A stretch of 64,000 bases of DNA, from contig NZ_CP019605.1 of assembly GCF_001997295.1 (NCBI RefSeq), positions 2,170,001 through 2,234,000 of the forward strand, read 5' to 3'. The first letter of the stretch is position 1. Every line of letters starts with the position of its first letter. A program made the translations under genes and the position numbers. The DNA is from Tessaracoccus flavus (GTDB lineage: Bacteria > Actinomycetota > Actinomycetes > Propionibacteriales > Propionibacteriaceae). The notes under the pieces are model-generated. The model had not been told where the DNA came from and made no database searches. It saw nothing but the letters and a program-made list of their open reading frames with translations. Below are positions 1-64,000 of this stretch, one piece after another.

Positions 1-1489
1 CAAAGCCTTCGGCGTGGATGTAGGCGAGCTCCTTCAGCTTCAACGCCCCCTCGAGGGCGACGGGGTAGCCCACGTGGCGACCGAGGAACAGCACCGACGG
101 CGAGTCGACGAACTCGCGCGCGAGGTCAAGGACCTGCTGCTGCTGGTCGAGCATGTGCTGGATCGCTGCGGGCATGCGCTCCAGTTCGCGCAGCAGGGCG
201 TCGATCTCGTCGCCGTACTTCATGCCGCGCACCTGGGCCAGGTACAGGCCGAGCAGGTAGCAGGCGATGAGCTGTGTCGTGAAGCCCTTGGTGGAGGCGA
301 CGCCGATCTCCGGCCCGGCGTGCGTGTAGATCACCGCGTCCGACTCGCGCGGGATCGTGGCACCGTTGGTGTTGCAGATGGCGATCACCTTGGCGTGCTG
401 CTCGCGCGCGTGCCGGATGGCCATGAGCGTGTCGGCGGTTTCACCGGATTGGGAGATCGTCACCACCAGCGTCATGGGATCGATGATCGGGTCGCGGTAG
501 CGGAACTCGGAGGCCAGCTCCACCTCGCACGGGATGCGGGTCCAGTGCTCGATGGCGTACTTGGCCACCAGCCCGGAGTAGAAGGAGGTGCCAGAGGCGA
601 TGATGACGATCTTGTTGATCCGGCGGAGCGTCTCGGGGCTGATCCGCAGTTCGTCCAGCACGAGTTCGCACCGCTCGTTGAGGCGCCCGAGCAGAGTGTC
701 GGCCACGGCCTTGGGCTGCTCGAAGATCTCCTTGCGCATGAACCAGTCGTAGCCCTGCTTCTGGGCGGCCGCGAGGTCCCAGTCGACGTGGAACTCGTTG
801 GTCTGCGCAGGCTGGCCGTCGAACGTGGTGATGCTCACCCCGGCCGGCGTGAGCTCCACGATCTGGTCCTGCCCCAGCTCGATCGCTTCTCTGGTGAACT
901 CGATGAACGCGGCCACGTCGGAGGCGACGAAGTACTCGCCCTCCCCCACTCCCACGACCAGAGGAGAGTTGCGCCGGGCGGCGACGATGCGCTGCGGGTC
1001 GGCTGCGTCGATCGCCACCAGAGTGAACGCTCCCTCGAGGACAGCGACGACGGCACGCATGGCGTCGACGAGCCCCTTGCCGCCCTCGACCTCGCGCCGC
1101 AGCAGGTGCGCGGCGACCTCGGAATCCGTGTCCGAGCCGTACTCCTCGACGCCCAGGTCGGCGCGCAGCTGATCGTGGTTCTCGATGATGCCGTTGTGCA
1201 CGATCGCGATCCGCCCCGCGACATGCGGATGGGAGTTGCGGTCAGTCGGGGCGCCGTGCGTGGCCCACCGCGTGTGACCGATCGCGACGCCCCCAGAGGG
1301 CATGGGCCGCTCGTCGATCTCGGAGGCCAGGTTACCGATCTTGCCCGCCCGCTTGCGCCACTCGATCTTCCCCTCGCTAGGCACTGCAATGCCCGCCGAG
1401 TCGTACCCGCGGTACTCCAGCCTGCGTAGCCCGCTCAGTACGACGTCGAGTCCGTCACGATGTCCGAGGTATCCAACAATTCCACACAC
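1..1489 (-). CDS. glmS: Glutamine--fructose-6-phosphate aminotransferase, 3' end cut by window edge
   Basis: This enzyme makes glucosamine-6-phosphate from fructose-6-phosphate and glutamine, the first step towards UDP-GlcNAc and peptidoglycan. The visible 496 residues start MCGIVGYLGH, so Cys2 becomes the N-terminal nucleophile of the class II glutamine amidotransferase domain (about residues 1-215). The first SIS sugar-isomerase domain follows (VIIASGTSFYSG, TISQSGETADT) and the second has begun (FLGRHVGYPVALEGALKLKE) when the window ends. Family members are about 610-620 residues, so roughly 115 residues lie outside. I chose the GTG start because only it places Cys at position 2, and a TACGGT -10 box lies 7 nt upstream, which suggests a leaderless transcript. 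The gene is divergent from coaA. Confidence 0.96.
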   Translation of the reverse strand, partial: MCGIVGYLGHRDGLDVVLSGLRRLEYRGYDSAGIAVPSEGKIEWRKRAGKIGNLASEIDERPMPSGGVAIGHTRWATHGAPTDRNSHPHVAGRIAIVHNGIIENHDQLRADLGVEEYGSDTDSEVAAHLLRREVEGGKGLVDAMRAVVAVLEGAFTLVAIDAADPQRIVAARRNSPLVVGVGEGEYFVASDVAAFIEFTREAIELGQDQIVELTPAGVSITTFDGQPAQTNEFHVDWDLAAAQKQGYDWFMRKEIFEQPKAVADTLLGRLNERCELVLDELRISPETLRRINKIVIIASGTSFYSGLVAKYAIEHWTRIPCEVELASEFRYRDPIIDPMTLVVTISQSGETADTLMAIRHAREQHAKVIAICNTNGATIPRESDAVIYTHAGPEIGVASTKGFTTQLIACYLLGLYLAQVRGMKYGDEIDALLRELERMPAAIQHMLDQQQQVLDLAREFVDSPSVLFLGRHVGYPVALEGALKLKELAYIHAEGF

Positions 1490-1496
1490 GGCGAAA

Positions 1497-1502
1497 ACCG
1501 TA
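1497..1502 (-). promoter_or_regulatory. -10 box of glmS
   Basis: TACGGT on the minus strand lies 7 nt before the GTG of glmS, the spacing expected when transcription starts at the first base of the start codon. No -35 element is obvious. Confidence 0.5.
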
Positions 1503-1651
1503 CATGATGGCTGCGCGTTTCTTGACATCCCATGCCGTGGGGGTCTCTCCCCTCTGGGTTGCGGGTCCGTCGACCGACGCCTCGGGAACTGGGGCGACGA
1601 TGCCCCCGGCCCGCTAGGCTGGCCCGCGTCCACGACCACGAAGGAGTGCCG

Positions 1652-2584
1652 GTGCCCGGACCCTACGTCACGCTCGACCGTCGCGCCTGGGCGGACCTCG
1701 CAGACGCCACCGAGATCGACCTCGACGAGGAGACGCTCGCGCGCCTGCGCGGCATCGGCGACCCGACGTCGGTGCGCGACATCGCGGAGGTCTACCGTCC
1801 GCTGACCCAGCTGCTCCACCTCCACATGGCCAACACCGGCAGGCTGTTCGCGCAGAGCAACGACTTCCTCGGCCTCAACGAGCGACGAACCCCGTTCGTC
1901 ATCGCCGTCGCGGGGTCGGTCGCAGTGGGCAAGTCGACGGTCTCCCGACTCCTGCAGGAGCTGTTGCGTCGTGCGCCGGGCAGCCCGCGCGTCGACCTCG
2001 TCACCACCGACGGCTTCCTCTACCCGAACTCCGAACTGGAGCAGCGGGGGCTCCTCGAGAACAAAGGCTTCCCCGAGTCCTACAACCGCCGCGCTCTGTT
2101 GGAGTTCGTCATGGCCGTGAAGTCCGGTGAGCCGCGCGTCACGGCGCCGGTCTACAGCCACATGATCTACGACATCGCCGAGGGCGAGCACGTGGTCGTC
2201 GAGAGCCCCGACATCCTCATCCTCGAGGGCCTCAACGTCCTGCAGCCCGCGCGGACGGTCGCGGATGGAGGTACCGGGCTCGCGGTCAGCGACTTCTTCG
2301 ACTTCTCGGTGTTCGTCGACGCCGACGAGGATCACATCAAGGCGTGGTTCATGGAACGGTTCATGGAGCTTCGCCGCACGGCGTTCACCGACGAGCGCAG
2401 CTTCTTCAAGCGGTTCACCGAACTGTCCGATGAGGAGGCGGTGGCCGTCGGCGAGCAGGTCTGGGAAGAGACGAACGGGCCCAACCTCCGCGAGAACATT
2501 GCCCCGACCCGTGGCCGCGCGACGGCGATCCTGCTCAAGGACCACACCCACGCCATCGACTCCATCATGATCCGCAAGGTCTAG
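1652..2584 (+). CDS. coaA: Type I pantothenate kinase
   Basis: CoaA phosphorylates pantothenate with ATP, the first and controlling step of coenzyme A synthesis in the cytosol. The 310-residue product has the family's usual length and the P-loop GSVAVGKS at residues 88-95, followed by VTTDGFLYPN and ILEGLNVLQ, typical of bacterial CoaA. The frame stays open 40 codons further upstream, but I chose the GTG at 1652 because AAGGAG lies 5 nt before it and the upstream residues do not resemble the family. A TAGGCT -10-like box is at 1615-1620. The gene ends 1 nt before the next kinase gene, so the two are probably co-transcribed. Confidence 0.95.
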   Translation: MPGPYVTLDRRAWADLADATEIDLDEETLARLRGIGDPTSVRDIAEVYRPLTQLLHLHMANTGRLFAQSNDFLGLNERRTPFVIAVAGSVAVGKSTVSRLLQELLRRAPGSPRVDLVTTDGFLYPNSELEQRGLLENKGFPESYNRRALLEFVMAVKSGEPRVTAPVYSHMIYDIAEGEHVVVESPDILILEGLNVLQPARTVADGGTGLAVSDFFDFSVFVDADEDHIKAWFMERFMELRRTAFTDERSFFKRFTELSDEEAVAVGEQVWEETNGPNLRENIAPTRGRATAILLKDHTHAIDSIMIRKV

Positions 2585-2585
2585 C

Positions 2586-3446
2586 GTGACGCTGGACGTG
2601 GTGGTGGTCGGCAACGCCGGGGTGGACACGAACGTCTACCTGGCGGGAGCGGACGTTGACTGGTCTCGTGAGTCGAACTTCACCGAGAACCGCGACTACG
2701 TCGGCCAGGCGGGTGGCTACGCCGCCCGCGGCTATGCCCAGCTGGGCTACCGGACCGGCTTCATCGGCTCGCTGGGCGACGACCCGGCAGGCGGCATGGT
2801 CCGGGCGGCCTTCGCCCGCGATGGGATCGACCAGCGTGGGGTCTTCAACGATCCTTCGGGCACTGCGCGCAGCGTCAACATCATGGGCAGTGACGGGTCG
2901 CGGAAGAACTTCTACGACGGCCGGGGCCACCTCGACCTCGATCCGCCGCGCGCCACGGAGATTCTGGCCGGCGTTCAGCTCGTGCACATGAACCTCGCCA
3001 ATTGGGCGCGACACCTGATCCCCGGCGCGCATGCCGCGGGGGCCACCGTGGCCTGCGATCTCCAGGACGTCGCTGACCTCGACGATCCGTACCGCCGCGC
3101 CTTCGTTGACGGCGCGCATTATCTGTTCGCCTCCGCCGCCAATTCGAAGGGTGAGGAACTCGCGCGCGCCTTGATGCGCCGTCGGCCGGACGCCACCGTC
3201 GTCATCGGCTTGGGCGCACGCGGGTGCGCGGTAGCCGATGCGGACGGCTACGAGGAGTTCCCGGCCCCGCCGTCCGACCTCCCGCTGGTCGACACGAACG
3301 GCGCCGGCGACTCCCTGGCGGTCGGCTTCCTCAGCGCCCGGGTGCTCGACGGCCTGCCCGTGGTGGCCGCCGTCGCCCGCGGCCAGGCGGCCGCCCGCTG
3401 GTGCTGCGCCCAGCGGGCCAGCACCGACCACCTCTACCGCGGCTGA
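2586..3446 (+). CDS. PfkB-family carbohydrate kinase
   Basis: The 286-residue product is a ribokinase-fold sugar or nucleoside kinase. The N-terminal DVVVVGNAGVDTNVYLAG strand and the GGYAARGYAQLGYRTGFIGSLGDD region form the substrate-binding part. DTNGAGD at about residues 236-242 is the PfkB signature 2 with the catalytic Asp and anion hole. The substrate cannot be read from the sequence; ribose, fructose and adenosine-like substrates all occur in this family. The GTG start follows the coaA stop by one base, so translation is probably coupled. The C-terminus is a little shorter than in many ribokinases (about 300 residues). Confidence 0.85.
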   Translation: MTLDVVVVGNAGVDTNVYLAGADVDWSRESNFTENRDYVGQAGGYAARGYAQLGYRTGFIGSLGDDPAGGMVRAAFARDGIDQRGVFNDPSGTARSVNIMGSDGSRKNFYDGRGHLDLDPPRATEILAGVQLVHMNLANWARHLIPGAHAAGATVACDLQDVADLDDPYRRAFVDGAHYLFASAANSKGEELARALMRRRPDATVVIGLGARGCAVADADGYEEFPAPPSDLPLVDTNGAGDSLAVGFLSARVLDGLPVVAAVARGQAAARWCCAQRASTDHLYRG

Positions 3447-3488
3447 GCGAAGTGTGAGCAGCCGCGCGCGCCGCGTAAAGTGGCCGGC

Positions 3489-4928
<1,440 letters not shown>

Positions 4929-4955
4929 CGCCGGGCTGGGCCCAGCGTGCTGAGC

Positions 4956-5777
4956 TCAGTCCTCCGACTCGCTGACCACGCGCGACTCCCGGCGACGGTG
5001 CAGCAGGGGCCGGATGATCGTGGCGACCTCGGTCGGGTGCGACACCGGCACCTGGTGGGCCGCACCGTCGATGATGTGCAGACCTCCGCGCAGGACGGTC
5101 TCGGCGACGTATTCGACGTTCTCAAGTGGCGTGGAGGAGTCCCGTTCGCCGGCAATGGCGATCACCGGGATGCGGATGAGGGAGAGCTCTTCGCGCATGT
5201 CATGCTCAGCGAGTGCCCGGCACAGCTGCGCGTAGGAGTGGTCGTCGGCGACGGAGAGCCCCTCCATGATCGCGTCCACGACGGCGGGACGCTGAGCGCG
5301 GAACGTCGGGGTGAACCACCGCTTGACGGTCTCGTCGACCAGGACCTGGGTGCCCTTCTCCTCGACCATGTCGGCTCGCTCGCGCCACCGGTCGGGCTCC
5401 CCCACCTTCGCGGCGGACGCCACCATGACGACGCCTGCGAACTTCTCCGGGTAATCGCGCGCCACGTGCAGCGCGACGGCACCGGAGATCGACAGGCCTG
5501 CGAACCAGATGGGCACGTCGCCCTCCTCGGCGCGGATCTTGTCGGCGACCTGGGCGATTCCGGCGGCCAGTTCGTCGAGCGACGGCTCGACCTCGTCGTC
5601 CCACACCGGCGCCAGCCCCGTCCCGGGGAGGTCGACAAAGATCACCCTCGCCTCGTGGATGAGCTGCGCGGCGACCGGCGTCCACTGATGGGTGGCGTTG
5701 CCCCCAAGGCTGGGCCCGACGATCAGTACGCGCTCGGCGGGCGTCTCGGGGTTGTAGACGGTCCAGTTGAGTTCCAC
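4956..5777 (-). CDS. Alpha/beta hydrolase
   Basis: The 273-residue cytosolic alpha/beta-hydrolase has a nucleophile elbow GLSISG (Ser96), an oxyanion region GPSLGGNATH near the N-terminus, an acid after strand 6 (IAIAGERDSSTP) and a C-terminal histidine (GAAHQVPVSHP). It resembles the PcaD (3-oxoadipate enol-lactonase) and haloperoxidase-like branch, but no catechol pathway genes are nearby, so the substrate is unknown. The fifth position of the nucleophile elbow is Ser rather than Gly. Its 3' end faces pepP with a 27-nt gap. It is preceded on the same strand by the methyltransferase at 5817. Confidence 0.85.
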   Translation of the reverse strand: MELNWTVYNPETPAERVLIVGPSLGGNATHQWTPVAAQLIHEARVIFVDLPGTGLAPVWDDEVEPSLDELAAGIAQVADKIRAEEGDVPIWFAGLSISGAVALHVARDYPEKFAGVVMVASAAKVGEPDRWRERADMVEEKGTQVLVDETVKRWFTPTFRAQRPAVVDAIMEGLSVADDHSYAQLCRALAEHDMREELSLIRIPVIAIAGERDSSTPLENVEYVAETVLRGGLHIIDGAAHQVPVSHPTEVATIIRPLLHRRRESRVVSESED

Positions 5778-5816
5778 GGCGGCCTCCTCAGCTCACGACG
5801 AGTTACGCCAGAAAAC

Positions 5817-6470
5817 CTACCCGACCCGGTGGCCGGTCGAGGCGACGGGGTCAACCTCGGGGCCCGTCCGCAGGCCCAGCGCCTGCACGACCGAGCTCAG
5901 CCCCTGGTGCCCCATTCCCTCGAAGATGCGGCGTTCGACCAGCCGAACGTCGAGGTGCCAGCCCTGCCAGTCGGCCAGGACGTCCTCGCGCGTGGTCAGC
6001 AGTTCGGGCTGCTTGGGGCCGCCCGTGCCGAGCGCGAGCTGCGCGGGGGTGTAGTTCTCCAGGATCAGGGCGGCGCCGGGGGCGCTCTGCCTCGTCACGG
6101 CCTGCGCCACCCGTTGGCGTAGCTCAGGGCGCAGGTGGACGAAGATCACGACGACAGCGTCCCAGGGACGGGGCGGATCCGGGTCGTCGACCCACTGAGC
6201 CAGATCGACCTGCCGGGTCTCGATGGAGACGCCGCGCTCGGCGGCCAGCGCCTCGGCTTTGGCGAGCGCCACGCCCGAGAAGTCCAGGCTGACGACGCTG
6301 TGGCCGCGCTCCGCGAGCCACACGCCGTTGCGCCCCTCCCCATCGCCTAGACACAGCACCCGAGAGCCGGGGCGCAGCAGGCGGGCCTGCGCCTTGAGGA
6401 AGTCGTTGGGCCGGTAGCCGAACAGGTAGTTGGGATGGGAGTAGCGGGAGTCCCAGAGCTCGGCCGTCAC
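5817..6470 (-). CDS. Class I SAM-dependent methyltransferase (TehB-like)
   Basis: The 217-residue product has motif I VLCLGDGEGRNG (about residues 38-49), the acidic loop VSLDFSGVAL and a conserved LAQW segment after the third strand, as in TehB and thiopurine-type small-molecule methyltransferases. The substrate cannot be inferred; TehB-like proteins act on oxyanions and other small nucleophiles. Its GTG start overlaps the stop of the upstream gene as GTGA, so the two are translationally coupled. Confidence in the fold is high and in the substrate low. Confidence 0.85.
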   Translation of the reverse strand: MTAELWDSRYSHPNYLFGYRPNDFLKAQARLLRPGSRVLCLGDGEGRNGVWLAERGHSVVSLDFSGVALAKAEALAAERGVSIETRQVDLAQWVDDPDPPRPWDAVVVIFVHLRPELRQRVAQAVTRQSAPGAALILENYTPAQLALGTGGPKQPELLTTREDVLADWQGWHLDVRLVERRIFEGMGHQGLSSVVQALGLRTGPEVDPVASTGHRVG

Positions 6471-6967
6471 TCGAACTGAGCTGCCCGGGCGCCCGGACGC
6501 CTGGCCAACAGGTCGCGCGCCTCTTGCGCCACGCGGTGCTCGGCGAGGATCTCGTAGCTCGTCGCGACGGTTTGGCGAGCCGAGTTGAAGTCGCGCTTGC
6601 CGCCGCTGAGCGAGTAGGCCAGCGCGCGGAACAAGACGCCGAACACGATGCCCATGGCCAGTCCCACCCAGAGCATCGCCCAGTTGCCGTTGCCGACGAA
6701 CAGCACGAGCATCAGGCCGACCAGCAGACCGGTGGAGATGCCGGAGACTGCTCCCTCCCCGAGCACACTGCCCCAGGTACGTCGACCCGTGACTCGTTCG
6801 AGCAGCCTCAGGTTGGTTCCCACGATGAGGATGTTCTCCACGGCGAACTTCTCATCGGCGAGGTAGTCAACCGCGGCCTGGGCCTCCTCGTACGTCGGAT
6901 ACTCGGCCACGTGCTGCGGGTAGTTCAGCTGCAGGATCTTGTTCGGAATCACTGGTGGTTGGGTCAC
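6467..6967 (-). CDS. General-stress-type membrane protein
   Basis: The 166-residue product has an N-terminal soluble module (YPTYEEAQAAVDYLADEKFAVENILIVG) of the general stress protein 17M-like type. Two close hydrophobic helices follow: GAVSGISTGLLVGLMLVLF and WAMLWVGLAMGIVFGVLF. The C-terminus is charged. The frame stays open far upstream over the opposite-strand CBS gene, but the GTG at 6967 starts exactly at the conserved part (VTQPPVIPNK). In mycobacteria a protein of this kind sits beside the MgtE-N/CBS gene, and the same adjacency is seen here. The role is unknown. Confidence 0.75.
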   Translation of the reverse strand: MTQPPVIPNKILQLNYPQHVAEYPTYEEAQAAVDYLADEKFAVENILIVGTNLRLLERVTGRRTWGSVLGEGAVSGISTGLLVGLMLVLFVGNGNWAMLWVGLAMGIVFGVLFRALAYSLSGGKRDFNSARQTVATSYEILAEHRVAQEARDLLARRPGARAAQFE

Positions 6968-7038
6968 GCCAGCGATCCTACCCGTCCGATCTGAGCGTGC
7001 TGCCTGCCGCGCCCCCACTCTCCAGCCTGCTTGTCCAC

Positions 7039-7044
7039 TACATT
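7039..7044 (+). promoter_or_regulatory. -10 box of the PRC/MgtE-N/CBS gene
   Basis: TACATT is 7 nt before the ATG at 7052. It lies between that ATG and an upstream in-frame TTG (7031), so it decides for the ATG as start. Confidence 0.5.
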
Positions 7045-7051
7045 TGGCCCC

Positions 7052-8326
7052 ATGGTCGCCAAGGATTCGCAGGTCTTCATCTCGCGCGTCATCGGTTTGC
7101 CCATCGTTGACGCGGCCGGGGATCAGGTGGGCCGGGTCAAAGACGTCGTGTGCTACCTGCGCACCGACGGCAAGGCTCCAAGGGTGAAGGGCCTCGTCGT
7201 CGAGCTCTTCGCCCGTGCCCGCATCTTCATGCCGATCATCCGGGTGCGCGACATCACCCCTAATCAGGTGGCGATCCTCGGACAGGTCGACACCCGGAAG
7301 TTCCAGCGCCGTGAATCGGAGATCCTCGTCGCAGCCGATCTCTTCGACCGCAGCATCGAGCGCACGAACCGCACCAAGATCCTCGACGTGTCCATGCACC
7401 AGGTGCGCAACCGCGAATGGGAGTTGCTCTCCGTGGCCCTGCGCACCACCACCGGCGTGGGCCGGTTCGGACTGGGCGGCCGCACCCCGCCCAAGGTGGT
7501 CGGCTGGCGTGAGATCCCCGAGCTGATCCTCAAGACGGGCCGCACCGCTGCCCACCTCGTCGCCGAGTTCTCCGACATGAAGGCCGCCGACGTGGCGCGG
7601 GAACTGCACGACCTCGAGCCCGAGTCCCTGGCCGCCGTCGTCGACGCGCTCGACGACGAGACGCTCGCCGAGGCCATCGAGGAACTCCCCGAGGATGAGC
7701 AGATCGAGCTGATCTCCCAGATGGACACTGCCCGCGCGGCAGACATCCTGAGCGAGATGGATCCCGACGACGCCGCCGACCTCATCAAGGATCTTCCGCA
7801 GGACGTGGCCGAGGACCTGCTGCAGCGGATGGAACCGGAGGACGCCTCCGACGTGCGCCGGCTCCTCGTGTACGAAGAGTTCACCGCCGGCGGCATGATG
7901 ACGCCGGAGCCGATCATCCTGGACACAGGGGCGACGGTCGCCGAGGCGCTTGCCCACGCCCGGGAGGAGTCGTTGACGCCCGCCCTGGCCTCCATGGTCT
8001 TCGTCACCCGACCCCCGTTGGAGACACCGTCGGGCCGTTACGTGGGCGCGGTGCATTTTCAGCGTCTGCTGCGCGAACCCCCGACGACGCTCGTGGTCAA
8101 CATGCTCGACGACAACCTCGAGCCGCTGCATCCCCAGGCGCCGCTGGCTCAGGTGAGCAGGTTCCTCGCCACGTACAACATGGTGGTTGCGCCCGTCGTC
8201 AACGACGACGGCGCCCTGGTGGGGGCGGTCACCGTCGATGACGTACTCGACCACATGCTGCCGGACGACTGGCGCGGCGACCAGATGGACCGCCCGGCCA
8301 CGGAGGTGAACCATGGCGCGCTATGA
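7052..8326 (+). CDS. PRC-barrel / MgtE-N / CBS-domain protein without a channel domain
   Basis: The 424-residue soluble protein begins with a PRC-barrel-like part (SRVIGLPIVDAAGDQVGRVKDVVC). An acidic MgtE N-terminal superhelical domain follows (about residues 175-275, with repeated EELPEDEQIELISQMD and DPDDAADLIKDLPQDVA helices). A CBS pair completes it (GGMMTPEPIILDTGATVAEA to VTVDDVLDHMLPDD). Full MgtE magnesium channels carry five membrane helices after the CBS pair; none is present here. The protein is likely a magnesium- or nucleotide-responsive regulator. It heads a tight cluster: the next gene starts 14 nt inside its 3' end. Confidence 0.88.
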   Translation: MVAKDSQVFISRVIGLPIVDAAGDQVGRVKDVVCYLRTDGKAPRVKGLVVELFARARIFMPIIRVRDITPNQVAILGQVDTRKFQRRESEILVAADLFDRSIERTNRTKILDVSMHQVRNREWELLSVALRTTTGVGRFGLGGRTPPKVVGWREIPELILKTGRTAAHLVAEFSDMKAADVARELHDLEPESLAAVVDALDDETLAEAIEELPEDEQIELISQMDTARAADILSEMDPDDAADLIKDLPQDVAEDLLQRMEPEDASDVRRLLVYEEFTAGGMMTPEPIILDTGATVAEALAHAREESLTPALASMVFVTRPPLETPSGRYVGAVHFQRLLREPPTTLVVNMLDDNLEPLHPQAPLAQVSRFLATYNMVVAPVVNDDGALVGAVTVDDVLDHMLPDDWRGDQMDRPATEVNHGAL

Positions 8327-8819
8327 GCGGGAGACCCTCTCAGAACCCGGACGGCGCCGCCCGCTGCTGCCCAAGGTCCAGCTCGACTCTGAAGCGTTCG
8401 GCGCGTTCGCCGAGGCAGCTGCGCGATTCATGGGGACCGGCAAGTTCATCGTCTACATGACTGTGTTCGTTGTCGTGTGGATCACGCTCAACGTCGTGGG
8501 GCTGTTGGGTCTCAAGTGGGACCCCTATCCCTTCATCCTGCTCAACCTGTTCTTCTCCACCCAGGCCTCGTACGCAGCCCCGTTGATCCTGCTCGCCCAG
8601 AACCGGCAGGAGGTTCGCGACAAGATGAGCCTCGACGATGATCGTCGCATCGCCGCTCAGGCACGTGCCGACATGGATTTCCTGGCCCGAGAGATCGCCG
8701 CCATCCGGATGAACCTCGGCGAACTGGCCACCCGAGACTTCGTCAGGGGCGAGCTCCGCACTGAGCTTCGTGAGTTGGCGGAACGCCTGGAGCGCACTGG
8801 CGAGGACGTGACCACGTGA
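8313..8819 (+). CDS. DUF1003 membrane protein
   Basis: The 168-residue product matches the DUF1003 pattern: a short charged N-terminus, two membrane helices (FIVYMTVFVVVWITLNVVGL and the PYPFILLNLFFSTQASYAAP segment), the conserved NRQEVRDKMSLDDDRR stretch, then a charged helix. Its start overlaps the CBS gene by 14 nt and its stop overlaps the next gene as GTGA, so three proteins are translationally linked. The CBS/DUF1003 pairing is conserved in actinobacteria. The biochemical role is not known. Confidence 0.85.
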   Translation: MARYERETLSEPGRRRPLLPKVQLDSEAFGAFAEAAARFMGTGKFIVYMTVFVVVWITLNVVGLLGLKWDPYPFILLNLFFSTQASYAAPLILLAQNRQEVRDKMSLDDDRRIAAQARADMDFLAREIAAIRMNLGELATRDFVRGELRTELRELAERLERTGEDVTT

Positions 8820-9202
8820 CCGAACCCCGCCCCGAGGACGTCGCAGAACTGCCTCCGGCACCCGAGACGAGGGTGCGGTGGTTCGGCGTCGTGCTCCTCG
8901 CGGGGCATCTTGCGCTGCTGGTCATCGGCGCCGTAGCCCTCTGGCGCATCAGCGGCGGCGGCTGGCTGGGCGCCGCCGTGGCGGGGGCGTTCGCGGTGAT
9001 CTACGCGTTCGTGTGGCGGTACCTGCTGGCACCCGGCTCACGCACCCGGCTCGGGTTTCGCGAGCGGCTGACGACGTCGCTCATCCTGGGGCCGGTCGCG
9101 GTGGTCCTGGGTGCGTTGACCGATATCTGGCTGCCCGCCCTCATGGCCACCAGTATCGTCATCTTGTCGGACTCGCTGAACGAAAGCAGCCGCCGACGGT
9201 GA
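8816..9202 (+). CDS. Small integral membrane protein, unknown function
   Basis: I do not recognise a named family. The 128-residue product has a short acidic N-terminus (TEPRPEDVAELPPAPE) and four probable membrane segments: VVLLAGHLALLVIGAVAL, GAAVAGAFAVIYAFVWRYLL, a segment around SLILGPVAVVLGALTDIWL, and LMATSIVILSDSL. GTG overlaps the stop of the DUF1003 gene. Its position between the CBS/DUF1003 pair and mrp suggests it belongs to the same transcript. Confidence 0.65.
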   Translation: MTEPRPEDVAELPPAPETRVRWFGVVLLAGHLALLVIGAVALWRISGGGWLGAAVAGAFAVIYAFVWRYLLAPGSRTRLGFRERLTTSLILGPVAVVLGALTDIWLPALMATSIVILSDSLNESSRRR

Positions 9203-9264
9203 TCCGCGTCGGGGAAGCACGGCGGGAACTTGCGTGAATCGGGTTTGGCACGTAGTAAAGAGAC

Positions 9265-10416
9265 GTGACTGAACACCCGCTGCTCCCCCACGTCCGCGCC
9301 GCTCTCCATCAGGTGGAGGACCCCGAGATCCGACGCCCCATCACCGAACTCGGGATGGTCGACGAGATCCGTGCCGACGACGATGGGAACGTCTTCGTCC
9401 GAGTGCTCCTGACGGTTGCCGGGTGCCCGATGCGATCCGAAATCACCGGACGCGTGACCTCCGCCGTCACCGCCGTCGACGGGGTCAGCTCAGTGGATGT
9501 GGAGCTCGGTGTGATGAACGACGAGCAGCGCGAGGCCATGCGCACGATGCTCAGAGGTGGACAGCAGCAACGCGCCATCCCCTTCGCACAGCCCGGCAAT
9601 CTCACCCGCGTTCTGGCGGTGGCCTCCGGCAAGGGTGGCGTCGGCAAGTCGTCCGTCACCGTCAACCTCGCGCTCGCCCTGGCCAAGCAGGGGCGCGCCG
9701 TCGGCATCCTCGACGCCGACATCTACGGCCACTCGATCCCCGACCTGCTCGGCCTCGGCGATGCGCGGCCCACCGTCGTCGACGACATGATCATGCCGGT
9801 GCCCGCGATGGGGGGCCTGCGCGTCATCTCGATCGGCATGCTCAAGCCCTCCCGGGACCAGGTGGTCGCCTGGCGTGGCCCCATCCTGGACCGCGCCCTG
9901 ACCCAGCTCCTCGCCGACGTGTACTGGGGCGATCTCGACTACCTGCTGCTGGACCTGCCCCCCGGCACCGGCGACGTCGCGATGTCGCTGGGTCAGAAGA
10001 TCCCCTCCTCCGAGGTGCTCGTCGTCACCACCCCGCAGACCGCCGCCTCCGAGGTGGCCGAGCGCGCCGGGACGATGGCCCACATCCTGGAGCAGCGAGT
10101 CCTGGGAGTGGTCGAAAACATGAGTTGGATGGAGACCACCTGCCCCCACTGTGAGCAGAGCCACCGCCTGGAGCTGTTCGGCAGCGGTGGTGGCGCGCTG
10201 GTGGCAGAGGCGCTCACCGAGCGCTTCGTCTACGAGGTTCCGCTGCTGGCGCAGATCCCCTTCGACGAGTCGCTGCTGTCGGGCGGCGATCGCGGCACCC
10301 CGATCGTCGAGTCCCACCCCGACCACCCGTCGGCCCAGGCCATCACGGGGCTCGCCGAGCAGGTGGCGTCGCGCAAGAAGGGCCTCCTGGGGACGCGACT
10401 GCCCCTGGCCACCTGA
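9265..10416 (+). CDS. mrp: Mrp/ApbC-family iron-sulfur carrier ATPase
   Basis: This P-loop ATPase carries and delivers [4Fe-4S] clusters to apo-proteins. The 383-residue protein has an N-terminal MIP18/DUF59 domain (about residues 1-95, with ELGMVDEIRADDDG). A deviant Walker A GKGGVGKSS occupies residues 122-130, and the LDADIYGHSIPDLLGL and LDLPPGTGDVAMSLGQ segments follow. The CPHC pair (Cys293, Cys296) bridges a cluster between subunits. The GTG start is supported by the family N-terminus; a TAGTAA -10-like box lies 6 nt upstream. It is convergent with tatB. Confidence 0.95.
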   Translation: MTEHPLLPHVRAALHQVEDPEIRRPITELGMVDEIRADDDGNVFVRVLLTVAGCPMRSEITGRVTSAVTAVDGVSSVDVELGVMNDEQREAMRTMLRGGQQQRAIPFAQPGNLTRVLAVASGKGGVGKSSVTVNLALALAKQGRAVGILDADIYGHSIPDLLGLGDARPTVVDDMIMPVPAMGGLRVISIGMLKPSRDQVVAWRGPILDRALTQLLADVYWGDLDYLLLDLPPGTGDVAMSLGQKIPSSEVLVVTTPQTAASEVAERAGTMAHILEQRVLGVVENMSWMETTCPHCEQSHRLELFGSGGGALVAEALTERFVYEVPLLAQIPFDESLLSGGDRGTPIVESHPDHPSAQAITGLAEQVASRKKGLLGTRLPLAT

Positions 10417-10460
10417 TCGTCGACTCGACGCCGCCAGCGCCCTCCCCCGCGGAGAGACCG

Positions 10461-10907
10461 TCAGGTTGCCTCGGGGTCGTAGGGCGAGTGCGACGGCGCC
10501 GCCAGTGCCAGCTCCTCCTCAGCCGCCGGCGAGGGCAGTTCATCCTGCTTGAGCGCCGTCTTGGCGTCGGTCATGGAGGACTTGGTGGCGCCCTCCACCT
10601 CCTTGGAGGCGAGCTTCAGCGACTCCGCGGCTTCCCTGAGCTCACGCTGCGTCTCCTCGATCGTCGCGATCTCCTCGCGCATGTGCTTGGCGACGAAGGC
10701 CTTCGGGTGCAGGTCCTTCAGCTCAAGGTCCGCGTACTCGGGGCCAAGTTCCTCGCGCAGGGTGCCCTTCGCGTTGTTGGCGATACCGCGCAGGTACACG
10801 AAGATCCGCGCCAGCTTCCGGGAATACTCCGGGAGCCTCTCGGGACCGAACAATACGACGGCCAGAACGAGGATGAGGACAAGATCTGCCGCGTCAATGC
10901 CGAACAC
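10461..10907 (-). CDS. tatB: Sec-independent protein translocase subunit TatB
   Basis: TatB is the membrane receptor, with TatC, for folded twin-arginine substrates. The 148-residue protein has the family shape: a short N-terminal membrane helix (FGIDAADLVLILVLAVVLFG), the FGPERLP hinge, an amphipathic helix (KLARIFVYLRGIANNAKGTL), and a long polar C-terminal tail rich in Glu and Lys. No tatA or tatC is in the window. It follows the anti-sigma gene by 28 nt on the same strand. In mycobacteria an htrA-type protease gene separates the two; here it does not. Confidence 0.92.
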   Translation of the reverse strand: MFGIDAADLVLILVLAVVLFGPERLPEYSRKLARIFVYLRGIANNAKGTLREELGPEYADLELKDLHPKAFVAKHMREEIATIEETQRELREAAESLKLASKEVEGATKSSMTDAKTALKQDELPSPAAEEELALAAPSHSPYDPEAT

Positions 10908-10935
10908 AGGGGTAAGGGTACCTGTCCGCCGGAGG

Positions 10936-12363
10936 TCAGCTCACGCCGACCAGTCGACCGAGACCGGCGACGGTCCGATCGAGCAGTGATTCGGCGTGGG
11001 GCTCTTCTGCGGGGAGCGCTTCGGCCACCTCCGCCAGGAGGTCTGTCGTCCCCGTCGATGTCACCGACACCACAGCCGGCCCGCTCTGCCAGGCCATGAC
11101 CGTCGGCATGCCCGGCTCGCGGTGGGTCCGGGAGGTCTCCCCGCCCACGAGGACGCCGTCGGTCCAGCCGACGACCGCGGTCTCGAAGCCGTCCGAGTAG
11201 ACCAGTGTCATGGAGCTGCCATCGCGCTGCTCCGAGGATGCGTAGGCCACCAGGGGCAGCCCTGCCACGGATTGCGGGCAGTGCTCCAGGCCGACGCACC
11301 AGCCGTCCTGTTCACTGGCCGAGGCCGGCTGCAGGGAGATGAGCTGGGTCAGCGAGGTGTCTGTGTCGAACGTGGGCTCGTCGAAGGACAGTTCGGTGTA
11401 CCCGAAGGCCAGGCTGACCTCGCCTGTGCCGTCGTAGCGTTCAGACCACAGCACCAGGTCGGTCTCCAGATCCAACCACCAGGACGCCACGAGACCGTGC
11501 TTGTCGGTGGCCGTGAGGCGGATCGCCTCCCGACCAGCGACGCGCTCCGACCAGAAGCTCTCGGTGAAACTCCAGCGTTTGCTGGCCTCGACCTTTCCAG
11601 GCGTCGCCTCGGGCAGGAAGCTCGAGCTGAACCGGTCCCCGCGGGCGTCGAGCACTTCCAGCTCGGCCCCGTAGCCCTCAAGCTTGGTCGTCCGTACCTC
11701 TGCGCTGCGGTAGAGGCCGGAGCCGTCACTGATCCAGACGCGCTGCACGCCCGTGAGGGAGAGGTCCGCGTCGGCGGCGCGGCGCAGCCAGTCGGCGGCC
11801 CGGGTTTCCGAGATGACAACGTCGATGGAGCCGCCGGTCAGCGGCTCGTAACTGATCGGTGCGCCGAGATCGGCACCGCGCTCGTGGGCGAGCAGGACCG
11901 CGCCCAGCGCCTCGTTGACGCTCACCGCTGCGGTGGCGCGGGAGAACTGCTCGCGCGCGGCCCGCACTGGATCGTCCAGACGACGAGGGTCGGGCGCTAT
12001 CAACACGGCCAGCACCATGACGGACATCGCGGCCACGAGAAGCGCAGCACCTCCCTGCGTGACCAGGCGCTGACGTCGACGACGCGTCGACGGGAGTTCC
12101 CCCCTGCCGGGGGCCATGTACAGCGGTGCCTCGGCGTGTTCGCCGGCGATCGATTCCAGCTTCGAGGTGAGCGACGACGGAGCCGACGATCGGGCGCAGG
12201 CACTCAGCGTGCTGCACACGCTGGAGATGCTGGCCACCTCGTCGCGGCAGGTCTCACAGTCGGCGATGTGGTGGCTGACCTGCTCGCAGCGGCGATGCGG
12301 CAGCGTCCCGTCGACGTACGCCGACAGGTCCGCGTGAAAGCGATCACATCGCCCGGAACCCAC
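10936..12363 (-). CDS. Membrane anti-sigma factor with extracytoplasmic MucB/RseB-like domain
   Basis: The 475-residue protein should hold the adjacent ECF sigma factor inactive at the membrane. A zinc-type anti-sigma motif H-x3-C-x2-C is at His32, Cys36 and Cys39. One membrane helix lies at about residues 102-122. The outside part (about 130-360) resembles MucB/RseB: AGREAIRLTATDKHG, WWLDLETDLVLWSERYDGTG and FGYTELSFDEPTF. The GTG at 12363 starts the conserved CDRFHADLSAYVDG segment; the frame is open further upstream only because it overlaps sigE. The start is 2 nt past the sigE stop, so translation is coupled. The large size is unusual, as mycobacterial RseA is a short protein. Confidence 0.88.
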   Translation of the reverse strand: MGSGRCDRFHADLSAYVDGTLPHRRCEQVSHHIADCETCRDEVASISSVCSTLSACARSSAPSSLTSKLESIAGEHAEAPLYMAPGRGELPSTRRRRQRLVTQGGAALLVAAMSVMVLAVLIAPDPRRLDDPVRAAREQFSRATAAVSVNEALGAVLLAHERGADLGAPISYEPLTGGSIDVVISETRAADWLRRAADADLSLTGVQRVWISDGSGLYRSAEVRTTKLEGYGAELEVLDARGDRFSSSFLPEATPGKVEASKRWSFTESFWSERVAGREAIRLTATDKHGLVASWWLDLETDLVLWSERYDGTGEVSLAFGYTELSFDEPTFDTDTSLTQLISLQPASASEQDGWCVGLEHCPQSVAGLPLVAYASSEQRDGSSMTLVYSDGFETAVVGWTDGVLVGGETSRTHREPGMPTVMAWQSGPAVVSVTSTGTTDLLAEVAEALPAEEPHAESLLDRTVAGLGRLVGVS

Positions 12364-12365
12364 GT

Positions 12366-12959
12366 CTAGGACACTCCCAGGTATCTGCTGCGGCCTTCGG
12401 TGGGTGCCCGGTGCGCCAGCGAGTCGCGCAGCGCGGCGCGTCCACGCGCGATGCGGCTGCGCACCGTGCCGAGTTTGACGTCCAGCACCTCCGCGATCTC
12501 CTCGTAGCTGAGCCCTTCGATGTCGCACAGCACGACGGCCACCCGCTGTTCAGGGTTGAGCGCCTTCAATGCGGCCGCCACGTCCGCGTCGAGTTCGGCG
12601 TCGTTGTGCAACTCCGCAGGGCCGGTGGAGGAGCCCCACACGTGGTCCGGCGCCGTGCTCAGAGCATCCATGCGGATGCGCTGCCGTCGCCGGGCCTGAT
12701 CGAGGAAGAGGTTGGTGGTGATGCGATGCAGCCAGCCTTCAAGGGTGCCGGGCTGGAAGGTGTGAATCGACTTGAAGACGCGGACGAACACGTCCTGGGT
12801 AAGGTCCTCCGCGTCGTGCTGGTTGCCGGTCAGGCGGTAGGCCAGCCGGTAGACCTGCGTCGAGTGGTCCCGAACGAGTTCCTGCCACGTGGGCGCGGTC
12901 CATGAGGAGTCGGTGACCTTCTTGGCCCCACGTCCTCGGAACATCGTTCGCCTCTCCAT
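12366..12959 (-). CDS. sigE: ECF-type RNA polymerase sigma factor (SigE-like)
   Basis: The 197-residue sigma-70 family protein directs RNA polymerase to envelope-stress promoters. Region 2 is at about residues 28-100 ([20 protein letters not shown], then [18 protein letters not shown]). Region 4 is at about 130-185 ([40 protein letters not shown]). The gene order sigE, anti-sigma, tatB, with mrp convergent and an O-methyltransferase gene nearby on the other side, is that of the mycobacterial sigE locus. The ATG at 12959 may be preceded by alternatives; a second in-frame Met lies at residue 6. Confidence 0.92.
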
Positions 12960-13069
12960 GCAGAAAATTATCTCAGATCAACCTGTGAACAGCCTGTGAC
13001 TGTTCCCAGGCGAGCCGGGCTCTCCCTGGTTCAACGCACGACGCGCCGAGATTGTTCCAGTGGCCGGGC

Positions 13070-13972
13070 TCAGGAGCCGAATCCCAAATCCTCGAGCAGA
13101 GACACATACGAGGCGACGGCGTCGGCAGGGGCCTTGCCCATCGGCGGACGACACGCCCCGACGTCGAACCCGCGGGCCTCGAGGGTCGCCTTGACCATCA
13201 TGCAGCCCTGCGTCGCGAACACCCCCTGGAACGCCGGCAGCGCGTGCTGGTTCGCCAGGATGGCTTCTTCGACCCGCCCCGCGAGGTAGTGATCGATGAT
13301 CTCGCGTGCGGCGGAGGCGGTGAAGTGCGTGGAGGTCCCGACGACGCCAACGCCTCCGACTGACAGGAGCGGCAGCAGGAACGCGTCGTCTCCGGCGTAG
13401 TAGGCGAGGTTGGTCCGGGACAAGACGGCGGACGACGAGACGATGTTGGCCTTGGCGTCCTTGACCGCACGGATACGCGGGTGCGCGTCGAGCCGGATGA
13501 GCATGTCCTCCGGGATGGGGATGCCGGCGCGGTGCGGAATGTCGTAGAGCATCACCGGCAGCTCAGTGGCGTCCGCCACGGCCACGAAGTGGTCCTCGAG
13601 CGCGTCGGCTGGGGGGCGCGAGTAGTAGGGCGTGACGACCAGGAGACCGTCCACACCCACCTCGGCCGCCTGCCGCGCCAGTTCGATCGAGTGGCGCGTC
13701 GAGAAGGTGCCCACCCCTGCCACGATGCTCGCCCTGTCACCGACCGCCGTCACCACGGCGTCGAGTACCCGGCGCTTCTCCTCGTCGGTGGTGGTCGGAG
13801 ACTCGCCGGTGGTGCCGTTGACCACCAACCCGTCGTGCCCCAGGTCGTCGACCAGATGGGACGCCAACCGCGCCACCTGGGCGTAGTCCACCTCCGCTCC
13901 GTCAGAGGTGAACGGGGTGACCATGGCGGTGAGGAGCCGCCCGAACACCGGGGTCATGTCGGATTCAGCCAT
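13070..13972 (-). CDS. dapA: 4-hydroxy-tetrahydrodipicolinate synthase
   Basis: DapA condenses pyruvate with aspartate semialdehyde at the entry to lysine and diaminopimelate synthesis. The 300-residue TIM barrel shows the NGTTGES motif (Thr54, Thr55), the catalytic Tyr143 in LYDIPHRAG and the Schiff-base Lys171 in AVKDAKA. Length is normal. A TAAGAT -10 box lies 6 nt before the ATG, so the transcript is probably leaderless. Three other genes of the succinylase branch (dapC, dapD, dapE) are elsewhere in the window. It is divergent from the O-methyltransferase gene. Confidence 0.96.
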   Translation of the reverse strand: MAESDMTPVFGRLLTAMVTPFTSDGAEVDYAQVARLASHLVDDLGHDGLVVNGTTGESPTTTDEEKRRVLDAVVTAVGDRASIVAGVGTFSTRHSIELARQAAEVGVDGLLVVTPYYSRPPADALEDHFVAVADATELPVMLYDIPHRAGIPIPEDMLIRLDAHPRIRAVKDAKANIVSSSAVLSRTNLAYYAGDDAFLLPLLSVGGVGVVGTSTHFTASAAREIIDHYLAGRVEEAILANQHALPAFQGVFATQGCMMVKATLEARGFDVGACRPPMGKAPADAVASYVSLLEDLGFGS

Positions 13973-13978
13973 GCCGAC

Positions 13979-13984
13979 ATCTTA
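13979..13984 (-). promoter_or_regulatory. -10 box of dapA
   Basis: TAAGAT on the minus strand is 6 nt upstream of the dapA ATG, consistent with a leaderless mRNA. Confidence 0.5.
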
Positions 13985-14050
13985 GGGCTCAGCGACAGGC
14001 CGCATTGCGCCGAAACCGCCCGCGGGAGACAAATTGGTGCGCACCGCGAC

Positions 14051-14056
14051 TAGGCT
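14051..14056 (+). promoter_or_regulatory. -10 box of the O-methyltransferase gene
   Basis: TAGGCT lies 7 nt before the GTG at 14064. It excludes the in-frame GTG at 14034 as the start, because that codon would be upstream of the transcription start. Confidence 0.55.
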
Positions 14057-14063
14057 TGGGCGC

Positions 14064-14717
14064 GTGAACAAGCGAGCTACGCACCTTGAGCCCCCGAACG
14101 CCGCCAGCTGGGCCTTCGCCGAGGACTACGTCGAGCCGTCCGCCGAGGTCGCGCAGGCCCGGGACGACGCCACCCTGGGGGGCCTCACCCCCGTAACCAC
14201 CGGAGTTGCTGCCACGCTGAAGGTGCTGACTCGCGCGATCGGCGCCAAGGCCGTCGTCGAGGTCGGCACCGTCATGGGCGGGTCGGGGCTGAGCTTCCTC
14301 GAGGGCATGGGGCCCGACGGGATCCTCACGTCGATCGACGCCGAGGCGGACAACCAGATCCCCGCCCGGCAGATCTTCAACCGGGCCGGCGTTCCGTCCT
14401 CCCGCTTCCGGCTCATCGCCGGCTCTCCGATCGAGATCATGCCGAAGCTCCGCGACGGGGCCTACGACATCGTCTTCATCAACGGAGACAAGCTTGAATA
14501 CGTGGAGTACGTGGCCGGCTCGCTTCGGCTGCTGCGCCACGGGGGCCTACTGATCGTCAACGACGCCCTCTGGCACAACAAGGTGGCCGACCCGAACGAC
14601 GAGACCGACGAGTCGATCATCATCCGTGAAGCCCTCGACGCCGTCACGACGAGCGAGTCCTACACCCAGGCCCTGTTGCCCGCCGGCAACGGTCTCCTGC
14701 TGGCCGTCAAGGACTGA
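14064..14717 (+). CDS. Class I SAM-dependent O-methyltransferase (family 3)
   Basis: The 217-residue protein belongs to the cation-dependent O-methyltransferase family (catechol and caffeoyl-CoA type). Motif I VVEVGTVMGGSGLSFLEGM binds SAM, TSIDAEADNQIPARQIF holds the acidic adenosine contact, and IVFINGDKLEYVEY carries the metal-binding residues, although the usual Asp is replaced (FINGD rather than FIDAD). Mycobacteria have a homologue next to sigE. The substrate is unknown. Its 3' end faces glgC across the 20-bp-lattice repeat element, which may terminate both transcripts. Confidence 0.85.
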   Translation: MNKRATHLEPPNAASWAFAEDYVEPSAEVAQARDDATLGGLTPVTTGVAATLKVLTRAIGAKAVVEVGTVMGGSGLSFLEGMGPDGILTSIDAEADNQIPARQIFNRAGVPSSRFRLIAGSPIEIMPKLRDGAYDIVFINGDKLEYVEYVAGSLRLLRHGGLLIVNDALWHNKVADPNDETDESIIIREALDAVTTSESYTQALLPAGNGLLLAVKD

Positions 14718-14741
14718 CTCCCCCGGACTCCGAGCGCCCAC

Positions 14742-14961
14742 CGCCAACCGCCAGGACGAAACGCCAACGCTGAGAGCCGAACGCCAACGGTCCGAGGCGA
14801 ACGCCACCCTTCCTGGCGAAACGCCAACGCTGAGAGCCGAACGCCAACGGGCATTCGTTGTCGCCGACGAGAATCATCGACGCCCCCGACGTATCGGGGG
14901 CGTCGATGATTCTCGTCGGCGTTCGGGCTTGTCTGTTGGCGTTTCCGTCTGCCCGTTGGCG
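14742..14961. repeat. 20-bp-lattice inverted array with central hairpin, copy 1
   Basis: Six direct units beginning CGCCAAC (one is CGCCACC) start at 14742, 14762, 14782, 14802, 14822 and 14842, exactly 20 bp apart. A 60-bp hairpin follows at 14862-14921. Two units in the opposite orientation then end GTTGGCG at 14941 and 14961, again on the 20-bp grid. Units 2 and 5 are identical over all 20 bases and units 1-3 resemble 4-6, giving a 60-bp superperiod. The element fills the gap between two convergent genes. A 20-bp period cannot be coding. It shares its architecture with 34041-34320. Confidence 0.9.
14862..14921. terminator. Perfect 28-bp stem hairpin in lattice copy 1
   Basis: Bases 14862-14889 are the exact reverse complement of 14894-14921, with a 4-nt loop CGTA. 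The outer arm begins CGCCGAC, a variant of the flanking unit. No T-tract follows, so a bidirectional terminator role is an inference from its place between convergent genes. Confidence 0.6.
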
Positions 14962-14987
14962 ATGTGCGACCGCCAGCTCAGCCCGGA

Positions 14988-16214
14988 TCAGTCGCGCGGG
15001 ACGACGACGTCCTTACCCACGACCACGATGCCCGTGTCGGACACGGCGAAGCCGCGGGCCCTGTCGTGCTCGTGATCGACACCGATCTGAACGCCGTCCG
15101 GGACCACGACGTGCTTGTCGAGGATCGCCCGGCGCACCACGGCGTCGCGGCCGATGCGAACCGAGTCCATGAGGACCGAATCGGAGACCTGGGCCCACTT
15201 GTCGACGTGGACGTTGGGGCTCAGCACCGTGCGGTCCACCTCACCACCGGAGATGATGCAGCCGGCAGACACGATCGAGTCCTCAGCCCGGCCCCGGATG
15301 ACGAACTTGGCGCCGGGTAGCTGCACCTGATCCGTCCAGATCGGCCACTCGCTGTTGTACAGGTTGAACTCGGGCTCGATGCTGACCAGGTCCATGTGCG
15401 CCTCGTGGAAGGCGTCGATGGTGCCCACGTCGCGCCAGTAGTTGACGTCCTTCTCCGTGGCGCCGGGCACCTGGTTGTCCCTGAAGTCGTAGACCTGGGC
15501 CTCCCCCTGGCCGGTGAACCACGGGATGATGTCGCCGCCCATGTCGTGGCGGGCGGTCGGGTTCTCGGCGTCCGCTCGCAGGGCATCCACCAGCGCGTGG
15601 CGGCTGAACACGTAGTTACCCATGGACGCGAAGGACTCGTCCGGCGAGTCTGGGAGCCCGGGCGGGTCGGACGGCTTCTCGAGGAAACTCTTGATCTTAC
15701 GATCGGGCGCGGCGTCGATGATGCCGAACTCGGTGGCGTCCCGGCGCGGCACGCGGATGCCGGCGACCGTGGCCCCGAGGCCGGAGTCCACGTGGGCGTC
15801 GATCATCTGCTCGACGTCCATCCGGTAGATGTTGTCCGCCCCGAAGACGACGACGTAGTCGGGGTTCGCGTCGCGGATGAGGTTGAGGGACTGGTGGATC
15901 GCGTCGGCGCTGCCCTGGTACCAGCGGGGGCCAAGGCGCTGCTGAGCCGGCACCGGTGCCACGTAGTTGCCCAGCATGGTGGAGAAGCGCCACGTCTTGG
16001 CGATGTGACGGTCCAGCGAGTGCGACTTGTACTGGGTGAGCACCGCAATCTGCCGGAGGTTCGAGTTGGCGAGGTTCGACAACACGAAGTCGATGAGGCG
16101 ATAGGTGCCGCCGAACGGCACCGCAGGCTTCGCGCGGTCGGCGGTGAGCGGCATCAGCCGCTTGCCCTCGCCACCCGCAAGGACGATGGATAGTACTTTC
16201 GGACGAGCGACCAT
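14988..16214 (-). CDS. glgC: Glucose-1-phosphate adenylyltransferase
   Basis: GlgC makes ADP-glucose from ATP and glucose-1-phosphate, committing carbon to glycogen or to maltose-1-phosphate. The 408-residue protein has the nucleotidyltransferase motif [13 protein letters not shown] near the N-terminus, the [20 protein letters not shown] segment and a C-terminal left-handed beta-helix ([19 protein letters not shown]). The ATG at 16214 is chosen over a TTG two codons upstream because a TAGGTT -10 box sits 6 nt before it. The gene is divergent from glgM, as in mycobacteria, with 129 nt shared between them. Confidence 0.96.
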
Positions 16215-16220
16215 GGACAA

Positions 16221-16226
16221 AACCTA
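16221..16226 (-). promoter_or_regulatory. -10 box of glgC
   Basis: TAGGTT on the minus strand is 6 nt before the glgC ATG, the leaderless arrangement. Confidence 0.5.
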
Positions 16227-16343
16227 TTGCCTTTGGAGAGCGCCGACCGCCGAATCCACCAAATCCCACGAACAGCACCCGTGTGGCCCTCGGATGTTCA
16301 CCACGCCGGGTCAGGGAGCACGCCCGTGTGCCACGATTCGGGT

Positions 16344-17531
16344 ATGACCATGAAGCTCTCCCTGCTGACCCGCGAGTACCCGCCGTCGATCTACGGCGGC
16401 GCCGGCGTCCACGTGGCGCAACTCGTGCCACAACTCCGCAAGCTGATCGACGTCGAGGTGCACTGCATGGGCGAACCCCGCGAGGGCGCCACCGCCCACG
16501 CCGAGGACTTCCCCGCCGGCGCCAACGCGGCGCTCCGCGTGCTGGGGGCCGACCTGTCCATGGCTGCGGCGGTCGGGGACGTCGACGTGGTGCACTCCCA
16601 CACCTGGTACGCCAACATGGCAGGGCACCTCGCGGGGCTCCTCAGGGACATCCCGCACGTGGTCACCTCACACTCCCTCGAGCCGCACCGCCCATGGAAG
16701 GCCGAGCAACTCGGCGGTGGCTACCGGGTCTCGAGTTGGGCGGAGAAGACCGCGTACGAAGCCGCCGACGCCGTCATCTCCGTGAGCGCCGGCATGCGGC
16801 GCGATGTCCTGGAGAGCTACCCCGACCTCGACCCCGACAAGGTCCACGTCGTCAAGAACGGCATCGACACCGACGAGTTCCGCCCCGACCACGGGACCGA
16901 CGTCGTGACCGGGCTGGGCATGGACCCGGACCGGCCATCCGTCGCGTTCGTGGGGCGGATCACGCGGCAGAAGGGTCTGGTCCACCTGGTTCGCGCGGCG
17001 CAGCAGTTCGACCCGGACACGCAGGTGGTCCTGCTCGCCGGCGCTCCGGACACCCCGGAGATCGCGGCGGAGTTCGAGACGGCATTCGCAGAGCTGAAGG
17101 CGCAGCGGTCCGCGCCGGTCATCTGGGTGGCCGACATGCTGCCCCGCGCCGCCGTTCGCCAGGTGCTCACCCACGCGACGGTGTTCGCGTGCCCCTCCAT
17201 TTACGAGCCCCTCGGCATCGTCAATCTGGAGGCGATGGCCTGCGAGACCCCGGTGGTGGCAACTGCTGTCGGCGGCATCCCCGAGGTGGTCAAGGACGGC
17301 ATGACCGGACTGCTCGTGCCCTACGACCCGGAGCGGGCCGGGGACAGGGAGTTCATCGACGCCTTCGAGGCTGAATTCGCCAACAAGACAAACCTCCTCA
17401 CGCGTGACCAGCACATGGCACAGCAGTTCGGTAAGGCCGGGCGCCAGCGCTGCATCGACGAGTTCTCCTGGGCCAAGATCGCCCAGGAGACCGTCGACGT
17501 CTACCAGGCTGCGATCAACGCCCGGGGCTGA
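16344..17531 (+). CDS. glgM: ADP-glucose-dependent glycosyltransferase (GlgM / actinobacterial GlgA, GT4)
   Basis: The 395-residue GT-B enzyme uses ADP-glucose from the divergent glgC. It starts MTMKLSLLTREYPPSIYGGA with the donor loop, has VDVVHSHTWYANMAGHLAG and VVTSHSLEPHRPWK in the N-terminal half, and KNGIDTDEF, VGRITRQKG and PSIYEPLGIVNLEAMACETP with the catalytic glutamates in the C-terminal half. Actinobacterial proteins of this group were first called glycogen synthase; the mycobacterial one makes maltose-1-phosphate, so either role is possible. The ATG at 16344 is the first that gives a family-like N-terminus. A palindromic terminator follows. Confidence 0.9.
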   Translation: MTMKLSLLTREYPPSIYGGAGVHVAQLVPQLRKLIDVEVHCMGEPREGATAHAEDFPAGANAALRVLGADLSMAAAVGDVDVVHSHTWYANMAGHLAGLLRDIPHVVTSHSLEPHRPWKAEQLGGGYRVSSWAEKTAYEAADAVISVSAGMRRDVLESYPDLDPDKVHVVKNGIDTDEFRPDHGTDVVTGLGMDPDRPSVAFVGRITRQKGLVHLVRAAQQFDPDTQVVLLAGAPDTPEIAAEFETAFAELKAQRSAPVIWVADMLPRAAVRQVLTHATVFACPSIYEPLGIVNLEAMACETPVVATAVGGIPEVVKDGMTGLLVPYDPERAGDREFIDAFEAEFANKTNLLTRDQHMAQQFGKAGRQRCIDEFSWAKIAQETVDVYQAAINARG

Positions 17532-17544
17532 CCGGACAACGCAC

Positions 17545-17568
17545 AGGGCCGCCCGATCGGGCGGCCCT
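17545..17568. terminator. Bidirectional terminator between glgM and DUF3117
   Basis: A perfect 24-bp GC-rich palindrome, AGGGCCGCCCG then AT then CGGGCGGCCCT, lies between two convergent genes. An outer ACAAC/GTTGT pair at 17536-17540 and 17571-17575 extends the stem. Confidence 0.75.
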
Positions 17569-17592
17569 GAGTTGTCTACGGTCGTGGCTGGG

Positions 17593-17760
17593 TCAGCCGA
17601 CGACGCCCTTGAGTGCGTTGAGGAGATCGGTGGCCTCGGTGGCGTTCATCTCGACGACGAGCCGCCCTCCCCCATCGACCGGGACGCGCATCACGATGCC
17701 CCGGCCCTCCTTCGTGACCTCCATGGGCCCGTCACCAGTGCGGGGCTTCATCGCTGCCAT
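17593..17760 (-). CDS. DUF3117 small protein
   Basis: The 55-residue product begins MAAMKPRTGDGPMEVTKEGR, the hallmark of DUF3117, a small protein conserved throughout actinobacteria. GIVMRVPVDGGGRLVVEMNA and a C-terminal helix (ATDLLNALKGVVG) complete it. The function is unknown. Mycobacterial homologues sit beside the glycogen-type glycosyltransferase gene, as here. Its 3' end faces glgM across a shared terminator, and GAGAATGAGGG upstream of the ATG may serve as a ribosome site. Confidence 0.9.
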   Translation of the reverse strand: MAAMKPRTGDGPMEVTKEGRGIVMRVPVDGGGRLVVEMNATEATDLLNALKGVVG

Positions 17761-17802
17761 TGCAACCCTCATTCTCTTTGCTCGAACTGTGGTCCGTCCC
17801 CA

Positions 17803-18264
17803 TTATTCCGTATCGGTCCAACCATCGTCAGGTCGACGCGACGTTTCGGGCACTTCACCCTCGTCAGGTGGGGTGTCCGCACCGTGCGTGGCCGGCAGCG
17901 CCGGCGGCTCGTCGTCGGTCGCGGCCGTCGGGCGCTCGTAGCGCTCCCGTTCGATGAGGTTGTCGACGGTCGCCATCTCGTAGCCGCCCCTGACCACCGA
18001 GAACGTCGCTTCGGACGGCGGCGGAGCCGTACCGGCGGCCACGTCCCGGAGGTAGTCGTCAACCTCGTGACGTGCGTAGCCACTGCTCGAGGTCGGCAAC
18101 TGGAGGCGCTCCAACAGCGACTCGTCGACGGGGCCGTCCGGGACCCTCCCCCGGAACTGGTCCAGCACCGGGTCCTGCGGCATGCCCCCGAAGCGCCCGA
18201 GCCCAGCGAACGCTGCAGCGGCGAGGACCCCGATGGCGACGATCCCGCAGGCGACCCAGATCAA
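17803..18264 (-). CDS. Membrane-anchored protein with DivIVA-like motifs
   Basis: The 153-residue product has one N-terminal membrane helix (IWVACGIVAIGVLAAAAFAG). Two short segments follow that look like DivIVA-type motifs: GYARHEVDDYLRD (about residues 62-74) and FSVVRGGYEMATVDNLIERE (about 88-107). The tail is acidic and low in complexity. DivIVA-family proteins bind curved membrane near poles and septa, but this is far shorter than Wag31, so only a membrane-linked envelope role can be suggested. It lies 10 nt downstream of the LOG gene. Confidence 0.6.
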   Translation of the reverse strand: MIWVACGIVAIGVLAAAAFAGLGRFGGMPQDPVLDQFRGRVPDGPVDESLLERLQLPTSSSGYARHEVDDYLRDVAAGTAPPPSEATFSVVRGGYEMATVDNLIERERYERPTAATDDEPPALPATHGADTPPDEGEVPETSRRPDDGWTDTE

Positions 18265-18274
18265 GGCTCGGTCC

Positions 18275-18994
18275 TCATCGGGGCTCGCCCATGGCCTCGA
18301 TCGCCTCGTCGACGTCGTCGGTCAGGGTGACGAGGTCCAGATCGGGGGCCGACACGAAGCCGCCGTCGAGGACGGTGTGGCGCACCCAGTCCATCAGCGG
18401 CGTCCAGTAGGCGGTCCCGAACAGGACCATCGGGAAGTTGTGCACCTTTCCCGTCTGGATGAGCGTCAGCGCCTCGAACAGTTCGTCCAGCGTCCCGAAA
18501 CCGCCGGGCATCGTGATGAACCCGCGGCTGTACTTGAGGAACATCGTCTTGCGGGCGAAGAAGTACCGGAAATTGATACCGAGCGTGATGTAGTCGTTCA
18601 TGCCCTGCTCGTGCGGCAGTTCGATGCCGAGACCGACGGAGGTGCCGCCCGCTTCGAAGGCACCCTTGTTGCCGGCCTCCATGATGCCGGGCCCGCCGCC
18701 GGTGATCACGGCGAAGCCCTTCTCCACGAGCCCACGGCCCAGCGCCTCACCCAACTCGTACATCTCGGTGCCGGGCTTGGTGCGCGCCGAGCCGAAGATG
18801 CTGACCGCAGGTTCGAGCTCCTGCAGCGCGTCGAACCCGTCCACGAACTCCGACTGGATCCGCAGCACCCGCCACGGGTCCTGCTGGCTCCAGCGCTTCT
18901 CGCGGCCCTCCAGGAGGGCCTGGTCAGCCATCGGCTGGGCGTGCTCCTTGCCTCGCAGTTCAACCGCACCCTGGCGGCGTTTCGGAACGGTCAT
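18275..18994 (-). CDS. LOG-family nucleotide-binding protein (TIGR00730)
   Basis: The 239-residue Rossmann-fold protein carries the LOG signatures GGGPGIMEAGNKGAFEAGG and PGGFGTLDELFEALT. Family enzymes cleave nucleoside 5'-monophosphates to base and ribose-5-phosphate; the plant members release cytokinins. Here the physiological substrate is unknown. The ATG at 18994 is chosen because AAGGAG lies just upstream and it overlaps the dapE stop as ATGA. An in-frame extension of 16 codons upstream lies inside dapE. Coupling with dapE is also known from mycobacteria. Confidence 0.88.
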   Translation of the reverse strand: MTVPKRRQGAVELRGKEHAQPMADQALLEGREKRWSQQDPWRVLRIQSEFVDGFDALQELEPAVSIFGSARTKPGTEMYELGEALGRGLVEKGFAVITGGGPGIMEAGNKGAFEAGGTSVGLGIELPHEQGMNDYITLGINFRYFFARKTMFLKYSRGFITMPGGFGTLDELFEALTLIQTGKVHNFPMVLFGTAYWTPLMDWVRHTVLDGGFVSAPDLDLVTLTDDVDEAIEAMGEPR

Positions 18995-20061
18995 GATGCT
19001 TCTCCTTGATGGGTGAGCCAACGACGGAGACCCGCCGCGCACTTGTCGAGGTCGGATGCGGGGCAGAACTCGTCGTCGGAGTGGGCGACGCTGGAGTCGC
19101 CCGGGCCGTAGTTGACGGCGGGGATGCCGAGCGCGCTGAACCGCGACACGTCGGTCCAGCCGTACTTCGGCCGTGCGGGCTCCCCGATCGCGGCGACGAA
19201 CTCCTGGGCCAGCGGGAGGTGGAGGCCCGGCCGGGCAGCCTCGGAGGCGTCCGTCACCTCGAAGTCCTGGTGGGGGAACCAGTCGCGCAGGCGGGCGACG
19301 GCGTCGTCGACCGTCTTGTCGGGCGCGAAGCGGTAGTTGATCTGGACGGTCGCCGAAGGTGGGATCACGTTGCTCGCCATCCCGCCAGTGATGCCCACAG
19401 CGTTGAGGCCTTCCCGGAAGACGAGCCCCTCCACCTCGATCTCCTCGGACTCGTACCCTGCAAGGGTCTCCAGGACGGGCGCCAGATCATGGATCGCGTT
19501 GTGGCCCATCCAGGCGCGGGCGCTGTGTGCCGCGACCCCGAGCGTCGTCAGTTCGATCCGGATGGTCCCCTGGCACCCGCCCTCGATCTGGGCGCTGGTG
19601 GGCTCCATCAGCACGGCGAACGCCCCCTCGATGAGGTCTGGCCGGTTGCGGGAGAGCCGTCCCAGCCCGTTGAGCGTGGCCGCCACCTCCTCGTGGTCGT
19701 AGAAGATCCACGTGATGTCGCGGTTCGGTTCGGCGAGTTCCTCCGCCAGCGCCAGCATGACGGTCACCCCGCCCTTCATGTCGCAGGCGCCCCTGCCCCA
19801 CACCCGGGGCCCGTCCTCGTGCTCCACGATGCGCGAGGGGAGGTTGCCCGCGACCGGCACAGTGTCGAGATGGCCCGCGATGACCACACGCTCGGCCCGC
19901 CCGAGGGTGGTCCGCGCGACCACGCAATCGCCGTCGCGGTGCAGAGTCAGGTGCGGCAGCCGCCCCAGTCTGGCCTCGACGAGATCGGCCAGCGCACGTT
20001 CGTTGCCCGAGACGGACTCGACGTCCATGATCTGCTGCATCAGCGCGATAAGGTCAGACAT
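18991..20061 (-). CDS. dapE: Succinyl-diaminopimelate desuccinylase
   Basis: DapE is the zinc amidase that removes succinate from N-succinyl-LL-diaminopimelate. The 356-residue M20 peptidase-fold protein has the metal ligands and catalytic residues in order: His64 and Asp66 (AGHLDTVP), Asp94 (GACDMKGG), Glu124-Glu125 (YDHEEVA), and a C-terminal His in SSVAHSDDEF. The lid domain lies between. A TAGGCT -10 box is 7 nt upstream of the ATG. The stop overlaps the LOG gene start. With dapA, dapD and dapC it gives the succinylase route to peptidoglycan and lysine. Confidence 0.95.
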   Translation of the reverse strand: MSDLIALMQQIMDVESVSGNERALADLVEARLGRLPHLTLHRDGDCVVARTTLGRAERVVIAGHLDTVPVAGNLPSRIVEHEDGPRVWGRGACDMKGGVTVMLALAEELAEPNRDITWIFYDHEEVAATLNGLGRLSRNRPDLIEGAFAVLMEPTSAQIEGGCQGTIRIELTTLGVAAHSARAWMGHNAIHDLAPVLETLAGYESEEIEVEGLVFREGLNAVGITGGMASNVIPPSATVQINYRFAPDKTVDDAVARLRDWFPHQDFEVTDASEAARPGLHLPLAQEFVAAIGEPARPKYGWTDVSRFSALGIPAVNYGPGDSSVAHSDDEFCPASDLDKCAAGLRRWLTHQGEAS

Positions 20062-20068
20062 GGGGTCG

Positions 20069-20074
20069 AGCCTA
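20069..20074 (-). promoter_or_regulatory. -10 box of dapE
   Basis: TAGGCT on the minus strand is 7 nt before the dapE ATG, consistent with a leaderless dapE-LOG transcript. Confidence 0.5.
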
Positions 20075-20104
20075 GTGGGTCCGATGCGCGGGTTCGCTGA
20101 CCGG

Positions 20105-20947
20105 TCAGGTCAGCCGGGTCATCTCGACCGACACGTACATCTCCGACCCCCCGGACCCGGTGTAGATGCCCTTGAGGGGAGGCACGTCCGAGTAGTCGCG
20201 TCCGAACCCGACCTCGACGTGGGATCCCCGCGGCTCGGCCTGGCTCGTCGGGTCGAAGCCCAGCCACTCGCCGTCGAAGTACTGGATCCAGGCGTGTGAC
20301 TCGCCGACCATGGCTTCTCCCAGCTCCGGATCGGTCCGTTGGACCACGTACCCCGAGACGTAGCGCGCCGGGACGCCGATGGAGCGTAGCCCGCCCAGCG
20401 TCAGGTGGGCCAGGTCCTGGCACACGCCGGCCCCGGCGTCCCACACCTCGCCGGCGAGGGTGTGCACCTGCGTGACCCCCGGCACATACCCGACGCGGTC
20501 GCGCAGGCGTCGCGTGAGTTCCACGACGGCGTCGCCCGGGGTCGCGGCCGACCGCCGGACACTCTCCGCGACCCGCGCCACGTCCCGGTGGGGACGCACG
20601 TAGCTGGTCTGGGTGAGGAACTCCACGTAACGATCCCGGAGATCGGGGTCGGAGAGGCCCTCCCAGCCGATCGGCTCGGTGGCACGCTCGACCTCGTGGA
20701 TGTCGACGGTCGACGTGGCCACGACGCTCAGCTCGGAGTGGCGCTCGTGCACTTCGAACGCCACCGCCGACGTGCCCCAGTAGTCGCGGTAGGCATGTGT
20801 CCAGGCGACGGGACTGATGTCCAGCCGGCTGGACAGCACGAGTTGGCGACGGCTCGTCAGCGGCGTCATCCGTGCCTCGTTGAACGAGTCCGTGGCGCCG
20901 CCGCCGTAGCGGTAGCCCGTCGTGTGGACGATCCGGTACTGGCTCAC
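20105..20947 (-). CDS. Transglutaminase-like protein of the ATP-grasp / alpha-E system
   Basis: The 280-residue protein has an N-terminal bacterial transglutaminase-associated beta domain (YRIVHTTGYRYGG) and a papain-like transglutaminase core. The triad is visible as Cys in GAGVCQDLAHL, His in ESHAWIQYFDGEW and Asp in GFDPTSQ. It may act as a peptidase or transamidase rather than a cross-linker. GTG at 20947 overlaps the stop of the alpha-E gene as GTGA. The order ATP-grasp, alpha-E, transglutaminase on one strand is a conserved but biochemically unassigned actinobacterial module, thought to make or modify a peptide. Confidence 0.9.
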   Translation of the reverse strand: MSQYRIVHTTGYRYGGGATDSFNEARMTPLTSRRQLVLSSRLDISPVAWTHAYRDYWGTSAVAFEVHERHSELSVVATSTVDIHEVERATEPIGWEGLSDPDLRDRYVEFLTQTSYVRPHRDVARVAESVRRSAATPGDAVVELTRRLRDRVGYVPGVTQVHTLAGEVWDAGAGVCQDLAHLTLGGLRSIGVPARYVSGYVVQRTDPELGEAMVGESHAWIQYFDGEWLGFDPTSQAEPRGSHVEVGFGRDYSDVPPLKGIYTGSGGSEMYVSVEMTRLT

Positions 20948-21864
20948 CAGGCACCCCCAACCCACTCCGCAGCCGCGGAGCCCTCGAAGTATCGAACGGA
21001 GACGGCCTGCGTCGTCTGGGAGCAGACCACCTGGAGCTTCCCCATCTGCTCCGGCAGCTCGGAGAGGATCTCGTCAGGGGGCAGGAACTCCAGCGACGCC
21101 CTCGCAGCGCCGAGTAGACGAGCCGCGGGGTCGTCGGGCCGGATCCGTTGGTTGCCCGGGCCGAGCTGGGTGAGCGCGTCGACGGCGCTGCCCAGCGTGT
21201 AGATGAGCGAACGCGGGAACAGCCGGTCGAGGATGAGGAACTCCGCGGCGTCGCGCTCGGACGCCAGCGCCCCGTAGCGCTGGACGAAGGCGTGGTGTGC
21301 GCCGCAGCCGCTCAACACGTGGTCCCAGGCCCGCGGTGAGTTCCTGGCGAGCGACGGTGTTGAGAGCAGCCTGCTGGTCATGTCGATGCGCTCGATGCTC
21401 CGCCCCAGGGTGAGGAAGAGCCAACCCTCGTCGTGGCTCATCGTGTTGTCGGCGAGCCCCGAGATGACCGCGCAGCGTTCCCGCACGAACTTGAACATCG
21501 AGGCGGGCCGCATGCGCTGGAGCCGCCCCCCGCGGATGGCCAGCCACGTGGTGTTGATGGACTCCCACACCTCCGTCGAGACGGTCTCGCGTGCGCGCCG
21601 GGCCGCCTCCCGCGCCTGACCGAATGCGTTGACGAAGCTGACGGGGGACTTCTCGTCGTAGCAGAGGTAGGTGAGCACGTCGGGCTCCTCCTCCTCGACG
21701 GCCCGGCCCATGAGCAGCAGCAGGTCTCGCGCGGCCTGCGCGTGGTCGACGGTGGGGTCGTCGAGCAGCTGGTGCTGGTGCACCTCGACGATCCGCCCAG
21801 TGTCCTCAGCCCGCTCAAGGTAGCGGCCGATCCAGAACAGGGATTCGGCGATACGGCTCAGCAT
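20944..21864 (-). CDS. Alpha-E domain protein
   Basis: The 306-residue all-helical protein starts MLSRIAESLFWIGRYLERAE, the standard opening of the alpha-E family, and continues with GGRLQRMRPASMFKFVRERC and DEGWLFLTLGRSIERIDMTS. Conserved Arg/Glu-rich helices suggest a scaffold or partner for the ATP-grasp enzyme; no activity is established. The frame is open upstream, but this ATG is the family start and it overlaps the ATP-grasp stop by 7 nt. It is followed by the transglutaminase gene with a 4-nt overlap. Confidence 0.9.
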   Translation of the reverse strand: MLSRIAESLFWIGRYLERAEDTGRIVEVHQHQLLDDPTVDHAQAARDLLLLMGRAVEEEEPDVLTYLCYDEKSPVSFVNAFGQAREAARRARETVSTEVWESINTTWLAIRGGRLQRMRPASMFKFVRERCAVISGLADNTMSHDEGWLFLTLGRSIERIDMTSRLLSTPSLARNSPRAWDHVLSGCGAHHAFVQRYGALASERDAAEFLILDRLFPRSLIYTLGSAVDALTQLGPGNQRIRPDDPAARLLGAARASLEFLPPDEILSELPEQMGKLQVVCSQTTQAVSVRYFEGSAAAEWVGGAW

Positions 21865-23429
21865 GACGCCTCCCCGGGCTGGTTCTGCTGTTGCTGTTCG
21901 TGCTGATGCCGGATCACGCGGTCGATGACCTGCTCCGACAGCGGGACCGAGACCGACCGCGGAGTCGGCTGCTTCGTGCGCCGTCGCTCGGTCGGTCTGC
22001 CGTCGTGCAGCACCCACGTGTCCTTCGACCCGCCGCCCTGCGACGAGTTGACGATGAGCTCACCCTCGGGCAGCGCCACGCGGGTGAGCCCGCCGGGCAG
22101 GACGAAGATGTCACTGCCCGAATTGACGACGAACGGCCTGAGGTCGACGTGCCGGGGCCGGAGCTTGCCGTCGATCATCGTCGGCACCGTGGAGAGCTGC
22201 ACCACCGGCTGGGCGATCCAGCCGCGCGCGTCCTTGAGGATCTGGCGTCGGAGACGTTCCAACTCCTCCGCGCTGGCCCGCGGTCCGATGACGATGCCCT
22301 TGCCGCCCGAACCGTCGACGGGCTTGACCACGAGTTCGGCCAGGCGGTCGAGGACTTCCTCGCGGGCCGCCGCCTCCTCGAGCCGCCAGGTGTCGACGCT
22401 CGCGAGGATCGGGTCCTCGCCGAGGTAGAAGCGGATGAGGTCGGGGAGGTAGGTGTAGACCAGCTTGTCATCGGCCACCCCGTTGCCGACGGCGTTCGCG
22501 ATCGTCACGTTGCCGGCCCTGGCCGCGTTGAGCAGACCGGCGCAGCCGAGCAGCGAGTCGGCCCGGAACACGGCCGGGTCCAGGAATTCGTCGTCGATGC
22601 GGCGGTAGATGACGTGCACGGGGCGGAGCCCTCGGGTGGTACGGAGCGACACGTGACCGCCGTGCGCCACGAGGTCGCGCCCCTCCACGAGCTCGACGCC
22701 CATCATCCGCGCCAGCATCGCGTGCTCGAAGTAGGCGGAGTTGTAGACCCCTGGGGTAAGGACGACGACGGTCGGGTCGGACACGCCCGACGGCGCAGCC
22801 GCCCGGAGCGCCTTCAGCAGTTCCGACGGGTAGTTCTCGACGGGCCGGATGCGGTGCCTGGACGCAACCTCCGGCAGCGCCGCGTTGATGGCTCGTCGGT
22901 TGGTCATGACGTAGCTGACCCCGGACGGGGAGCGGACGTTGTCCTCGAGCACCCTGTAGACGCCGTCGTTGCCGCGGATGAGGTCGATGCCCGCCACGTG
23001 GACCCGCACGCCGTTGGCCGTGGTGATGCCCGCCATCACCCTGTGGAAATGAGGCGACGACGCCACGACGTGGCGCGGAATGACGCCTTCTGAGAAACAG
23101 CGCCCCTCGGTGTAGATGTCGTCGAGGAAGGCCTCCATCGCGAGCACGCGCTGCTTGCTGCCCGCCTCGATGTGCGCAAACTCGTCGGCCTGCATGACGC
23201 GGGGGACGACGTCGAGGGGGAACGGACGTTCCTCCCCACCGATGTCGAAAGTGACGCCCTGGTCGATGTACGACGAGCTGAGGTACTCGGCGCGCGAGCG
23301 CACCTCGTCCAGTCCTAGTCTCTCGAGGCCGTCCGCCACCGTGCGCTGCGCGGACCTGACGCCGTCGGGCCCCACCATCTCGTCATAGGCCGACTGGCCA
23401 CGCGGGTAGTCGTCGAACAGCACACTCAT
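21858..23429 (-). CDS. Circularly permuted ATP-grasp protein (type 2)
   Basis: The 523-residue protein is of the circularly permuted ATP-grasp group, related to peptide-bond-forming carboxylate-amine ligases. It has the typical opening YDEMVGPDGVRSAQRTV, an ATP-grasp glycine-rich loop VVKPVDGSGGKGIVIGPRA, and the DLRPFVVNSGSDIFVLPGGL region near the C-terminus. It is the first gene of a three-gene unit with alpha-E and transglutaminase, with overlapping reading frames throughout. The substrate is unknown. A TAGCCT -10 box is 7 nt upstream of the ATG. Confidence 0.92.
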   Translation of the reverse strand: MSVLFDDYPRGQSAYDEMVGPDGVRSAQRTVADGLERLGLDEVRSRAEYLSSSYIDQGVTFDIGGEERPFPLDVVPRVMQADEFAHIEAGSKQRVLAMEAFLDDIYTEGRCFSEGVIPRHVVASSPHFHRVMAGITTANGVRVHVAGIDLIRGNDGVYRVLEDNVRSPSGVSYVMTNRRAINAALPEVASRHRIRPVENYPSELLKALRAAAPSGVSDPTVVVLTPGVYNSAYFEHAMLARMMGVELVEGRDLVAHGGHVSLRTTRGLRPVHVIYRRIDDEFLDPAVFRADSLLGCAGLLNAARAGNVTIANAVGNGVADDKLVYTYLPDLIRFYLGEDPILASVDTWRLEEAAAREEVLDRLAELVVKPVDGSGGKGIVIGPRASAEELERLRRQILKDARGWIAQPVVQLSTVPTMIDGKLRPRHVDLRPFVVNSGSDIFVLPGGLTRVALPEGELIVNSSQGGGSKDTWVLHDGRPTERRRTKQPTPRSVSVPLSEQVIDRVIRHQHEQQQQNQPGEASC

Positions 23430-23436
23430 GGGGTCA

Positions 23437-23442
23437 AGGCTA
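23437..23442 (-). promoter_or_regulatory. -10 box of the ATP-grasp operon
   Basis: TAGCCT on the minus strand is 7 nt before the ATG and overlaps the stop region of trhO. Confidence 0.45.
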
Positions 23443-24342
23443 TTGGGTCGGGGCGGGTCCGTGGGCGTTGCAGTCCACCGGCCGCTCGCCGCACCGGTCG
23501 CAGGTCACCAGCCTGGACCGGCAGGAGAGGTCGGCGCAGTTCTGCAGCCGCGACGTCGGCGCGCCGCAGGCATGACAGGTGCCGATCGGAGTGGAGCCCG
23601 GCACCTGCATCACCTCGCGCCCGTCGAACACCGCGAGGTCTCCCTTCCAGAGAGACGACGAGCCGAAACGCTCCAGGTAGCGCGCGACGCCGCCGTGCAG
23701 TTGGTAGACCTCGGCGAAGCCCCTGTCCTTCATGAGCTTGCTCAGCACCTCGCAGCGCACGCCGCCCGTGCAGTACGTCACGATCGGGCGATCCTTCAGA
23801 TGGTCGTACTTGCCCGAATCAAGCTCGGCCAGGAAGTCGTGGGTGTTGTCGACATCCGGTACGACGGCACCGTCGAAACGGCCCACCTCGGCCTCCACGC
23901 GGTTACGGCCGTCGAAGAACACGACCTCGGCGTTCGACGATGCCAGATCGTCGACCTGCTCCGGTGTGAGCCGCTCTCCCCCGCCGACCACTCCCTCTGG
24001 CCCGACGACGACGTCGCCGGGCGTCCCGAACGCCACGAGTTCGGGGCGGGTCTTGACGCTCAGGCGCGGAAAGTCGAGCGACCGGCCCTCGTCGTCCAGC
24101 GACGTCCCCTCCGACCACTTCTCGTCCAGCTCCCGGAACGGCCCGTACTGCTTGGTCGCGCGTAGGTAGGCCTTGCAGGCGTCCAGCTCGCCGCCGAGCG
24201 TGGCGTTGATCCCGTGAGGGGCAACGATGACGCGACCGCGCAGTTTGAGCCGGGTGCAGAGCTCAAGTTGCCACAGCTTCACCGCTTCGGGGTCAGCAAG
24301 CGGGACGAAGCGGTAGAAGAGGAGGATCTTGGCCACGGACAC
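23440..24342 (-). CDS. trhO: tRNA uridine(34) hydroxylase TrhO (rhodanese domain)
   Basis: TrhO makes 5-hydroxyuridine at the wobble base of several tRNAs using oxygen. The 300-residue protein has the N-terminal acylphosphatase-like part (VIVAPHGINATLGG) and a rhodanese domain with catalytic Cys191 in YCTGGVRCE. The C-terminal cysteine-rich tail (CHACG, CRSR, CDRCG), seen in the family, probably binds metal. A TAGACT -10 box is 6 nt upstream of the GTG. Its stop is 10 nt from the ATP-grasp start. It is divergent from dapD. Confidence 0.93.
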   Translation of the reverse strand: MSVAKILLFYRFVPLADPEAVKLWQLELCTRLKLRGRVIVAPHGINATLGGELDACKAYLRATKQYGPFRELDEKWSEGTSLDDEGRSLDFPRLSVKTRPELVAFGTPGDVVVGPEGVVGGGERLTPEQVDDLASSNAEVVFFDGRNRVEAEVGRFDGAVVPDVDNTHDFLAELDSGKYDHLKDRPIVTYCTGGVRCEVLSKLMKDRGFAEVYQLHGGVARYLERFGSSSLWKGDLAVFDGREVMQVPGSTPIGTCHACGAPTSRLQNCADLSCRSRLVTCDRCGERPVDCNAHGPAPTQ

Positions 24343-24348
24343 CTGCCG

Positions 24349-24354
24349 AGTCTA
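24349..24354 (-). promoter_or_regulatory. -10 box of trhO
   Basis: TAGACT on the minus strand lies 6 nt before the trhO GTG. Confidence 0.5.
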
Positions 24355-24422
24355 GGGAATCTCCCGAGCCCAGGCCCGTCACCGCTGGGGCAGACAGAGG
24401 TGTCGAGGTCGGCCCGGGCGTC

Positions 24423-24428
24423 TAGACT
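24423..24428 (+). promoter_or_regulatory. -10 box of dapD
   Basis: TAGACT is 8 nt before the ATG at 24437. It overlaps the in-frame TTG at 24428, so the ATG must be the start. Confidence 0.5.
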
Positions 24429-24436
24429 TGGCGACC

Positions 24437-25363
24437 ATGACCACCAGAACTGCCTGGGCCTGGGGCCTGGCCACCGTGCACACCACCGGCTCCGTCCTGG
24501 ACGCCTGGTTCCCCGAGCCGCAGCTCGGGTCAGACGTCACCGACGAGCCGAACTCGCTGCTGACCGAGGCCCAGTTCGTCGACGAGATCCGCCAGGTCGA
24601 GACCAAGGTAGTCCGGGTGGAGATCGAGCTGGACGAGGCCCCCGCGACCGTCGAGGACGCCTACCTCCGCCTCCACCTGCTGAGCGCGCGCCTCGTCGAG
24701 CCTCACGGGCTCAACCTCACCGGCATCTTCGGGATCCTCCCGAACAACGCCTGGACCACCGCCGGACCCGTGCGCATCGGCGACATCCCCCGGGTCCGGC
24801 TGCTCCTCGGAGCCAGGGGCCAGCAGCTCACCGTCTACGGCATCGACAAGTTCCCCCGCATGGTGGACTACATCGCGCCGAGCGGAGTGCGGATCGCCGA
24901 CGCCGACCGTGTGCGGCTGGGAGCCCATCTCGCCGAGGGCACCACCGTCATGCACGAGGGCTTCGTCAACTTCAACGCCGGCACCCTCGGCACCTCCATG
25001 GTGGAGGGTCGCATCTCCGCCGGGGTCGTCGTCGCCGACGGTACCGACGTGGGGGGCGGTGCCTCGATCATGGGCACTCTCTCGGGCGGCGGCCAGGAAG
25101 TCATCCGGCTCGGGGAACGCTGCCTGCTCGGCGCCAACTCGGGTGTCGGCATCTCGCTGGGCGACGACTGCGTGGTCGAGGCCGGCCTGTACGTCACCGC
25201 CGGCACGAAGGTCGAGCTGTCGGACGGGCGTGTGGTCAAGGCGCGCGAGCTCAGCGGCCAGAACGACCTGCTGTTCCTCCGCGACTCGCAGACGGGCAAG
25301 GTGGTCGCCCGCCACCGTCGCGGCTCGAAGGTCGAGCTCAACTCAGAGCTGCACGCCAACTGA
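24437..25363 (+). CDS. dapD: Tetrahydrodipicolinate N-succinyltransferase
   Basis: DapD transfers succinyl from succinyl-CoA to tetrahydrodipicolinate, the step before DapC and DapE. The 308-residue protein is of the long actinobacterial DapD type. It has an N-terminal domain to about residue 130 and a left-handed beta-helix with hexapeptide repeats ([60 protein letters not shown]). The stop overlaps the next start as TGATG. The trhO and dapD promoters lie back to back in 94 nt. Confidence 0.95.
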
Positions 25364-26187
25364 TGCGTCGTTCCCTGGTCGTCGCCCTGGCGGCGATCGT
25401 GGCTCTGGCTGCGGTCGGGGTCGTCGCCTGGCAGGCGTACCGCGCCGTCGTCGGCAGCCTCACGCCCCAGACGTGTCGCGTCGTTCTGCCCGACGGAGGG
25501 TCCACCAGCCTGTCCGGTGAGCAGGCGCGCAACGCCGCGATCATCGTGGCCGCCTCCATCGAGCGGGGCCTGCCGGAGCGGGCCGCTGTGGTGGCGCTGG
25601 CCACGGCCTACCAGGAGTCGGACATCAGGAACCTCGACTACGGTGATCGTGACTCTCTCGGGCTGTTCCAGCAGCGGCCCTCCTACGGGTGGGGTACCGA
25701 AGAGCAGATTATGGACCCCTGGTACTCGTCGGGTCGGTTCTACGAGGAGCTCGTCAAGTTCCCCGGCTGGGAGAGCGTCGACGTCAACGACATGGCCCAG
25801 AGGGTTCAGCGCAGCGGGTTCCCCGACGCCTACCGCCAGCACGAGTCGAAGGCGACCGCCGTCGCCGCCGCGCTTCGGGGGTCCGCACCGGAGACACTCA
25901 GCTGCCTGGCCCGCGACGAGAACCCCCCGGATCCCGCCGCCTTCTCCCCCGTGCTCGAGGCGTGGGGTGACCAGGTGACCACAACCGTCGAGGGGGACGT
26001 CGTGACGATCACCGCGTCCTCCGACATCGCGCTGTGGTCGGCCGCCCACCTGGCTCTCGCCAACACCTACGAGTCGGGCCTGACCGCGGCAGTTGTGGGC
26101 GACCGCGAGTGGACGGCATCCGACCACGGCTGGCAACCGGCCGCCACCCCCGCTCCGCCGGGCACCGCAACCCTCACCCTCGGCTAA
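25363..26187 (+). CDS. Exported lysozyme-like protein
   Basis: The 274-residue protein begins with a signal or anchor helix (SLVVALAAIVALAAVGVVAW). A module with a putative catalytic Glu follows (YQESDIRNLDYGDRDSLGLF, then QQRPSYGWGT), resembling the family of actinobacterial proteins with a lytic-transglycosylase-like core. I infer that it acts on peptidoglycan outside the membrane; activity is not proven by sequence. A C-terminal domain (about residues 190-270) is unassigned. The ATG overlaps the dapD stop, so wall precursor synthesis and a wall-acting protein are translationally linked. Confidence 0.7.
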   Translation: MRRSLVVALAAIVALAAVGVVAWQAYRAVVGSLTPQTCRVVLPDGGSTSLSGEQARNAAIIVAASIERGLPERAAVVALATAYQESDIRNLDYGDRDSLGLFQQRPSYGWGTEEQIMDPWYSSGRFYEELVKFPGWESVDVNDMAQRVQRSGFPDAYRQHESKATAVAAALRGSAPETLSCLARDENPPDPAAFSPVLEAWGDQVTTTVEGDVVTITASSDIALWSAAHLALANTYESGLTAAVVGDREWTASDHGWQPAATPAPPGTATLTLG

Positions 26188-26205
26188 CCCTCGCCACATC
26201 TCCCG

Positions 26206-26284
26206 CTCTGAACGGGTCACTTTGGTGACACGCGCGACCATAGTGGTCGTACATGTCGCCAAATGGCACCTCTCGGGACGTGCC
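26206..26284 (+). repeat. Dispersed ~78-bp repeat, copy 1
   Basis: This stretch matches the reverse complement of 60807-60884 with 6 mismatches and one single-base gap. The core contains the palindrome CGACCA-TAG-TGGTCG and, downstream, an ATG that would read MSPNGTSR. It fills most of the gap between two convergent genes. Confidence 0.85.
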
Positions 26285-26296
26285 CACCAGACCAGC

Positions 26297-28237
26297 TCAG
26301 CTGCGCCACGTGTGCCACAGCCGGGCGTACTGGCCGTCCAACTGCATCAGCTCGTCGTGCGAGCCGAGCTCGACGATCCGACCATCCTCGACGACCGCGA
26401 TTCGGTCCGCGTCATGGGCCGTGTGGAGCCGGTGAGCGATCGCGATGACCGCCCGGCCGTCGAGCAGCGCGGACATGGAACCCTCGAGGTGTCGGGCCGA
26501 CGACGGGTCGATCAGCGACGTCGCCTCGTCGAGGACCAGCGTGTGCGGGTCGGCGATCACCAGTCGCGCCAGCGCCACCTGTTGCGCCTGCGCCGGCGTC
26601 AGGTTGGTCTTGCCGTGCCCCAACTGGGCATGGATGCCGCCGGGAAGCTTCGACACCCATCCCCAGGCGTCCACCGCGCGGAGCGCGCGCTCCACCTCGG
26701 CATCCGACGCCGTCGTCTCGCGGGCCAGCACCACGTTGTCGCGGACCGACCCGACGAAGACGTGGTGCTCCTGGGTCACCAGCGCCACCTCGGTGCGCAG
26801 CCGGTCGAGCGGCAGGTCCATGACGTCCACGCCACCCACGGTGACCTCCCCCTGCCGGGGACGGTTCACCCCGGCGACGAGCCGGGCCAACGTCGACTTT
26901 CCCGAGCCGGACGGACCGACCACGGCGAGACGCTCACCCGGCACCAGGTCGACCTGGACGCCGTGCAAGACGTCGACGCCCGGCCGGTATCCGAACCGCA
27001 GGTCGGAGCCGGTCAGCTTGACGCCGTCGGGCAGCGCGTCGCCCGGCGAGCGGTCGTCGTCGACCTCCGCCACGCCGATGAGACGGGCGGTCGCCACCAG
27101 CCCGAGCTGCAGGTGGTCGAGCACCGCGATGACGCGGTCGAGCGGCCCCTGCAGCTGCGACACGTACAGCGAGGCCGCGGTGATCTGACCGATGGTGATG
27201 AGACCGTCCGCATAGCCCCAGGTGCCGATCAGCACGATCCCGACGAGCGGGAGCTGGAACGACACGTCCACCATGCCGAAGAGCAGGTTCCGCAGCGTCA
27301 TCGTGTAGCGCTCGGCCTGTGCCGACACCTCCGTGTCCTCGTCCACCTGACCGACGCGGAGGCCTCCCAATCCGAGGGCCTCGACGGTGCGGGCACCCTC
27401 CACCGTCTCGGTGGTCGTCGTGTTGATCACGGAGTAGGACCGGGACTCGGCGATGTACCCGGCGGTGGCTCGGGAGAGGTAGTACCTGCCACCGACCCAC
27501 ATGATGAGCGCCGTCACGAGCATCGGCAGCGCCAGCAGCCACGAGTTGAGGATCATCGCCACCAACGTCGCGCCGATGAGCACCACCGAGACGACCAGCG
27601 TGGGGATGGCCCAGCGGGCGGCGGTGGCCATGTTCGACACGTCGGAGGTGATCCGGGTGAGCAGGTCTCCCGACCCGGACGACTCGACGTGTCCCAGCGG
27701 CAACCTCAGGACGATGCGGACGATCTCCTCGCGCGCCGCCGCCAGCAGGTCGTAGCCCAACACGGCTGACGCGCGGCGCGCCGCGAACGTCAGCAGCGAG
27801 TGCAGGACGACGACGCCGGCGACGACGACCACCAGCGTGGTCAACCCGTCGAGTGCCAGCCGACCACCGGTGACGCGGTCGATCAGCTGACCCAACAGGT
27901 AGGGCGCGACGAGACCCGCCCCGGCGGCCAGCACGTTGAACGCGATCGCCCACCCGAGGAGTTGGCGCCGGTCCTCGAGGAGACGGCCGAGGAAGCCGAC
28001 GGCGACCTGCGCCGTGGCGACCGGGAATCCCTGGCTGGGCTCCCGCGAGTCCCGCATCGCCTCCTGGGCGTGGCGGGTGCGCTTGTGGTGCCGGTCGACG
28101 AGCGCACGGATGCGACGCCGCGGCCCCACGTCACGCGGCGGCTGCATCTCGGGCCCCACTCGACGCGGGACGGGATCAGAGCGCCAGGTGTCGCTGGACC
28201 CTGGCAGCAGCTCACCGCTGCGATGGGACTGGCTCAT
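26297..28237 (-). CDS. ABC exporter half, subunit with the intact Walker motifs
   Basis: The 646-residue half-transporter has a six-helix type I exporter membrane domain (about residues 70-340) and an ATPase domain. Walker A GPSGSGKST (about residue 440), the Q-loop VTQEHHVF, Walker B TLVLDEATS and the H-loop IAHRL are all present. The signature motif is degenerate: LTPAQAQQ instead of LSGGQRQ. It is the natural partner of the upstream gene, whose defects are complementary. I start at the ATG at 28237, 26 nt inside the preceding gene; the open frame further upstream is antisense-like. Substrate unknown; drug or lipid export is possible. Confidence 0.9.
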   Translation of the reverse strand: MSQSHRSGELLPGSSDTWRSDPVPRRVGPEMQPPRDVGPRRRIRALVDRHHKRTRHAQEAMRDSREPSQGFPVATAQVAVGFLGRLLEDRRQLLGWAIAFNVLAAGAGLVAPYLLGQLIDRVTGGRLALDGLTTLVVVVAGVVVLHSLLTFAARRASAVLGYDLLAAAREEIVRIVLRLPLGHVESSGSGDLLTRITSDVSNMATAARWAIPTLVVSVVLIGATLVAMILNSWLLALPMLVTALIMWVGGRYYLSRATAGYIAESRSYSVINTTTTETVEGARTVEALGLGGLRVGQVDEDTEVSAQAERYTMTLRNLLFGMVDVSFQLPLVGIVLIGTWGYADGLITIGQITAASLYVSQLQGPLDRVIAVLDHLQLGLVATARLIGVAEVDDDRSPGDALPDGVKLTGSDLRFGYRPGVDVLHGVQVDLVPGERLAVVGPSGSGKSTLARLVAGVNRPRQGEVTVGGVDVMDLPLDRLRTEVALVTQEHHVFVGSVRDNVVLARETTASDAEVERALRAVDAWGWVSKLPGGIHAQLGHGKTNLTPAQAQQVALARLVIADPHTLVLDEATSLIDPSSARHLEGSMSALLDGRAVIAIAHRLHTAHDADRIAVVEDGRIVELGSHDELMQLDGQYARLWHTWRS

Positions 28238-30086
28238 CGGTGTCCTCCATTCCGCGGGAGACGATCCTTCGATAGTCGGGCTGCTCGGCGAGAGCCTCAT
28301 GGGTGCCACGCGCTGCTTCCCGGCCGTCGACGAGCACAGAGATGGCGTCCGCGTGCCGCAGGATGAGCGGCGACGCCGTGACGACGACGGTGGTGCGCCC
28401 GCTCCGGGCCCCCACGAGTCGCTCCGCGATCCGCGCCTCGGTGTGCGCGTCGACGGCGGAGGTCGGCTCGACGAGGATGAGGGTCTCGGGATCGAGGAGC
28501 AGAGCACGAGCCAGCACAAGGCGTTGGCGCTGACCACCGGAGAGGCCGCGGCCCTTCTCGTCGATGCGTCCCTGCCAACCCCCCGGCAGCGACTCGTAGA
28601 TGTCTTCGGCCGACGCGGCGACCAACGCCGCCTCCGCCTGCTCACGGGAGTGGATCCCCCACGGGTCCACGGCCGTCTGCAGGGTGCCGGCGAAGATGGT
28701 CGCGCCGGTGTGCGAGACGACGATCCGCCGGCGCAGATCATCGACAGAGAGATCGCGGTAGTCCACACCGTCCGCCGTGACGCCCCACGGCTGCGCCGCG
28801 GCGGCCTCGTCCAGCTCCGCCTGCTTCCTTCGCGCCGCCAACCTGTCTTTCCTTGCTCGACGCAACGCGCGGCCTCTGAGCCCCTCCTCGCTCACGGGAT
28901 CGTGGGTCTGGTCGGGCAGATAGCGGCCGAGGCGATCCGCAAGCGCCGCCGCGGCGTCGGGGTCGGCGGAGACGATCCCCAGCAGCTCGCCGGGGCGCAC
29001 GACGACCCCGGACACGGTGTCGACGAGCGTCGGCGACTCACCGAGCGGTAGCCCGTCGGCAGGCCAGGGGTTGCGGGACCCGAGCAGCGCAGCCGTCTTC
29101 TGAGCGGCGACGAGGCCTTGGACCCACTTCTGCGCGAAGTCGAAGAACTGCTGCATCGGAGCAGTGAGGAACACGGCGTAGCCGAAGAAACTGATGAGTT
29201 CGCCGACGCCCAGGGTGCCGTCGAGTAGGCGCCTGGAGCCGAAGTACACGAGCGCGACGAGCAGGAGGCCCGACAGAAGCACGCTGATGGCCTCGACGGC
29301 CGCCTGCCAGCCCCCGAGTCGGATGCCGAGTGCCCGCACCTTCTGGGATTGGCGTTCATAGTTGTCGGCGAAGGTTCGCTCCCCACCGATGCCGCGCAGG
29401 ATCCGCAGCCCGGTGGCGATGTCGGTGGCCATCGACGTCAGCGTCGAGCTCTCGGTGCGCTCAGCCGCCTGCGCCGCCGACAGCGGCCGTAACACAGGCG
29501 TGGACGCGGCCAGGAGCAACGGAGTCGCCACCAGCACGAGCAGGCCCAACTCCACGGACGTGCGCAGCATCAGTGCCGACGCGATGCCGAAGCTGACGGC
29601 AGCGGCCAGCACGCCTCCGAAAGCCTCGACTGTGGCCCCGAACTGCGGACCGTCGGACGCCGAGACGCTCAGCACCTCGCCCGTCGGCACACGCCGGTTG
29701 AGCACGTGACCGAGGTCGACGGCCTTGCGCGAGACACGCTTCTGGACCCCGTAGATGGCGAGCAGCCACATCCTGACGGCGAACGTGTGGAACCAGATTC
29801 CCCCCACTACACCGAAAGCGATGACGGCCAGGAGCAGGCCCACCCAGGCCACTGTGGCGGAGGGGTCCGCTCGGACGATCCCGGCGTCGATCGCACGGCC
29901 CAGCAGCCACGGGGTCAGCGCTCCGGGCACCATCCACGAGGCAGCGGCCAGCGTCATGGCGGGCACGACCCACCCGAAGGAGCGGATCAGCCAGAACAGG
30001 AAACGGCTCGGCGACCGGGTGTCGGGGGCGTCGGCGAGCGGGATGGGCGGCGGGAAGTCGTAGCGGCCGCGTCGGGGCGAGAGCAT
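28212..30086 (-). CDS. ABC exporter half, subunit with degenerate ATP site
   Basis: The 624-residue protein has six membrane helices and an ATPase-like domain in which the catalytic motifs have decayed. Walker A is replaced by LLGIVSADPDAAAALA with no GxxGxGKS, the Q-loop is VVSHTGATIF, Walker B reads LILVEPTS without the Asp, and the H-loop reads VVTASPL without His. Only the signature LSGGQRQRL is intact. In a heterodimer this supplies the signature to the partner's ATP site, leaving one working site and one dead one. It is first in a two-gene unit, 76 nt downstream of a short leader ORF. Confidence 0.9.
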   Translation of the reverse strand: MLSPRRGRYDFPPPIPLADAPDTRSPSRFLFWLIRSFGWVVPAMTLAAASWMVPGALTPWLLGRAIDAGIVRADPSATVAWVGLLLAVIAFGVVGGIWFHTFAVRMWLLAIYGVQKRVSRKAVDLGHVLNRRVPTGEVLSVSASDGPQFGATVEAFGGVLAAAVSFGIASALMLRTSVELGLLVLVATPLLLAASTPVLRPLSAAQAAERTESSTLTSMATDIATGLRILRGIGGERTFADNYERQSQKVRALGIRLGGWQAAVEAISVLLSGLLLVALVYFGSRRLLDGTLGVGELISFFGYAVFLTAPMQQFFDFAQKWVQGLVAAQKTAALLGSRNPWPADGLPLGESPTLVDTVSGVVVRPGELLGIVSADPDAAAALADRLGRYLPDQTHDPVSEEGLRGRALRRARKDRLAARRKQAELDEAAAAQPWGVTADGVDYRDLSVDDLRRRIVVSHTGATIFAGTLQTAVDPWGIHSREQAEAALVAASAEDIYESLPGGWQGRIDEKGRGLSGGQRQRLVLARALLLDPETLILVEPTSAVDAHTEARIAERLVGARSGRTTVVVTASPLILRHADAISVLVDGREAARGTHEALAEQPDYRRIVSRGMEDTDEPVPSQR

Positions 30087-30161
30087 GAGAGTCCTTCTGG
30101 AGCGCCAGAGGCGAAGGATGAACGGTGAGGGACGCGGGACGCGTCAGGGGTGCGGAGGCTG

Positions 30162-30218
30162 TCAGGCGGCGGGCAGTGCGCGCGGACGACCGAGGACTGA
30201 AGCGACAGGCGTAAACAT
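30162..30218 (-). CDS. Short leader ORF upstream of the ABC exporter
   Basis: An 18-residue frame reads MFTPVASVLGRPRALPAA and stops 76 nt before the exporter start. A strong ribosome site (GAGGAGG) is 7-8 nt before its ATG. It lies within the untranslated leader of the promoter at 30254-30282. Short translated leaders before exporter and resistance genes often act as ribosome-stalling attenuators, so regulation by inhibited translation is an inference. No terminator/antiterminator pair is certain. Confidence 0.4.
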   Translation of the reverse strand: MFTPVASVLGRPRALPAA

Positions 30219-30253
30219 GTGCCGCACCTCCTCTGGCTCTCGACGACGATCAC

Positions 30254-30282
30254 ACGTTACGCCCGCCCCCACCCCCTGTCAA
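30254..30282 (-). promoter_or_regulatory. Sigma-70-type promoter of the ABC exporter
   Basis: The minus strand has TTGACA at 30282-30277 and TAACGT at 30259-30254 with 17 nt between them, close to consensus. The start would be near 30247, giving a leader of about 160 nt. Confidence 0.7.
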
Positions 30283-30287
30283 ACCCC
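30262..30287 (-). other. G-quadruplex motif overlapping the exporter promoter
   Basis: On the minus strand four G runs of 4, 5, 5 and 3 are separated by 7, 1 and 1 nt, which meets the usual G3+N1-7 rule. The runs fill the -35/-10 spacer. Confidence 0.5.
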
Positions 30288-30390
30288 GATCCGACTGTCT
30301 TTGGCGGGCCGCGATAGGCCGGAGAGGCGGCCTTGGTACGGTGGAGGCACAGCCGCCGACGATGGCGTTGAGCGGCTTCGGGAGGCCTCG

Positions 30391-31935
30391 ATGCACGAGC
30401 AACTGTCTGCGCTTCGCGCCAAACGCGAGCAGGCTCTCGCGGGCGGTGGTCCGGAGCGGGTCGAGGCGCAACACGCCAAGGGAAAACTCACCGCGCGGGA
30501 ACGACTGGCCATTCTGCTCGACGAGGCCTCCTTCCAGGAGCTCGGTGCCTTGGCGACTCACCACAACTCCGACTTCGGGATGGACCAGCACCGATACCCG
30601 GGAGACGGCATCATCACGGGTTTCGGCAAGATCCAGGGTCGCCGGGTCGCGGTGTTCGCGCAGGACTTCACGGTGCTCGGCGGATCGTTCTCCGAGGTGC
30701 AGTCCAACAAGATCTCGCGCATCCAGGACCTGGCGCTGGCCGCAGGCATTCCACTGATCGGTCTCAACGATTCCGGTGGTGCGCGCGTCCAGGAGGGGGT
30801 CCGGTCCCTGGCGGCCTACGGCGAGGTGTTCGTCCGCAACGTCAAGGCGTCCGGCGTCATCCCGCAGATCTCGCTGATCATGGGCCCCTGCGCCGGCGGT
30901 GCCGTCTACTCCCCCGCGCTCACCGACGTCACGATCATGGTCAACCAGACCTCCAACATGTTCCTGACCGGCCCCGACATCATCCGCACCGTGACAGGCG
31001 AGACAATCTCCGCTGAGGAACTGGGCGGGGCCTGGGTGCACGCCGGCACGTCGGGTGTCGCGCAGGTCATCGCCGACGACGAGCAGCACGCCCTCAACCT
31101 CACCAAGTCTCTGCTCAGCTACCTGCCGCAGAATCACACGGAGGACCCGCCGCTGCTCGAGCCCTACGATCCTGGCGACCGCATGGACGAGGCGCTCAAC
31201 GAGATCATCCCGGCCGACGACTTCCTGCCCTACGACATCCGCGACGTGCTGGGTGCCGTGTTCGACCACGACTCGGTGTTCGAGTTACACAAGGAGTGGG
31301 CGGCCAACGCGGTCGTCGGTTTCGCCCGGCTGGGCGGCATGAGCGTCGGCTTCGTCGCAAACCAGCCCCTGGTGCTGTCCGGATGCCTCGACATCAACGC
31401 CTCCGACAAGATCGCCCGACACGTCACCCTGTGCGACCAGTTCAACATCCCGGTGTTCACCTTCGTTGACTGCCCCGGGTATCTGCCCGGTGTCGAGCAG
31501 GAGTACAAGGGCGTCATCCGCCACGGGGCGAAGATGATCTACGCCTACTGTCAGGCCACGGTGCCGAAGGTGTCCATCGTGCTGCGCAAGGCCATGGGTG
31601 GAAGCTACGTCGCGATGAGCTCGAAGCAGATGAACAACGACGTCGCGTTCGCCTGGCCCAGCGCTCAGATCGCCGTGATGGGGGCAGAGGGCGCCGCCCG
31701 ACTGCTCAACCGCAGGGCGATCGCTGAGGCCGACGACCCCGCGGCAGAAGAGGCGCGCTTCATCGCCGACTACAAGGAGCGCTTCTACAACCCGTACCAG
31801 GCTGCCGATGTCGGCCAGATCGACGAGGTCATCGAGCCCCGGGAGACCCGACCCCGGCTCGTCCGCGCACTCGAGGTGCTGCGCACGAAGGTGACCGAGC
31901 CCATCGCCAAGAAGCATGGGCTGTTCCCGGTGTGA
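30391..31935 (+). CDS. mmdA: Methylmalonyl-CoA decarboxylase carboxyltransferase subunit alpha
   Basis: The 514-residue biotin-dependent carboxyltransferase has two crotonase-like halves of the propionyl-CoA carboxylase beta type, including LNDSGGARVQEGVRSLA, MGPCAGGAVYSPALTD and FVDCPGYLPGVEQE. On its own it could be an acyl-CoA carboxylase beta or transcarboxylase 12S subunit. The downstream genes (OadG-like, biotin carrier, OadB-like pump) make the sodium-pump decarboxylase more likely: it moves CO2 from methylmalonyl-CoA to biotin, leaving propionyl-CoA. GGGAGG is 5 nt before the ATG. The order alpha, delta, gamma, beta equals that of mmdADCB. Confidence 0.85.
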   Translation: MHEQLSALRAKREQALAGGGPERVEAQHAKGKLTARERLAILLDEASFQELGALATHHNSDFGMDQHRYPGDGIITGFGKIQGRRVAVFAQDFTVLGGSFSEVQSNKISRIQDLALAAGIPLIGLNDSGGARVQEGVRSLAAYGEVFVRNVKASGVIPQISLIMGPCAGGAVYSPALTDVTIMVNQTSNMFLTGPDIIRTVTGETISAEELGGAWVHAGTSGVAQVIADDEQHALNLTKSLLSYLPQNHTEDPPLLEPYDPGDRMDEALNEIIPADDFLPYDIRDVLGAVFDHDSVFELHKEWAANAVVGFARLGGMSVGFVANQPLVLSGCLDINASDKIARHVTLCDQFNIPVFTFVDCPGYLPGVEQEYKGVIRHGAKMIYAYCQATVPKVSIVLRKAMGGSYVAMSSKQMNNDVAFAWPSAQIAVMGAEGAARLLNRRAIAEADDPAAEEARFIADYKERFYNPYQAADVGQIDEVIEPRETRPRLVRALEVLRTKVTEPIAKKHGLFPV

Positions 31936-31942
31936 TGCGCTG

Positions 31943-32323
31943 ATGACGATCGATCTGCTCCTGTGGGGCCTCATGATGATGGCAGTCGGGATGGGCACAG
32001 TCTTTGCGCTGCTCATCCTGCTCATGCTGGTGCTGAAGGCAATCGCCCGGCTCGACCGTTCCCCCGCTGCGGTCGCGGCCACGCCACCGCCACCTGCTTT
32101 GGTCGAGGGCGACCAGCCGGGTCCACCCGCAGTGCGCATCGTCGCCGACGGCCTCGACGAGACGCAGGTGGCGGCCATCACTGTGGCAGTCATCGCCCAC
32201 GCGGAGAACCGCCGACGACTGGCGGCGCCCGAGACCCGCGTTGCCGCGCCGGGTAGCCAACTGTTCGCGAGCCGCTGGCTCACCGTCGGGCGCGGCCGAC
32301 AGCACACCCCGGGGAGGAGATGA
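31943..32323 (+). CDS. mmdD: Decarboxylase small membrane subunit (OadG/MmdD-like)
   Basis: The 126-residue product has one long N-terminal membrane helix (LLLWGLMMMAVGMGTVFALL, continuing ILLMLVLKAIARL), a proline-rich linker and a conserved-looking ETQVAAITVAVIAHAENRRR helix, as found in small gamma/delta subunits of sodium-translocating decarboxylases. These tether the carboxyltransferase to the beta pump. The length and order fit the role; sequence alone is weak, so the name rests on context. The ATG at 31943 lies 7 nt after the mmdA stop, and the next gene starts 1 nt after its own stop. Confidence 0.75.
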   Translation: MTIDLLLWGLMMMAVGMGTVFALLILLMLVLKAIARLDRSPAAVAATPPPPALVEGDQPGPPAVRIVADGLDETQVAAITVAVIAHAENRRRLAAPETRVAAPGSQLFASRWLTVGRGRQHTPGRR

Positions 32324-32324
32324 C

Positions 32325-32828
32325 GTGCGTCGCTACACCATTGGCATCAACGACACCACGAAGATCGTCGACGTCGAGGCGGTCGGAGCCAACGAGTTCC
32401 GGGTGCAGATCGATGGCCGCCTGATCGACGTCACGCTCGAGGATCATCGCGATCTCGCCCATTCGGCCATCACCCCCGCCATGGTGCCCCGCGCGGAGAT
32501 CACCCACGGCAGCCTTGCCGGCGAGGAGCCTGTCGCTCAGCCGGTACAGCAGCGGCCGCGACAGCCGGCGGATGCGACCAACGCCCCCGTCGCCAACCCC
32601 ACGCAACCGGTGGATCGGGACCAGATGACCGCACCGATGCCGGGCGTCATCCTCTCCATCGACGTCACGACGGGGGCCGAGGTGAAGCGCGGCGACACGC
32701 TCATGGTGCTCGAGGCGATGAAGATGAAGAACCAGTTGAGGTCCCCGCGCGACGGGGTCGTTGCGGAACTCTACGTTTCCGTGGGGACCCAGGTCCGCTT
32801 CGGCGAGACCCTGCTGCGGTTCGAGTGA
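32325..32828 (+). CDS. mmdC: Biotin carrier subunit of the decarboxylase
   Basis: The 167-residue protein ends in a biotinyl domain with the modified Lys133 in LEAMKMKN, preceded by MTAPMPGVILSIDVTTGAEV. An Ala/Pro/Gln-rich swinging linker (about residues 60-97) joins it to an N-terminal beta module (RRYTIGINDTTKIVDVEAVG). It shuttles the carboxyl group from the carboxyltransferase to the membrane beta subunit. The GTG start follows the mmdD stop by one base; GGGGAGGAG upstream is a good ribosome site. It resembles transcarboxylase 1.3S, but the adjacent pump genes favour the decarboxylase. Confidence 0.88.
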   Translation: MRRYTIGINDTTKIVDVEAVGANEFRVQIDGRLIDVTLEDHRDLAHSAITPAMVPRAEITHGSLAGEEPVAQPVQQRPRQPADATNAPVANPTQPVDRDQMTAPMPGVILSIDVTTGAEVKRGDTLMVLEAMKMKNQLRSPRDGVVAELYVSVGTQVRFGETLLRFE

Positions 32829-32829
32829 C

Positions 32830-33948
32830 ATGGGCGACGCCCTCAGCTATCTCCTGGCGGGGATCACGAGCCTGACCTGGCAGTCGGTGGTGATGCTCGC
32901 CGTCGGGCTCCTGCTCGTATGGCTGGCAGTCAAGAAGGAGTACGAGCCGCTGCTGCTACTGCCCATCGGTGCGGGCGCGATCCTGGCCAACATCCCCTCC
33001 TCGCCGCTCGTCGGCGAGGGCGGAATGCTGACCACGCTGTACGACATGGGAGTGAGCAACGAACTCTTTCCACTTCTCATCTTCGTGGGGATCGGGGCGA
33101 TGACGGACTTCGGACCGCTCCTGGAGAACCCGAAAATGGTGTTGCTGGGCGCGGCCGGACAGTTCGGCATCTTCCTTACGCTGATCCTGGCCCTCGTCCT
33201 CGGTTTCACCCAGCCGCAGGCCGCGTCGATCGGCATCATCGGCGCCATCGACGGGCCGACGTCGATCTACGTATCGAACAAACTGGCCCCGGAACTGCTG
33301 GCCCCCATCACGGTGGCGGCCTACTCCTACATGTCGCTGGTGCCGATCATCATGCCTCCGATCATGCGGGCGCTCACCACCCCGGCGGAGCGTGCCATCA
33401 AGATGCCCTACACGAGCCGCGAGATCTCGCAGCGCACCAGGATCCTCTTCCCGATCATCGTCACGCTCGTCGTCGGGGTGCTGGTGCCGTTCGCCACCCC
33501 GCTGATCGGCATGCTGATGCTGGGCAACCTGATGCGGGAATCGAAGGTCGTCGAGCGGCTGACCGGAGCCGCCTCGAATGAGCTGACCAACATCGTCACG
33601 CTGTTCCTGGGCCTGGCCATCGGCTCGACGATGGTGGGAGAGAAGTTCCTCAACGTCGCGACGCTGCTCATCCTGGCGCTGGGTCTGGTGGCCTTCTGCC
33701 TCGACACTGTCATGGGTGTGCTGTTCGGCAAGCTGATGAACGTGTTCAGCGGGGGCAAGTTCAACCCGCTCATCGGCGCGGCGGGGATCTCCGCGTTCCC
33801 CATGGCGGCTCGGGTGGTCCAGCGCGAGGCGCAGCGCGAGCACTTCGACAACTTCCTCCTCATGCACGCGATGGGGGCCAACGCGGCCGGCCAGATCGCC
33901 TCGGTCGTGGCCGGCGGCGTCCTCCTGGCTCTGATGGGCGCAGCCTGA
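32830..33948 (+). CDS. mmdB: Sodium-translocating decarboxylase beta subunit (OadB/MmdB)
   Basis: The 372-residue polytopic membrane protein releases CO2 from carboxybiotin and exports Na+ with the energy gained. Characteristic segments are GVSNELFPLLIFVGIGAMTD, FGPLLENPKM, GIIGAIDGPTSIYVSNKLAP (region of the sodium-site Asp), NLMRESKVVERL, and a C-terminal MGANAAGQIASVVAGG. The ATG at 32830 lies 1 nt after the mmdC stop. With mmdA, D and C it forms a full pump cassette. Such pumps are well known from Veillonella and Propionigenium, less so from actinobacteria. Confidence 0.92.
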   Translation: MGDALSYLLAGITSLTWQSVVMLAVGLLLVWLAVKKEYEPLLLLPIGAGAILANIPSSPLVGEGGMLTTLYDMGVSNELFPLLIFVGIGAMTDFGPLLENPKMVLLGAAGQFGIFLTLILALVLGFTQPQAASIGIIGAIDGPTSIYVSNKLAPELLAPITVAAYSYMSLVPIIMPPIMRALTTPAERAIKMPYTSREISQRTRILFPIIVTLVVGVLVPFATPLIGMLMLGNLMRESKVVERLTGAASNELTNIVTLFLGLAIGSTMVGEKFLNVATLLILALGLVAFCLDTVMGVLFGKLMNVFSGGKFNPLIGAAGISAFPMAARVVQREAQREHFDNFLLMHAMGANAAGQIASVVAGGVLLALMGAA

Positions 33949-33986
33949 TCGACCAGTGCGCGACGACTCGGGATAGCGGTCATCTC

Positions 33987-34035
33987 GCGAGCCCTTCGGT
34001 ACGCGGCCATTCGTTCCTCACGGCCGCTACTCAGC
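33987..34035 (+). repeat. Dispersed CCCTTCG...TACTCAG repeat, copy A
   Basis: The pattern GCCCTTCGGTACG ... CGGCCGCTACTCAGC resembles 60725-60770. Similar short repeats are common between genes of actinobacteria. This copy ends where the lattice element begins. Confidence 0.55.
34020..34035 (+). repeat. 16-bp direct repeat, left of lattice copy 2
   Basis: ACGGCCGCTACTCAGC is repeated without change at 34405-34420, so the two copies bracket the lattice element. A related copy (CGGCCGTTACTCAG) is at 34380-34393. Confidence 0.8.
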
Positions 34036-34040
34036 TTTCT

Positions 34041-34320
34041 GGCCGACGCAGGGACCGCAACGCCAAAGAAGAGACCGCAACGCCAAAGAGGAGACCGCAA
34101 CGCCAACGTGGATCGGAACTCGCCGACGATAACCATCGACGCCCCCGATATCTCGGGGGCGTCGATGGGTTTCGGGGGCGAGTGGGTGTGACCGTTGGCG
34201 TTTCGGGGGAACCGTTGGCGTTCCGGTGAGGCCATTGGCGTTGCGGTGAAGCAATTGGCGTTCCGGTGGAGCCGTTGGCGTTGCGGTGGAACCGTTGGCG
34301 TTGCGGTGGAATCGTTGGCG
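34041..34320. repeat. 20-bp-lattice inverted array with central hairpin, copy 2
   Basis: The element is 280 bp, exactly 14 steps of 20 bp. Left arm: a degenerate unit at 34041, then CGCCAAA at 34061 and 34081, and CGCCAAC at 34101. Centre: a 60-bp hairpin. Right arm: seven units ending TTGGCG at 34200, 34220, 34240, 34260, 34280, 34300 and 34320, consensus TTSCGGTGRANCCRTTGGCG. The right units are the reverse complement of the left ones. The gap 33949-34411 between mmdB and dapC holds this element, its flanking repeats and no gene. Confidence 0.92.
34121..34180. terminator. 28-bp stem hairpin in lattice copy 2
   Basis: Bases 34121-34148 pair with 34153-34180 in 24 of 28 positions around a 4-nt loop. 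It matches copy 1 closely, with one compensatory T-A to C-G change at stem position 13. A role as bidirectional terminator is inferred from the convergent neighbours. Confidence 0.55.
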
Positions 34321-34404
34321 TCAGGGACGTTGTCGGGCACTGCCAACAGGTTCCGAGCCCCTGCCCTCGCGCCGACTCACGGCCGTTACTCAGGGAAACG
34401 TCGG

Positions 34405-34420
34405 ACGGCCGCTACTCAGC
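34405..34420 (+). repeat. 16-bp direct repeat, right of lattice copy 2
   Basis: ACGGCCGCTACTCAGC, identical to 34020-34035. It supplies the last codons and stop of dapC on the opposite strand. Confidence 0.8.
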
Positions 34421-35512
34421 GACAGTCGATAGCCGGGCGACCGCGGCGTCGATGCGCTCGTCCGTGGCGGTGAGTGCCACCCGGACGTGCTGCGCGGCAG
34501 CGGCGCCGTAGAAGTCCCCGGGGGCGGCGAGGATGCCGCGCTCGGCGAGCCAGGCCACGGAGTCGCGGCAGTTCTCGCCTCGCGTGGCCCACAGGTACAG
34601 CGACCCTTCCGAATGGTCGATGCGGAACCCCGCCGCTTCAAGCGCTGGGCGCAGCTTCGCCCGGCGAGCGAGATAGCGGTCCCGCTGCTCCTCCACGTGA
34701 GTCTGGTCGCCGAGCATCGCGGCCATCGCAGCCTGGATCGGGGCGGGCACCATCATGCCGAGGTGCTTGCGGGCGCCGACCAGTTGCTGCACGATCACCG
34801 GGTCGCCGGCCACGAAGCCCGCCCGGTAGCCGGCCGCGTTGGAGCGCTTCGAGAGCGACCCGACCGCGAGAAGGTTCGTGAGGTCGCCGTCGTTGACGCG
34901 GGGGTCGAGCACCGAGTAGGGCTCCGCCTCCCAGGCGAACTCGCCGTAGCACTCGTCGCTGGCCAGGACCGCGCCACGCTCCCTGGCGGCGGCGACGAAG
35001 GCGCGGAGCACGTCGAGGCTGAGGATCTGCCCGGTGGGGTTGGCCGGCGAGTTGATCCACACCAGGGAAGCGTCGGCCGGCAGCGCGCCGGGATCGTCCA
35101 GCGGCACCGGCCGTGCCCCTGCTGTGAGCGCCCCCACCTCGTAGGTGGGATACGCGCACTCCGGGAAGACGACGGCGTGGTCCGCGCCGAGCGCGAGAAG
35201 TGTGGGCAGCCAGCCGACCAGTTCCTTGGTCCCCACCACCGGCATCACTGACTCGTGGGACAACGGCACCGCCCGCCAACGGCCGGTCAGGTAGTCGATG
35301 ATGGCCTGCCGGACCCGCGGTGTCCCCCACACCGTCGGGTAACCATGCGCATCCGACGCCTCCGCGAGCGCTTCGCGCGCCAGGGCGGGGGTGGGGTCGA
35401 CGGGCGTGCCGACGGAGAGGTCGACGATGCCGTCCGGATGCGCCGCGGCCGTCGTCTTGGCGTCGGCCAGGGTGTCCCAGGGGAAGTCAGGCAGGCGGGC
35501 GCCGAGCGCCAT
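34412..35512 (-). CDS. dapC: Succinyldiaminopimelate transaminase
   Basis: DapC is the PLP aminotransferase that makes N-succinyl-LL-diaminopimelate. The 366-residue class I/II fold protein opens with ARLPDFPWDTLADAKTTAAA, typical of actinobacterial DapC. It has VWINSPANPTGQ, SDECYGEF and the PLP lysine in VGSLSKRSNAAGYRAGF. It follows fdxA by 3 nt, a pairing conserved in actinobacteria. The last codons lie in a dispersed repeat, so the C-terminus (LSTVAE) may have been replaced by that sequence. Confidence 0.94.
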   Translation of the reverse strand: MALGARLPDFPWDTLADAKTTAAAHPDGIVDLSVGTPVDPTPALAREALAEASDAHGYPTVWGTPRVRQAIIDYLTGRWRAVPLSHESVMPVVGTKELVGWLPTLLALGADHAVVFPECAYPTYEVGALTAGARPVPLDDPGALPADASLVWINSPANPTGQILSLDVLRAFVAAARERGAVLASDECYGEFAWEAEPYSVLDPRVNDGDLTNLLAVGSLSKRSNAAGYRAGFVAGDPVIVQQLVGARKHLGMMVPAPIQAAMAAMLGDQTHVEEQRDRYLARRAKLRPALEAAGFRIDHSEGSLYLWATRGENCRDSVAWLAERGILAAPGDFYGAAAAQHVRVALTATDERIDAAVARLSTVAE

Positions 35513-35515
35513 CCG

Positions 35516-35833
35516 TCACGCCTGGGGAGGCAGCGCGGCGACGACCGGGTGGTCCTTGTCGATGACCCCCATCTTGGCGGCACCGCCGGGCGAGCCGATG
35601 TCGTCGAAGAACTGCACGTTCACGTCGTAGTACTCGGCCTGCTCTTCGGGGACGTCGTCCTCGTAGTAGATGGCCTCGACGGGGCAGACCGGCTCGCACG
35701 CGCCGCAGTCCACGCATTCCTCGGGGTGGATGTAGAGCATCCGGTTGCCCTCGTAGATGCAATCGACCGGGCACTCCTCAACGCAGGCGCGGTCCTTCAC
35801 GTCGACGCAGGGCAGACCGATGATGTAAGTCAT
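35516..35833 (-). CDS. fdxA: 7Fe ferredoxin
   Basis: The 105-residue electron carrier has the spacing of a seven-iron FdxA. Cysteines in CVDVKDRACVEECPVDCIY and CVDCGACEPVCP bind one [3Fe-4S] and one [4Fe-4S] cluster, followed by the acidic YYEDDVPEEQAEYY tail. A GAAGGAG ribosome site precedes the ATG, and TAAGCT near 35865 may be the -10 box. It is co-transcribed with dapC, and its electron partner is not in the window. Confidence 0.95.
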   Translation of the reverse strand: MTYIIGLPCVDVKDRACVEECPVDCIYEGNRMLYIHPEECVDCGACEPVCPVEAIYYEDDVPEEQAEYYDVNVQFFDDIGSPGGAAKMGVIDKDHPVVAALPPQA

Positions 35834-35898
35834 TTGAATTCACTCCTTCAGAAGGTGATCAAAGCTTAGCCGTTCCCCGTGCTCCGCCGCGGCGCATG

Positions 35899-37599
35899 TC
35901 AGGGCTCGCAGATGATGCGGTCGCCGGCGCTGTACTTCCAGCGGTACGGCTCCTCCTTGACCACCTGGCCGCCCTTGTAGAACAACCGCTTCCAGGTGAC
36001 CGTGAAGCCGCGGATAGGGGCCTGGGGTTCGCAGTCGGGCTCGCCCTTGAGGATGCGATCCTGCCCCGTGTAGAAGTCCGACTTCACGAGTTCGGTCGAT
36101 TCAACCTTGTCGTAGGTCCGCTGCGACCAGATCTTGAACGTGATCGAGCCACGCTCCCCGGGGCTCGACGGGTTGGTGTAGCCCTGGATGACCGCCGGGA
36201 ATTCGGTGTCGTTCCGGAAGCGCATGTCGAGCGCGCCGTAGTAGATCGTCGCTTCCCGGCCGGCCGGATAGCGGTCGAAGTAGAGGCTGTGCGGCTTGTG
36301 CTCGATGTCCTCGTAGCCCGCGAAGAAGGCGGCGTTGTACAGGGTCGTCGCGGCCTGGGAGATGCCCCCGCCGCCTTCCTTGACGAGGCGCCCCTCGTTG
36401 ATGACGTAGCCGTCCACGTATCCGTTGTCGGCCGTGCGGGGGCCGAGGGTGTCGTTGAGCGAGAAGATCTCGCCGGGCATCAGGACCGTCCCATTGACGC
36501 TCGTCGCAGCGCGACCGAGGTTGGTGTTGCGGTAGGCGGCGTGCGGGTACCGCGTGGTGAACTCGCCGATCACCTCGGTGGGCTTCAGCTGCTCGGCCTG
36601 CTCGGTGGTGAACTCGGGCTGCTGCACCGTCACGTCGATCGAGGCGGTGCGCTCCGCTCCCGTCTTGACGGCAGCCGCGAGGACCGCGTCCTTGAACGCT
36701 CCGGGTTCGATGGTCTCCCCGGCAACCGCCGGGACGACCGAGATGGTGCCACCGCTGAATGAGAAGCCGGCGTCCTTCGGGTCGCTCAATTCCAGGGCCC
36801 GACGGGCCTCCCCCGTCTCTTCGAAGAGAATCTCGGCGTCGACCTCCGGCACGATCCTGTCGCCCTCGACCGTGAAGGTCGTGGCCGCCGCGACGGCCGC
36901 AGGTACCACCTCCATGGTCTGCTCCTCGTGCGTCACGGGGATGGGCCCGCTGAGCAGCGGATCGACGAAGTCAGCGACCACCTGGTCGACCATCGCGTTG
37001 GTCACAGTGGGCGGGGTGGTGACGACGGTCGCCTCCACGTTGCCCGCGCCGCTCTCATAGGCCTCTCGGACGGACGCGGCCGTGTCATCGACGTCCAGTT
37101 CCTGGGCGTCCTGCGCGTCCGTTCGCACAAGCTCGCCCTGCTCGAAGGCGATCGTCGCGTCGGTGCCGTCGACGGCGAACTCGGGCGCGATCGACTCCAC
37201 AGACTCGCGCAGCCGTCCCTCATCGACCAGCCTGACCAGTTCGACCTCGTCGCCGCCCGTGAACGTGCGCAGGATGTCCGCCGGATGCCAGCTGAAACCG
37301 CCTCCGGCCGCTCGGACCGTCGCCTCGTAGTCGGCGCCAAGGCCGCTCTCGGCGGGGTCGATGGCGACGCTGGTCGCGCCTGAGTTGACGTTGATGGGCG
37401 CATCGAGCTGCGGCGCGAGTTCAGCGGCGAGCTTCTCCTCCGCCTGGTCGGGGGACAGACCTCCGAGGGACACACCCTCGACGGTCGCCTTGGCCGGAAG
37501 CTGGTTGCCCGCCACGAAGTACGCGGCGACGTAGGCACCTCCCAGCAGCATTAGCACGCCGATGATGGTGCCGATCGCGATCTTCTTCGCCTTGCTCAC
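35899..37599 (-). CDS. VanW-family envelope protein
   Basis: The 566-residue protein has an N-terminal membrane anchor (IAIGTIIGVLMLLGGAYVAA). Two peptidoglycan-binding-4-like modules follow (about residues 40-300), then a VanW domain (about 385-510) with RNTNLGRAATSVNGTVLMPG, GEIFSLNDTLGPRT and GGGGISQAATTLYNAAFFAG. It should act on or bind the outer face of the wall; VanW has no known enzymatic activity. I use the GTG at 37599, with GAGAGG upstream; a TTG 7 codons earlier is also in frame. A TAGGAT box lies near 37640. Confidence 0.88.
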   Translation of the reverse strand: MSKAKKIAIGTIIGVLMLLGGAYVAAYFVAGNQLPAKATVEGVSLGGLSPDQAEEKLAAELAPQLDAPINVNSGATSVAIDPAESGLGADYEATVRAAGGGFSWHPADILRTFTGGDEVELVRLVDEGRLRESVESIAPEFAVDGTDATIAFEQGELVRTDAQDAQELDVDDTAASVREAYESGAGNVEATVVTTPPTVTNAMVDQVVADFVDPLLSGPIPVTHEEQTMEVVPAAVAAATTFTVEGDRIVPEVDAEILFEETGEARRALELSDPKDAGFSFSGGTISVVPAVAGETIEPGAFKDAVLAAAVKTGAERTASIDVTVQQPEFTTEQAEQLKPTEVIGEFTTRYPHAAYRNTNLGRAATSVNGTVLMPGEIFSLNDTLGPRTADNGYVDGYVINEGRLVKEGGGGISQAATTLYNAAFFAGYEDIEHKPHSLYFDRYPAGREATIYYGALDMRFRNDTEFPAVIQGYTNPSSPGERGSITFKIWSQRTYDKVESTELVKSDFYTGQDRILKGEPDCEPQAPIRGFTVTWKRLFYKGGQVVKEEPYRWKYSAGDRIICEP

Positions 37600-37676
37600 A
37601 CTCGCCCTCTCAGCGACCAACGGCCGCGGTTCACCGGCTATCCTACGAAACCGCCGAAGCCGCGCCCAAAACTTCG

Positions 37677-39353
37677 TCAGGAGATACGCAGACCCCAGGG
37701 CATGGTGAGCGCGCCGCGCCCGTGGAGGCCCACTCTGGCAGCGAGTGCGGTGAGCACCCCCTCAGCGTCGGGCAGATTGGCGCCACCTACCGCGCCCTCC
37801 GTGGACGTGGCCGGCTTGAGCAGGGTGAGCAGCCCGGCGTCGCCGATGTGGGTGAGCTTCGTGCGTCGCTCGTCCAGACCAGCGAGCGCGCACGCCCGCT
37901 CGACGGCGAGCCACTGGCCTCCCAGGTGGTCGACGAGGCCCCTGTCCCTGGCGTCCGCCCCGGTCCACACGCGGCCTCGCGCCAGTGACTCGAGATGGTC
38001 GTGGTCCATCCCGCGGTCCTGTGCGGCGAAGGTGGTGAAGTCGAGGTAGACCCGATCAAGCCACCGGTTGAGCCGGTCCCAGTCGTCGTCGGAGAACTCG
38101 TGGGCGGAGCTGAGCATGCCCGCCGCGGCGCCCACCGGGATGGTCTCGCGGACGAGCCCCAGCTTGTCGTACGTGCCTCGCGTCACGACCTTGCCGGCCA
38201 GAACGCCGATGGAACCGGTCAGCGTCGACGGCTCCGCCACGATCTCGTCGCAGGGCATCGCGACGTAGTAGCCGCCGGACGCCGCCACCGCACCCATGTG
38301 CGCGACGACGGGCTTGCCCGCCTCGCGGAGCCGCAGCACCGAGCGTCGGATGAAGTCGCTCGCGACCGCTGAGCCACCGGGTGAGTCCACCTCGAACACG
38401 ACGGCCTTGACGTCCTCGTCCCTCAGCGCGGCACGGAGATGCTCGTCGACGACGTCGGATCCCGACTGGTCTCCCCCCATGGGTGAGCGCTGTCCCCGCC
38501 CGGTGACGATCGCCCCCCGCAGCGTCACGACGGCCACCTTGGGCTGCTTGGGCGCCAGCTTCTTCGCCATCGCCGCCTTGTTGGTGTAGCGGTGCGCGAA
38601 GAGCAGGTGGTCCGCTTCCGCCCCCCACTCCTCCAGCGTGGCCGCGTAAGCCTCGTCCCGGTAGCCCACACGGTCGATGAGGCCGAGCTCGAGCGCCTGC
38701 TCCGCGGTCAGTGGCGAGCCGTTGACCCCGTCCCACACCCGCTCGGGAGGGATCGAGCGGAGTCGGGCCACCGCCGCCACGAACTCCTCGACGATCGACT
38801 GGCCGAGCCGCGAAGTCATCTCACGGTTGGCCTCGGTGACGTGATCGGCCGCGTAGGTGTCAGCGGCGGTCTTGTACTCGTGGCGCTGGCCGAACTGCGG
38901 CTCGGCGCCGGCCTTGTTGAAAAGTCCCTTGAGCAGGGTCATCGAGACCTCGACGCCCTCGATGTTCACCGCGCCGGTCGGCTGAAGCCAGATCTGCTGA
39001 GCCGCGGCGGCGAGCCGGTAGGCGCCCAGCCCCTGGCCAAGTTCCCCGAAGGATTCAGACCAGGCCATCGTCTTCTTCGACTCCCCGAAATCCTCGATGA
39101 GCCCTGCGATCTCCTCCACGTACGCCAGCGCCGTGCCTGACGGCACGGCGTGGACGATCAGTCCGAGGACCCGCGCGTCCCTGGAGGCCTCGCGAAGGTG
39201 GGATCGCAACGCGTTGAGCGTCGGGCTGTTGATGAGCTGCACGGCCTGCAGGGGGTTGGTGGGCTTGGCCACGAGCACGCCGCGAGCCATGTCGAGTTCG
39301 AGCACCACCGGCGTGTCGCCGGTGATCTTGCCGAGGAGGTCTTTGAGTCCCAT
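37677..39353 (-). CDS. sppA: Signal peptide peptidase SppA (67K type)
   Basis: SppA degrades signal peptides left in the membrane. The 558-residue double-domain S49 protease has a general-base Lys in RHEYKTAADTYAADHVTEAN and a nucleophile Ser in AHMGAVAASGGYYVAM. An upstream FEVDSPGGSAVASDF oxyanion region marks the second half. Residue order and length match the E. coli-type tandem form. No strong N-terminal membrane helix is seen, so association with the membrane may be weak. The ATG at 39353 is chosen because a TATGCT -10 box is 6 nt upstream. Confidence 0.9.
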   Translation of the reverse strand: MGLKDLLGKITGDTPVVLELDMARGVLVAKPTNPLQAVQLINSPTLNALRSHLREASRDARVLGLIVHAVPSGTALAYVEEIAGLIEDFGESKKTMAWSESFGELGQGLGAYRLAAAAQQIWLQPTGAVNIEGVEVSMTLLKGLFNKAGAEPQFGQRHEYKTAADTYAADHVTEANREMTSRLGQSIVEEFVAAVARLRSIPPERVWDGVNGSPLTAEQALELGLIDRVGYRDEAYAATLEEWGAEADHLLFAHRYTNKAAMAKKLAPKQPKVAVVTLRGAIVTGRGQRSPMGGDQSGSDVVDEHLRAALRDEDVKAVVFEVDSPGGSAVASDFIRRSVLRLREAGKPVVAHMGAVAASGGYYVAMPCDEIVAEPSTLTGSIGVLAGKVVTRGTYDKLGLVRETIPVGAAAGMLSSAHEFSDDDWDRLNRWLDRVYLDFTTFAAQDRGMDHDHLESLARGRVWTGADARDRGLVDHLGGQWLAVERACALAGLDERRTKLTHIGDAGLLTLLKPATSTEGAVGGANLPDAEGVLTALAARVGLHGRGALTMPWGLRIS

Positions 39354-39359
39354 CACCCC

Positions 39360-39365
39360 AGCATA
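39360..39365 (-). promoter_or_regulatory. -10 box of sppA
   Basis: TATGCT on the minus strand lies 6 nt before the ATG at 39353 and only 3 nt from an in-frame GTG, favouring the ATG. Confidence 0.5.
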
Positions 39366-39401
39366 CGAACCACCCCGAACAGCCGCGGCCCCGGCGACGG
39401 A

Positions 39402-39446
39402 GAAGGGCCGCGGCCACCCCCGGTTAGGAGATGGCCGCGGCCCTTC
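39402..39446 (-). terminator. Terminator of tkt
   Basis: A perfect 15-bp stem (39402-39416 with 39432-39446) around a 15-nt loop follows the transketolase stop. The stem is GC-rich and no T-tract follows. Confidence 0.6.
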
Positions 39447-39462
39447 GTCAGCGCGGTGGCGG

Positions 39463-41520
39463 TCAGCCCAGCAGCGCCTTCGCGGTGCTCACGAGGTTGT
39501 CGACGGTGAACCCGAACTCCTCGAAGCACTTGGCGCCCGACGCCGAGGCGCCGTAATGCTCAAGGCTCACCGACGTGCCCTTCTCACCGACGTACTTGGA
39601 CCAGCCCATGGCGATGCCGGCCTCGATGCTGACCCTCGCCGTGACGGCTGCGGGCAGCACCGACTCGCGGTACTCGGCGGGCTGCTCGTCGAACCACTCC
39701 TGGCAGGGCATCGAGACGACCCTGGTGGAAACGCCGTCGGCCTCCAGCTTCTCCTGGGCATCGAGCGCCACCTCGACCTCCGAGCCGGAGGCGATGAGGA
39801 TCAGCGTCGGCTCAGAGGAGGCCTCGCTCACAACGTAGGCCCCGTTGGCGACGCCCTCCGCTGAGGCGTACTTCTCGCCGCGGGCAATCGTGCGCAGGTC
39901 CTGCCGGGACAGGATCAGACCCGCGGGGCGGTCAGCCCGGCGCAGGATTTCGCCCCAGGCGACGGAGGTCTCGTTGGCGTCGGAGGGCCGCACGACGTCG
40001 AGGCCCGGGATGGCGCGCAGCGCCGCCAGGTGCTCGACGGGCTGGTGGGTGGGTCCGTCCTCGCCCACGCCCACCGAATCATGGGTCCAGACGAAGATCG
40101 ACGGTACCCGAGTGATCGCGGCCAGCCGGACGGCGGGGCGCATGTAGTCGGAGAACACGAGGAACGTGCCGCCGTAGGCCCGGGTGAGCGCCGACATGTT
40201 GATGCCGTTGAGGATGCCGCCCATCGCGTGCTCGCGAATACCGAAGTGCAGCGTCCGGCCGTACTGGTTGCCGGGCCACTCGTCGGTCGCGCGCTCGTCA
40301 GGAAGGAAGCTCGGCTCACCCTTCATGGTGGTGTTGTTCGAGCCGGCCAGGTCGGCGGAGCCGCCCCACAGCTCGGGAAGCTGGCTGGCCAGAGCCGTGA
40401 GCACCTCGCCGGAAGCGGCGCGAGTCGCCTTCTTACCCTCCTCGAAGACGGGGAGGCTGAGGTCCTGCGGCAACTTCCGTGCCCGCGCCCGCTTCAGCAG
40501 CTCGGCACGCTCGGGATTGGCCTGCTCCCACTCCTTGAACTTCGCGTCCCACGCCTCGCGGGCCGCACGGCCGCGCTCCGCCGCGTTCGCGCGGGTGTAC
40601 TCGACGACGGACTCATCGATCGCGAAGGGCTCGGGCTCGAATCCGAGGGCCTCCTTGAGCGCCGCGATCTCGTCGCCGCCGATCTTCGACCCGTGGACCG
40701 AGTGATGGCCCTGCTTGTTGGGCAGGGGCCACCCGATGATGGTGGTCAGCTTGATGAAGCTGGGCTTGTCGGTGACCTTCTTGGCCTCCTCGATCGCCGC
40801 GTGGAGCGCCTCGACGTCTTCGACGTACTCCGTGCCGCCGTTGGTCCAGTCGACGTGCTGCACGTGCCAGCCGTACGCCTCGTAGCGCGCCGACACGTCT
40901 TCAGAGAAGGCAATCTTCGTCTTGCCTTCGATCGTGATGCGGTTGTCGTCGTAGATGAGGACGAGGTTGCCGAGGTTCTGCGTCGCTGCGAGCGAGGACG
41001 CCTCGGACGAGATGCCCTCCTGCAGGCAGCCGTCGCCGGCGATGCAGTAGATCATGCGGTCGAACAGCGACTCACCTGCGGCGGCCTCCGGCTCGTAGAT
41101 GCCCCGCTCCCGGCGCGCCGCCATGGCCATGCCGACGGCGTTGCTGACGCCGGCACCCAGTGGGCCGGTGGTGCACTCCACGAACTTGGTGTGCCCGTAC
41201 TCGGGGTGGCCAGGGGTCTTCGAACCCCAGGTGCGCAGGGCCTTGATGTCGTCCAGTTCCATGTCGAGGCCGGCGAGGTACAGCTGGGTGTACTGCGTCA
41301 GCGACGCGTGACCGGCGGACAGCACGAAGCGGTCCCGGCCGATCCAGAGGTCGTCGGACGGGTCGGTGTTCATCACCTTCTGGTACAGCAGGTACGCCAC
41401 CGGCGCCAGCGACACCGGGGTGCCTGGGTGGCCGTTGCCGACCTTCTCTACAGCATCGGCGGCCAAGATGCGGGCGGTGTCGACCGCCTTGGCGTCCTTG
41501 TCGGTCCACTCAAGGGTCAC
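39463..41520 (-). CDS. tkt: Transketolase
   Basis: Transketolase moves two-carbon units between sugar phosphates in the pentose phosphate pathway. The 685-residue thiamine diphosphate enzyme has the N-terminal GNGHPGTPVSLAPVAYLLYQ segment and the diphosphate/Mg site GDGCLQEG...LVLIYDDNRITIEG. The pyrimidine domain has HDSVGVGEDGPTHQPVEHLA, and a C-terminal domain follows. Length is normal. The GTG start has TGAGGA upstream, and a TAGGCT box lies about 40 nt before it. It may share a transcript with sppA, though a terminator separates them. Confidence 0.97.
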   Translation of the reverse strand: MTLEWTDKDAKAVDTARILAADAVEKVGNGHPGTPVSLAPVAYLLYQKVMNTDPSDDLWIGRDRFVLSAGHASLTQYTQLYLAGLDMELDDIKALRTWGSKTPGHPEYGHTKFVECTTGPLGAGVSNAVGMAMAARRERGIYEPEAAAGESLFDRMIYCIAGDGCLQEGISSEASSLAATQNLGNLVLIYDDNRITIEGKTKIAFSEDVSARYEAYGWHVQHVDWTNGGTEYVEDVEALHAAIEEAKKVTDKPSFIKLTTIIGWPLPNKQGHHSVHGSKIGGDEIAALKEALGFEPEPFAIDESVVEYTRANAAERGRAAREAWDAKFKEWEQANPERAELLKRARARKLPQDLSLPVFEEGKKATRAASGEVLTALASQLPELWGGSADLAGSNNTTMKGEPSFLPDERATDEWPGNQYGRTLHFGIREHAMGGILNGINMSALTRAYGGTFLVFSDYMRPAVRLAAITRVPSIFVWTHDSVGVGEDGPTHQPVEHLAALRAIPGLDVVRPSDANETSVAWGEILRRADRPAGLILSRQDLRTIARGEKYASAEGVANGAYVVSEASSEPTLILIASGSEVEVALDAQEKLEADGVSTRVVSMPCQEWFDEQPAEYRESVLPAAVTARVSIEAGIAMGWSKYVGEKGTSVSLEHYGASASGAKCFEEFGFTVDNLVSTAKALLG

Positions 41521-41593
41521 AGTGGTTTCCTCACTTCTTCGTATCGGAGTCGGAGTCAGCCTATCGCGGGTGGTCTCTCCCGCTCAGCCCGGA

Positions 41594-41818
41594 TCAGGGC
41601 TCGTCGGGGCTGTCCGGCAACGCGACGACCCCGAAGTCGTAACCGACGATGTCCGACACCGCGCCGGCGCCGGTCCCATCCTCGGCTGCCACCTGATCGC
41701 CCGACGGTTGGGCCGCCTCCCACGGGTTGACGGGCCTGACATTCTCCCCCAGCGCCTCGCGGACCAGCTTCTGGATCCCGTCGCCCGCGCCTGGATCAAA
41801 TTTGCGGATCTCAGCCAC
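41594..41818 (-). CDS. Small acidic protein coupled to a phosphoribosyltransferase
   Basis: I do not recognise a family. The 74-residue acidic product starts MAEIRKFDPGAGDGIQKLVR, has ALGENVRPVNPWEAAQ in the middle and ends DFGVVALPDSPDEP. It has no signal, membrane helix or cysteine. Its GTG lies 8 nt inside the end of the phosphoribosyltransferase gene, with AGGGGAGG just upstream, so the two are tightly coupled. Such overlap suggests a partner or regulator of that enzyme (inference). Confidence 0.55.
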   Translation of the reverse strand: MAEIRKFDPGAGDGIQKLVREALGENVRPVNPWEAAQPSGDQVAAEDGTGAGAVSDIVGYDFGVVALPDSPDEP

Positions 41819-42326
41819 CCTGTCCTCCCCTGCGCTGCACCGGCGGCTCGTCCGACCACGGGAACACGATCCACTGGTCGGTGGCCTTCCACACGTAGTC
41901 GGGCGCGACGATGGTCGACGGCTTCGAGTACAGCACCGCGCTGCGGACGTCCGCGCCGAAGCCCCGCAGGAGCTTCATGACAAGGCCGAGCGTGCGACCC
42001 GAGTCCGCCACGTCATCGGCCACGAGAATCCGCTGACCGGCGATCGATTCGGTGTCGAGCATCGGAGCCAGCAGCACCGGGTCCGGCAGGGTCTCGTGGA
42101 CGTCGGTGTAGAACTCGACGTTGATGGCATCGGTGAGCTTGACGCCGAGCGCGTAGGTGAGCGCCCCGGCGAGCGACATGCCACCCCTGGCCACGGCGAT
42201 GATGATGGTGGGCTCGAATCCTGAATCCAGGACGGCCTGGGCGAGCTCGCGCTGAGCACGACCGAAGCCCTCCCAGGTGAGCACCTCTTTGTCAGCGTGG
42301 TCGGTGGAATCCGCGTGATAAGCCAT
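41811..42326 (-). CDS. Phosphoribosyltransferase
   Basis: The 171-residue type I phosphoribosyltransferase has the PRPP loop RILVADDVADSGRTLGLVMK and the earlier IIIAVARGGMSLAGALTYAL loop. It is close to the purine-salvage (Gpt/xanthine-guanine) group, but the base specificity is not determinable. It should make a nucleotide from PRPP and a base. The ATG at 42326 gives a family-like N-terminus. TACGAT 6 nt upstream is a -10 box. A small acidic protein gene overlaps its end. Confidence 0.85.
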   Translation of the reverse strand: MAYHADSTDHADKEVLTWEGFGRAQRELAQAVLDSGFEPTIIIAVARGGMSLAGALTYALGVKLTDAINVEFYTDVHETLPDPVLLAPMLDTESIAGQRILVADDVADSGRTLGLVMKLLRGFGADVRSAVLYSKPSTIVAPDYVWKATDQWIVFPWSDEPPVQRRGGQGG

Positions 42327-42332
42327 TGCCCC

Positions 42333-42338
42333 ATCGTA
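42333..42338 (-). promoter_or_regulatory. -10 box of the phosphoribosyltransferase gene
   Basis: TACGAT on the minus strand is 6 nt before the ATG at 42326, the leaderless arrangement. Confidence 0.5.
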
Positions 42339-42367
42339 GAGGCAGCAGGCGTTGGCAGGGGTGGGGG

Positions 42368-42877
42368 TCAGCTGGGCGGGCCGTCGTCGATCTTCCGCGC
42401 CATGAACACGGCGTCGTGCCACTGGCCGAACTTGAGTCCGGCCTCCTCGATGCGGCCCACCTGGGTGAACCCCATCCGCTCGTGGAACGCCACCGAGTGG
42501 TCGTTGGCGCCGTCGATCACGCCCACCATGGTGCGCACGCCCCGTCCGCGGGCGTAGTCGATGAGGGCGTTCAGGAGCATTCGCCCGCCGCCGGCGGACC
42601 GGTACCCCTCGCGGATGTAGACGCTGTGCTCCACCGTCGGTGCCCAGCCTGCGAGCGGTCGGAAGGGTCCGTAGCTGGCGAACCCGACGATCGAATCGGC
42701 ATCCACCAGGACCAGCACCGGGTAGTCCTTCCGCGTCAAGGACATGAACCAGGCGCGGCGGTCCTCGAGGGTGACCGGTTCCAGCGCCCAGGACGCCGTG
42801 GTGCCGACACCAGCCTCGTTGTAGATCTCGGTGATCGCGGACAGATCGTGCAGCCGGGCGGGACGAATCGTGGGCAT
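42368..42877 (-). CDS. GNAT acetyltransferase, phosphinothricin-acetyltransferase-like
   Basis: The 169-residue GNAT protein has the acetyl-CoA loop (RSAGGGRMLLNALIDYARGR) and a TVEHSVYIREGYRSAGGG strand-turn that is typical of the phosphinothricin (Bar/Pat) branch, which acetylates small amines such as phosphinothricin or methionine sulfoximine. The true substrate is unknown. The ATG at 42877 is chosen because a TACGAT -10 box lies 6 nt before it; a longer frame exists upstream but begins within the divergent promoter. It is divergent from the mutarotase-like gene. Confidence 0.85.
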   Translation of the reverse strand: MPTIRPARLHDLSAITEIYNEAGVGTTASWALEPVTLEDRRAWFMSLTRKDYPVLVLVDADSIVGFASYGPFRPLAGWAPTVEHSVYIREGYRSAGGGRMLLNALIDYARGRGVRTMVGVIDGANDHSVAFHERMGFTQVGRIEEAGLKFGQWHDAVFMARKIDDGPPS

Positions 42878-42883
42878 GGGGAA

Positions 42884-42889
42884 ATCGTA
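42884..42889 (-). promoter_or_regulatory. -10 box of the GNAT gene
   Basis: TACGAT on the minus strand is 6 nt before the ATG at 42877. Confidence 0.5.
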
Positions 42890-42928
42890 TGGGGTGAGCG
42901 CTGCGTGCGGCGCGAGCCGTGCCGTCGC

Positions 42929-42934
42929 TAGGTT
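42929..42934 (+). promoter_or_regulatory. -10 box of the mutarotase-like gene
   Basis: TAGGTT is 6 nt before the ATG at 42941. It lies about 40 nt from the divergent GNAT -10 box. Confidence 0.5.
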
Positions 42935-42940
42935 GAGCCC

Positions 42941-43732
42941 ATGCACACGGTGAAAGGCGACTGGGGTCGCGGCGCGGTGTCCGAACTCGGGGCCTGCGTG
43001 GTGTCGTGGTCACCTGCCGGCTTCGGGGAGCAACTCTTCCTCGCCAGGGACGCTGCGCTGGTCCCCGGCGAGATGTGGCACGGAGGGGTCCCGATCTGTG
43101 CACCGTGGTTCGGCTCAGGCACGGGCGAGTGGACGGTCCCCCACATCCATGGTCTGGTCAGCAGGGTGCCCTGGCGGGTGCTCTCGCTTCGAGAGGACGA
43201 CGACTGCGCCCGCATCGAACTGGCGGTATCGGCAGCAGAGACAGCGCACCTCGCCGGAGCGGACCGCTATCCAGACGATCTGGCCTACTCCCTGTCCGTC
43301 GAGATGGGCAGGCGACTGCGGCTGGCCCTGACCATCGCGAGCCCCAGCCGGCAGGTGACCGTCGACCAGGCGTTCCACCCCTACCTGGCCGTGCAGGCGA
43401 ACCAGGCTCAGCTGACCGGCCTGGAGGGGTTGCGTTTCCGGGACTACGCCGCCGACGGTGGACCCACCAGCCAGTCCTCACCTGTGAGATTCGGGCGCTA
43501 CGTCGACCGCGTCTACGACGGCGCCCCCACGACCCTGCTGTCGGACGGGTCGCGCAGCTTGGCCATGAGCGGAACCGGTGCCGGCAGCGTGGTCGTCTGG
43601 AACCCCGGCCCGGGTGGCGACGAGTGGGCTAGCTTTGCCTGCGTCGAGTACGGCAACGTGCAGAACCGCGCAGTGGTCATTCCTGCCGGGGGGACGCACA
43701 CCCTGGCGCTGACGATCACGCCGGGTCGCTGA
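42941..43732 (+). CDS. D-hexose-6-phosphate mutarotase-like (aldose-1-epimerase family)
   Basis: The 263-residue beta-sandwich protein resembles YeaD-type hexose-6-phosphate mutarotases, with GGVPICAPWFGSGTGEWTVP, the HIHGLVSRVPWRV segment and a C-terminal CVEYGNVQNRAVVIPAGGTH. The conserved catalytic Glu/His pattern is partly visible (His in HIHG, Glu in CVEYGN). It interconverts alpha and beta anomers of phosphorylated hexoses, feeding sugar enzymes. It is leaderless by its TAGGTT box. It is convergent with the MBL gene. Confidence 0.85.
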   Translation: MHTVKGDWGRGAVSELGACVVSWSPAGFGEQLFLARDAALVPGEMWHGGVPICAPWFGSGTGEWTVPHIHGLVSRVPWRVLSLREDDDCARIELAVSAAETAHLAGADRYPDDLAYSLSVEMGRRLRLALTIASPSRQVTVDQAFHPYLAVQANQAQLTGLEGLRFRDYAADGGPTSQSSPVRFGRYVDRVYDGAPTTLLSDGSRSLAMSGTGAGSVVVWNPGPGGDEWASFACVEYGNVQNRAVVIPAGGTHTLALTITPGR

Positions 43733-43746
43733 GCTGAGTTCGCAGC

Positions 43747-44295
43747 TCAGGTCCGCGACGACAGATGCTCGACGAGCACGCTGTCCGGGCCATGTCCCGG
43801 GTGGATCACCGTCTCAGGGGGGAGAGCGCTCAGTTCCTCCCATGCTGACTCGGCGTCCACCCCGGTGAGCGCGCCCGTGAAGACGCAGCCGAGGGTGGGC
43901 GAGTAGAGGACAACCCCAGGGCTCCGCGGGGTGGGGTCGGAGATCACCTCGAGCGTGACCGCTCCGACGCTGAACTCCTGGCCCAGCGCCAGATCACAGT
44001 CCCAGTCGCGGACCGGATGCGCGCGGTACCAGCCGGCCGAGGCCTCCGGGTGGACCCAGATGGGCGCCCCTGTCCGTTCCGCGAGGTCCGGCGCCGCCCG
44101 CACCCCAGCCGCGTGCGTGCAGAGGACCGCCAATACGCGGCGGCCGGCGACCGCGCTGAGGATGCTCTCCGCGTCGTGGGGGGCGTCGATGACGATCGTC
44201 TCGCGCTCGTCCCCCACCACCCATGCGTTGTACACCGACCCCGGTGCTGCCAGCGGCATCGGCTCGGCGGACGGGGCCACCCGACGGACGGTCAT
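43747..44295 (-). CDS. Metallo-beta-lactamase-fold protein with lost metal motif
   Basis: The 182-residue protein has the MBL fold order: VYNAWVVGDERETIVIDAPHD, then the strand VLAVLCTHAAGVRAA where active enzymes have T-H-x-H-x-D-H. Later SDPTPRSPGVVLY stands in place of PGHTPGS, and only VIHPGHGPDS is well kept. The metal ligands are therefore missing or changed, so hydrolase activity is doubtful. It may be a retired enzyme or a binding protein. The GC and codon use look like the neighbours. It ends 14 nt from the mutarotase gene. Confidence 0.75.
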   Translation of the reverse strand: MTVRRVAPSAEPMPLAAPGSVYNAWVVGDERETIVIDAPHDAESILSAVAGRRVLAVLCTHAAGVRAAPDLAERTGAPIWVHPEASAGWYRAHPVRDWDCDLALGQEFSVGAVTLEVISDPTPRSPGVVLYSPTLGCVFTGALTGVDAESAWEELSALPPETVIHPGHGPDSVLVEHLSSRT

Positions 44296-44427
44296 GTCGC
44301 GAGCCCGCCGTTGTGCACGCGCAGCACTGAGCGTCCCCGGGAAACATGCATACCGGCCACCCTAACCCCGCGATCGTCGGCCCGAGGCGCGTTGCGAGGA
44401 ACTGCCCGGCGGCGGCTACCGCGTGGG

Positions 44428-44433
44428 TACAGT
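44428..44433 (+). promoter_or_regulatory. -10 box of the DUF5302 gene
   Basis: TACAGT is 6 nt before the ATG at 44440, suggesting a leaderless mRNA. Confidence 0.45.
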
Positions 44434-44439
44434 GGCGCC

Positions 44440-44622
44440 ATGAGCGAAGACCAGGAAGCCGTGCCGCTGGACCCCAAGGAGGCCATGCGTCAGGCACTTG
44501 AGCGGAAGAAGCAGGGCCAGGGCCAGCACGGGCCGGGCGGTCCGGAGGCCGACCGGGCGCTCGGGCACGCGCACGGCCAGATGGGCGGTAAGCGCCAGTT
44601 CCGCCGGAAGGCCGGCGGCTGA
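44440..44622 (+). CDS. DUF5302 small basic protein
   Basis: The 60-residue product has the DUF5302 shape: an acidic start (SEDQEAVPLDPKEAMRQALE), a Lys/Gln/Gly-rich middle and a C-terminal GGKRQFRRKAGG. It is conserved in actinobacteria and has no known role. The last codons and stop (GGCTGAGCC) run into a 17-bp sequence identical to the end of the miniature element at 53840-53994. Confidence 0.85.
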   Translation: MSEDQEAVPLDPKEAMRQALERKKQGQGQHGPGGPEADRALGHAHGQMGGKRQFRRKAGG

Positions 44623-44634
44623 GCCTGGATCCAC
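44618..44634 (+). repeat. Solo end related to the 155-bp miniature element
   Basis: GCTGAGCCTGGATCCAC is identical in all 17 bases to the minus-strand left boundary of the element at 53840-53994 (7 boundary bases plus 10 of its inverted repeat). The similarity stops there. Confidence 0.5.
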
Positions 44635-44635
44635 G

Positions 44636-45046
44636 CTAGGCGCTGAAGCTTCGCAGGCGCGGGGCTATCTGTTCAACGAAGAGCGGCGCCAGGTCGGCGT
44701 CCCCGAACTCCTCGACGCCGACCCAGCGCACCGCGTCGATCTCCGCCGCCGGCTGCACGCCGCGGTCGATCGGGTCGGGCCACTCAAAGACGTCCGCCAT
44801 GACTGCGTGGCCGGGCTCGTTGGCGGCCGCGGCCACGAGGGCGCCCATCGACACCAACCTTTCGGCGTCCAGGTGGAGACCCAGTTCCTCCGCCACTTCA
44901 CGCGCCCCGCACTGCGCGGGGTCTTCCCCCGGTTCGGGCTTTCCTCCCGGATTCATCCACATCGTCGTTGCCCGCTTCCGGACGAAGAGCACCGCTCCCA
45001 GCCTGTCGCGCAGCACGACGGCGGAGACATGGATCACGGGAGGCAC
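44636..45046 (-). CDS. NUDIX hydrolase
   Basis: The 136-residue protein has a complete Nudix box GKPEPGEDPAQCGAREVAEE LGL, with the REVAEELG core and Glu ligands for metal. It cleaves a nucleoside diphosphate linked to another group; the substrate (8-oxo-dGTP, ADP-sugar or other) cannot be told from sequence. The TACCGT -10 box is 6 nt before the GTG. Its 3' end is 14 nt from the DUF5302 gene on the other strand. Confidence 0.9.
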   Translation of the reverse strand: MPPVIHVSAVVLRDRLGAVLFVRKRATTMWMNPGGKPEPGEDPAQCGAREVAEELGLHLDAERLVSMGALVAAAANEPGHAVMADVFEWPDPIDRGVQPAAEIDAVRWVGVEEFGDADLAPLFVEQIAPRLRSFSA

Positions 45047-45052
45047 GCTCCG

Positions 45053-45058
45053 ACGGTA
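45053..45058 (-). promoter_or_regulatory. -10 box of the NUDIX gene
   Basis: TACCGT on the minus strand is 6 nt before the GTG at 45046. Confidence 0.45.
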
Positions 45059-45108
45059 CCGGCACCCGTCGGAATACCGCGCCTTGGGCGAGACTTCCCC
45101 GGGTTCCC

Positions 45109-45114
45109 TAGACT
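45109..45114 (+). promoter_or_regulatory. -10 box of pncA
   Basis: TAGACT is 6 nt before the ATG at 45121. Confidence 0.55.
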
Positions 45115-45120
45115 GACCAG

Positions 45121-45705
45121 ATGACCGAGCCGAACGCGGTAACCAGGGCCCTCATCGTCGTCGATGTGCAGGTCGACTTCTGCGAGGGCGGCGCCCTCGG
45201 CGTCGAGGGTGGTAACGACGTGGCCCGACGGATCGCGGATCTCCTGGGCTCCGATCATGGGTACAGCCACGTGGTGGCCACCCGAGACCACCACATCGAT
45301 CCAGGCCCCCATTTCTCCGACGAACCCGACTACGTCGACAGGTGGCCGCCTCACTGCGTGGTCGGCACCCCGGGCCAGCAGTTCCACCCGGCTCTGCTCC
45401 GCGCACCGTTCGACGCGGTCTTCGACAAGGGCTCCTACGAGGCCGCCTATTCAGGGTTCGAAGGGACGATCGGGGGCGAACCGGAGGGCGACACGCTGGC
45501 GCAGTGGCTCGGCCGACACGGTGTGACGGCAGTCGACGTCTGCGGTATCGCCACCGACTACTGTGTCCGGGCCACGGCCACCGACGCGGCGCGCGAGGGA
45601 TTCGACACCCGCGTGCTGGGGACGCTGATCGCCGCGGTCCACCCCGCCAACGTCCCCGGCGTGGTGACCGAACTGGCTGAAGAACGCGTCGAGTGGGTCG
45701 CCTGA
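45121..45705 (+). CDS. pncA: Nicotinamidase
   Basis: PncA deaminates nicotinamide to nicotinate for NAD salvage (and activates pyrazinamide in mycobacteria). The 194-residue isochorismatase-fold protein shows the triad Asp15 (VVDVQVDFCEG), Lys102 (DKGSY) and Cys147 (GIATDYCVRATATDA). The metal-site residues are in RDHHIDPGPHFSD. Length is normal. The transcript should be leaderless. It is followed by 207 nt with a dispersed repeat before the antiporter. Confidence 0.94.
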   Translation: MTEPNAVTRALIVVDVQVDFCEGGALGVEGGNDVARRIADLLGSDHGYSHVVATRDHHIDPGPHFSDEPDYVDRWPPHCVVGTPGQQFHPALLRAPFDAVFDKGSYEAAYSGFEGTIGGEPEGDTLAQWLGRHGVTAVDVCGIATDYCVRATATDAAREGFDTRVLGTLIAAVHPANVPGVVTELAEERVEWVA

Positions 45706-45783
45706 CCCGAGACCGCCCGGGCGCGGCCTCAGCTGCGGTCGCCGCTCCTGTGGTCGGGGGCGGCGGTAGAGGACGAGGTCGTG

Positions 45784-45860
45784 CCCCTTCGACGGACGGG
45801 CTGCTCGCTGCGCTCGCTGGCCCTGCACAGGGATCAGCCAAGGTCCCTGAGCTTGTCGGC
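45784..45860 (+). repeat. Dispersed CCCTTCGAC / GTCCCTGAGC repeat, copy D
   Basis: CCCCTTCGACGG and, about 60 nt on, GTCCCTGAGCTTGTCG form a loose inverted pair like repeats common in related genomes. No gene is seen between 45706 and 45912. Confidence 0.4.
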
Positions 45861-45912
45861 TTTTTGCACCGATCCGCCCTGATCCCCGACAGCGGCGTGC
45901 GAAAGTGAGTCC

Positions 45913-47847
45913 GTGGTGGAGATGTGGACGTGGTTGACGGAGTTCCTTGCGGGTCTCGGCCCAGCGCCGTACCTGGCGCTCGTCGCCGTCGTGGCCGGGT
46001 TGTCGCAGTGGCTGGCCTGGCAGGTCCGCGTGCCGTCCATCCTCCTGCTGCTCCTCGTCGGTTTCGGGCTCGGCCAACTGGTCAGCCCCGATGCCGTCCT
46101 GGGACGAGACGTTCTGTTCGGCGGGGTGACGCTCGCCGTCGGCGTGATCCTTTTCGAGGGTGCGCTCACCCTTCATCTGCGAGACGTCCGGGGCATCGGC
46201 AGGCCAGTGCTGCGTCTGTGCAGCGTCACCGTCGTCATCGCCTGGGCCCTCATCAGCGCGGCCGCATGGCTCATCGGCTTCGACCTGTCCGTGGCGCTCC
46301 TGGTGGGCGCAATCCTCGTGGTGACCGGCCCCACCGTCATCGCGCCGATCCTGCGGACGTTGCGCCCCACCCGCCGGGTGGCCGCCCTCCTGAAATGGGA
46401 GGGCATCATCGTCGACCCGATCGGGGCCGTGCTGGCCGTGCTCGTCTTCCAGGGTGTGCTCCTGGGCCGCGGCGGAGAAGGGGTGCCCCAACTCATCGGC
46501 AACCTGCTGCTCACCGTCGTCATCGCGACCGCGCTGGGTGCGGGAATGGGCTGGATCCTGGAACAGCTCATGAAGCGACACGCCATCCCCGATTTCCTCC
46601 AAGGTGTGGCGTGCCTGACCAGCGCCATCGGCGTGCTGGTGGTGAGCAACGCCCTGCAATCGGAAAGCGGACTTCTCGCCGTCACGGTCCTGGGGCTCTA
46701 CCTCGGCAACAGAGGGTTGCATCTCAGACCGGTTGAGGAGTTCACCGAACACCTCCAGGTGCTCTTCGTCGGCGCCCTGTTCGTCATCCTCGCCGGGAGG
46801 ATCTCGCCCGCTGACCTCGTCGCCGTGGCGCCGCGGGCGTTCCTCTTCGTTGCGCTGCTCGTGATCGTCGTGCGACCGGTCAGCATCTGGCTCGGACTCT
46901 GGGGTACCCGCGTGACTCGGGAGGAGCGTGGCCTCCTGGCCTTCATGGCCCCGAGGGGCATCGTCGCCGCGGCGGTGACGAGCATCTTCGGCATCGAGTT
47001 TCACCACGCCGTGCAGCGGATGCGCGAACGCGCGGCCGAGGCCACCGGGGACGAGGCGCTCGAACTAACCCGACGGGCCGACAACCTCGCCGTGCTGGCC
47101 GCGCAGACCACCGAGCTCGTCCCGCTGGTATTCCTCGTCATCGTGCTCACCGTGGCGCTCTACGGACTGGGCGTTGGCCGCCTCGCCGAACGGCTCGGTC
47201 TCGCGACGACGTCGCCGCAGGGCATCCTGTTCGTCGGCGCCCAGTCGTGGGTGGTCCAGGCCGCCAGTGCGCTCGAGAAAGCCGGCATCACGACGCTCAT
47301 CGTGTCTCGCGAATACTCGCGGCTGAGCGGCGCCCGGAAGGTGGGGCTGACCACCGTGACCGCCAATATCCTCAGCGACTACGCCGTCAGAGACATGGAC
47401 CTCGCAGGCATCAAATCACTCATCGCCGCCACCAAGACCGACGAGGTCAACGCCACGGCCGCGCGCGAGTTCGCCCACGTGCTCGGGCGCGCAAACGTCT
47501 ACCAGCTCGCCCGCAGGACCGCTACGGTCAGCGCAGGGAAGGTCCGCACGGAGGCCGCCTCGCATCTCACCGCCCGGACCTGCTTCGATCCCTCACTCAA
47601 CTTCGACGAACTGGAGGAGCTCGTCGGGCGGGGCCATCAGGTCCGCAGCACGCGACTGACGGCCGACTTCACCTATGCAGACCTCCAGGCCCGTGGCGAC
47701 GACTCAGTCATGCTCTTCGTCGTGGCCGACGGGCAGGTGACGATCGTCGACGAGGACACGCAGGTGCCCGACAAGGGCGTCACCGCAATCTATCTGGCAC
47801 CGCCCCGCGATCACACGGATCGTGCGGTCAGCCGTGCAGATAGTTGA
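45913..47847 (+). CDS. Cation:proton antiporter (CPA1 family) with a C-terminal TrkA-N-like domain
   Basis: The 644-residue protein has about 12 membrane helices in its first 420 residues (for example VPSILLLLLVGFGLGQLVSP and VTGPTVIAPILRTLRPTRR). A C-terminal cytosolic Rossmann-like domain (about residues 430-550) follows, with ILFVGAQSWVVQAASALEKAG. CPA1 antiporters exchange Na+ or K+ for H+. The C-terminal domain may sense nucleotides. It could recycle sodium exported by the mmdADCB-type pump (inference). The GTG at 45913 is one of several close starts; a second GTG at 45916 and an ATG at 45922 are alternatives. The 3' end overlaps the convergent CBS gene by 20 nt. Confidence 0.88.
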   Translation: MVEMWTWLTEFLAGLGPAPYLALVAVVAGLSQWLAWQVRVPSILLLLLVGFGLGQLVSPDAVLGRDVLFGGVTLAVGVILFEGALTLHLRDVRGIGRPVLRLCSVTVVIAWALISAAAWLIGFDLSVALLVGAILVVTGPTVIAPILRTLRPTRRVAALLKWEGIIVDPIGAVLAVLVFQGVLLGRGGEGVPQLIGNLLLTVVIATALGAGMGWILEQLMKRHAIPDFLQGVACLTSAIGVLVVSNALQSESGLLAVTVLGLYLGNRGLHLRPVEEFTEHLQVLFVGALFVILAGRISPADLVAVAPRAFLFVALLVIVVRPVSIWLGLWGTRVTREERGLLAFMAPRGIVAAAVTSIFGIEFHHAVQRMRERAAEATGDEALELTRRADNLAVLAAQTTELVPLVFLVIVLTVALYGLGVGRLAERLGLATTSPQGILFVGAQSWVVQAASALEKAGITTLIVSREYSRLSGARKVGLTTVTANILSDYAVRDMDLAGIKSLIAATKTDEVNATAAREFAHVLGRANVYQLARRTATVSAGKVRTEAASHLTARTCFDPSLNFDELEELVGRGHQVRSTRLTADFTYADLQARGDDSVMLFVVADGQVTIVDEDTQVPDKGVTAIYLAPPRDHTDRAVSRADS

Positions 47848-48256
47848 CGAGGTGCTCCCGCTCGGCCTGGAGCTGGTCGATCCGGCTCTTCACGATGTCG
47901 CCGATGCTCACGATCGCGACGTAGCGCCCTGACTCGATGACGGGAAGGTGGCGTGCCCGGTGCTCAGTCATCGATCCGGCAACGGCCTCGATCTCGTCGT
48001 CAGGTCCGCAGGTGTGGATCTCGGTGCCCATGATCTCGCCGATGCTCCGGTCCAAGGCGGACGCGCCGTAGCGTCCCAGTGCCTGCACCACGTCGCGTTC
48101 GCCCGCGATGCCGGTCACGGACTTGCCGTCGTCGGTGATGACCACGGCTCCGATCCGGTGCTCGTTCAGCAGCGCGACGAGTTCCGCGACGCTGGAGTCG
48201 GAGCGTGCCGTGATGACTGTCGTGCCCTTGGTCTTGATGACGTCGTTAATCTTCAT
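47828..48256 (-). CDS. Two-CBS-domain protein
   Basis: The 142-residue protein is a single CBS pair: DVIKTKGTTVITARSDSSVA with VTGIAGERDVVQALGRYG, then EIMGTEIHTCGPDDEIEAVA with VAIVSIGDIVKSRI. CBS pairs bind adenosine nucleotides or SAM and sense energy state. It has no attached enzyme domain, so it may act in trans. TAGCGT is 5 nt upstream of the ATG. It is convergent and overlapping with the antiporter gene, which could be coincidental or regulatory. Confidence 0.9.
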   Translation of the reverse strand: MKINDVIKTKGTTVITARSDSSVAELVALLNEHRIGAVVITDDGKSVTGIAGERDVVQALGRYGASALDRSIGEIMGTEIHTCGPDDEIEAVAGSMTEHRARHLPVIESGRYVAIVSIGDIVKSRIDQLQAEREHLVNYLHG

Positions 48257-48261
48257 GGCTC

Positions 48262-48267
48262 ACGCTA
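48262..48267 (-). promoter_or_regulatory. -10 box of the CBS gene
   Basis: TAGCGT on the minus strand is 5 nt before the ATG. Confidence 0.45.
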
Positions 48268-48333
48268 ACCCCGCGGCGAGTCCCTGCGGCGCCAAATCGT
48301 GGAACTCGCCTGGGACCTGGCCCCGCAACCGCT

Positions 48334-48750
48334 TTACCGCTCCGAAGACTCGATCGGATGCCCTGCGTTCTTCCAAGCGCTGAAGCCTCCGTCGATGTGC
48401 GTGACGTCGGTCATTCCCATCTCGACCAGCGACCGGGCGGCGAGCGCTGAGCGCCACGCCGACGCGCAGTACAGCACGAGGCGTCGCCCTGAGTCGAGGT
48501 CGGCCCGGTAGTACGGACTCGCGGGGTCCACCCAGAACTCCAGCAGGCCCCGGGGGGCGCGGTAGGCGCCCGGGATCTGGCCTTCACGCGCTATCTCACC
48601 GGGCTCCCGGAGGTCCACGAAAAGCACAGTGTCGTCCCCCAGGAGACGCGCGGCGTCGGCCAGTGGAAGAGGAGGGACGATCGCGTTGGCTTCCCCCACC
48701 AGGTCGGCGAACGACCTCCGCAGCGGCGTCCCGGGTTCGCGGCTCGCCAT
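48334..48750 (-). CDS. Rhodanese-like sulfurtransferase
   Basis: The 138-residue rhodanese has the catalytic Cys in VLYCASAWRSALAA, and LFVDLREPGEIAREGQIPGA and ARSLVEMGMTDVTHIDGGFS in family order. The loop CASAWRS is longer than a phosphatase-like one, fitting sulfur transfer. Its ATG overlaps the cysE stop (TGATG), so it is coupled to cysteine synthesis, where handling of sulfur would fit. Confidence 0.88.
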   Translation of the reverse strand: MASREPGTPLRRSFADLVGEANAIVPPLPLADAARLLGDDTVLFVDLREPGEIAREGQIPGAYRAPRGLLEFWVDPASPYYRADLDSGRRLVLYCASAWRSALAARSLVEMGMTDVTHIDGGFSAWKNAGHPIESSER

Positions 48751-49562
48751 CAGCAGATGGGGACGCTGGGGTCGAACGCCTGGTCCATGTCGTGTGCGGG
48801 GAGCGCCGACGGCGGCAGGTTGACGACGCGCGCGGGCACGCCGGCCACCGTCGTGTGCGGTGGCACATCCTTGAGCACGACCGAACCGGCACCGATCTTG
48901 GCTCCCTCACCCACCCGGATGTTGCCCAGCACCTTGGCTCCGGCGCCGATCATGACGCCCCTGCCGATCTTGGGATGGCGGTCGCCGCCCTCCTTCCCTG
49001 AACCGCCGAGCGTCACCTCGTGCAGCATCGAGAACTCGTCCTCCACGACGGCCGTCTCGCCGATCACCACGCTGGTCGCGTGGTCGAACATGATCCCCTT
49101 TCCGATGCGGGCCCCCGGATGGATGTCGACGGCGAACACCTCCGAAATGCGGCTCTGGAGGTAGTGGGCAAGCGGTTTGCGGTTGTGTTCCCAGTAGAAG
49201 TTGGCCACCCGGTAGGCCTGGATGGACTGGAATCCCTTGAAGTACAACAGGGGGTTGGAGTAGCCCGGGCAGGCCGGGTCGCGCGACACGACGGCCTGCA
49301 GGTCGGCTCGCACAGCCCGCTGGATGCACTCGTCGTCGATCAGGACGTCGTGGATGATGTCGCGCAGGCTCAGCGCGGGCAGCGTCGTGTTGTCGAGCTT
49401 GCTCGCCAGGATGTAGCTCAGCGCGTCCTCGAGATCAGGCTGGCTGAGGATCACCGTGTACAGGAATCCTGCCAGCAGGGGCTCGTTGCGAGCCACCTCG
49501 GCGCACTCCTCCTGGATGGCGGCCCAGATCTGGTCGTCAGGGACGATGCGTGTCGGGTCCAT
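48750..49562 (-). CDS. cysE: Serine O-acetyltransferase
   Basis: CysE makes O-acetylserine from serine and acetyl-CoA, the first step of cysteine synthesis. The 270-residue protein has an N-terminal helical domain (to about 150) and a left-handed beta-helix (HPGARIGKGIMFDHATSVVI, GNIRVGEGAKIGAGSVVLKD). A C-terminal tail may mediate cysteine feedback. GGAGG precedes the ATG at 49562; the longer open frame upstream is not family-like. It is followed directly by a rhodanese gene. No cysK is in the window. Confidence 0.94.
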   Translation of the reverse strand: MDPTRIVPDDQIWAAIQEECAEVARNEPLLAGFLYTVILSQPDLEDALSYILASKLDNTTLPALSLRDIIHDVLIDDECIQRAVRADLQAVVSRDPACPGYSNPLLYFKGFQSIQAYRVANFYWEHNRKPLAHYLQSRISEVFAVDIHPGARIGKGIMFDHATSVVIGETAVVEDEFSMLHEVTLGGSGKEGGDRHPKIGRGVMIGAGAKVLGNIRVGEGAKIGAGSVVLKDVPPHTTVAGVPARVVNLPPSALPAHDMDQAFDPSVPIC

Positions 49563-49619
49563 GAAGATCTCCTCCGGTTGTTGCTCTGCAAGGGTAACCA
49601 ACGTTTCGAGGCCGACGGC

Positions 49620-49625
49620 TAGGCT
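49620..49625 (+). promoter_or_regulatory. -10 box of the first GT1 gene
   Basis: TAGGCT is 6 nt before the ATG at 49632. Confidence 0.5.
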
Positions 49626-49631
49626 GACGGG

Positions 49632-50894
49632 ATGAATCGACCGCGGGCCGCCACCTTCCTGGTGGTCAGCACCTCGATCACCGCCCACACTCTCAATGCC
49701 AGCAAGATCGTCTCGGGTCTGGTCGGTCGCGGGCACCGGGTGCTCTGGTACGCCGCCGACCGGTTCGCCCACACCGTCGCCCTGTGCGGGGCAGAGCACC
49801 TTCCAGCGGCCGACGACGGAGGGTTCGAGGACACCACCGCCCGCGGCGGCGGGCTGGGTCGCGTCAAGAGCCTCTTCCGCGACGAGGTCGTCGGACGCGC
49901 CGCCACTCACCGCGCCGCCCTCGCCGCAGCGGTCGGAGGCACCCGGATCGACGCCGTCATCTCGGACACGCTCATCCCCGCCGCCTCGCTCTCCGCGGCC
50001 GACCTGGGCGCGCCCTGGGTGACGTTCGGTGACGGCCCCCTGCTGTGCTGGGACGACGGCACCCCTCCGTTCGGAACCGGGCTTCCGTTCCACCCGGGGC
50101 GTGCCGGGCGACGGCGCAACCGTGATGTCCAGGCGCTGCTCGACCGTTGGCTCTACCGGCCCTTCCTCGATGATCTCAACGCTCTACGGCTCGACGCGGG
50201 TCTCGGCACGGTGCCAACCGTGCGGGAGGCAACGGTCTCCCCCCTCCTCCACCTCCAGGGCTGCACGCCGAGCTTCGAGTATCCGCGAGCAGCCGGCGCC
50301 GATCACGTCCATTTCGTCGGAGCGCTGGGCCCCGTGCCTGGAAGCGCCCCTGAGGTGCCACCCACGCTGACCCGCAGTCAGCGGAGCCGGCCCCTGGCGA
50401 TGGTCACCCAGGGCACGCTCCGGCCCGACCTGAGCGAACTCGCGATTCCCGCTGCCAGGGCGCTGGTCGCCGAGGGCTTCGACGTGCTGGTCGCCGGCGC
50501 CCAGGCCGGACTGTGGAACCCCGCCCCGGAGCGGGTCACTGCGCTCCCCCGCGTCGACTACCCCGGCGCACTTGCCGAGTCGGACCTCTTCGTCACCAAC
50601 GGTGGCTACACGGGCGTGACCCTCGCCGTCGCGGCGGGCGTACCGATCGTCCAGGCGGGCAACTCCGAGGAGAAGCCCGACATCGGCGCGAGGGTCCGGT
50701 GGTCGGGCGTCGGAGCAAGCCTCCGCATCCGCAATCCTCCGGTCTGGCTGCTGCGGCAGACGATCCGCCGCGTCATGGGGTCACCAGCTCGGATCGAGGC
50801 ATCGAGTCGGCTGTCCGGAGAGAGCAGCTGCTACGACGCGGCCGAGATCAGCGCACGGCTGTTGGGCGAGCTGGCGGAGCGGACCCGTGGCTGA
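49632..50894 (+). CDS. GT1-family glycosyltransferase (UGT/MGT-like)
   Basis: The 420-residue GT-B protein of the UDP-glycosyltransferase type has a nucleotide-sugar region near the C-terminus (RVDYPGALAESDLFVTNGGY, TGVTLAVAAGVPIVQAG). It starts SITAHTLNASKIVSGLVGRG. The acceptor is unknown; such enzymes glycosylate small natural products, macrolides or lipids. It overlaps the ABC ATPase gene by 8 nt and begins a run of GT1, ABC, GT1. The expected His in the HxGG acceptor motif is replaced by N (TNGGYTG). Confidence 0.82.
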   Translation: MNRPRAATFLVVSTSITAHTLNASKIVSGLVGRGHRVLWYAADRFAHTVALCGAEHLPAADDGGFEDTTARGGGLGRVKSLFRDEVVGRAATHRAALAAAVGGTRIDAVISDTLIPAASLSAADLGAPWVTFGDGPLLCWDDGTPPFGTGLPFHPGRAGRRRNRDVQALLDRWLYRPFLDDLNALRLDAGLGTVPTVREATVSPLLHLQGCTPSFEYPRAAGADHVHFVGALGPVPGSAPEVPPTLTRSQRSRPLAMVTQGTLRPDLSELAIPAARALVAEGFDVLVAGAQAGLWNPAPERVTALPRVDYPGALAESDLFVTNGGYTGVTLAVAAGVPIVQAGNSEEKPDIGARVRWSGVGASLRIRNPPVWLLRQTIRRVMGSPARIEASSRLSGESSCYDAAEISARLLGELAERTRG

Positions 50895-51801
50895 GGCGGT
50901 CACAGTCCGAGCCGTGGGCAAGGTATTCCATGCCCGCCACAGCGTTGTCGAGGCACTGGACGACGTGACGTTCTCCGTCGCCCGGGGCGAGATCGTCGCG
51001 TTGATGGGAGCGAACGGGGCAGGCAAGTCGACGCTGCTGGACCTGATCTGCGGATTGACCACCCCGACGAGCGGCGATGTGCGGGTCTTCGGGCAGGCGC
51101 CACGCGACGCCGTGCTGGCCGGTCGGCTGGGCGCGATGCTGCAGATGGGAGGGCTGCTCCCCGACCTCACCGTCGCCGAAACCGTCCGTCTCATCGCAAG
51201 CTTCTACGATCGGCCCATCGACGTCGACGAGGTACTGCGCACGGCCGGAGTGGAGGACATCGCGGGCAGACGGATCGCCGTGTGCTCAGGCGGCGAGCAG
51301 CAGCGGGTGAAATTCGCGCTCGCCCTGCTGCCCGGCGCCCCGCTGCTGGTGCTCGATGAGCCCACTGCGGGAATGGATTGGCGCGCACGCAGCGCCTTCT
51401 GGGAGCGGATGAGGATGCTCACCGCGGAGGGACGCACTCTCCTCTACTCCTCCCACTATGCCGACGAGGTGGAGGCCGTGGCGGATCGCGTCGTGGTGCT
51501 CGCCGAGGGGCGCCTCGTCGCCGACATCGGTACCGACGAGATCTCCGCCGCCGCCCCCACACGGGTGGTGCAGGTCGACTCCGGGCCGCGCTGCACCGCG
51601 GACGCGCTGCGGGCGCTGCCCGGCGTCCGGTCGGCCGACGTCGACAGCGGCCGTGTCGACCTGGTCGTCGACGCCGAGCACGTGTCCGAGCTGGTTGTGC
51701 ACCTCCTGAGCACCTGTGGGGCGGGCAATCTCCAGGTACTCGGCCCCCCGTTCTTCGAGAGCCTCGACGCCCTCATCTCGCAGGCACGGAGGACGCCGTG
51801 A
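50887..51801 (+). CDS. ABC transporter ATPase (DrrA-like)
   Basis: The 304-residue ATP-binding protein has Walker A GANGAGKST, the signature CSGGEQQRVKFAL, Walker B LLVLDEPTAGMD and the H-loop YSSHYADE. A C-terminal extension (about residues 215-304) is typical of DrrA-type exporters. All catalytic motifs are intact. It overlaps the upstream glycosyltransferase by 8 nt and the downstream permease as GTGA. Confidence 0.9.
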   Translation: MAEAVTVRAVGKVFHARHSVVEALDDVTFSVARGEIVALMGANGAGKSTLLDLICGLTTPTSGDVRVFGQAPRDAVLAGRLGAMLQMGGLLPDLTVAETVRLIASFYDRPIDVDEVLRTAGVEDIAGRRIAVCSGGEQQRVKFALALLPGAPLLVLDEPTAGMDWRARSAFWERMRMLTAEGRTLLYSSHYADEVEAVADRVVVLAEGRLVADIGTDEISAAAPTRVVQVDSGPRCTADALRALPGVRSADVDSGRVDLVVDAEHVSELVVHLLSTCGAGNLQVLGPPFFESLDALISQARRTP

Positions 51802-52529
51802 ACCGGATCTTCATCGCCACGGAACTCGCCCGCCTACGCCGTGACCCCGTGCTGCTGCTCATCGTGGTGGTGCTACCGGTCTTCTTCTTCCTCGGAGCCA
51901 GCGTCGCCATCCCGGACACGCTCGACGAAAACACCAGGACGAGCGTCCGTGACGGCGTCATGATCGGATTGGCGTGCTATGGCGCCGCCACCGCCGCGTC
52001 GACCATCACCGGCCAGACTGCTCTCGAGCGTGTGCACGGGTGGGCGCGTCAGGTCGGCCTGACGCCGCTGGCGACCTGGCGGTTCTTGGCGGTGAAGGCG
52101 ACCGTCGCGCTCGTCGCGGTGGTGGCGACGGTGGGCGTCATGTTCACCGTGGCTGCGATCTCCGGCATCCTCGCGTCGCCGTTGGCCTGGCTCGCCGCCG
52201 GAGCAGTGGTTCTCGTCGGCTCGGTCACCTGGGCGCTCTACGGTCTGGTGGTCGGTCTGGCCTTCCGTAGCCAGTCCGCCCTCGCGGCGTCCGCAGCGGG
52301 TCTGGTTCTCCTGGCGTTGGGCGGCGGAGTGTTCGTGCCGCTGCCCGAGCACCTCGTCTGGATCGCTCGCTGGACCCCGATGTACGGTCAGGTCGAGCTG
52401 GCGCGGCTCGCGCTCGCGGGCGGTGACGCGTCTGCGGCCCTCTGGCCATTGGCCAATTGGCTCGGCTGGACCGGGGTGCTGGCAGGTCTCGCCGCCTGGC
52501 TCGTCGGCCGCTCGCGCCGCCGCGGCTGA
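51798..52529 (+). CDS. ABC-2-type permease (DrrB-like)
   Basis: The 243-residue protein has six probable membrane segments, starting with PVLLLIVVVLPVFFFLGASV and ending GWTGVLAGLAAWLVGRSRRR. The loop GQTALERVHGWARQVGLTPL is typical of ABC-2 permeases. It pairs with the ATPase before it, and a role in exporting a glycosylated product is an inference. Its 3' part overlaps the opposite-strand glycosyltransferase gene by 142 nt. Confidence 0.85.
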   Translation: MNRIFIATELARLRRDPVLLLIVVVLPVFFFLGASVAIPDTLDENTRTSVRDGVMIGLACYGAATAASTITGQTALERVHGWARQVGLTPLATWRFLAVKATVALVAVVATVGVMFTVAAISGILASPLAWLAAGAVVLVGSVTWALYGLVVGLAFRSQSALAASAAGLVLLALGGGVFVPLPEHLVWIARWTPMYGQVELARLALAGGDASAALWPLANWLGWTGVLAGLAAWLVGRSRRRG

Positions 52530-53722
52530 GAACCGCCCTCTTCCACGAGGTCGGCGATGCGCCGCGCGCCGGTGCCGGGGCCGAGCCTCCGGGCTGTCGC
52601 TTGGGCCCCCTCACGCATCTCGAGCGCCGCCAAGACCCGCCGGGCCAGGATCGGTGCCGTCACGCGCCAGCGCGGCACCCCTCGGGGACCGGCTCCCAGT
52701 TCCGCCACCCTCCGGGCGTAATAGGCCTGGTCACCGAGGTGCGGCACAACGACCGACGGGGTGCCGGACGCCAACGCCGCATAGGTCGTGCCGGCACCAC
52801 CGTGGTGGACGACCGCCGACACCTGCGGCAGCAGCGCCTCGTAGCTGACCGGGCCGGTCACCAGCACGTCGTCACCGGGCACGGGGGCGCCGCCGTCGGT
52901 CAGGATGAGCCGCACCCCCGCGAGCCTTGCAGCCTCGACGAACAGCCGCCGGTCCCGCTGCGCACTCACCACCGGACAGGATCCGAAGGTCATGACCGCC
53001 GTCGGTCCATCTCCGGCAAGGAACTCCCGGACCTCGTCCGGTAGCTCAGCGGGTCCGTGGACCGACGGGATCCACCCCACCTGCTCGACGCCATCCGGCC
53101 ATTGGCGGGCAGGGGGCGAGACGACGGGGCTCGTGGCAAGCAGCAGCGTCGACCTCGACTCGGGGCGGTGACCGACGCGGCGCGTCATGTCGGCGGTGTG
53201 CGCCGCGGAGAGCCCCCTGGTGAGACCCCACATCGCCGACGAGGTGGCGCGCAGCACATGCCGGCCGCCCCTGGCCAGCCCGAGTGCGGTCGACGAGGTG
53301 GTGGAGGCGGGCAGCAGGGGCGCGAAGAGGACGGTGAGATGGTCCGCGCAGGTTGCCTGGGCCAGTGCAGCCGCGGCCCCGCGGGTGACCAGTCCCGAGA
53401 CGATGACGTCAACTCCGTCCGCCGCCCGGCGGAGCGCCTCGTTGGTGTGCGGCGCCAGCGAATGGAAGCTCGTCATCATCGTGGCGTACATGACGCCCGG
53501 CTGCGCGAGGGCCAGCCCACGCAGCCACGAAATGTCGGGCCACAGCGTCGACGCGCCCCCGGGCACGGCCTCGAGGTGGAGGCCTGCCCGCTCGACAAGC
53601 GGCGCATACTCCTCGAGTGCCACCACCCTCACGTCGTGGCCGCGCATGCGCAGCGTTGAGCCGATCGCCACCACGGGGGCCACGTCGCCCGCCGAGCCCA
53701 GCGCACTCAGCGCAACCCTCAT
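52388..53722 (-). CDS. GT1-family glycosyltransferase, C-terminal tail overlaps the permease
   Basis: The 444-residue MGT-like glycosyltransferase has GSAGDVAPVVAIGSTLRMRG at the N-terminus, and the donor-binding segment VVHHGGAGTTYAALASGTPS with LGDQAYYARRV near residue 330. After about residue 395 the sequence becomes a low-complexity tail (SQPRRRERPTSQ...) that lies antisense to the permease gene; family members end before this. The true end may be nearer 52530, or the stop has been lost. It faces the other GT1 gene across the exporter genes. Confidence 0.8.
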   Translation of the reverse strand: MRVALSALGSAGDVAPVVAIGSTLRMRGHDVRVVALEEYAPLVERAGLHLEAVPGGASTLWPDISWLRGLALAQPGVMYATMMTSFHSLAPHTNEALRRAADGVDVIVSGLVTRGAAAALAQATCADHLTVLFAPLLPASTTSSTALGLARGGRHVLRATSSAMWGLTRGLSAAHTADMTRRVGHRPESRSTLLLATSPVVSPPARQWPDGVEQVGWIPSVHGPAELPDEVREFLAGDGPTAVMTFGSCPVVSAQRDRRLFVEAARLAGVRLILTDGGAPVPGDDVLVTGPVSYEALLPQVSAVVHHGGAGTTYAALASGTPSVVVPHLGDQAYYARRVAELGAGPRGVPRWRVTAPILARRVLAALEMREGAQATARRLGPGTGARRIADLVEEGGSQPRRRERPTSQAARPASTPVQPSQLANGQRAADASPPASASRASST

Positions 53723-53727
53723 CCGGA

Positions 53728-54336
53728 TCAGCGTCCAGCGAGGTCAGCGAGCACCGCGGCCAGGCGGCGCTGCTGGGTGTCCTCCCGTTTCGCCTCATCG
53801 AAGCTGCGTGCCATCTCCTTGCGCCTGGAATAGCTCAGCCTGGATCCACCGATTGGTCGCGCAGCGAGCGGCACCAGGTGGGTGCACCGGCAAGACGATG
53901 CACGCGAAGAGCTACCGGGCGTACCTTGAGCGTGATCGGCGATGCCGGTGTGCCTGCATGGGGTTGCGTAGCAGCGGGGAATCGGTGGATCCAGGCTCAG
54001 CTCGCGGAAGGCCTCGGATGCGTCGGGATCAGCCGCGAGCGCCTCGGCCAGAAGTGGCGGCACCTCGACGGTCCGCTCCTCATCGTCGAGCGAGACCGTG
54101 ACGTCCACCTCGTCGCCGATCTCAACGCCAAGCGCGTCCCGCGAGGCTCTGCTCAGCCCTATGCAGGCCCGACCCCCCATGCGCGAGATGCGAAGCCGCT
54201 CCTGTCGGCCCCCGATACTCACCACCACAGGAGGGGTCTTCGCGGTCGACAGCTGCGCCGCCTGCTCATCGGTGAGGAAGATCGCCGCTGCGGGTCCGAA
54301 CTCCTCGACGGTTGTCGTCACACTCACGTGGGGCAT
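53728..54336 (-). CDS. DUF1905/OmdA (YdeI-like) protein with an in-frame insertion
   Basis: The 202-residue product has a DUF1905 domain (about residues 4-93: SIGGRQERLRISRMGGRACI, GLSRASRDALGVEIGDEV) and a C-terminal OmdA motif YSRRKEMARSFDEAKREDTQ. Family members are about 148 residues. The extra 54 residues (115-168) come exactly from the 155-bp miniature element plus its 7-bp duplication. The reading frame stays open, so the protein may still fold or be impaired. Related proteins are thought to be linked to antimicrobial-peptide resistance or envelope stress. It is next to the DinB gene on the same strand. Confidence 0.82.
   Translation of the reverse strand: MPHVSVTTTVEEFGPAAAIFLTDEQAAQLSTAKTPPVVVSIGGRQERLRISRMGGRACIGLSRASRDALGVEIGDEVDVTVSLDDEERTVEVPPLLAEALAADPDASEAFRELSLDPPIPRCYATPCRHTGIADHAQGTPGSSSRASSCRCTHLVPLAARPIGGSRLSYSRRKEMARSFDEAKREDTQQRRLAAVLADLAGR
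53840..53994. mobile_element. 155-bp MITE-like element with 15-bp inverted repeats
   Basis: The ends are CTGGATCCACCGATT (53840-53854) and its exact reverse complement (53980-53994). The same heptamer, GCTCAGC, flanks both sides (53833-53839 and 53995-54001) as a target duplication. It has no transposase. Because 155 plus 7 is 162, insertion added 54 codons without a stop to the YdeI-like gene. As GCTCAGC is nearly palindromic, the inverted repeat could instead be read as 22 bp with one mismatch. Confidence 0.8.
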
Positions 54337-54349
54337 GAAGGCTCCTGCT

Positions 54350-54937
54350 CTAGCGATCGGTGGGGCCCGTGGTGGCGGGCCTTCCGAGCAACGGTACGCG
54401 AACTCGCAGTCCCAGGCGGGCATCCTGAAGGTGGTGCTCGACATCGTGCACGAGGTACTGGCTGAGCGTGGCCACGGTGAACCGCCTGCCGTCACTCCGG
54501 CGCCCGGTGCGCTCCCAGTCGCTCCGCCCCACCCTCGCCAGGACGGACTGGGTCTGCCGTGTGGCAAGCCGGATGTCCTCGATGATCTGGGCGGCGTCCG
54601 CCTCCCAGTAGCGACCTTCTGCTGCGTGGACGTCTCCGTCCCAGTCCTCGAACACCGGATCCTCGTCGGCGAGCATGGCCCCGACGCGGGCACCGAGCAG
54701 GCGAACCATGTCGCGGGCGTGCACGGCGTACTCCAGAGGCGACCACACCGTAGGTTCCGGACGCTCCCGGATGCCTTCGGACCCGAGGACTTCAGGCCAC
54801 TCTGCCGCCGCGGCCGCAAGACGGGCGGAACTGTCGTGGGGATTCGACGGCACATAGCCGCACTCCTCGCATCCCTCTACGATGACGACGGTCCAGTCTC
54901 GGCGGTCGGGCAGGGTCGGGGGGTAGTCCTGGTTCAT
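54350..54937 (-). CDS. DinB-family protein
   Basis: The 195-residue four-helix bundle has the pattern of the DinB/mycothiol-linked family: EYAVHARDMVRLLGARVGAM and the metal histidines in LVHDVEHHLQDARLG. DinB proteins are putative metal-dependent thiol transferases or stress proteins. GGAGGG precedes the ATG at 54937. It ends 13 nt from the YdeI-like gene, so the two may be co-transcribed. A cysteine-rich N-terminal EGCEECGYVPS is an extra feature. Confidence 0.8.
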   Translation of the reverse strand: MNQDYPPTLPDRRDWTVVIVEGCEECGYVPSNPHDSSARLAAAAAEWPEVLGSEGIRERPEPTVWSPLEYAVHARDMVRLLGARVGAMLADEDPVFEDWDGDVHAAEGRYWEADAAQIIEDIRLATRQTQSVLARVGRSDWERTGRRSDGRRFTVATLSQYLVHDVEHHLQDARLGLRVRVPLLGRPATTGPTDR

Positions 54938-55017
54938 CCCTCCATCCTGACGACAACGACCGGGCATGTCGACCTGACAAGCCCTGCCGACAGCGAACGC
55001 CCCGGGGATTCTCGGGT

Positions 55018-55023
55018 TACTGT
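55018..55023 (+). promoter_or_regulatory. -10 box of the Pcm-like gene
   Basis: TACTGT is 5 nt before the ATG at 55029. Confidence 0.4.
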
Positions 55024-55028
55024 GGAGC

Positions 55029-55619
55029 ATGGATGTAGCAGAGGCCTTTGACCGGGTTCCCCGCCAGCGGTTCCTGCCGAAGAACATGCGGCCCTACTGG
55101 CGCCTCGATCGTCCGCTCGCGCTGGCGCACGGGCAGACGAACTCACAACCGTCCACCGTCGCCGCGATGCTGCGGCTACTCGACGTTCGAGAGGGCCACC
55201 GCGTCCTCGACATCGGGGCCGGGTCCGGCTGGACCACCGCGCTCCTGGCCGAGCTGGTCGGGGCGGAAGGACGTGTGCTCGGCCTCGAACGCATCAGTGC
55301 CCTGGCCGACGGGGCGAGAGCAGCCCTCGGGCAGGACTGGCCCTGGGCCGAGATCCGCGTCGCTGACCCACACGAGCTGGGCGCCGCCCGCGAGGCACCG
55401 TTCGACCGCATCCTCGTCTCCGCGATGGCAGACGAGCTGCCCGAGCCGCTGATCGCACAACTCGCCGACGACGGGGTCCTCGTCGCGCCCGTCGCCGGAG
55501 TGATGACGAGGGTGCACCGCGACGGCGACACTCCCGCCATCACCGAGCACGGCTACTACAGCTTCGTCCCCCTCATCACAGGCCCGGACGATGCAGGCGA
55601 CACGACGGACTACCTTTGA
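55029..55619 (+). CDS. Protein-L-isoaspartate O-methyltransferase-family protein
   Basis: The 196-residue SAM-dependent enzyme has the PCMT opening AEAFDRVPRQRFLPKNMRPY, QTNSQPSTVAAMLRLLDVRE, and motif I VLDIGAGSGWTTALLAELV. PIMT repairs isoaspartyl residues in aged proteins. The N-terminal active-site Ser/Thr appears as NSQPST. It is smaller than typical PIMT (about 210-220), so repair activity is likely but not certain. The transcript may be leaderless. Its end is within the promoter region of the next gene. Confidence 0.85.
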   Translation: MDVAEAFDRVPRQRFLPKNMRPYWRLDRPLALAHGQTNSQPSTVAAMLRLLDVREGHRVLDIGAGSGWTTALLAELVGAEGRVLGLERISALADGARAALGQDWPWAEIRVADPHELGAAREAPFDRILVSAMADELPEPLIAQLADDGVLVAPVAGVMTRVHRDGDTPAITEHGYYSFVPLITGPDDAGDTTDYL

Positions 55620-55645
55620 CAAACCTTGAACAAAATTGATCTACT
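55616..55645 (+). promoter_or_regulatory. Promoter of the TspO-like gene
   Basis: TTGACA at 55616-55621 is followed 18 nt later by TCTACT (55640-55645) in a locally AT-richer stretch. The -10 match is weak. Confidence 0.4.
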
Positions 55646-55671
55646 GGGGCAACCACATACCCGAGGAGCAG

Positions 55672-56463
55672 ATGATGAACAAGGATCGACTACGCCAGAT
55701 CTGGGTCACCGTGGCCGAGATCCTGTGCGTGTACGGAACGCTGGTCGGGGTGGGCGTCCTGGGTAGCTCTGTGGAGAGTTCTTCGGACGGTGCTCTGTCG
55801 GCCGACGCCACGTTGCTGGCGCCCGGCGGCACCGCCTTCTCGATCTGGTCCGTGATCTACTTCGGCCTCTTCGCCTACACCGTCTGGCAGTGGCTGCCTG
55901 GCAATACCACCTCGCCCAGAGCCCGGGCCACGGGATGGCTGGCAGGCATCTCCATGCTGCTCAACGCGGCTTGGATCCTCGTCACCCAGCAGGGCTGGAT
56001 CTGGGTCAGCGTCGGCGTCATCGCCGCCCTCGTGATCACCCTCGGCATCATCATGCGCCGCCTGACCGCCCTTCCTCCCCAGGGATGGCTCGACCGCGTG
56101 ATCGTGGACGGCACGTTCGGCGCCTACCTCGGCTGGGTCAGCGTCGCCACCTGCGCCAACATCGCCGCCGCCGGCGTGGCGTCCGGCTGGTCACTTGGGG
56201 ACGGCGCCGACGACTGGCTCGCGGTGGCGGTGCTCGCCGCAGCGGCTGGGGTGGGGGTCATGCTGGCCTACACGATCGGCGGCCGCTTCGCAGTGGCAGC
56301 CGCCATGGCCTGGGGGCTCAGCTGGATCGCCATCGCGCGTCTCTTCGACGAGCCCGCCTCGTCGATTGTCGGCATCGCCGCCATCATCGCGGTGGCAGTA
56401 GTGGTGGTCGTCTCGGGCCTCCGGGGCGCCGACCCTGGCCGAGTTGCGGTAGCGACGGCGTAG
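55672..56463 (+). CDS. TspO/MBR-like membrane protein
   Basis: The 263-residue protein has about seven to eight membrane segments and several conserved Trp residues (GGTAFSIWSVIYFGLFAYTV and WQWLPG; LNAAWILVTQQGWIW). This is the tryptophan-rich sensory-protein pattern, though longer than classic five-helix TspO. Such proteins bind porphyrins and steroids. GAGGAG lies 4-7 nt before the start; ATG 55672 or 55675 both fit. A strong terminator follows. Confidence 0.75.
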   Translation: MMNKDRLRQIWVTVAEILCVYGTLVGVGVLGSSVESSSDGALSADATLLAPGGTAFSIWSVIYFGLFAYTVWQWLPGNTTSPRARATGWLAGISMLLNAAWILVTQQGWIWVSVGVIAALVITLGIIMRRLTALPPQGWLDRVIVDGTFGAYLGWVSVATCANIAAAGVASGWSLGDGADDWLAVAVLAAAAGVGVMLAYTIGGRFAVAAAMAWGLSWIAIARLFDEPASSIVGIAAIIAVAVVVVVSGLRGADPGRVAVATA

Positions 56464-56491
56464 TACTGGCACGCCGAGCGCTGAACGTCAG

Positions 56492-56524
56492 AAGGAGCCG
56501 CACCCGGAATGGGTGCGGCTCCTT
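56492..56524 (+). terminator. Terminator of the TspO-like gene
   Basis: AAGGAGCCGCACCC pairs perfectly with GGGTGCGGCTCCTT around a 5-nt loop, followed by TGTGATTGTGG. Confidence 0.8.
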
Positions 56525-56939
56525 GTGATTGTGGTTACTTCAGGTCCTGCGGCCCAGCGGCCGCAGGTAGAGGCAGCGTCACGTTGCGTGCTGCGGTGAT
56601 CCCGTATCGCGATCTCCCATGGTCAACCCCAGTGCTGCGGGTAGCGGTGCTCAATCGGCCGCTCCGCGTGTATCGCTGCGCGCGACGGTGGTTGCGAAGG
56701 TGACGGTGCGACGGGTAGGAAATGTATTTCAGCAGTCCCGTGACGGCGGCCCATCAGAGTTGGCCGCTGACTTCGCACTGTATAACTCGTGTTCCATAGA
56801 CCCACCCTTCCGGCCTGCTCCTTTGCCTGCCTGTTGCCTACGAGATTACCCCGGTTCTGGCCCAGTTTCCAGGGTCTGAGCAAAGTCACCGCGAGCGTCG
56901 GGACCCACAGCGCACCATGGGCCGTGGCACCCTACCTCT
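56525..56939. other. Gene-free stretch after the TspO-like terminator
   Basis: No convincing gene is seen. A short GC hairpin (CTGCGGCC...GGCCGCAG) lies near 56546-56566. An 88-codon minus frame (56623-56889) has no family resemblance and no good start. The base mixture is a little less GC-rich, with AT pieces such as TGTATAAC, so decayed or foreign sequence is possible. Confidence 0.35.
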
Positions 56940-57776
56940 ATGTCCGCATTGCTCCCCCACCCCGCGACGGGCGCCCGTTTCCCTTCCCCGGTGCCGCCGG
57001 GACGGGGGTGGCCGGGCGACCCCGCGGAGCCCAGTACCTCGGCAGCAGACACGCCCGGCGAGGTCAGGAACCTGGCGGACGGCGCCACGTTGCCCCAGTT
57101 GGACGCGAGAGTCTCCGTCTGCCGGGCCTGCCCCCGCCTCGTGGAGTGGCGAGAACAGGTCGCGCTCACCAAGAGGCTGGCCTTCGCAGACGAACCGTAC
57201 TGGGGCCGGCCGGCGCCGGGCTGGGGGGATCCGGATGCACGGGCACTCATCGTCGGATTGGCGCCGGCAGCCCACGGAGCCAACAGGACAGGGCGCATCT
57301 TCACGGGCGACCGGAGCGGCGACTGGTTGTACGCGGCGCTCCATCGCGCGGAGTTCGCGAACCAGCCGACGTCAGTCCACGCGGCTGACGGGCTCCGACT
57401 CACGGGCGTGCGGATCACGGCGCCGGTCCACTGCGCCCCGCCCGACAACAAGCCGTCAACCGACGAGAAGGCGACCTGTTCGCCGTGGCTCGATCGCGAG
57501 CTGGCGATCCTCGCGCCCCAGTTGAGCTCGATCCTCGCGCTGGGCGGGATCGCATGGACCGAGACCCTCAAGGCGGCCCGACGCCTAGGCTGGGCGGTGC
57601 CGCGACCGGCCCCCAGGTTCGGCCACGGGGCCGAGAGCATCCTGACGACCAGCCACGGACCCATCAGGCTCATCGGCTGCTACCACGTCAGCCAGCAGAA
57701 CACCTTCACCGGGAAACTCACCGAGGAGATGCTCGACGACGTCATCGGTCGCCTGCACTCCACGTGGTCCGGCTAG
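56940..57776 (+). CDS. udgB: Type 5 uracil-DNA glycosylase
   Basis: UdgB removes uracil and other deaminated bases from DNA. The 278-residue protein has the four cluster cysteines Cys61, Cys64, Cys165 and Cys180 for a [4Fe-4S] cluster. Motif A is [16 protein letters not shown] (about 106-121) and motif [14 protein letters not shown] (about 249-261). The catalytic Asp of other UDGs is absent, as expected in type 5. The N-terminus before residue 48 is low complexity. It overlaps pdxH by 4 nt. Confidence 0.9.
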
Positions 57777-58336
57777 CCGGCCGGGGTGGTGACGTGGCCT
57801 CTGGACCAGCCGTCGGCGCCCAGGAGATACTCCACCCGGACGTGGCGACGGTCCTCCCGCGCCTGCATGAACTCGGCCTCCGTCGGCGCCAGCGCATAGA
57901 GGCGCCAATCCGGGTTGGGCGCTCCGTCGTAGTTCGGCCGCTGCTCCCAATCGCGTGCCGATTCCTCGTCACTCAAGCTGTCCACCGTCCCGGTCAGCCG
58001 CACCGAGCGACCCGACTCCCGCCAGAAGAAGAGCATGGAGGCCACGGGATTCGCGGCGAGGTGCGCCCCCTTGCGCGAGGACTCGTGCGTGGAGAAGTGC
58101 ACGCCTCGACCGTCGATCTCCTTGACGATGAGCACTCGGCCCACCGGTGCCCCGTCGGGGCGCAGCGTGAGCAGGTCGAAGGCGTGCGGCTGTCTCGACC
58201 CTTCGGCGATCGCATCGTTCAGCCAGCGACGAAACAGCACCGTCGGGTCCTCCGGCGCTTCCTCCACGCTCAGTTCGGGCAAGGATGGCGGGAACCCCGG
58301 GAGCGCTCGGAGCACGTCGCGCAGGTCACCACTCAC
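57773..58336 (-). CDS. pdxH: Pyridoxamine 5'-phosphate oxidase
   Basis: PdxH oxidises pyridoxamine or pyridoxine phosphate to PLP with FMN. The 187-residue protein shows [60 protein letters not shown], and a C-terminal arginine region ([16 protein letters not shown]). It is shorter than E. coli PdxH (about 218) but has the full core. It shares 4 nt with the enoyl-CoA hydratase stop, so they are coupled. Confidence 0.85.
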
Positions 58337-59118
58337 GGCGTGCCTCCGCGCTTGCGCGACGACGCCTCGGCGAAGGCAGCGATCCGTCGCTTGGCCTCGG
58401 AGGTGTCGAAGCTCTCTCCGATGGCGCGGGCCTCCTCCTCCAACTGCACGTCGAAACTGTTGAACGGAGACTGGCGGATGAGCTGCTTCGCGCGGCCGTA
58501 GGCCTTCGTCGCGCCGTTCAGCCAGACGGCGGCAACCTGCTCCGCCCGAGTGACGACGTCGTCGTCGTCCACGACCTCAGCCACGAGTCCCCACCTGAGC
58601 GCCTCGTCAGCGGTGAGCATCAGGTCGGAGAGCACCAGTTGCAGCGCCCTTCTCTCGCCGACCGCGCGCGCGAGGTGCGCCGTGACCGACAGGTCCGGGG
58701 TCAGCCCCACGTTGGCGTACCTGCTGCCGACCCGCGAGCTTCGGCCTGCCACCACATAATCCGTGGCCAGCATGATGCCCAGTCCTCCCCCAGCCGTCGC
58801 TCCGTGGATGGCTGCCACCACCGGCTTGTCGGATGCCGTAAGCGCCGTGATCCCGCGGTTGATGGTCGTCGCCAACTGAGCGATCTCCCCACCGTCGGAC
58901 ATCGTCGTCGCCATCTGAGCGACGTCGCCCCCGGCACAGAAGGAAGTACCCGCTCCGGTCAGCAGGACGGCACCGACGTCGTCCCGCCTCACGACATCCT
59001 GGACCACCCGAGTCCAGGCAGCCGCCATCGAGGCGTCGAAGGCGTTGAGCCGCTCGGGACGGTTCAGGGTCAGGCGCGCCAGGCCGTCCTCGACGGACAG
59101 CAGGATCGATTCAGTCAA
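58333..59118 (-). CDS. Enoyl-CoA hydratase/isomerase
   Basis: The 261-residue crotonase-fold protein has the oxyanion-hole segments GTSFCAGGDVAQMATT and GATAGGGLGIMLATDYVVAG. It lacks a clear first catalytic Glu of the hydratase (usual AGAD...E), so isomerase or hydratase function is uncertain. GAGGGAG lies 8 nt before a TTG at 59118; a GTG three codons upstream (59127) is an alternative. It is upstream of pdxH and coupled to it. Confidence 0.85.
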   Translation of the reverse strand: MTESILLSVEDGLARLTLNRPERLNAFDASMAAAWTRVVQDVVRRDDVGAVLLTGAGTSFCAGGDVAQMATTMSDGGEIAQLATTINRGITALTASDKPVVAAIHGATAGGGLGIMLATDYVVAGRSSRVGSRYANVGLTPDLSVTAHLARAVGERRALQLVLSDLMLTADEALRWGLVAEVVDDDDVVTRAEQVAAVWLNGATKAYGRAKQLIRQSPFNSFDVQLEEEARAIGESFDTSEAKRRIAAFAEASSRKRGGTP

Positions 59119-59179
59119 CGTCGACACTCCCTCGATAGTGAATGGGCTCCAGCCTAGACCCGCGGCGACACCCAGCAGC

Positions 59180-60592
59180 TCACTGGTCGGGGTGCCAGAC
59201 GTGGGCGGTGCGGTTGATGAGGTCGTCGAGGTCCGGGCCGTCCGGGTCTGGGCTGCCAGGCGGGTCGGGTGCGCGTGCTGGCGCCGTCTCGGCGGGGGTG
59301 ATGTGGTGGAGGCGGTGGCGGGTGTGTTGGCGGGGCCGTCGTCGGGGGTCGATGTGCCTGGGTGGGGTGAACCAGGGCATGTCGGTAACTGGGTCGAGGT
59401 GGACCTGCCACTGCGACTGTTCGGATTGCAGGGGGTCAGGTTCCACCAACCGGTGGTGGTAGGGGCACAGCAGGACTCCGTTGTGTACCGAGGTGGGGCC
59501 TTGGTTCCACCACGGGATGATGTGATGGGCTTCACACTGTGCGGGGGTGGCGGTGCAGCCGGGGAACACGCAGCCCCGGTCCCTTTCGATCAGCGCGGCC
59601 CGGACGGCGCGCGGGAACGTGCGCTGCTCGCGTCCGACATCGATGGGCTGGGACCGGCCGCCGAGCACGATCGGGATGATCCCGGCGTCGCAGGCGAGTC
59701 GGCGCGCCTCACCGGCAGTGAGCCGGTCGTGGGTGGTGGTGGTGAGCAGATCCGCTTTCCCGAGGCCGGTGAGCAGGGTGTGGTAGTCCAGTGTGAAGTG
59801 GACCCTGGGCCGGTCCCCGCCATGGGCAGGCAGTCCCCCGGTGGTGGCGGCGGTGTGGGTCAAGGCGATGAGCGCGTCGGCGCGGCGCATGTCCGGGGTC
59901 GGGGTGAGCGCCGCATCGCTGTATGCCGAGGCGGGTGGCATCAACGCCTCCAGTTGCGCCGACAGCACCGCGGCGTCGGCGACGGGGAGTTGTCCAGTGA
60001 TCCGCGTCGATCCGTGATGGTCCGGGGTCAGCCGCAGCCACCGGTTCCTGCGCGCGGCTCGTTCGTCGGCGGCGAGGCGGGCGGCGTCGTCGGCGTCAGC
60101 GCGGTCCGGGTCGATCACCTCGACCAGACGCGACGCCAGGACCCGAAGTTCGGTCGGGCCGAGGGTGTCGGCATACTCAAGGATGGTGGTTTGGCAGCGG
60201 GCCAGGTCGGCCCGGGTCAACCCGCCGGGAAGTTTCCGCAGCCCGGTCACGATCGCGTCGGCCTGGGCCAGGGAGATGGCTCCGTCGGTCAAGGCGGCGG
60301 CGATGATCGGGAACCGGTCGGCCAGGTCCGTGGCCAGCTTGATCGTCGCGGTGGCCTGGGCTGGGGTGGTGCGCACCGACCCCCGCACCTGGTCGACCAC
60401 GATGTCGGCACCGGTGAGGCGGGCTTCGCGGAGCAGATGGAGCCGGAATCCCGCCAACTGCGACTCGGCCTCGGTCACCGCGTCGACGAGACCGGCCAAC
60501 CGGTGCCCAGCGGTCGGGTCGGAGCCGACCGTGTGGGCGGCGTCCCATAGCGCGGCGATGTAACGCTGCCCCAACTCCCGGATCTCGCTCAT
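59180..60592 (-). CDS. DUF222/13E12-type HNH endonuclease-domain protein
   Basis: The 470-residue protein has the DUF222 region (about residues 20-280) and a C-terminal HNH motif: ERDRGCVFPGCTATPAQCEA, HHIIPWWNQGPTSVHNGVLL, CPYHHRLVEP. The 13E12 family is repeated in many actinobacterial genomes; its target is unknown. The C-terminal tail is Pro/Arg rich. CATAAT 7 nt before the ATG may be its -10 box, giving a leaderless mRNA. Two dispersed repeats lie upstream. Confidence 0.9.
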   Translation of the reverse strand: MSEIRELGQRYIAALWDAAHTVGSDPTAGHRLAGLVDAVTEAESQLAGFRLHLLREARLTGADIVVDQVRGSVRTTPAQATATIKLATDLADRFPIIAAALTDGAISLAQADAIVTGLRKLPGGLTRADLARCQTTILEYADTLGPTELRVLASRLVEVIDPDRADADDAARLAADERAARRNRWLRLTPDHHGSTRITGQLPVADAAVLSAQLEALMPPASAYSDAALTPTPDMRRADALIALTHTAATTGGLPAHGGDRPRVHFTLDYHTLLTGLGKADLLTTTTHDRLTAGEARRLACDAGIIPIVLGGRSQPIDVGREQRTFPRAVRAALIERDRGCVFPGCTATPAQCEAHHIIPWWNQGPTSVHNGVLLCPYHHRLVEPDPLQSEQSQWQVHLDPVTDMPWFTPPRHIDPRRRPRQHTRHRLHHITPAETAPARAPDPPGSPDPDGPDLDDLINRTAHVWHPDQ

Positions 60593-60724
60593 GTGTACTA
60601 TTATGCCGTGCGGCGCTGACAGACACACGCCCCGCAAGGGAATGTGGATAACTATTTTTCCTTCTCGGGCTCGTGAGCGACCGGGGCAACGCCGGACCGC
60701 TCACCCCGGTCCCCGCGACGCCGC

Positions 60725-60770
60725 GGGACGCCCTTCGATACGTTCGCTCGTCCCTCGCGGATTACTCGGC
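60725..60770 (+). repeat. Dispersed CCCTTCG...TACTCGG repeat, copy C
   Basis: GGGACGCCCTTCGATACG ... ATTACTCGGC is a relative of 33987-34035. Confidence 0.5.
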
Positions 60771-60806
60771 TTCCGCGCCGATCCGGCACCGTGGGTGAAG
60801 GAAGGC

Positions 60807-60884
60807 GGCACGCCCGAGAGGTGCCATTCAGCGACATGTACGACCACTATGGTCGCGCGTGTCTGCAAACTGACCCCTTCAGAG
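60807..60884 (-). repeat. Dispersed ~78-bp repeat, copy 2
   Basis: Reads on the minus strand like 26206-26284, with 6 mismatches and one gap. It holds the palindrome CGACCA-TAG-TGGTCG and an ATG that would read MSLNGTSR. Confidence 0.85.
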
Positions 60885-61032
60885 TGGGTAAAGAGAAGCC
60901 CCACTCGGAAGTACCTCCGCACACTCAGGGGAAACGGCAGACACGGTCGTCAAACGTTGGCTCGATGGGTCGACAACGCGCGCACTCAGCAACCGCTCGC
61001 GCGGGTCTGCGAGTCGTCTGCTGGCGCCGGGC

Positions 61033-61563
61033 TCAGAGTGCGTACTCGAACAGGTGGAACTGGCTCAGATCGGTGCCCTCGTAGACCACGTTGTGACAAC
61101 CCAGGTCGATGAAACCGTGCCGCTCATAGAGCTTCCGCGCGGGAGTGTTTTCGACGTAGGTGTCCAGGCGGACGGCCTTGCAGCCCTGCTCGCGGGCGAC
61201 CTGGAGGGACGCATCCACGAGGAACTGAGACACTCCCGTGCCCAGGCGCTCGGGCACGACGCCGAGAGCGTGCACGACGAGGACTTCATGCGGCTCTGCC
61301 TCGACGGTCCACGCGGCTTCATGGTAGGCGTCCACGGCGTCGTGGTTGAGCACTGTGACCCCAGCGGTCTCACCGTCCTCATCGAGCGCGAGATAGAGCT
61401 CGCCGGCCTCGACCCAGCTGGCGACTTCCTCGGGGGTGGGGTGATTCTCGGTGTGCCAGTGCGGGAAGTCGACAGTCTCGGCCAGGTGGTCGATGATCAG
61501 CCGGTACGCCTCCTGCGCGACGGCGGTGTCAGTCGCATCTGCTCGCCGAAAGGTCAGGGCCAT
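61033..61563 (-). CDS. GNAT acetyltransferase
   Basis: The 176-residue GNAT protein has an acetyl-CoA region (VVPERLGTGVSQFLVDASLQ, VAREQGCKAVRLDTYVENTP) and a C-terminal KLYERHGFIDLG strand. The substrate is unknown. GGAAGGA precedes the ATG at 61563; the longer frame upstream is not family-like. It is 147 nt from the start of the next cluster on the same strand. Confidence 0.85.
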   Translation of the reverse strand: MALTFRRADATDTAVAQEAYRLIIDHLAETVDFPHWHTENHPTPEEVASWVEAGELYLALDEDGETAGVTVLNHDAVDAYHEAAWTVEAEPHEVLVVHALGVVPERLGTGVSQFLVDASLQVAREQGCKAVRLDTYVENTPARKLYERHGFIDLGCHNVVYEGTDLSQFHLFEYAL

Positions 61564-61710
61564 GCTCAGTGTCCTTCCATCGTCTCTCCGGAAGTTCCGT
61601 GAGAGGAATCCATCGTGATGCCGGTCCGACCGTACCGCGCCGATCTGCACCCGAGCGCGTTCCGCTGCCTACGAGCTCCTCGTGGTACCGAAACGGCGGA
61701 GATACTGGTC

Positions 61711-62211
61711 TCAGCCACGCAACGCGCCCGCCGCAGGGCGGTGCCGCAGCGGAGCCACCCAGGGCTCGCCGAAGATCAGCTGCGTCCGACAGTGCGCGAC
61801 CTGCGGCAACGCCAGAATCTTGTCGATGATGAGGGTCTGCAACTCGGTACTATCGGCGACTGCGACGTGGACGAGGTAGTCATCACTGCCGCTGACGTTG
61901 TAGAGGGCAAGCGTCTCCGGCAGCGCCAGCGCCTTCTGCACGAAGTCGTTGGCCGTTTCGCGGGCATGCGGGCGGATCTGGATACCGAGGAACGCCTGCT
62001 CACCCTTGCCGAGCAGGCTCGGGGCCACATATGCGCGGGTAGCGACAATTGCGCCGTTGCGGCGCATCCGCCGGATGCGCTCCAGGCAGGTGCTCGGAGC
62101 CACACCGACATTGGCGGCGATTTCCTTGTTCGGCATGGTCGCATCCACCTGCAGCAGTTCGAGGATCGCCCAGTCCACCGAATCCAATTCGGGCAATCGA
62201 GCTGATTTCAC
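61711..62211 (-). CDS. Lrp/AsnC-family transcriptional regulator
   Basis: The 166-residue protein has an N-terminal helix-turn-helix (LDSVDWAILELLQVDATMPN, KEIAANVGVAPSTCLERIRR) and a C-terminal RAM domain (VSGSDDYLVHVAVADSTELQ). Lrp proteins form octamers and respond to amino acids. The start is a GTG. The target is not obvious; the adjacent hydrolase gene may be one. A short sequence ending AVEFRF is seen just upstream. Confidence 0.92.
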   Translation of the reverse strand: MKSARLPELDSVDWAILELLQVDATMPNKEIAANVGVAPSTCLERIRRMRRNGAIVATRAYVAPSLLGKGEQAFLGIQIRPHARETANDFVQKALALPETLALYNVSGSDDYLVHVAVADSTELQTLIIDKILALPQVAHCRTQLIFGEPWVAPLRHRPAAGALRG

Positions 62212-62310
62212 CTGAGGCAGTGCGAGAGGTTAAAGCGAGAAACGGAACTCCACGGCGTCGCCACGGCTGGGAACGCATGCACGCCTCACCGGGCTAGACC
62301 GGTCTCAGGG

Positions 62311-63342
62311 CTACGGTCCCTCACCGCGCATGGCCGACTCAGCTGCCTCTCCGCTGGTCATCCAGCACCTGTTCCAACTCATCCGAAACCTCGTCCAGGA
62401 GGACCTGGAAGCCGGGCTCCTCGAGGGGAAGTGGCCGCAGCCAGGAAGCATCACGACCCGGGTTTTGCCGTGAAGCCGACCAAGGTAGTCGAGGCTGAGC
62501 TCCGGCATAGTCCAACGATCCTCGGCCGGATGCAACAGCACGACCGGTGGTCCTTGGTATTGCTCGGGTGGAATAGCCGGACCTGCCTCGAGGAACGAGC
62601 GGTACCAGCCCACCGGCATCGCGCCACCACCGCCGCACGGGTCGGTGAGCACTGCATGACTGAGGCCAGGGTCGTTCGAAATCGCAGACATAGGGGTCAG
62701 CACGCGGACCGGGATCCGTGGATTCGCCGCTGGCCCCCGGGCGAACTGCAGCAGTGGCAATCCCAGCCGCGCTATCCACGGGGCTCGCACGATGGCGGCA
62801 GCGATGCCCGGCCGAGTCGGGTCGAGCAGGCAGGTCGCGATGACCCGCTTGGCCAGTCCGGTCACTGCAGCGGTGTCGACCGCGAGGGCACCACCCATGC
62901 TCGCCCCGACGAGGACAAGTGGCCGCTCGTCATGCTCGCGACCCACGAGATCGACGAGCAGCTGCTGCCAGTCGCCATAACTGACGCTGCGGCGTCCACG
63001 CCGCACCCGGATCGTTCGCCCGCAACCGGGCAGATCGACCACCGTAACCCGAGCGCCCAGGCGACTCAGGTGTGCAGCGTAGGGCCACATCGCCGCCGCG
63101 TTCCCTCCCGCTCCATGGACCAGCAGCATTCGGACCGAAGCCGTCGGGGCACCCACGTGCTCGATGTGCAGGTCCCACGAACCACCCCCGTCCGGCGCAT
63201 CCCACCTCCACGACGAGGCCACCCGCCGCACTGGTGCAGGGACGAGGCGCACGAAAGGCTCGTACCGGCGGTCCGTGGAGTCAAGTCGGCCAGTCCGTGC
63301 CGGTGGCACCTTCGCTCGACCCTTCGAAAGCGCCCCATTCAT
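62311..63342 (-). CDS. Alpha/beta hydrolase with probable 3' frameshift
   Basis: The protein has an alpha/beta-hydrolase core with a lipase-type LLVHGAGGNAAAMWPYAAHL and the nucleophile GASMGG, then AIPPEQYQGPPVVLLHPAED and PGCGHFP. After GCGHFP the current frame reads SRSPASRSSW, unlike the family, while the +1 frame continues LEEPGFQVLLDEVSDELEQ to a stop at 62339. One more C in the CCCC run at 62425-62428 (minus strand) would join them. A sequence error or a real frameshift is possible. The ATG at 63342 is the likely start. Confidence 0.7.
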   Translation of the reverse strand: MNGALSKGRAKVPPARTGRLDSTDRRYEPFVRLVPAPVRRVASSWRWDAPDGGGSWDLHIEHVGAPTASVRMLLVHGAGGNAAAMWPYAAHLSRLGARVTVVDLPGCGRTIRVRRGRRSVSYGDWQQLLVDLVGREHDERPLVLVGASMGGALAVDTAAVTGLAKRVIATCLLDPTRPGIAAAIVRAPWIARLGLPLLQFARGPAANPRIPVRVLTPMSAISNDPGLSHAVLTDPCGGGGAMPVGWYRSFLEAGPAIPPEQYQGPPVVLLHPAEDRWTMPELSLDYLGRLHGKTRVVMLPGCGHFPSRSPASRSSWTRFRMSWNRCWMTSGEAAESAMRGEGP

Positions 63343-63470
63343 ACCCGCAATGTTACGGGAGTGCCCGGTGTCAGGGACTGATGCGCAGGTAGGTGGGTCA
63401 GAAGCCTGCATTAGACATTGAACCTGAACTCAACCGCGTTCCGGCACTTGGGGCCATCCGCGACGCCGCA

Positions 63471-63992
63471 TCAGGCGAAGTCGAGGCGGGAGATGATCGC
63501 ATCCGCGATCTCGTCCACGGTCTGGACTGCTGTGTCGATCTCCACCGCCGCATCAGACCACGCGGCGTAGCCGGCGCGACGGCGACGGACGTCCGCCCAG
63601 GTTGGTTCGCCGACGTGGGCGAGACCGCGATCCCTGCTGGCAAGCCGTCGCTCGTGCTCCAGCGCATCGCTGATAACCAGATGTACGAACTCGATACGGG
63701 ACTCATTGCGCGTCGCCGCACCGCGCCAGGTCTGCCGAGCCTCCTCGCTGTCATTGACCGCATCGATGATGACCGTTTGACCGAGTCGCAGGTTCAGGTC
63801 CGCCATCGTGCCGACGGCCTCGTACGCGGCGACACCGACTTGCCAACCTCGCGGCAGGCCACAGGCGAGGATCGACTCCTCGACAGCGTCGATGGACAGG
63901 TGCATAGACCCCGTACGCGCCGCGACGACCTCGGCAACGCTGGTCTTCCCGACGCCGGGAAGACCAGAGATCACGATGAGATGCCCTGTCAC
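63471..63992 (-). CDS. P-loop kinase-like protein
   Basis: The 173-residue protein has Walker A GLPGVGKTS near the N-terminus, SIDAVEESILACGLPRGWQV, and a lid-like DRGLAHVGEPTWADVRRRR. It resembles chloramphenicol phosphotransferase-like and small AAA_33 kinases. The phosphate acceptor is unknown. The GTG start lies 8 nt from the window end, so its promoter is outside. Confidence 0.8.
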   Translation of the reverse strand: MTGHLIVISGLPGVGKTSVAEVVAARTGSMHLSIDAVEESILACGLPRGWQVGVAAYEAVGTMADLNLRLGQTVIIDAVNDSEEARQTWRGAATRNESRIEFVHLVISDALEHERRLASRDRGLAHVGEPTWADVRRRRAGYAAWSDAAVEIDTAVQTVDEIADAIISRLDFA

Positions 63993-64000
63993 GCGATCTT

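Follow-up and report, generated by a model that had tools for sequence, protein, structure and literature searches.

The window analysed here, 64,000 nucleotides in length (2170001-2234000 of a 3.22-Mb chromosome), contains a 280-bp element (34041-34320) in which two arrays of 20-bp units flank a hairpin. It belongs to a family found at dozens of places in the source genome, whose members keep a common register, lie preferentially near the 3′-ends of genes, and combine a maintained stem with conserved cores and freely varying spacers. We put at about even the chance that 34041-34320 is one copy of a dispersed bidirectional transcription-end element, consisting of a hairpin and a protein array.

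Elements in the window

The initial annotation placed the element between convergent mmdB and dapC, and profile matches identify the two neighbours accordingly. As had been proposed, the element itself is not coding.

32830-33948, + strand: left neighbour, sodium ion-translocating decarboxylase subunit beta (gene call; TIGR01109)
34041-34120, − strand: left arm, four 20-bp units (from sequence)
34121-34180, no strand: central module, stem and loop (sequence and folding)
34181-34320, + strand: right arm, seven 20-bp units (from sequence)
34412-35512, − strand: right neighbour, dapC, convergent (TIGR03539)

The arms are mirror images, CGCCAA starting each step on the left and TTGGCG ending each step on the right. 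All seven right units first described are exact (TTGGCG at 34195, 34215, 34235, 34255, 34275, 34295 and 34315), whereas only three of the four on the left are (CGCCAA at 34061, 34081 and 34101), the fourth, at 34041, being degenerate (GGCCGA). The hairpin has a stem of 16 bp (34133-34148/34153-34168) and a loop of 4 (34149-34152), and folds to −39.7 kcal/mol (z −8.6). The grid runs on through the central module as degenerate core-like sequences, CGCCGA at 34121 and GGGCG at 34176, and the inner cores start 94 bp apart (14 mod 20). The arms are thus in register with the hairpin, as claimed, although the CGCC inside the hairpin starts at 34140, one base off the grid, not 34141. No Rfam covariance model matched the window at gathering level. 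A second repeat, CTCACGGCCGCTACTCAG, is found on both sides of the element (34017-34034, 34376-34393 and 34402-34419); portions of the flanks that bear it occur again near some other copies.

A de novo search for inverted arrays of direct repeats returned only two elements in the window, this one and another.

14064-14717, + strand: left neighbour, without NCBIfam match (gene call, profile search)
14742-14961, no strand: second family element (motif search, folding)
14988-16154, − strand: right neighbour, glgC-like, convergent (NF002023)

The second element carries CGCCAA at 14742, 14762, 14782, 14822 and 14842, TTGGCG at 14936 and 14956, and between them a hairpin (14862-14921) with a 28-bp stem and a loop of 4.

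The family in the source genome

The strict 20-bp phase is upheld by pattern counts: TTGGCG-N14-TTGGCG matches 12 times in the window (shuffle mean 0.02) and 404 times (210+194) in the source genome, against one match (0+1) for the reversed pattern. The genome-wide search suggested at the outset, for the spaced motif around a hairpin, leads to dozens of loci. The core geometry CGCCAA-N88-TTGGCG gives 77 matches, some of them one element recounted 20 bp further (at least 66 distinct positions among the matches listed), and 0 in the reversed control. The initial annotation would have regarded the element as a chance local expansion had no other region or relative kept the phase; it recurs throughout this genome and in some relatives. 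Chance tandem expansion is rejected on the number of loci and on the spacers, adjacent ones being identical in 14 of 176 cases. Spacer identity is higher within arms (0.52) than between arms (0.36), so local duplication contributes.

Clusters of cores were compared in the window and 60 stretches of the source genome (61 pieces in all), the stretches having been fetched for carrying cores or resembling the query, which somewhat favours cores. Among the 69 clusters, 54 are two-armed and ordered CGCCAA-array, centre, TTGGCG-array, and 15 have a single arm by the chain criterion; inward-facing arrangements show no preferred spacing. Neighbouring cores on the same strand lie 20 bp apart 316 times, 21 bp apart 19 times and 19 bp apart 12 times. 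The register with the hairpin was measured for cores beyond 30 bp in those clusters whose hairpin centre is clear (stem score of at least 14; 54 of 68), the 69th cluster being left out at a stretch edge. On the right 166 of 199 such cores, and on the left 151 of 193, fall at 44+20k from that centre. The unit consensus is approximately C-S-G-TTGGCG-TT, followed by variable bases, and the asymmetric core, read outward from the hairpin, approximately C-S-GTTGGCGTT.

Pairing and sequence conservation

As a single sequence, 34041-34320 folds to −177 kcal/mol (z −8.3), and the initial annotation allowed that the whole might fold as one long hairpin, that is, a structured RNA or cruciform in which the left arm pairs with the right. 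Stem pairing was compared within and between elements in two forms. The first sets the centres by palindrome score (54 elements), which favours pairing; the second fixes them by the arrays alone (43 elements). With array-set centres 0.788 of the stem cells are paired within elements against 0.727 between them (0/5000 permutations, n=43), and stem positions 5, 14 and 17 show exchanges of one standard pair for another. The effect is smaller in this form but retained. With palindrome-set centres the stem excess stems from the 35 elements outside the subfamily of the window copy; within that subfamily alone it is not significant (n=19, 109/1000).

The arms behave differently from the stem. Spacer positions nearest the hairpin (30-41 and 52-61) show no pairing excess with array-set centres in the 43 elements, positions 70-83 being slightly high (175/5000). 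With palindrome-set centres pairing at core positions is slightly higher inside an element than across elements (0.848 vs 0.812 and 0.739 vs 0.685, 0/1000 each), an excess beyond the reach of the array-set test because the cores themselves define those centres; positions 103-142 also show a within-element excess in the palindrome-set form (15/1000). Permutation reveals no excess of arm covariation in the related genomes G020 and G045 (n=26), and the numbers of left and right units are uncorrelated (rho 0.04, n=65). The cores, by contrast with the spacers, are conserved. For 29 copies selected on the likeness of their hairpins, heterozygosity in units 1 and 2 is 0.08 and 0.16 in the cores as against 0.56 and 0.62 in the spacers; the core value climbs to 0.48 and 0.55 in units 3 and 4.

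From the spacers essentially without covariation, the conserved cores and the uncorrelated unit numbers we conclude that what is maintained is not one long hairpin. Both the test of covariation and that of arm counts disfavour it, and despite the stability of the single-sequence fold and the small core excess we consider it extremely improbable as an explanation of the family. The elements read as a probable structural hairpin flanked by what would be sequence-specific sites, and register-locked sites for a protein would fit the alignments better than one long hairpin.

Location relative to genes and along the chromosome

The elements are intergenic and biased toward the 3′-ends of genes. Thirty of the 69 clusters lie between convergent genes, 33 between tandem and 5 between divergent genes, with 1 at an edge. 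With two clusters set aside, that at the edge and a pair lying within a gene (n=67), the convergent position is over-represented, at 30/67 against 101/544 gene pairs in the same stretches (p 9e-8); p is 8e-4 when the comparison is with the 175 gaps at least 150 bp long. Gene calls were made with a codon model, and the background includes the element-bearing gaps. Divergent gaps hold 5 of the 67. The 32 tandem cases lie a median of 65.5 bp from the upstream gene end and 169 bp from the next start, 25 of them being nearer the former. More than half of the elements are non-convergent, although 54 of the 69 clusters are two-armed, and the arm on the side of the incoming gene is not significantly longer (3.6 vs 2.7 units, p 0.11). 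The elements of sister species likewise lie between genes, with a convergent bias that is weak or absent: 8/23 against a background of 16/79 in G020, 4/15 classed elements against 12/57 gene pairs in G018 (where 3/15 are divergent), and 1/6 against 2/43 in G014, G043 and G053 together.

Along the chromosome the stretch at 0.84-1.70 Mb, which includes the GC-skew switch and was picked after inspection of the data, holds 4 of the 66 elements among the matches listed, where 17.6 are expected. Such sparseness, together with the long, cooperative-looking arrays, would suit sites for a chromosome-organising protein (nucleoid-associated, segregation or nucleoid-occlusion), tolerated in 3′ gaps. We regard this explanation as highly unlikely: the interval was chosen post hoc, tests over the whole chromosome are weak (KS p 0.05, Rayleigh p 0.10), and both the maintained stem and the convergent bias are left unexplained.

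Proposed mechanism

In the reading that we prefer, the GC-rich hairpin would serve as an intrinsic-type terminator working in both directions. Each side would present a row of asymmetric protein-binding sites, one per 20 bp, locked to the hairpin centre, which a sequence-specific DNA-binding protein would fill cooperatively, as neighbours on almost the same face of the helix. The bound rows would then act as a roadblock and insulator, halting transcription from the gene on either side. What we infer here is the protein, the cooperativity of its binding, the termination and the insulating role, and a bidirectional transcription block or a protein array, both raised in the initial annotation, would still be the best readings. 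Placement on nearly one face is plausible, since 20 bp corresponds to 1.9 turns and the 31 bp of a sister species to 2.95; other species have 19 or 21 bp.

Two sets of features agree with these roles. The stem is stable, GC-rich, kept by pairing and close to gene 3′-ends, as would be expected of a bidirectional intrinsic terminator, and the fixed asymmetric core with constant helical spacing and free spacers is what a direct-repeat protein array would show. Against a terminator, the stem has no U-run behind it (T fraction 0.27 over 10 nt), and terminator-like sites number 0 against 0.3 in shuffles. The flanks shared among copies of the subfamily fit simple copying, a point against the mechanism. 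Also counted against it are the non-convergent majority, the arm on the incoming side not being significantly longer, the weak location bias in sister species, the residual pairing in the arms and the non-significant stem excess within the subfamily.

The motif could instead act in RNA. Transcripts from both sides read the CGCCAAC strand, and the units, being T-poor, A/C-rich and unstructured, could load Rho ahead of a pausing hairpin, making the elements Rho-assisted bidirectional terminators. Over 316 units the arm RNA is indeed poor in T (A.295, C.366, G.282, T.058), and the two arms of the window element fold less than shuffles (z +1.4 and +1.7). C is only modestly above G, however, and a period of nearly whole turns has no obvious reason in RNA. 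Rho sites are degenerate, whereas here a core of 9-11 bp is fixed at a 20-bp register. We consider this explanation quite unlikely.

Relatives and the spread of the family

The 20-bp pair is above background in 5 of 39 genomes of the genus, the source included (404, 25, 24, 13 and 7 matches); the rest have at most 4, near controls. Among 197 genomes of the family none outside the genus exceeds 6. A triple lattice searched in 396 genomes of the phylum is found 124+106 times in the source and 1-3 times in three others, where the units shown are near-identical tandem repeats. The core is common to G014, G020, G045, G043 and G053, and spacers and hairpins differ. In G014 the layout is unchanged, with different spacers and a different hairpin; in a comparison of four of its two-armed loci, the inner cores were 94 or 114 bp apart at three, and the fourth had 21-bp steps. 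The form in G020 and G045 is compact: its steps measure 19 and 20 bp, and the central palindrome is bordered by the core itself. Two draft contigs of G014 (C95 and C355; loci L114 and L116) stop at or inside arrays, so draft genomes may undercount repeat families of this type. When 60 stretches (up to 20 kb each) from 33 relatives were scanned de novo for inverted arrays, 10 weak clusters with one or two hits apiece came up, compared with 5 in a Markov control; such arrays are therefore not general in the genus at the density of the window. Plasmid and phage collections gave no match (records very near the source were possibly left out), and in viral contigs 23 stretches contain the triple lattice, 21 of them as a single match by pattern count.

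The 420 bases after dapC contain no GTTGGCG element in 29 dapC loci of relatives. At this position G018 carries TTGAGCCGGACACGG every 31 bp, as mirror arrays around a small palindrome. These arrays occur at at least 18 loci in G018 (L179, L217-L233, L236), with weak matches in two other genomes, and most of them keep register with the centre (8 or 9 mod 31). The motif is unrelated to GTTGGCG, yet it has the same inverted, mostly register-locked layout. A palindromic family, GTTGAGCAG...CTGCTCAAC, matches at about 18 places or more in G041 (L180, L235), some matches being short; two tandem copies follow dapC in that genome.

We advance only tentatively the wider reading that these elements are a new type of bacterial boundary, a two-way terminator hairpin between mirror, register-locked protein filaments, in which protein and motif turn over and the architecture stays. 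The turnover would be that from GTTGGCG every 19-20 bp in some species to TTGAGCCGGACACGG every 31 bp in another.

The main rival to the transcription-end reading is a selfish, REPIN-like repeat: a non-autonomous mobile element (REPIN, BIME or MITE-like) whose arms bind a transposase acting in trans, for which 3′ gaps are safe harbours, and which spreads by copying without host function. Dozens of copies in one genome are what it predicts. The subfamily of the window element comprises about a dozen copies, 76-90% identical in best BLAST hits, several with homologous flanks. In the close pair G020 and G045 an orthologous element (L098 vs L131) differs by exactly one 19-bp unit, and another is absent from one of the two. 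The families are species-specific, and the weak location bias in sister species also suits a mobile repeat. Against it, a profile search for the RAYT/IS200 domain Y1_Tnp, whose control was positive in 5 of 14 genomes, found the domain in none of the 39 genus genomes, among them the source. The cores of the inner units are nearly invariant amid randomised spacers, unlike the decay of mobile copies, and the one empty site read, in the G020/G045 pair, shows no clean target duplication. On this balance we think a purely mobile origin rather unlikely. Both could be partly true, with the element spreading by copying and being kept for function.

Comparison with known systems

Plasmid iterons and the TnsB end sites of Tn7 are direct repeats of 19-22 bp set in rows, to which a protein binds cooperatively, and pneumococcal BOX sequences are modular repeat elements. 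By their general descriptions these are set apart from the present family, which is dispersed chromosomally at gene ends as mirror rows around a hairpin. BIMEs are dispersed extragenic inverted repeats around a hairpin. The elements resemble them, and REP doublets or REPINs as summarised in PMC3116915, in their many dispersed extragenic copies and inverted repeats around a hairpin. They differ from REPINs in having open-ended 20-bp direct-repeat rows in register with the hairpin, with cores fixed and spacers free. The letters CGTC are present in the stem (letters alone, REP tag position and tail aside); five phyla are listed as having CGTC repeats in PMC3733652, with no occurrence of the word Actinobacteria. 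The identity of a RAYT-driven REP or REPIN is rejected on the profile search for Y1_Tnp in the 39 genus genomes.

Filaments of BldC offer a second likeness, namely asymmetric direct repeats of varying number, along which the protein binds cooperatively on one side of the DNA, according to the summary in PMC5859096. The BldC sites outlined there are about one turn apart, have an AATT core and lie in promoters, whereas the elements here have a period of two turns, a GTTGGCG core and mirror pairs around a hairpin at gene ends. A third is with the GC-rich intrinsic terminators of Streptomyces (TERMITe, PMC12207403), described in outline as long, stable, few-U hairpins at 3′-ends with covariation in the stem. 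Only 3-4 Us are given there for the 10 nt after the hairpin, and the portion of that report available makes no mention of flanking repeat arrays.

The initial annotation knew of no named element with this layout, and none was found; the titles and abstract openings listed by literature searches contain no description of it, which is weak evidence of absence. As far as the partial accounts go, REPINs, BldC filaments and Streptomyces terminators share one aspect each with the family, and none has the full combination. We therefore class the family with the dispersed palindromic repeats of intergenic regions, as a variant that may quite possibly prove to be more than one.

Significance

To our knowledge, it is not settled how high-GC actinobacteria stop transcription between convergent genes. 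U-runs are rare in these bacteria, as outlined for Streptomyces in PMC12207403. Dozens of elements of the same geometry with free spacers amount to a natural mutational scan, and the 31-bp version in G018 would show how such systems switch motif.
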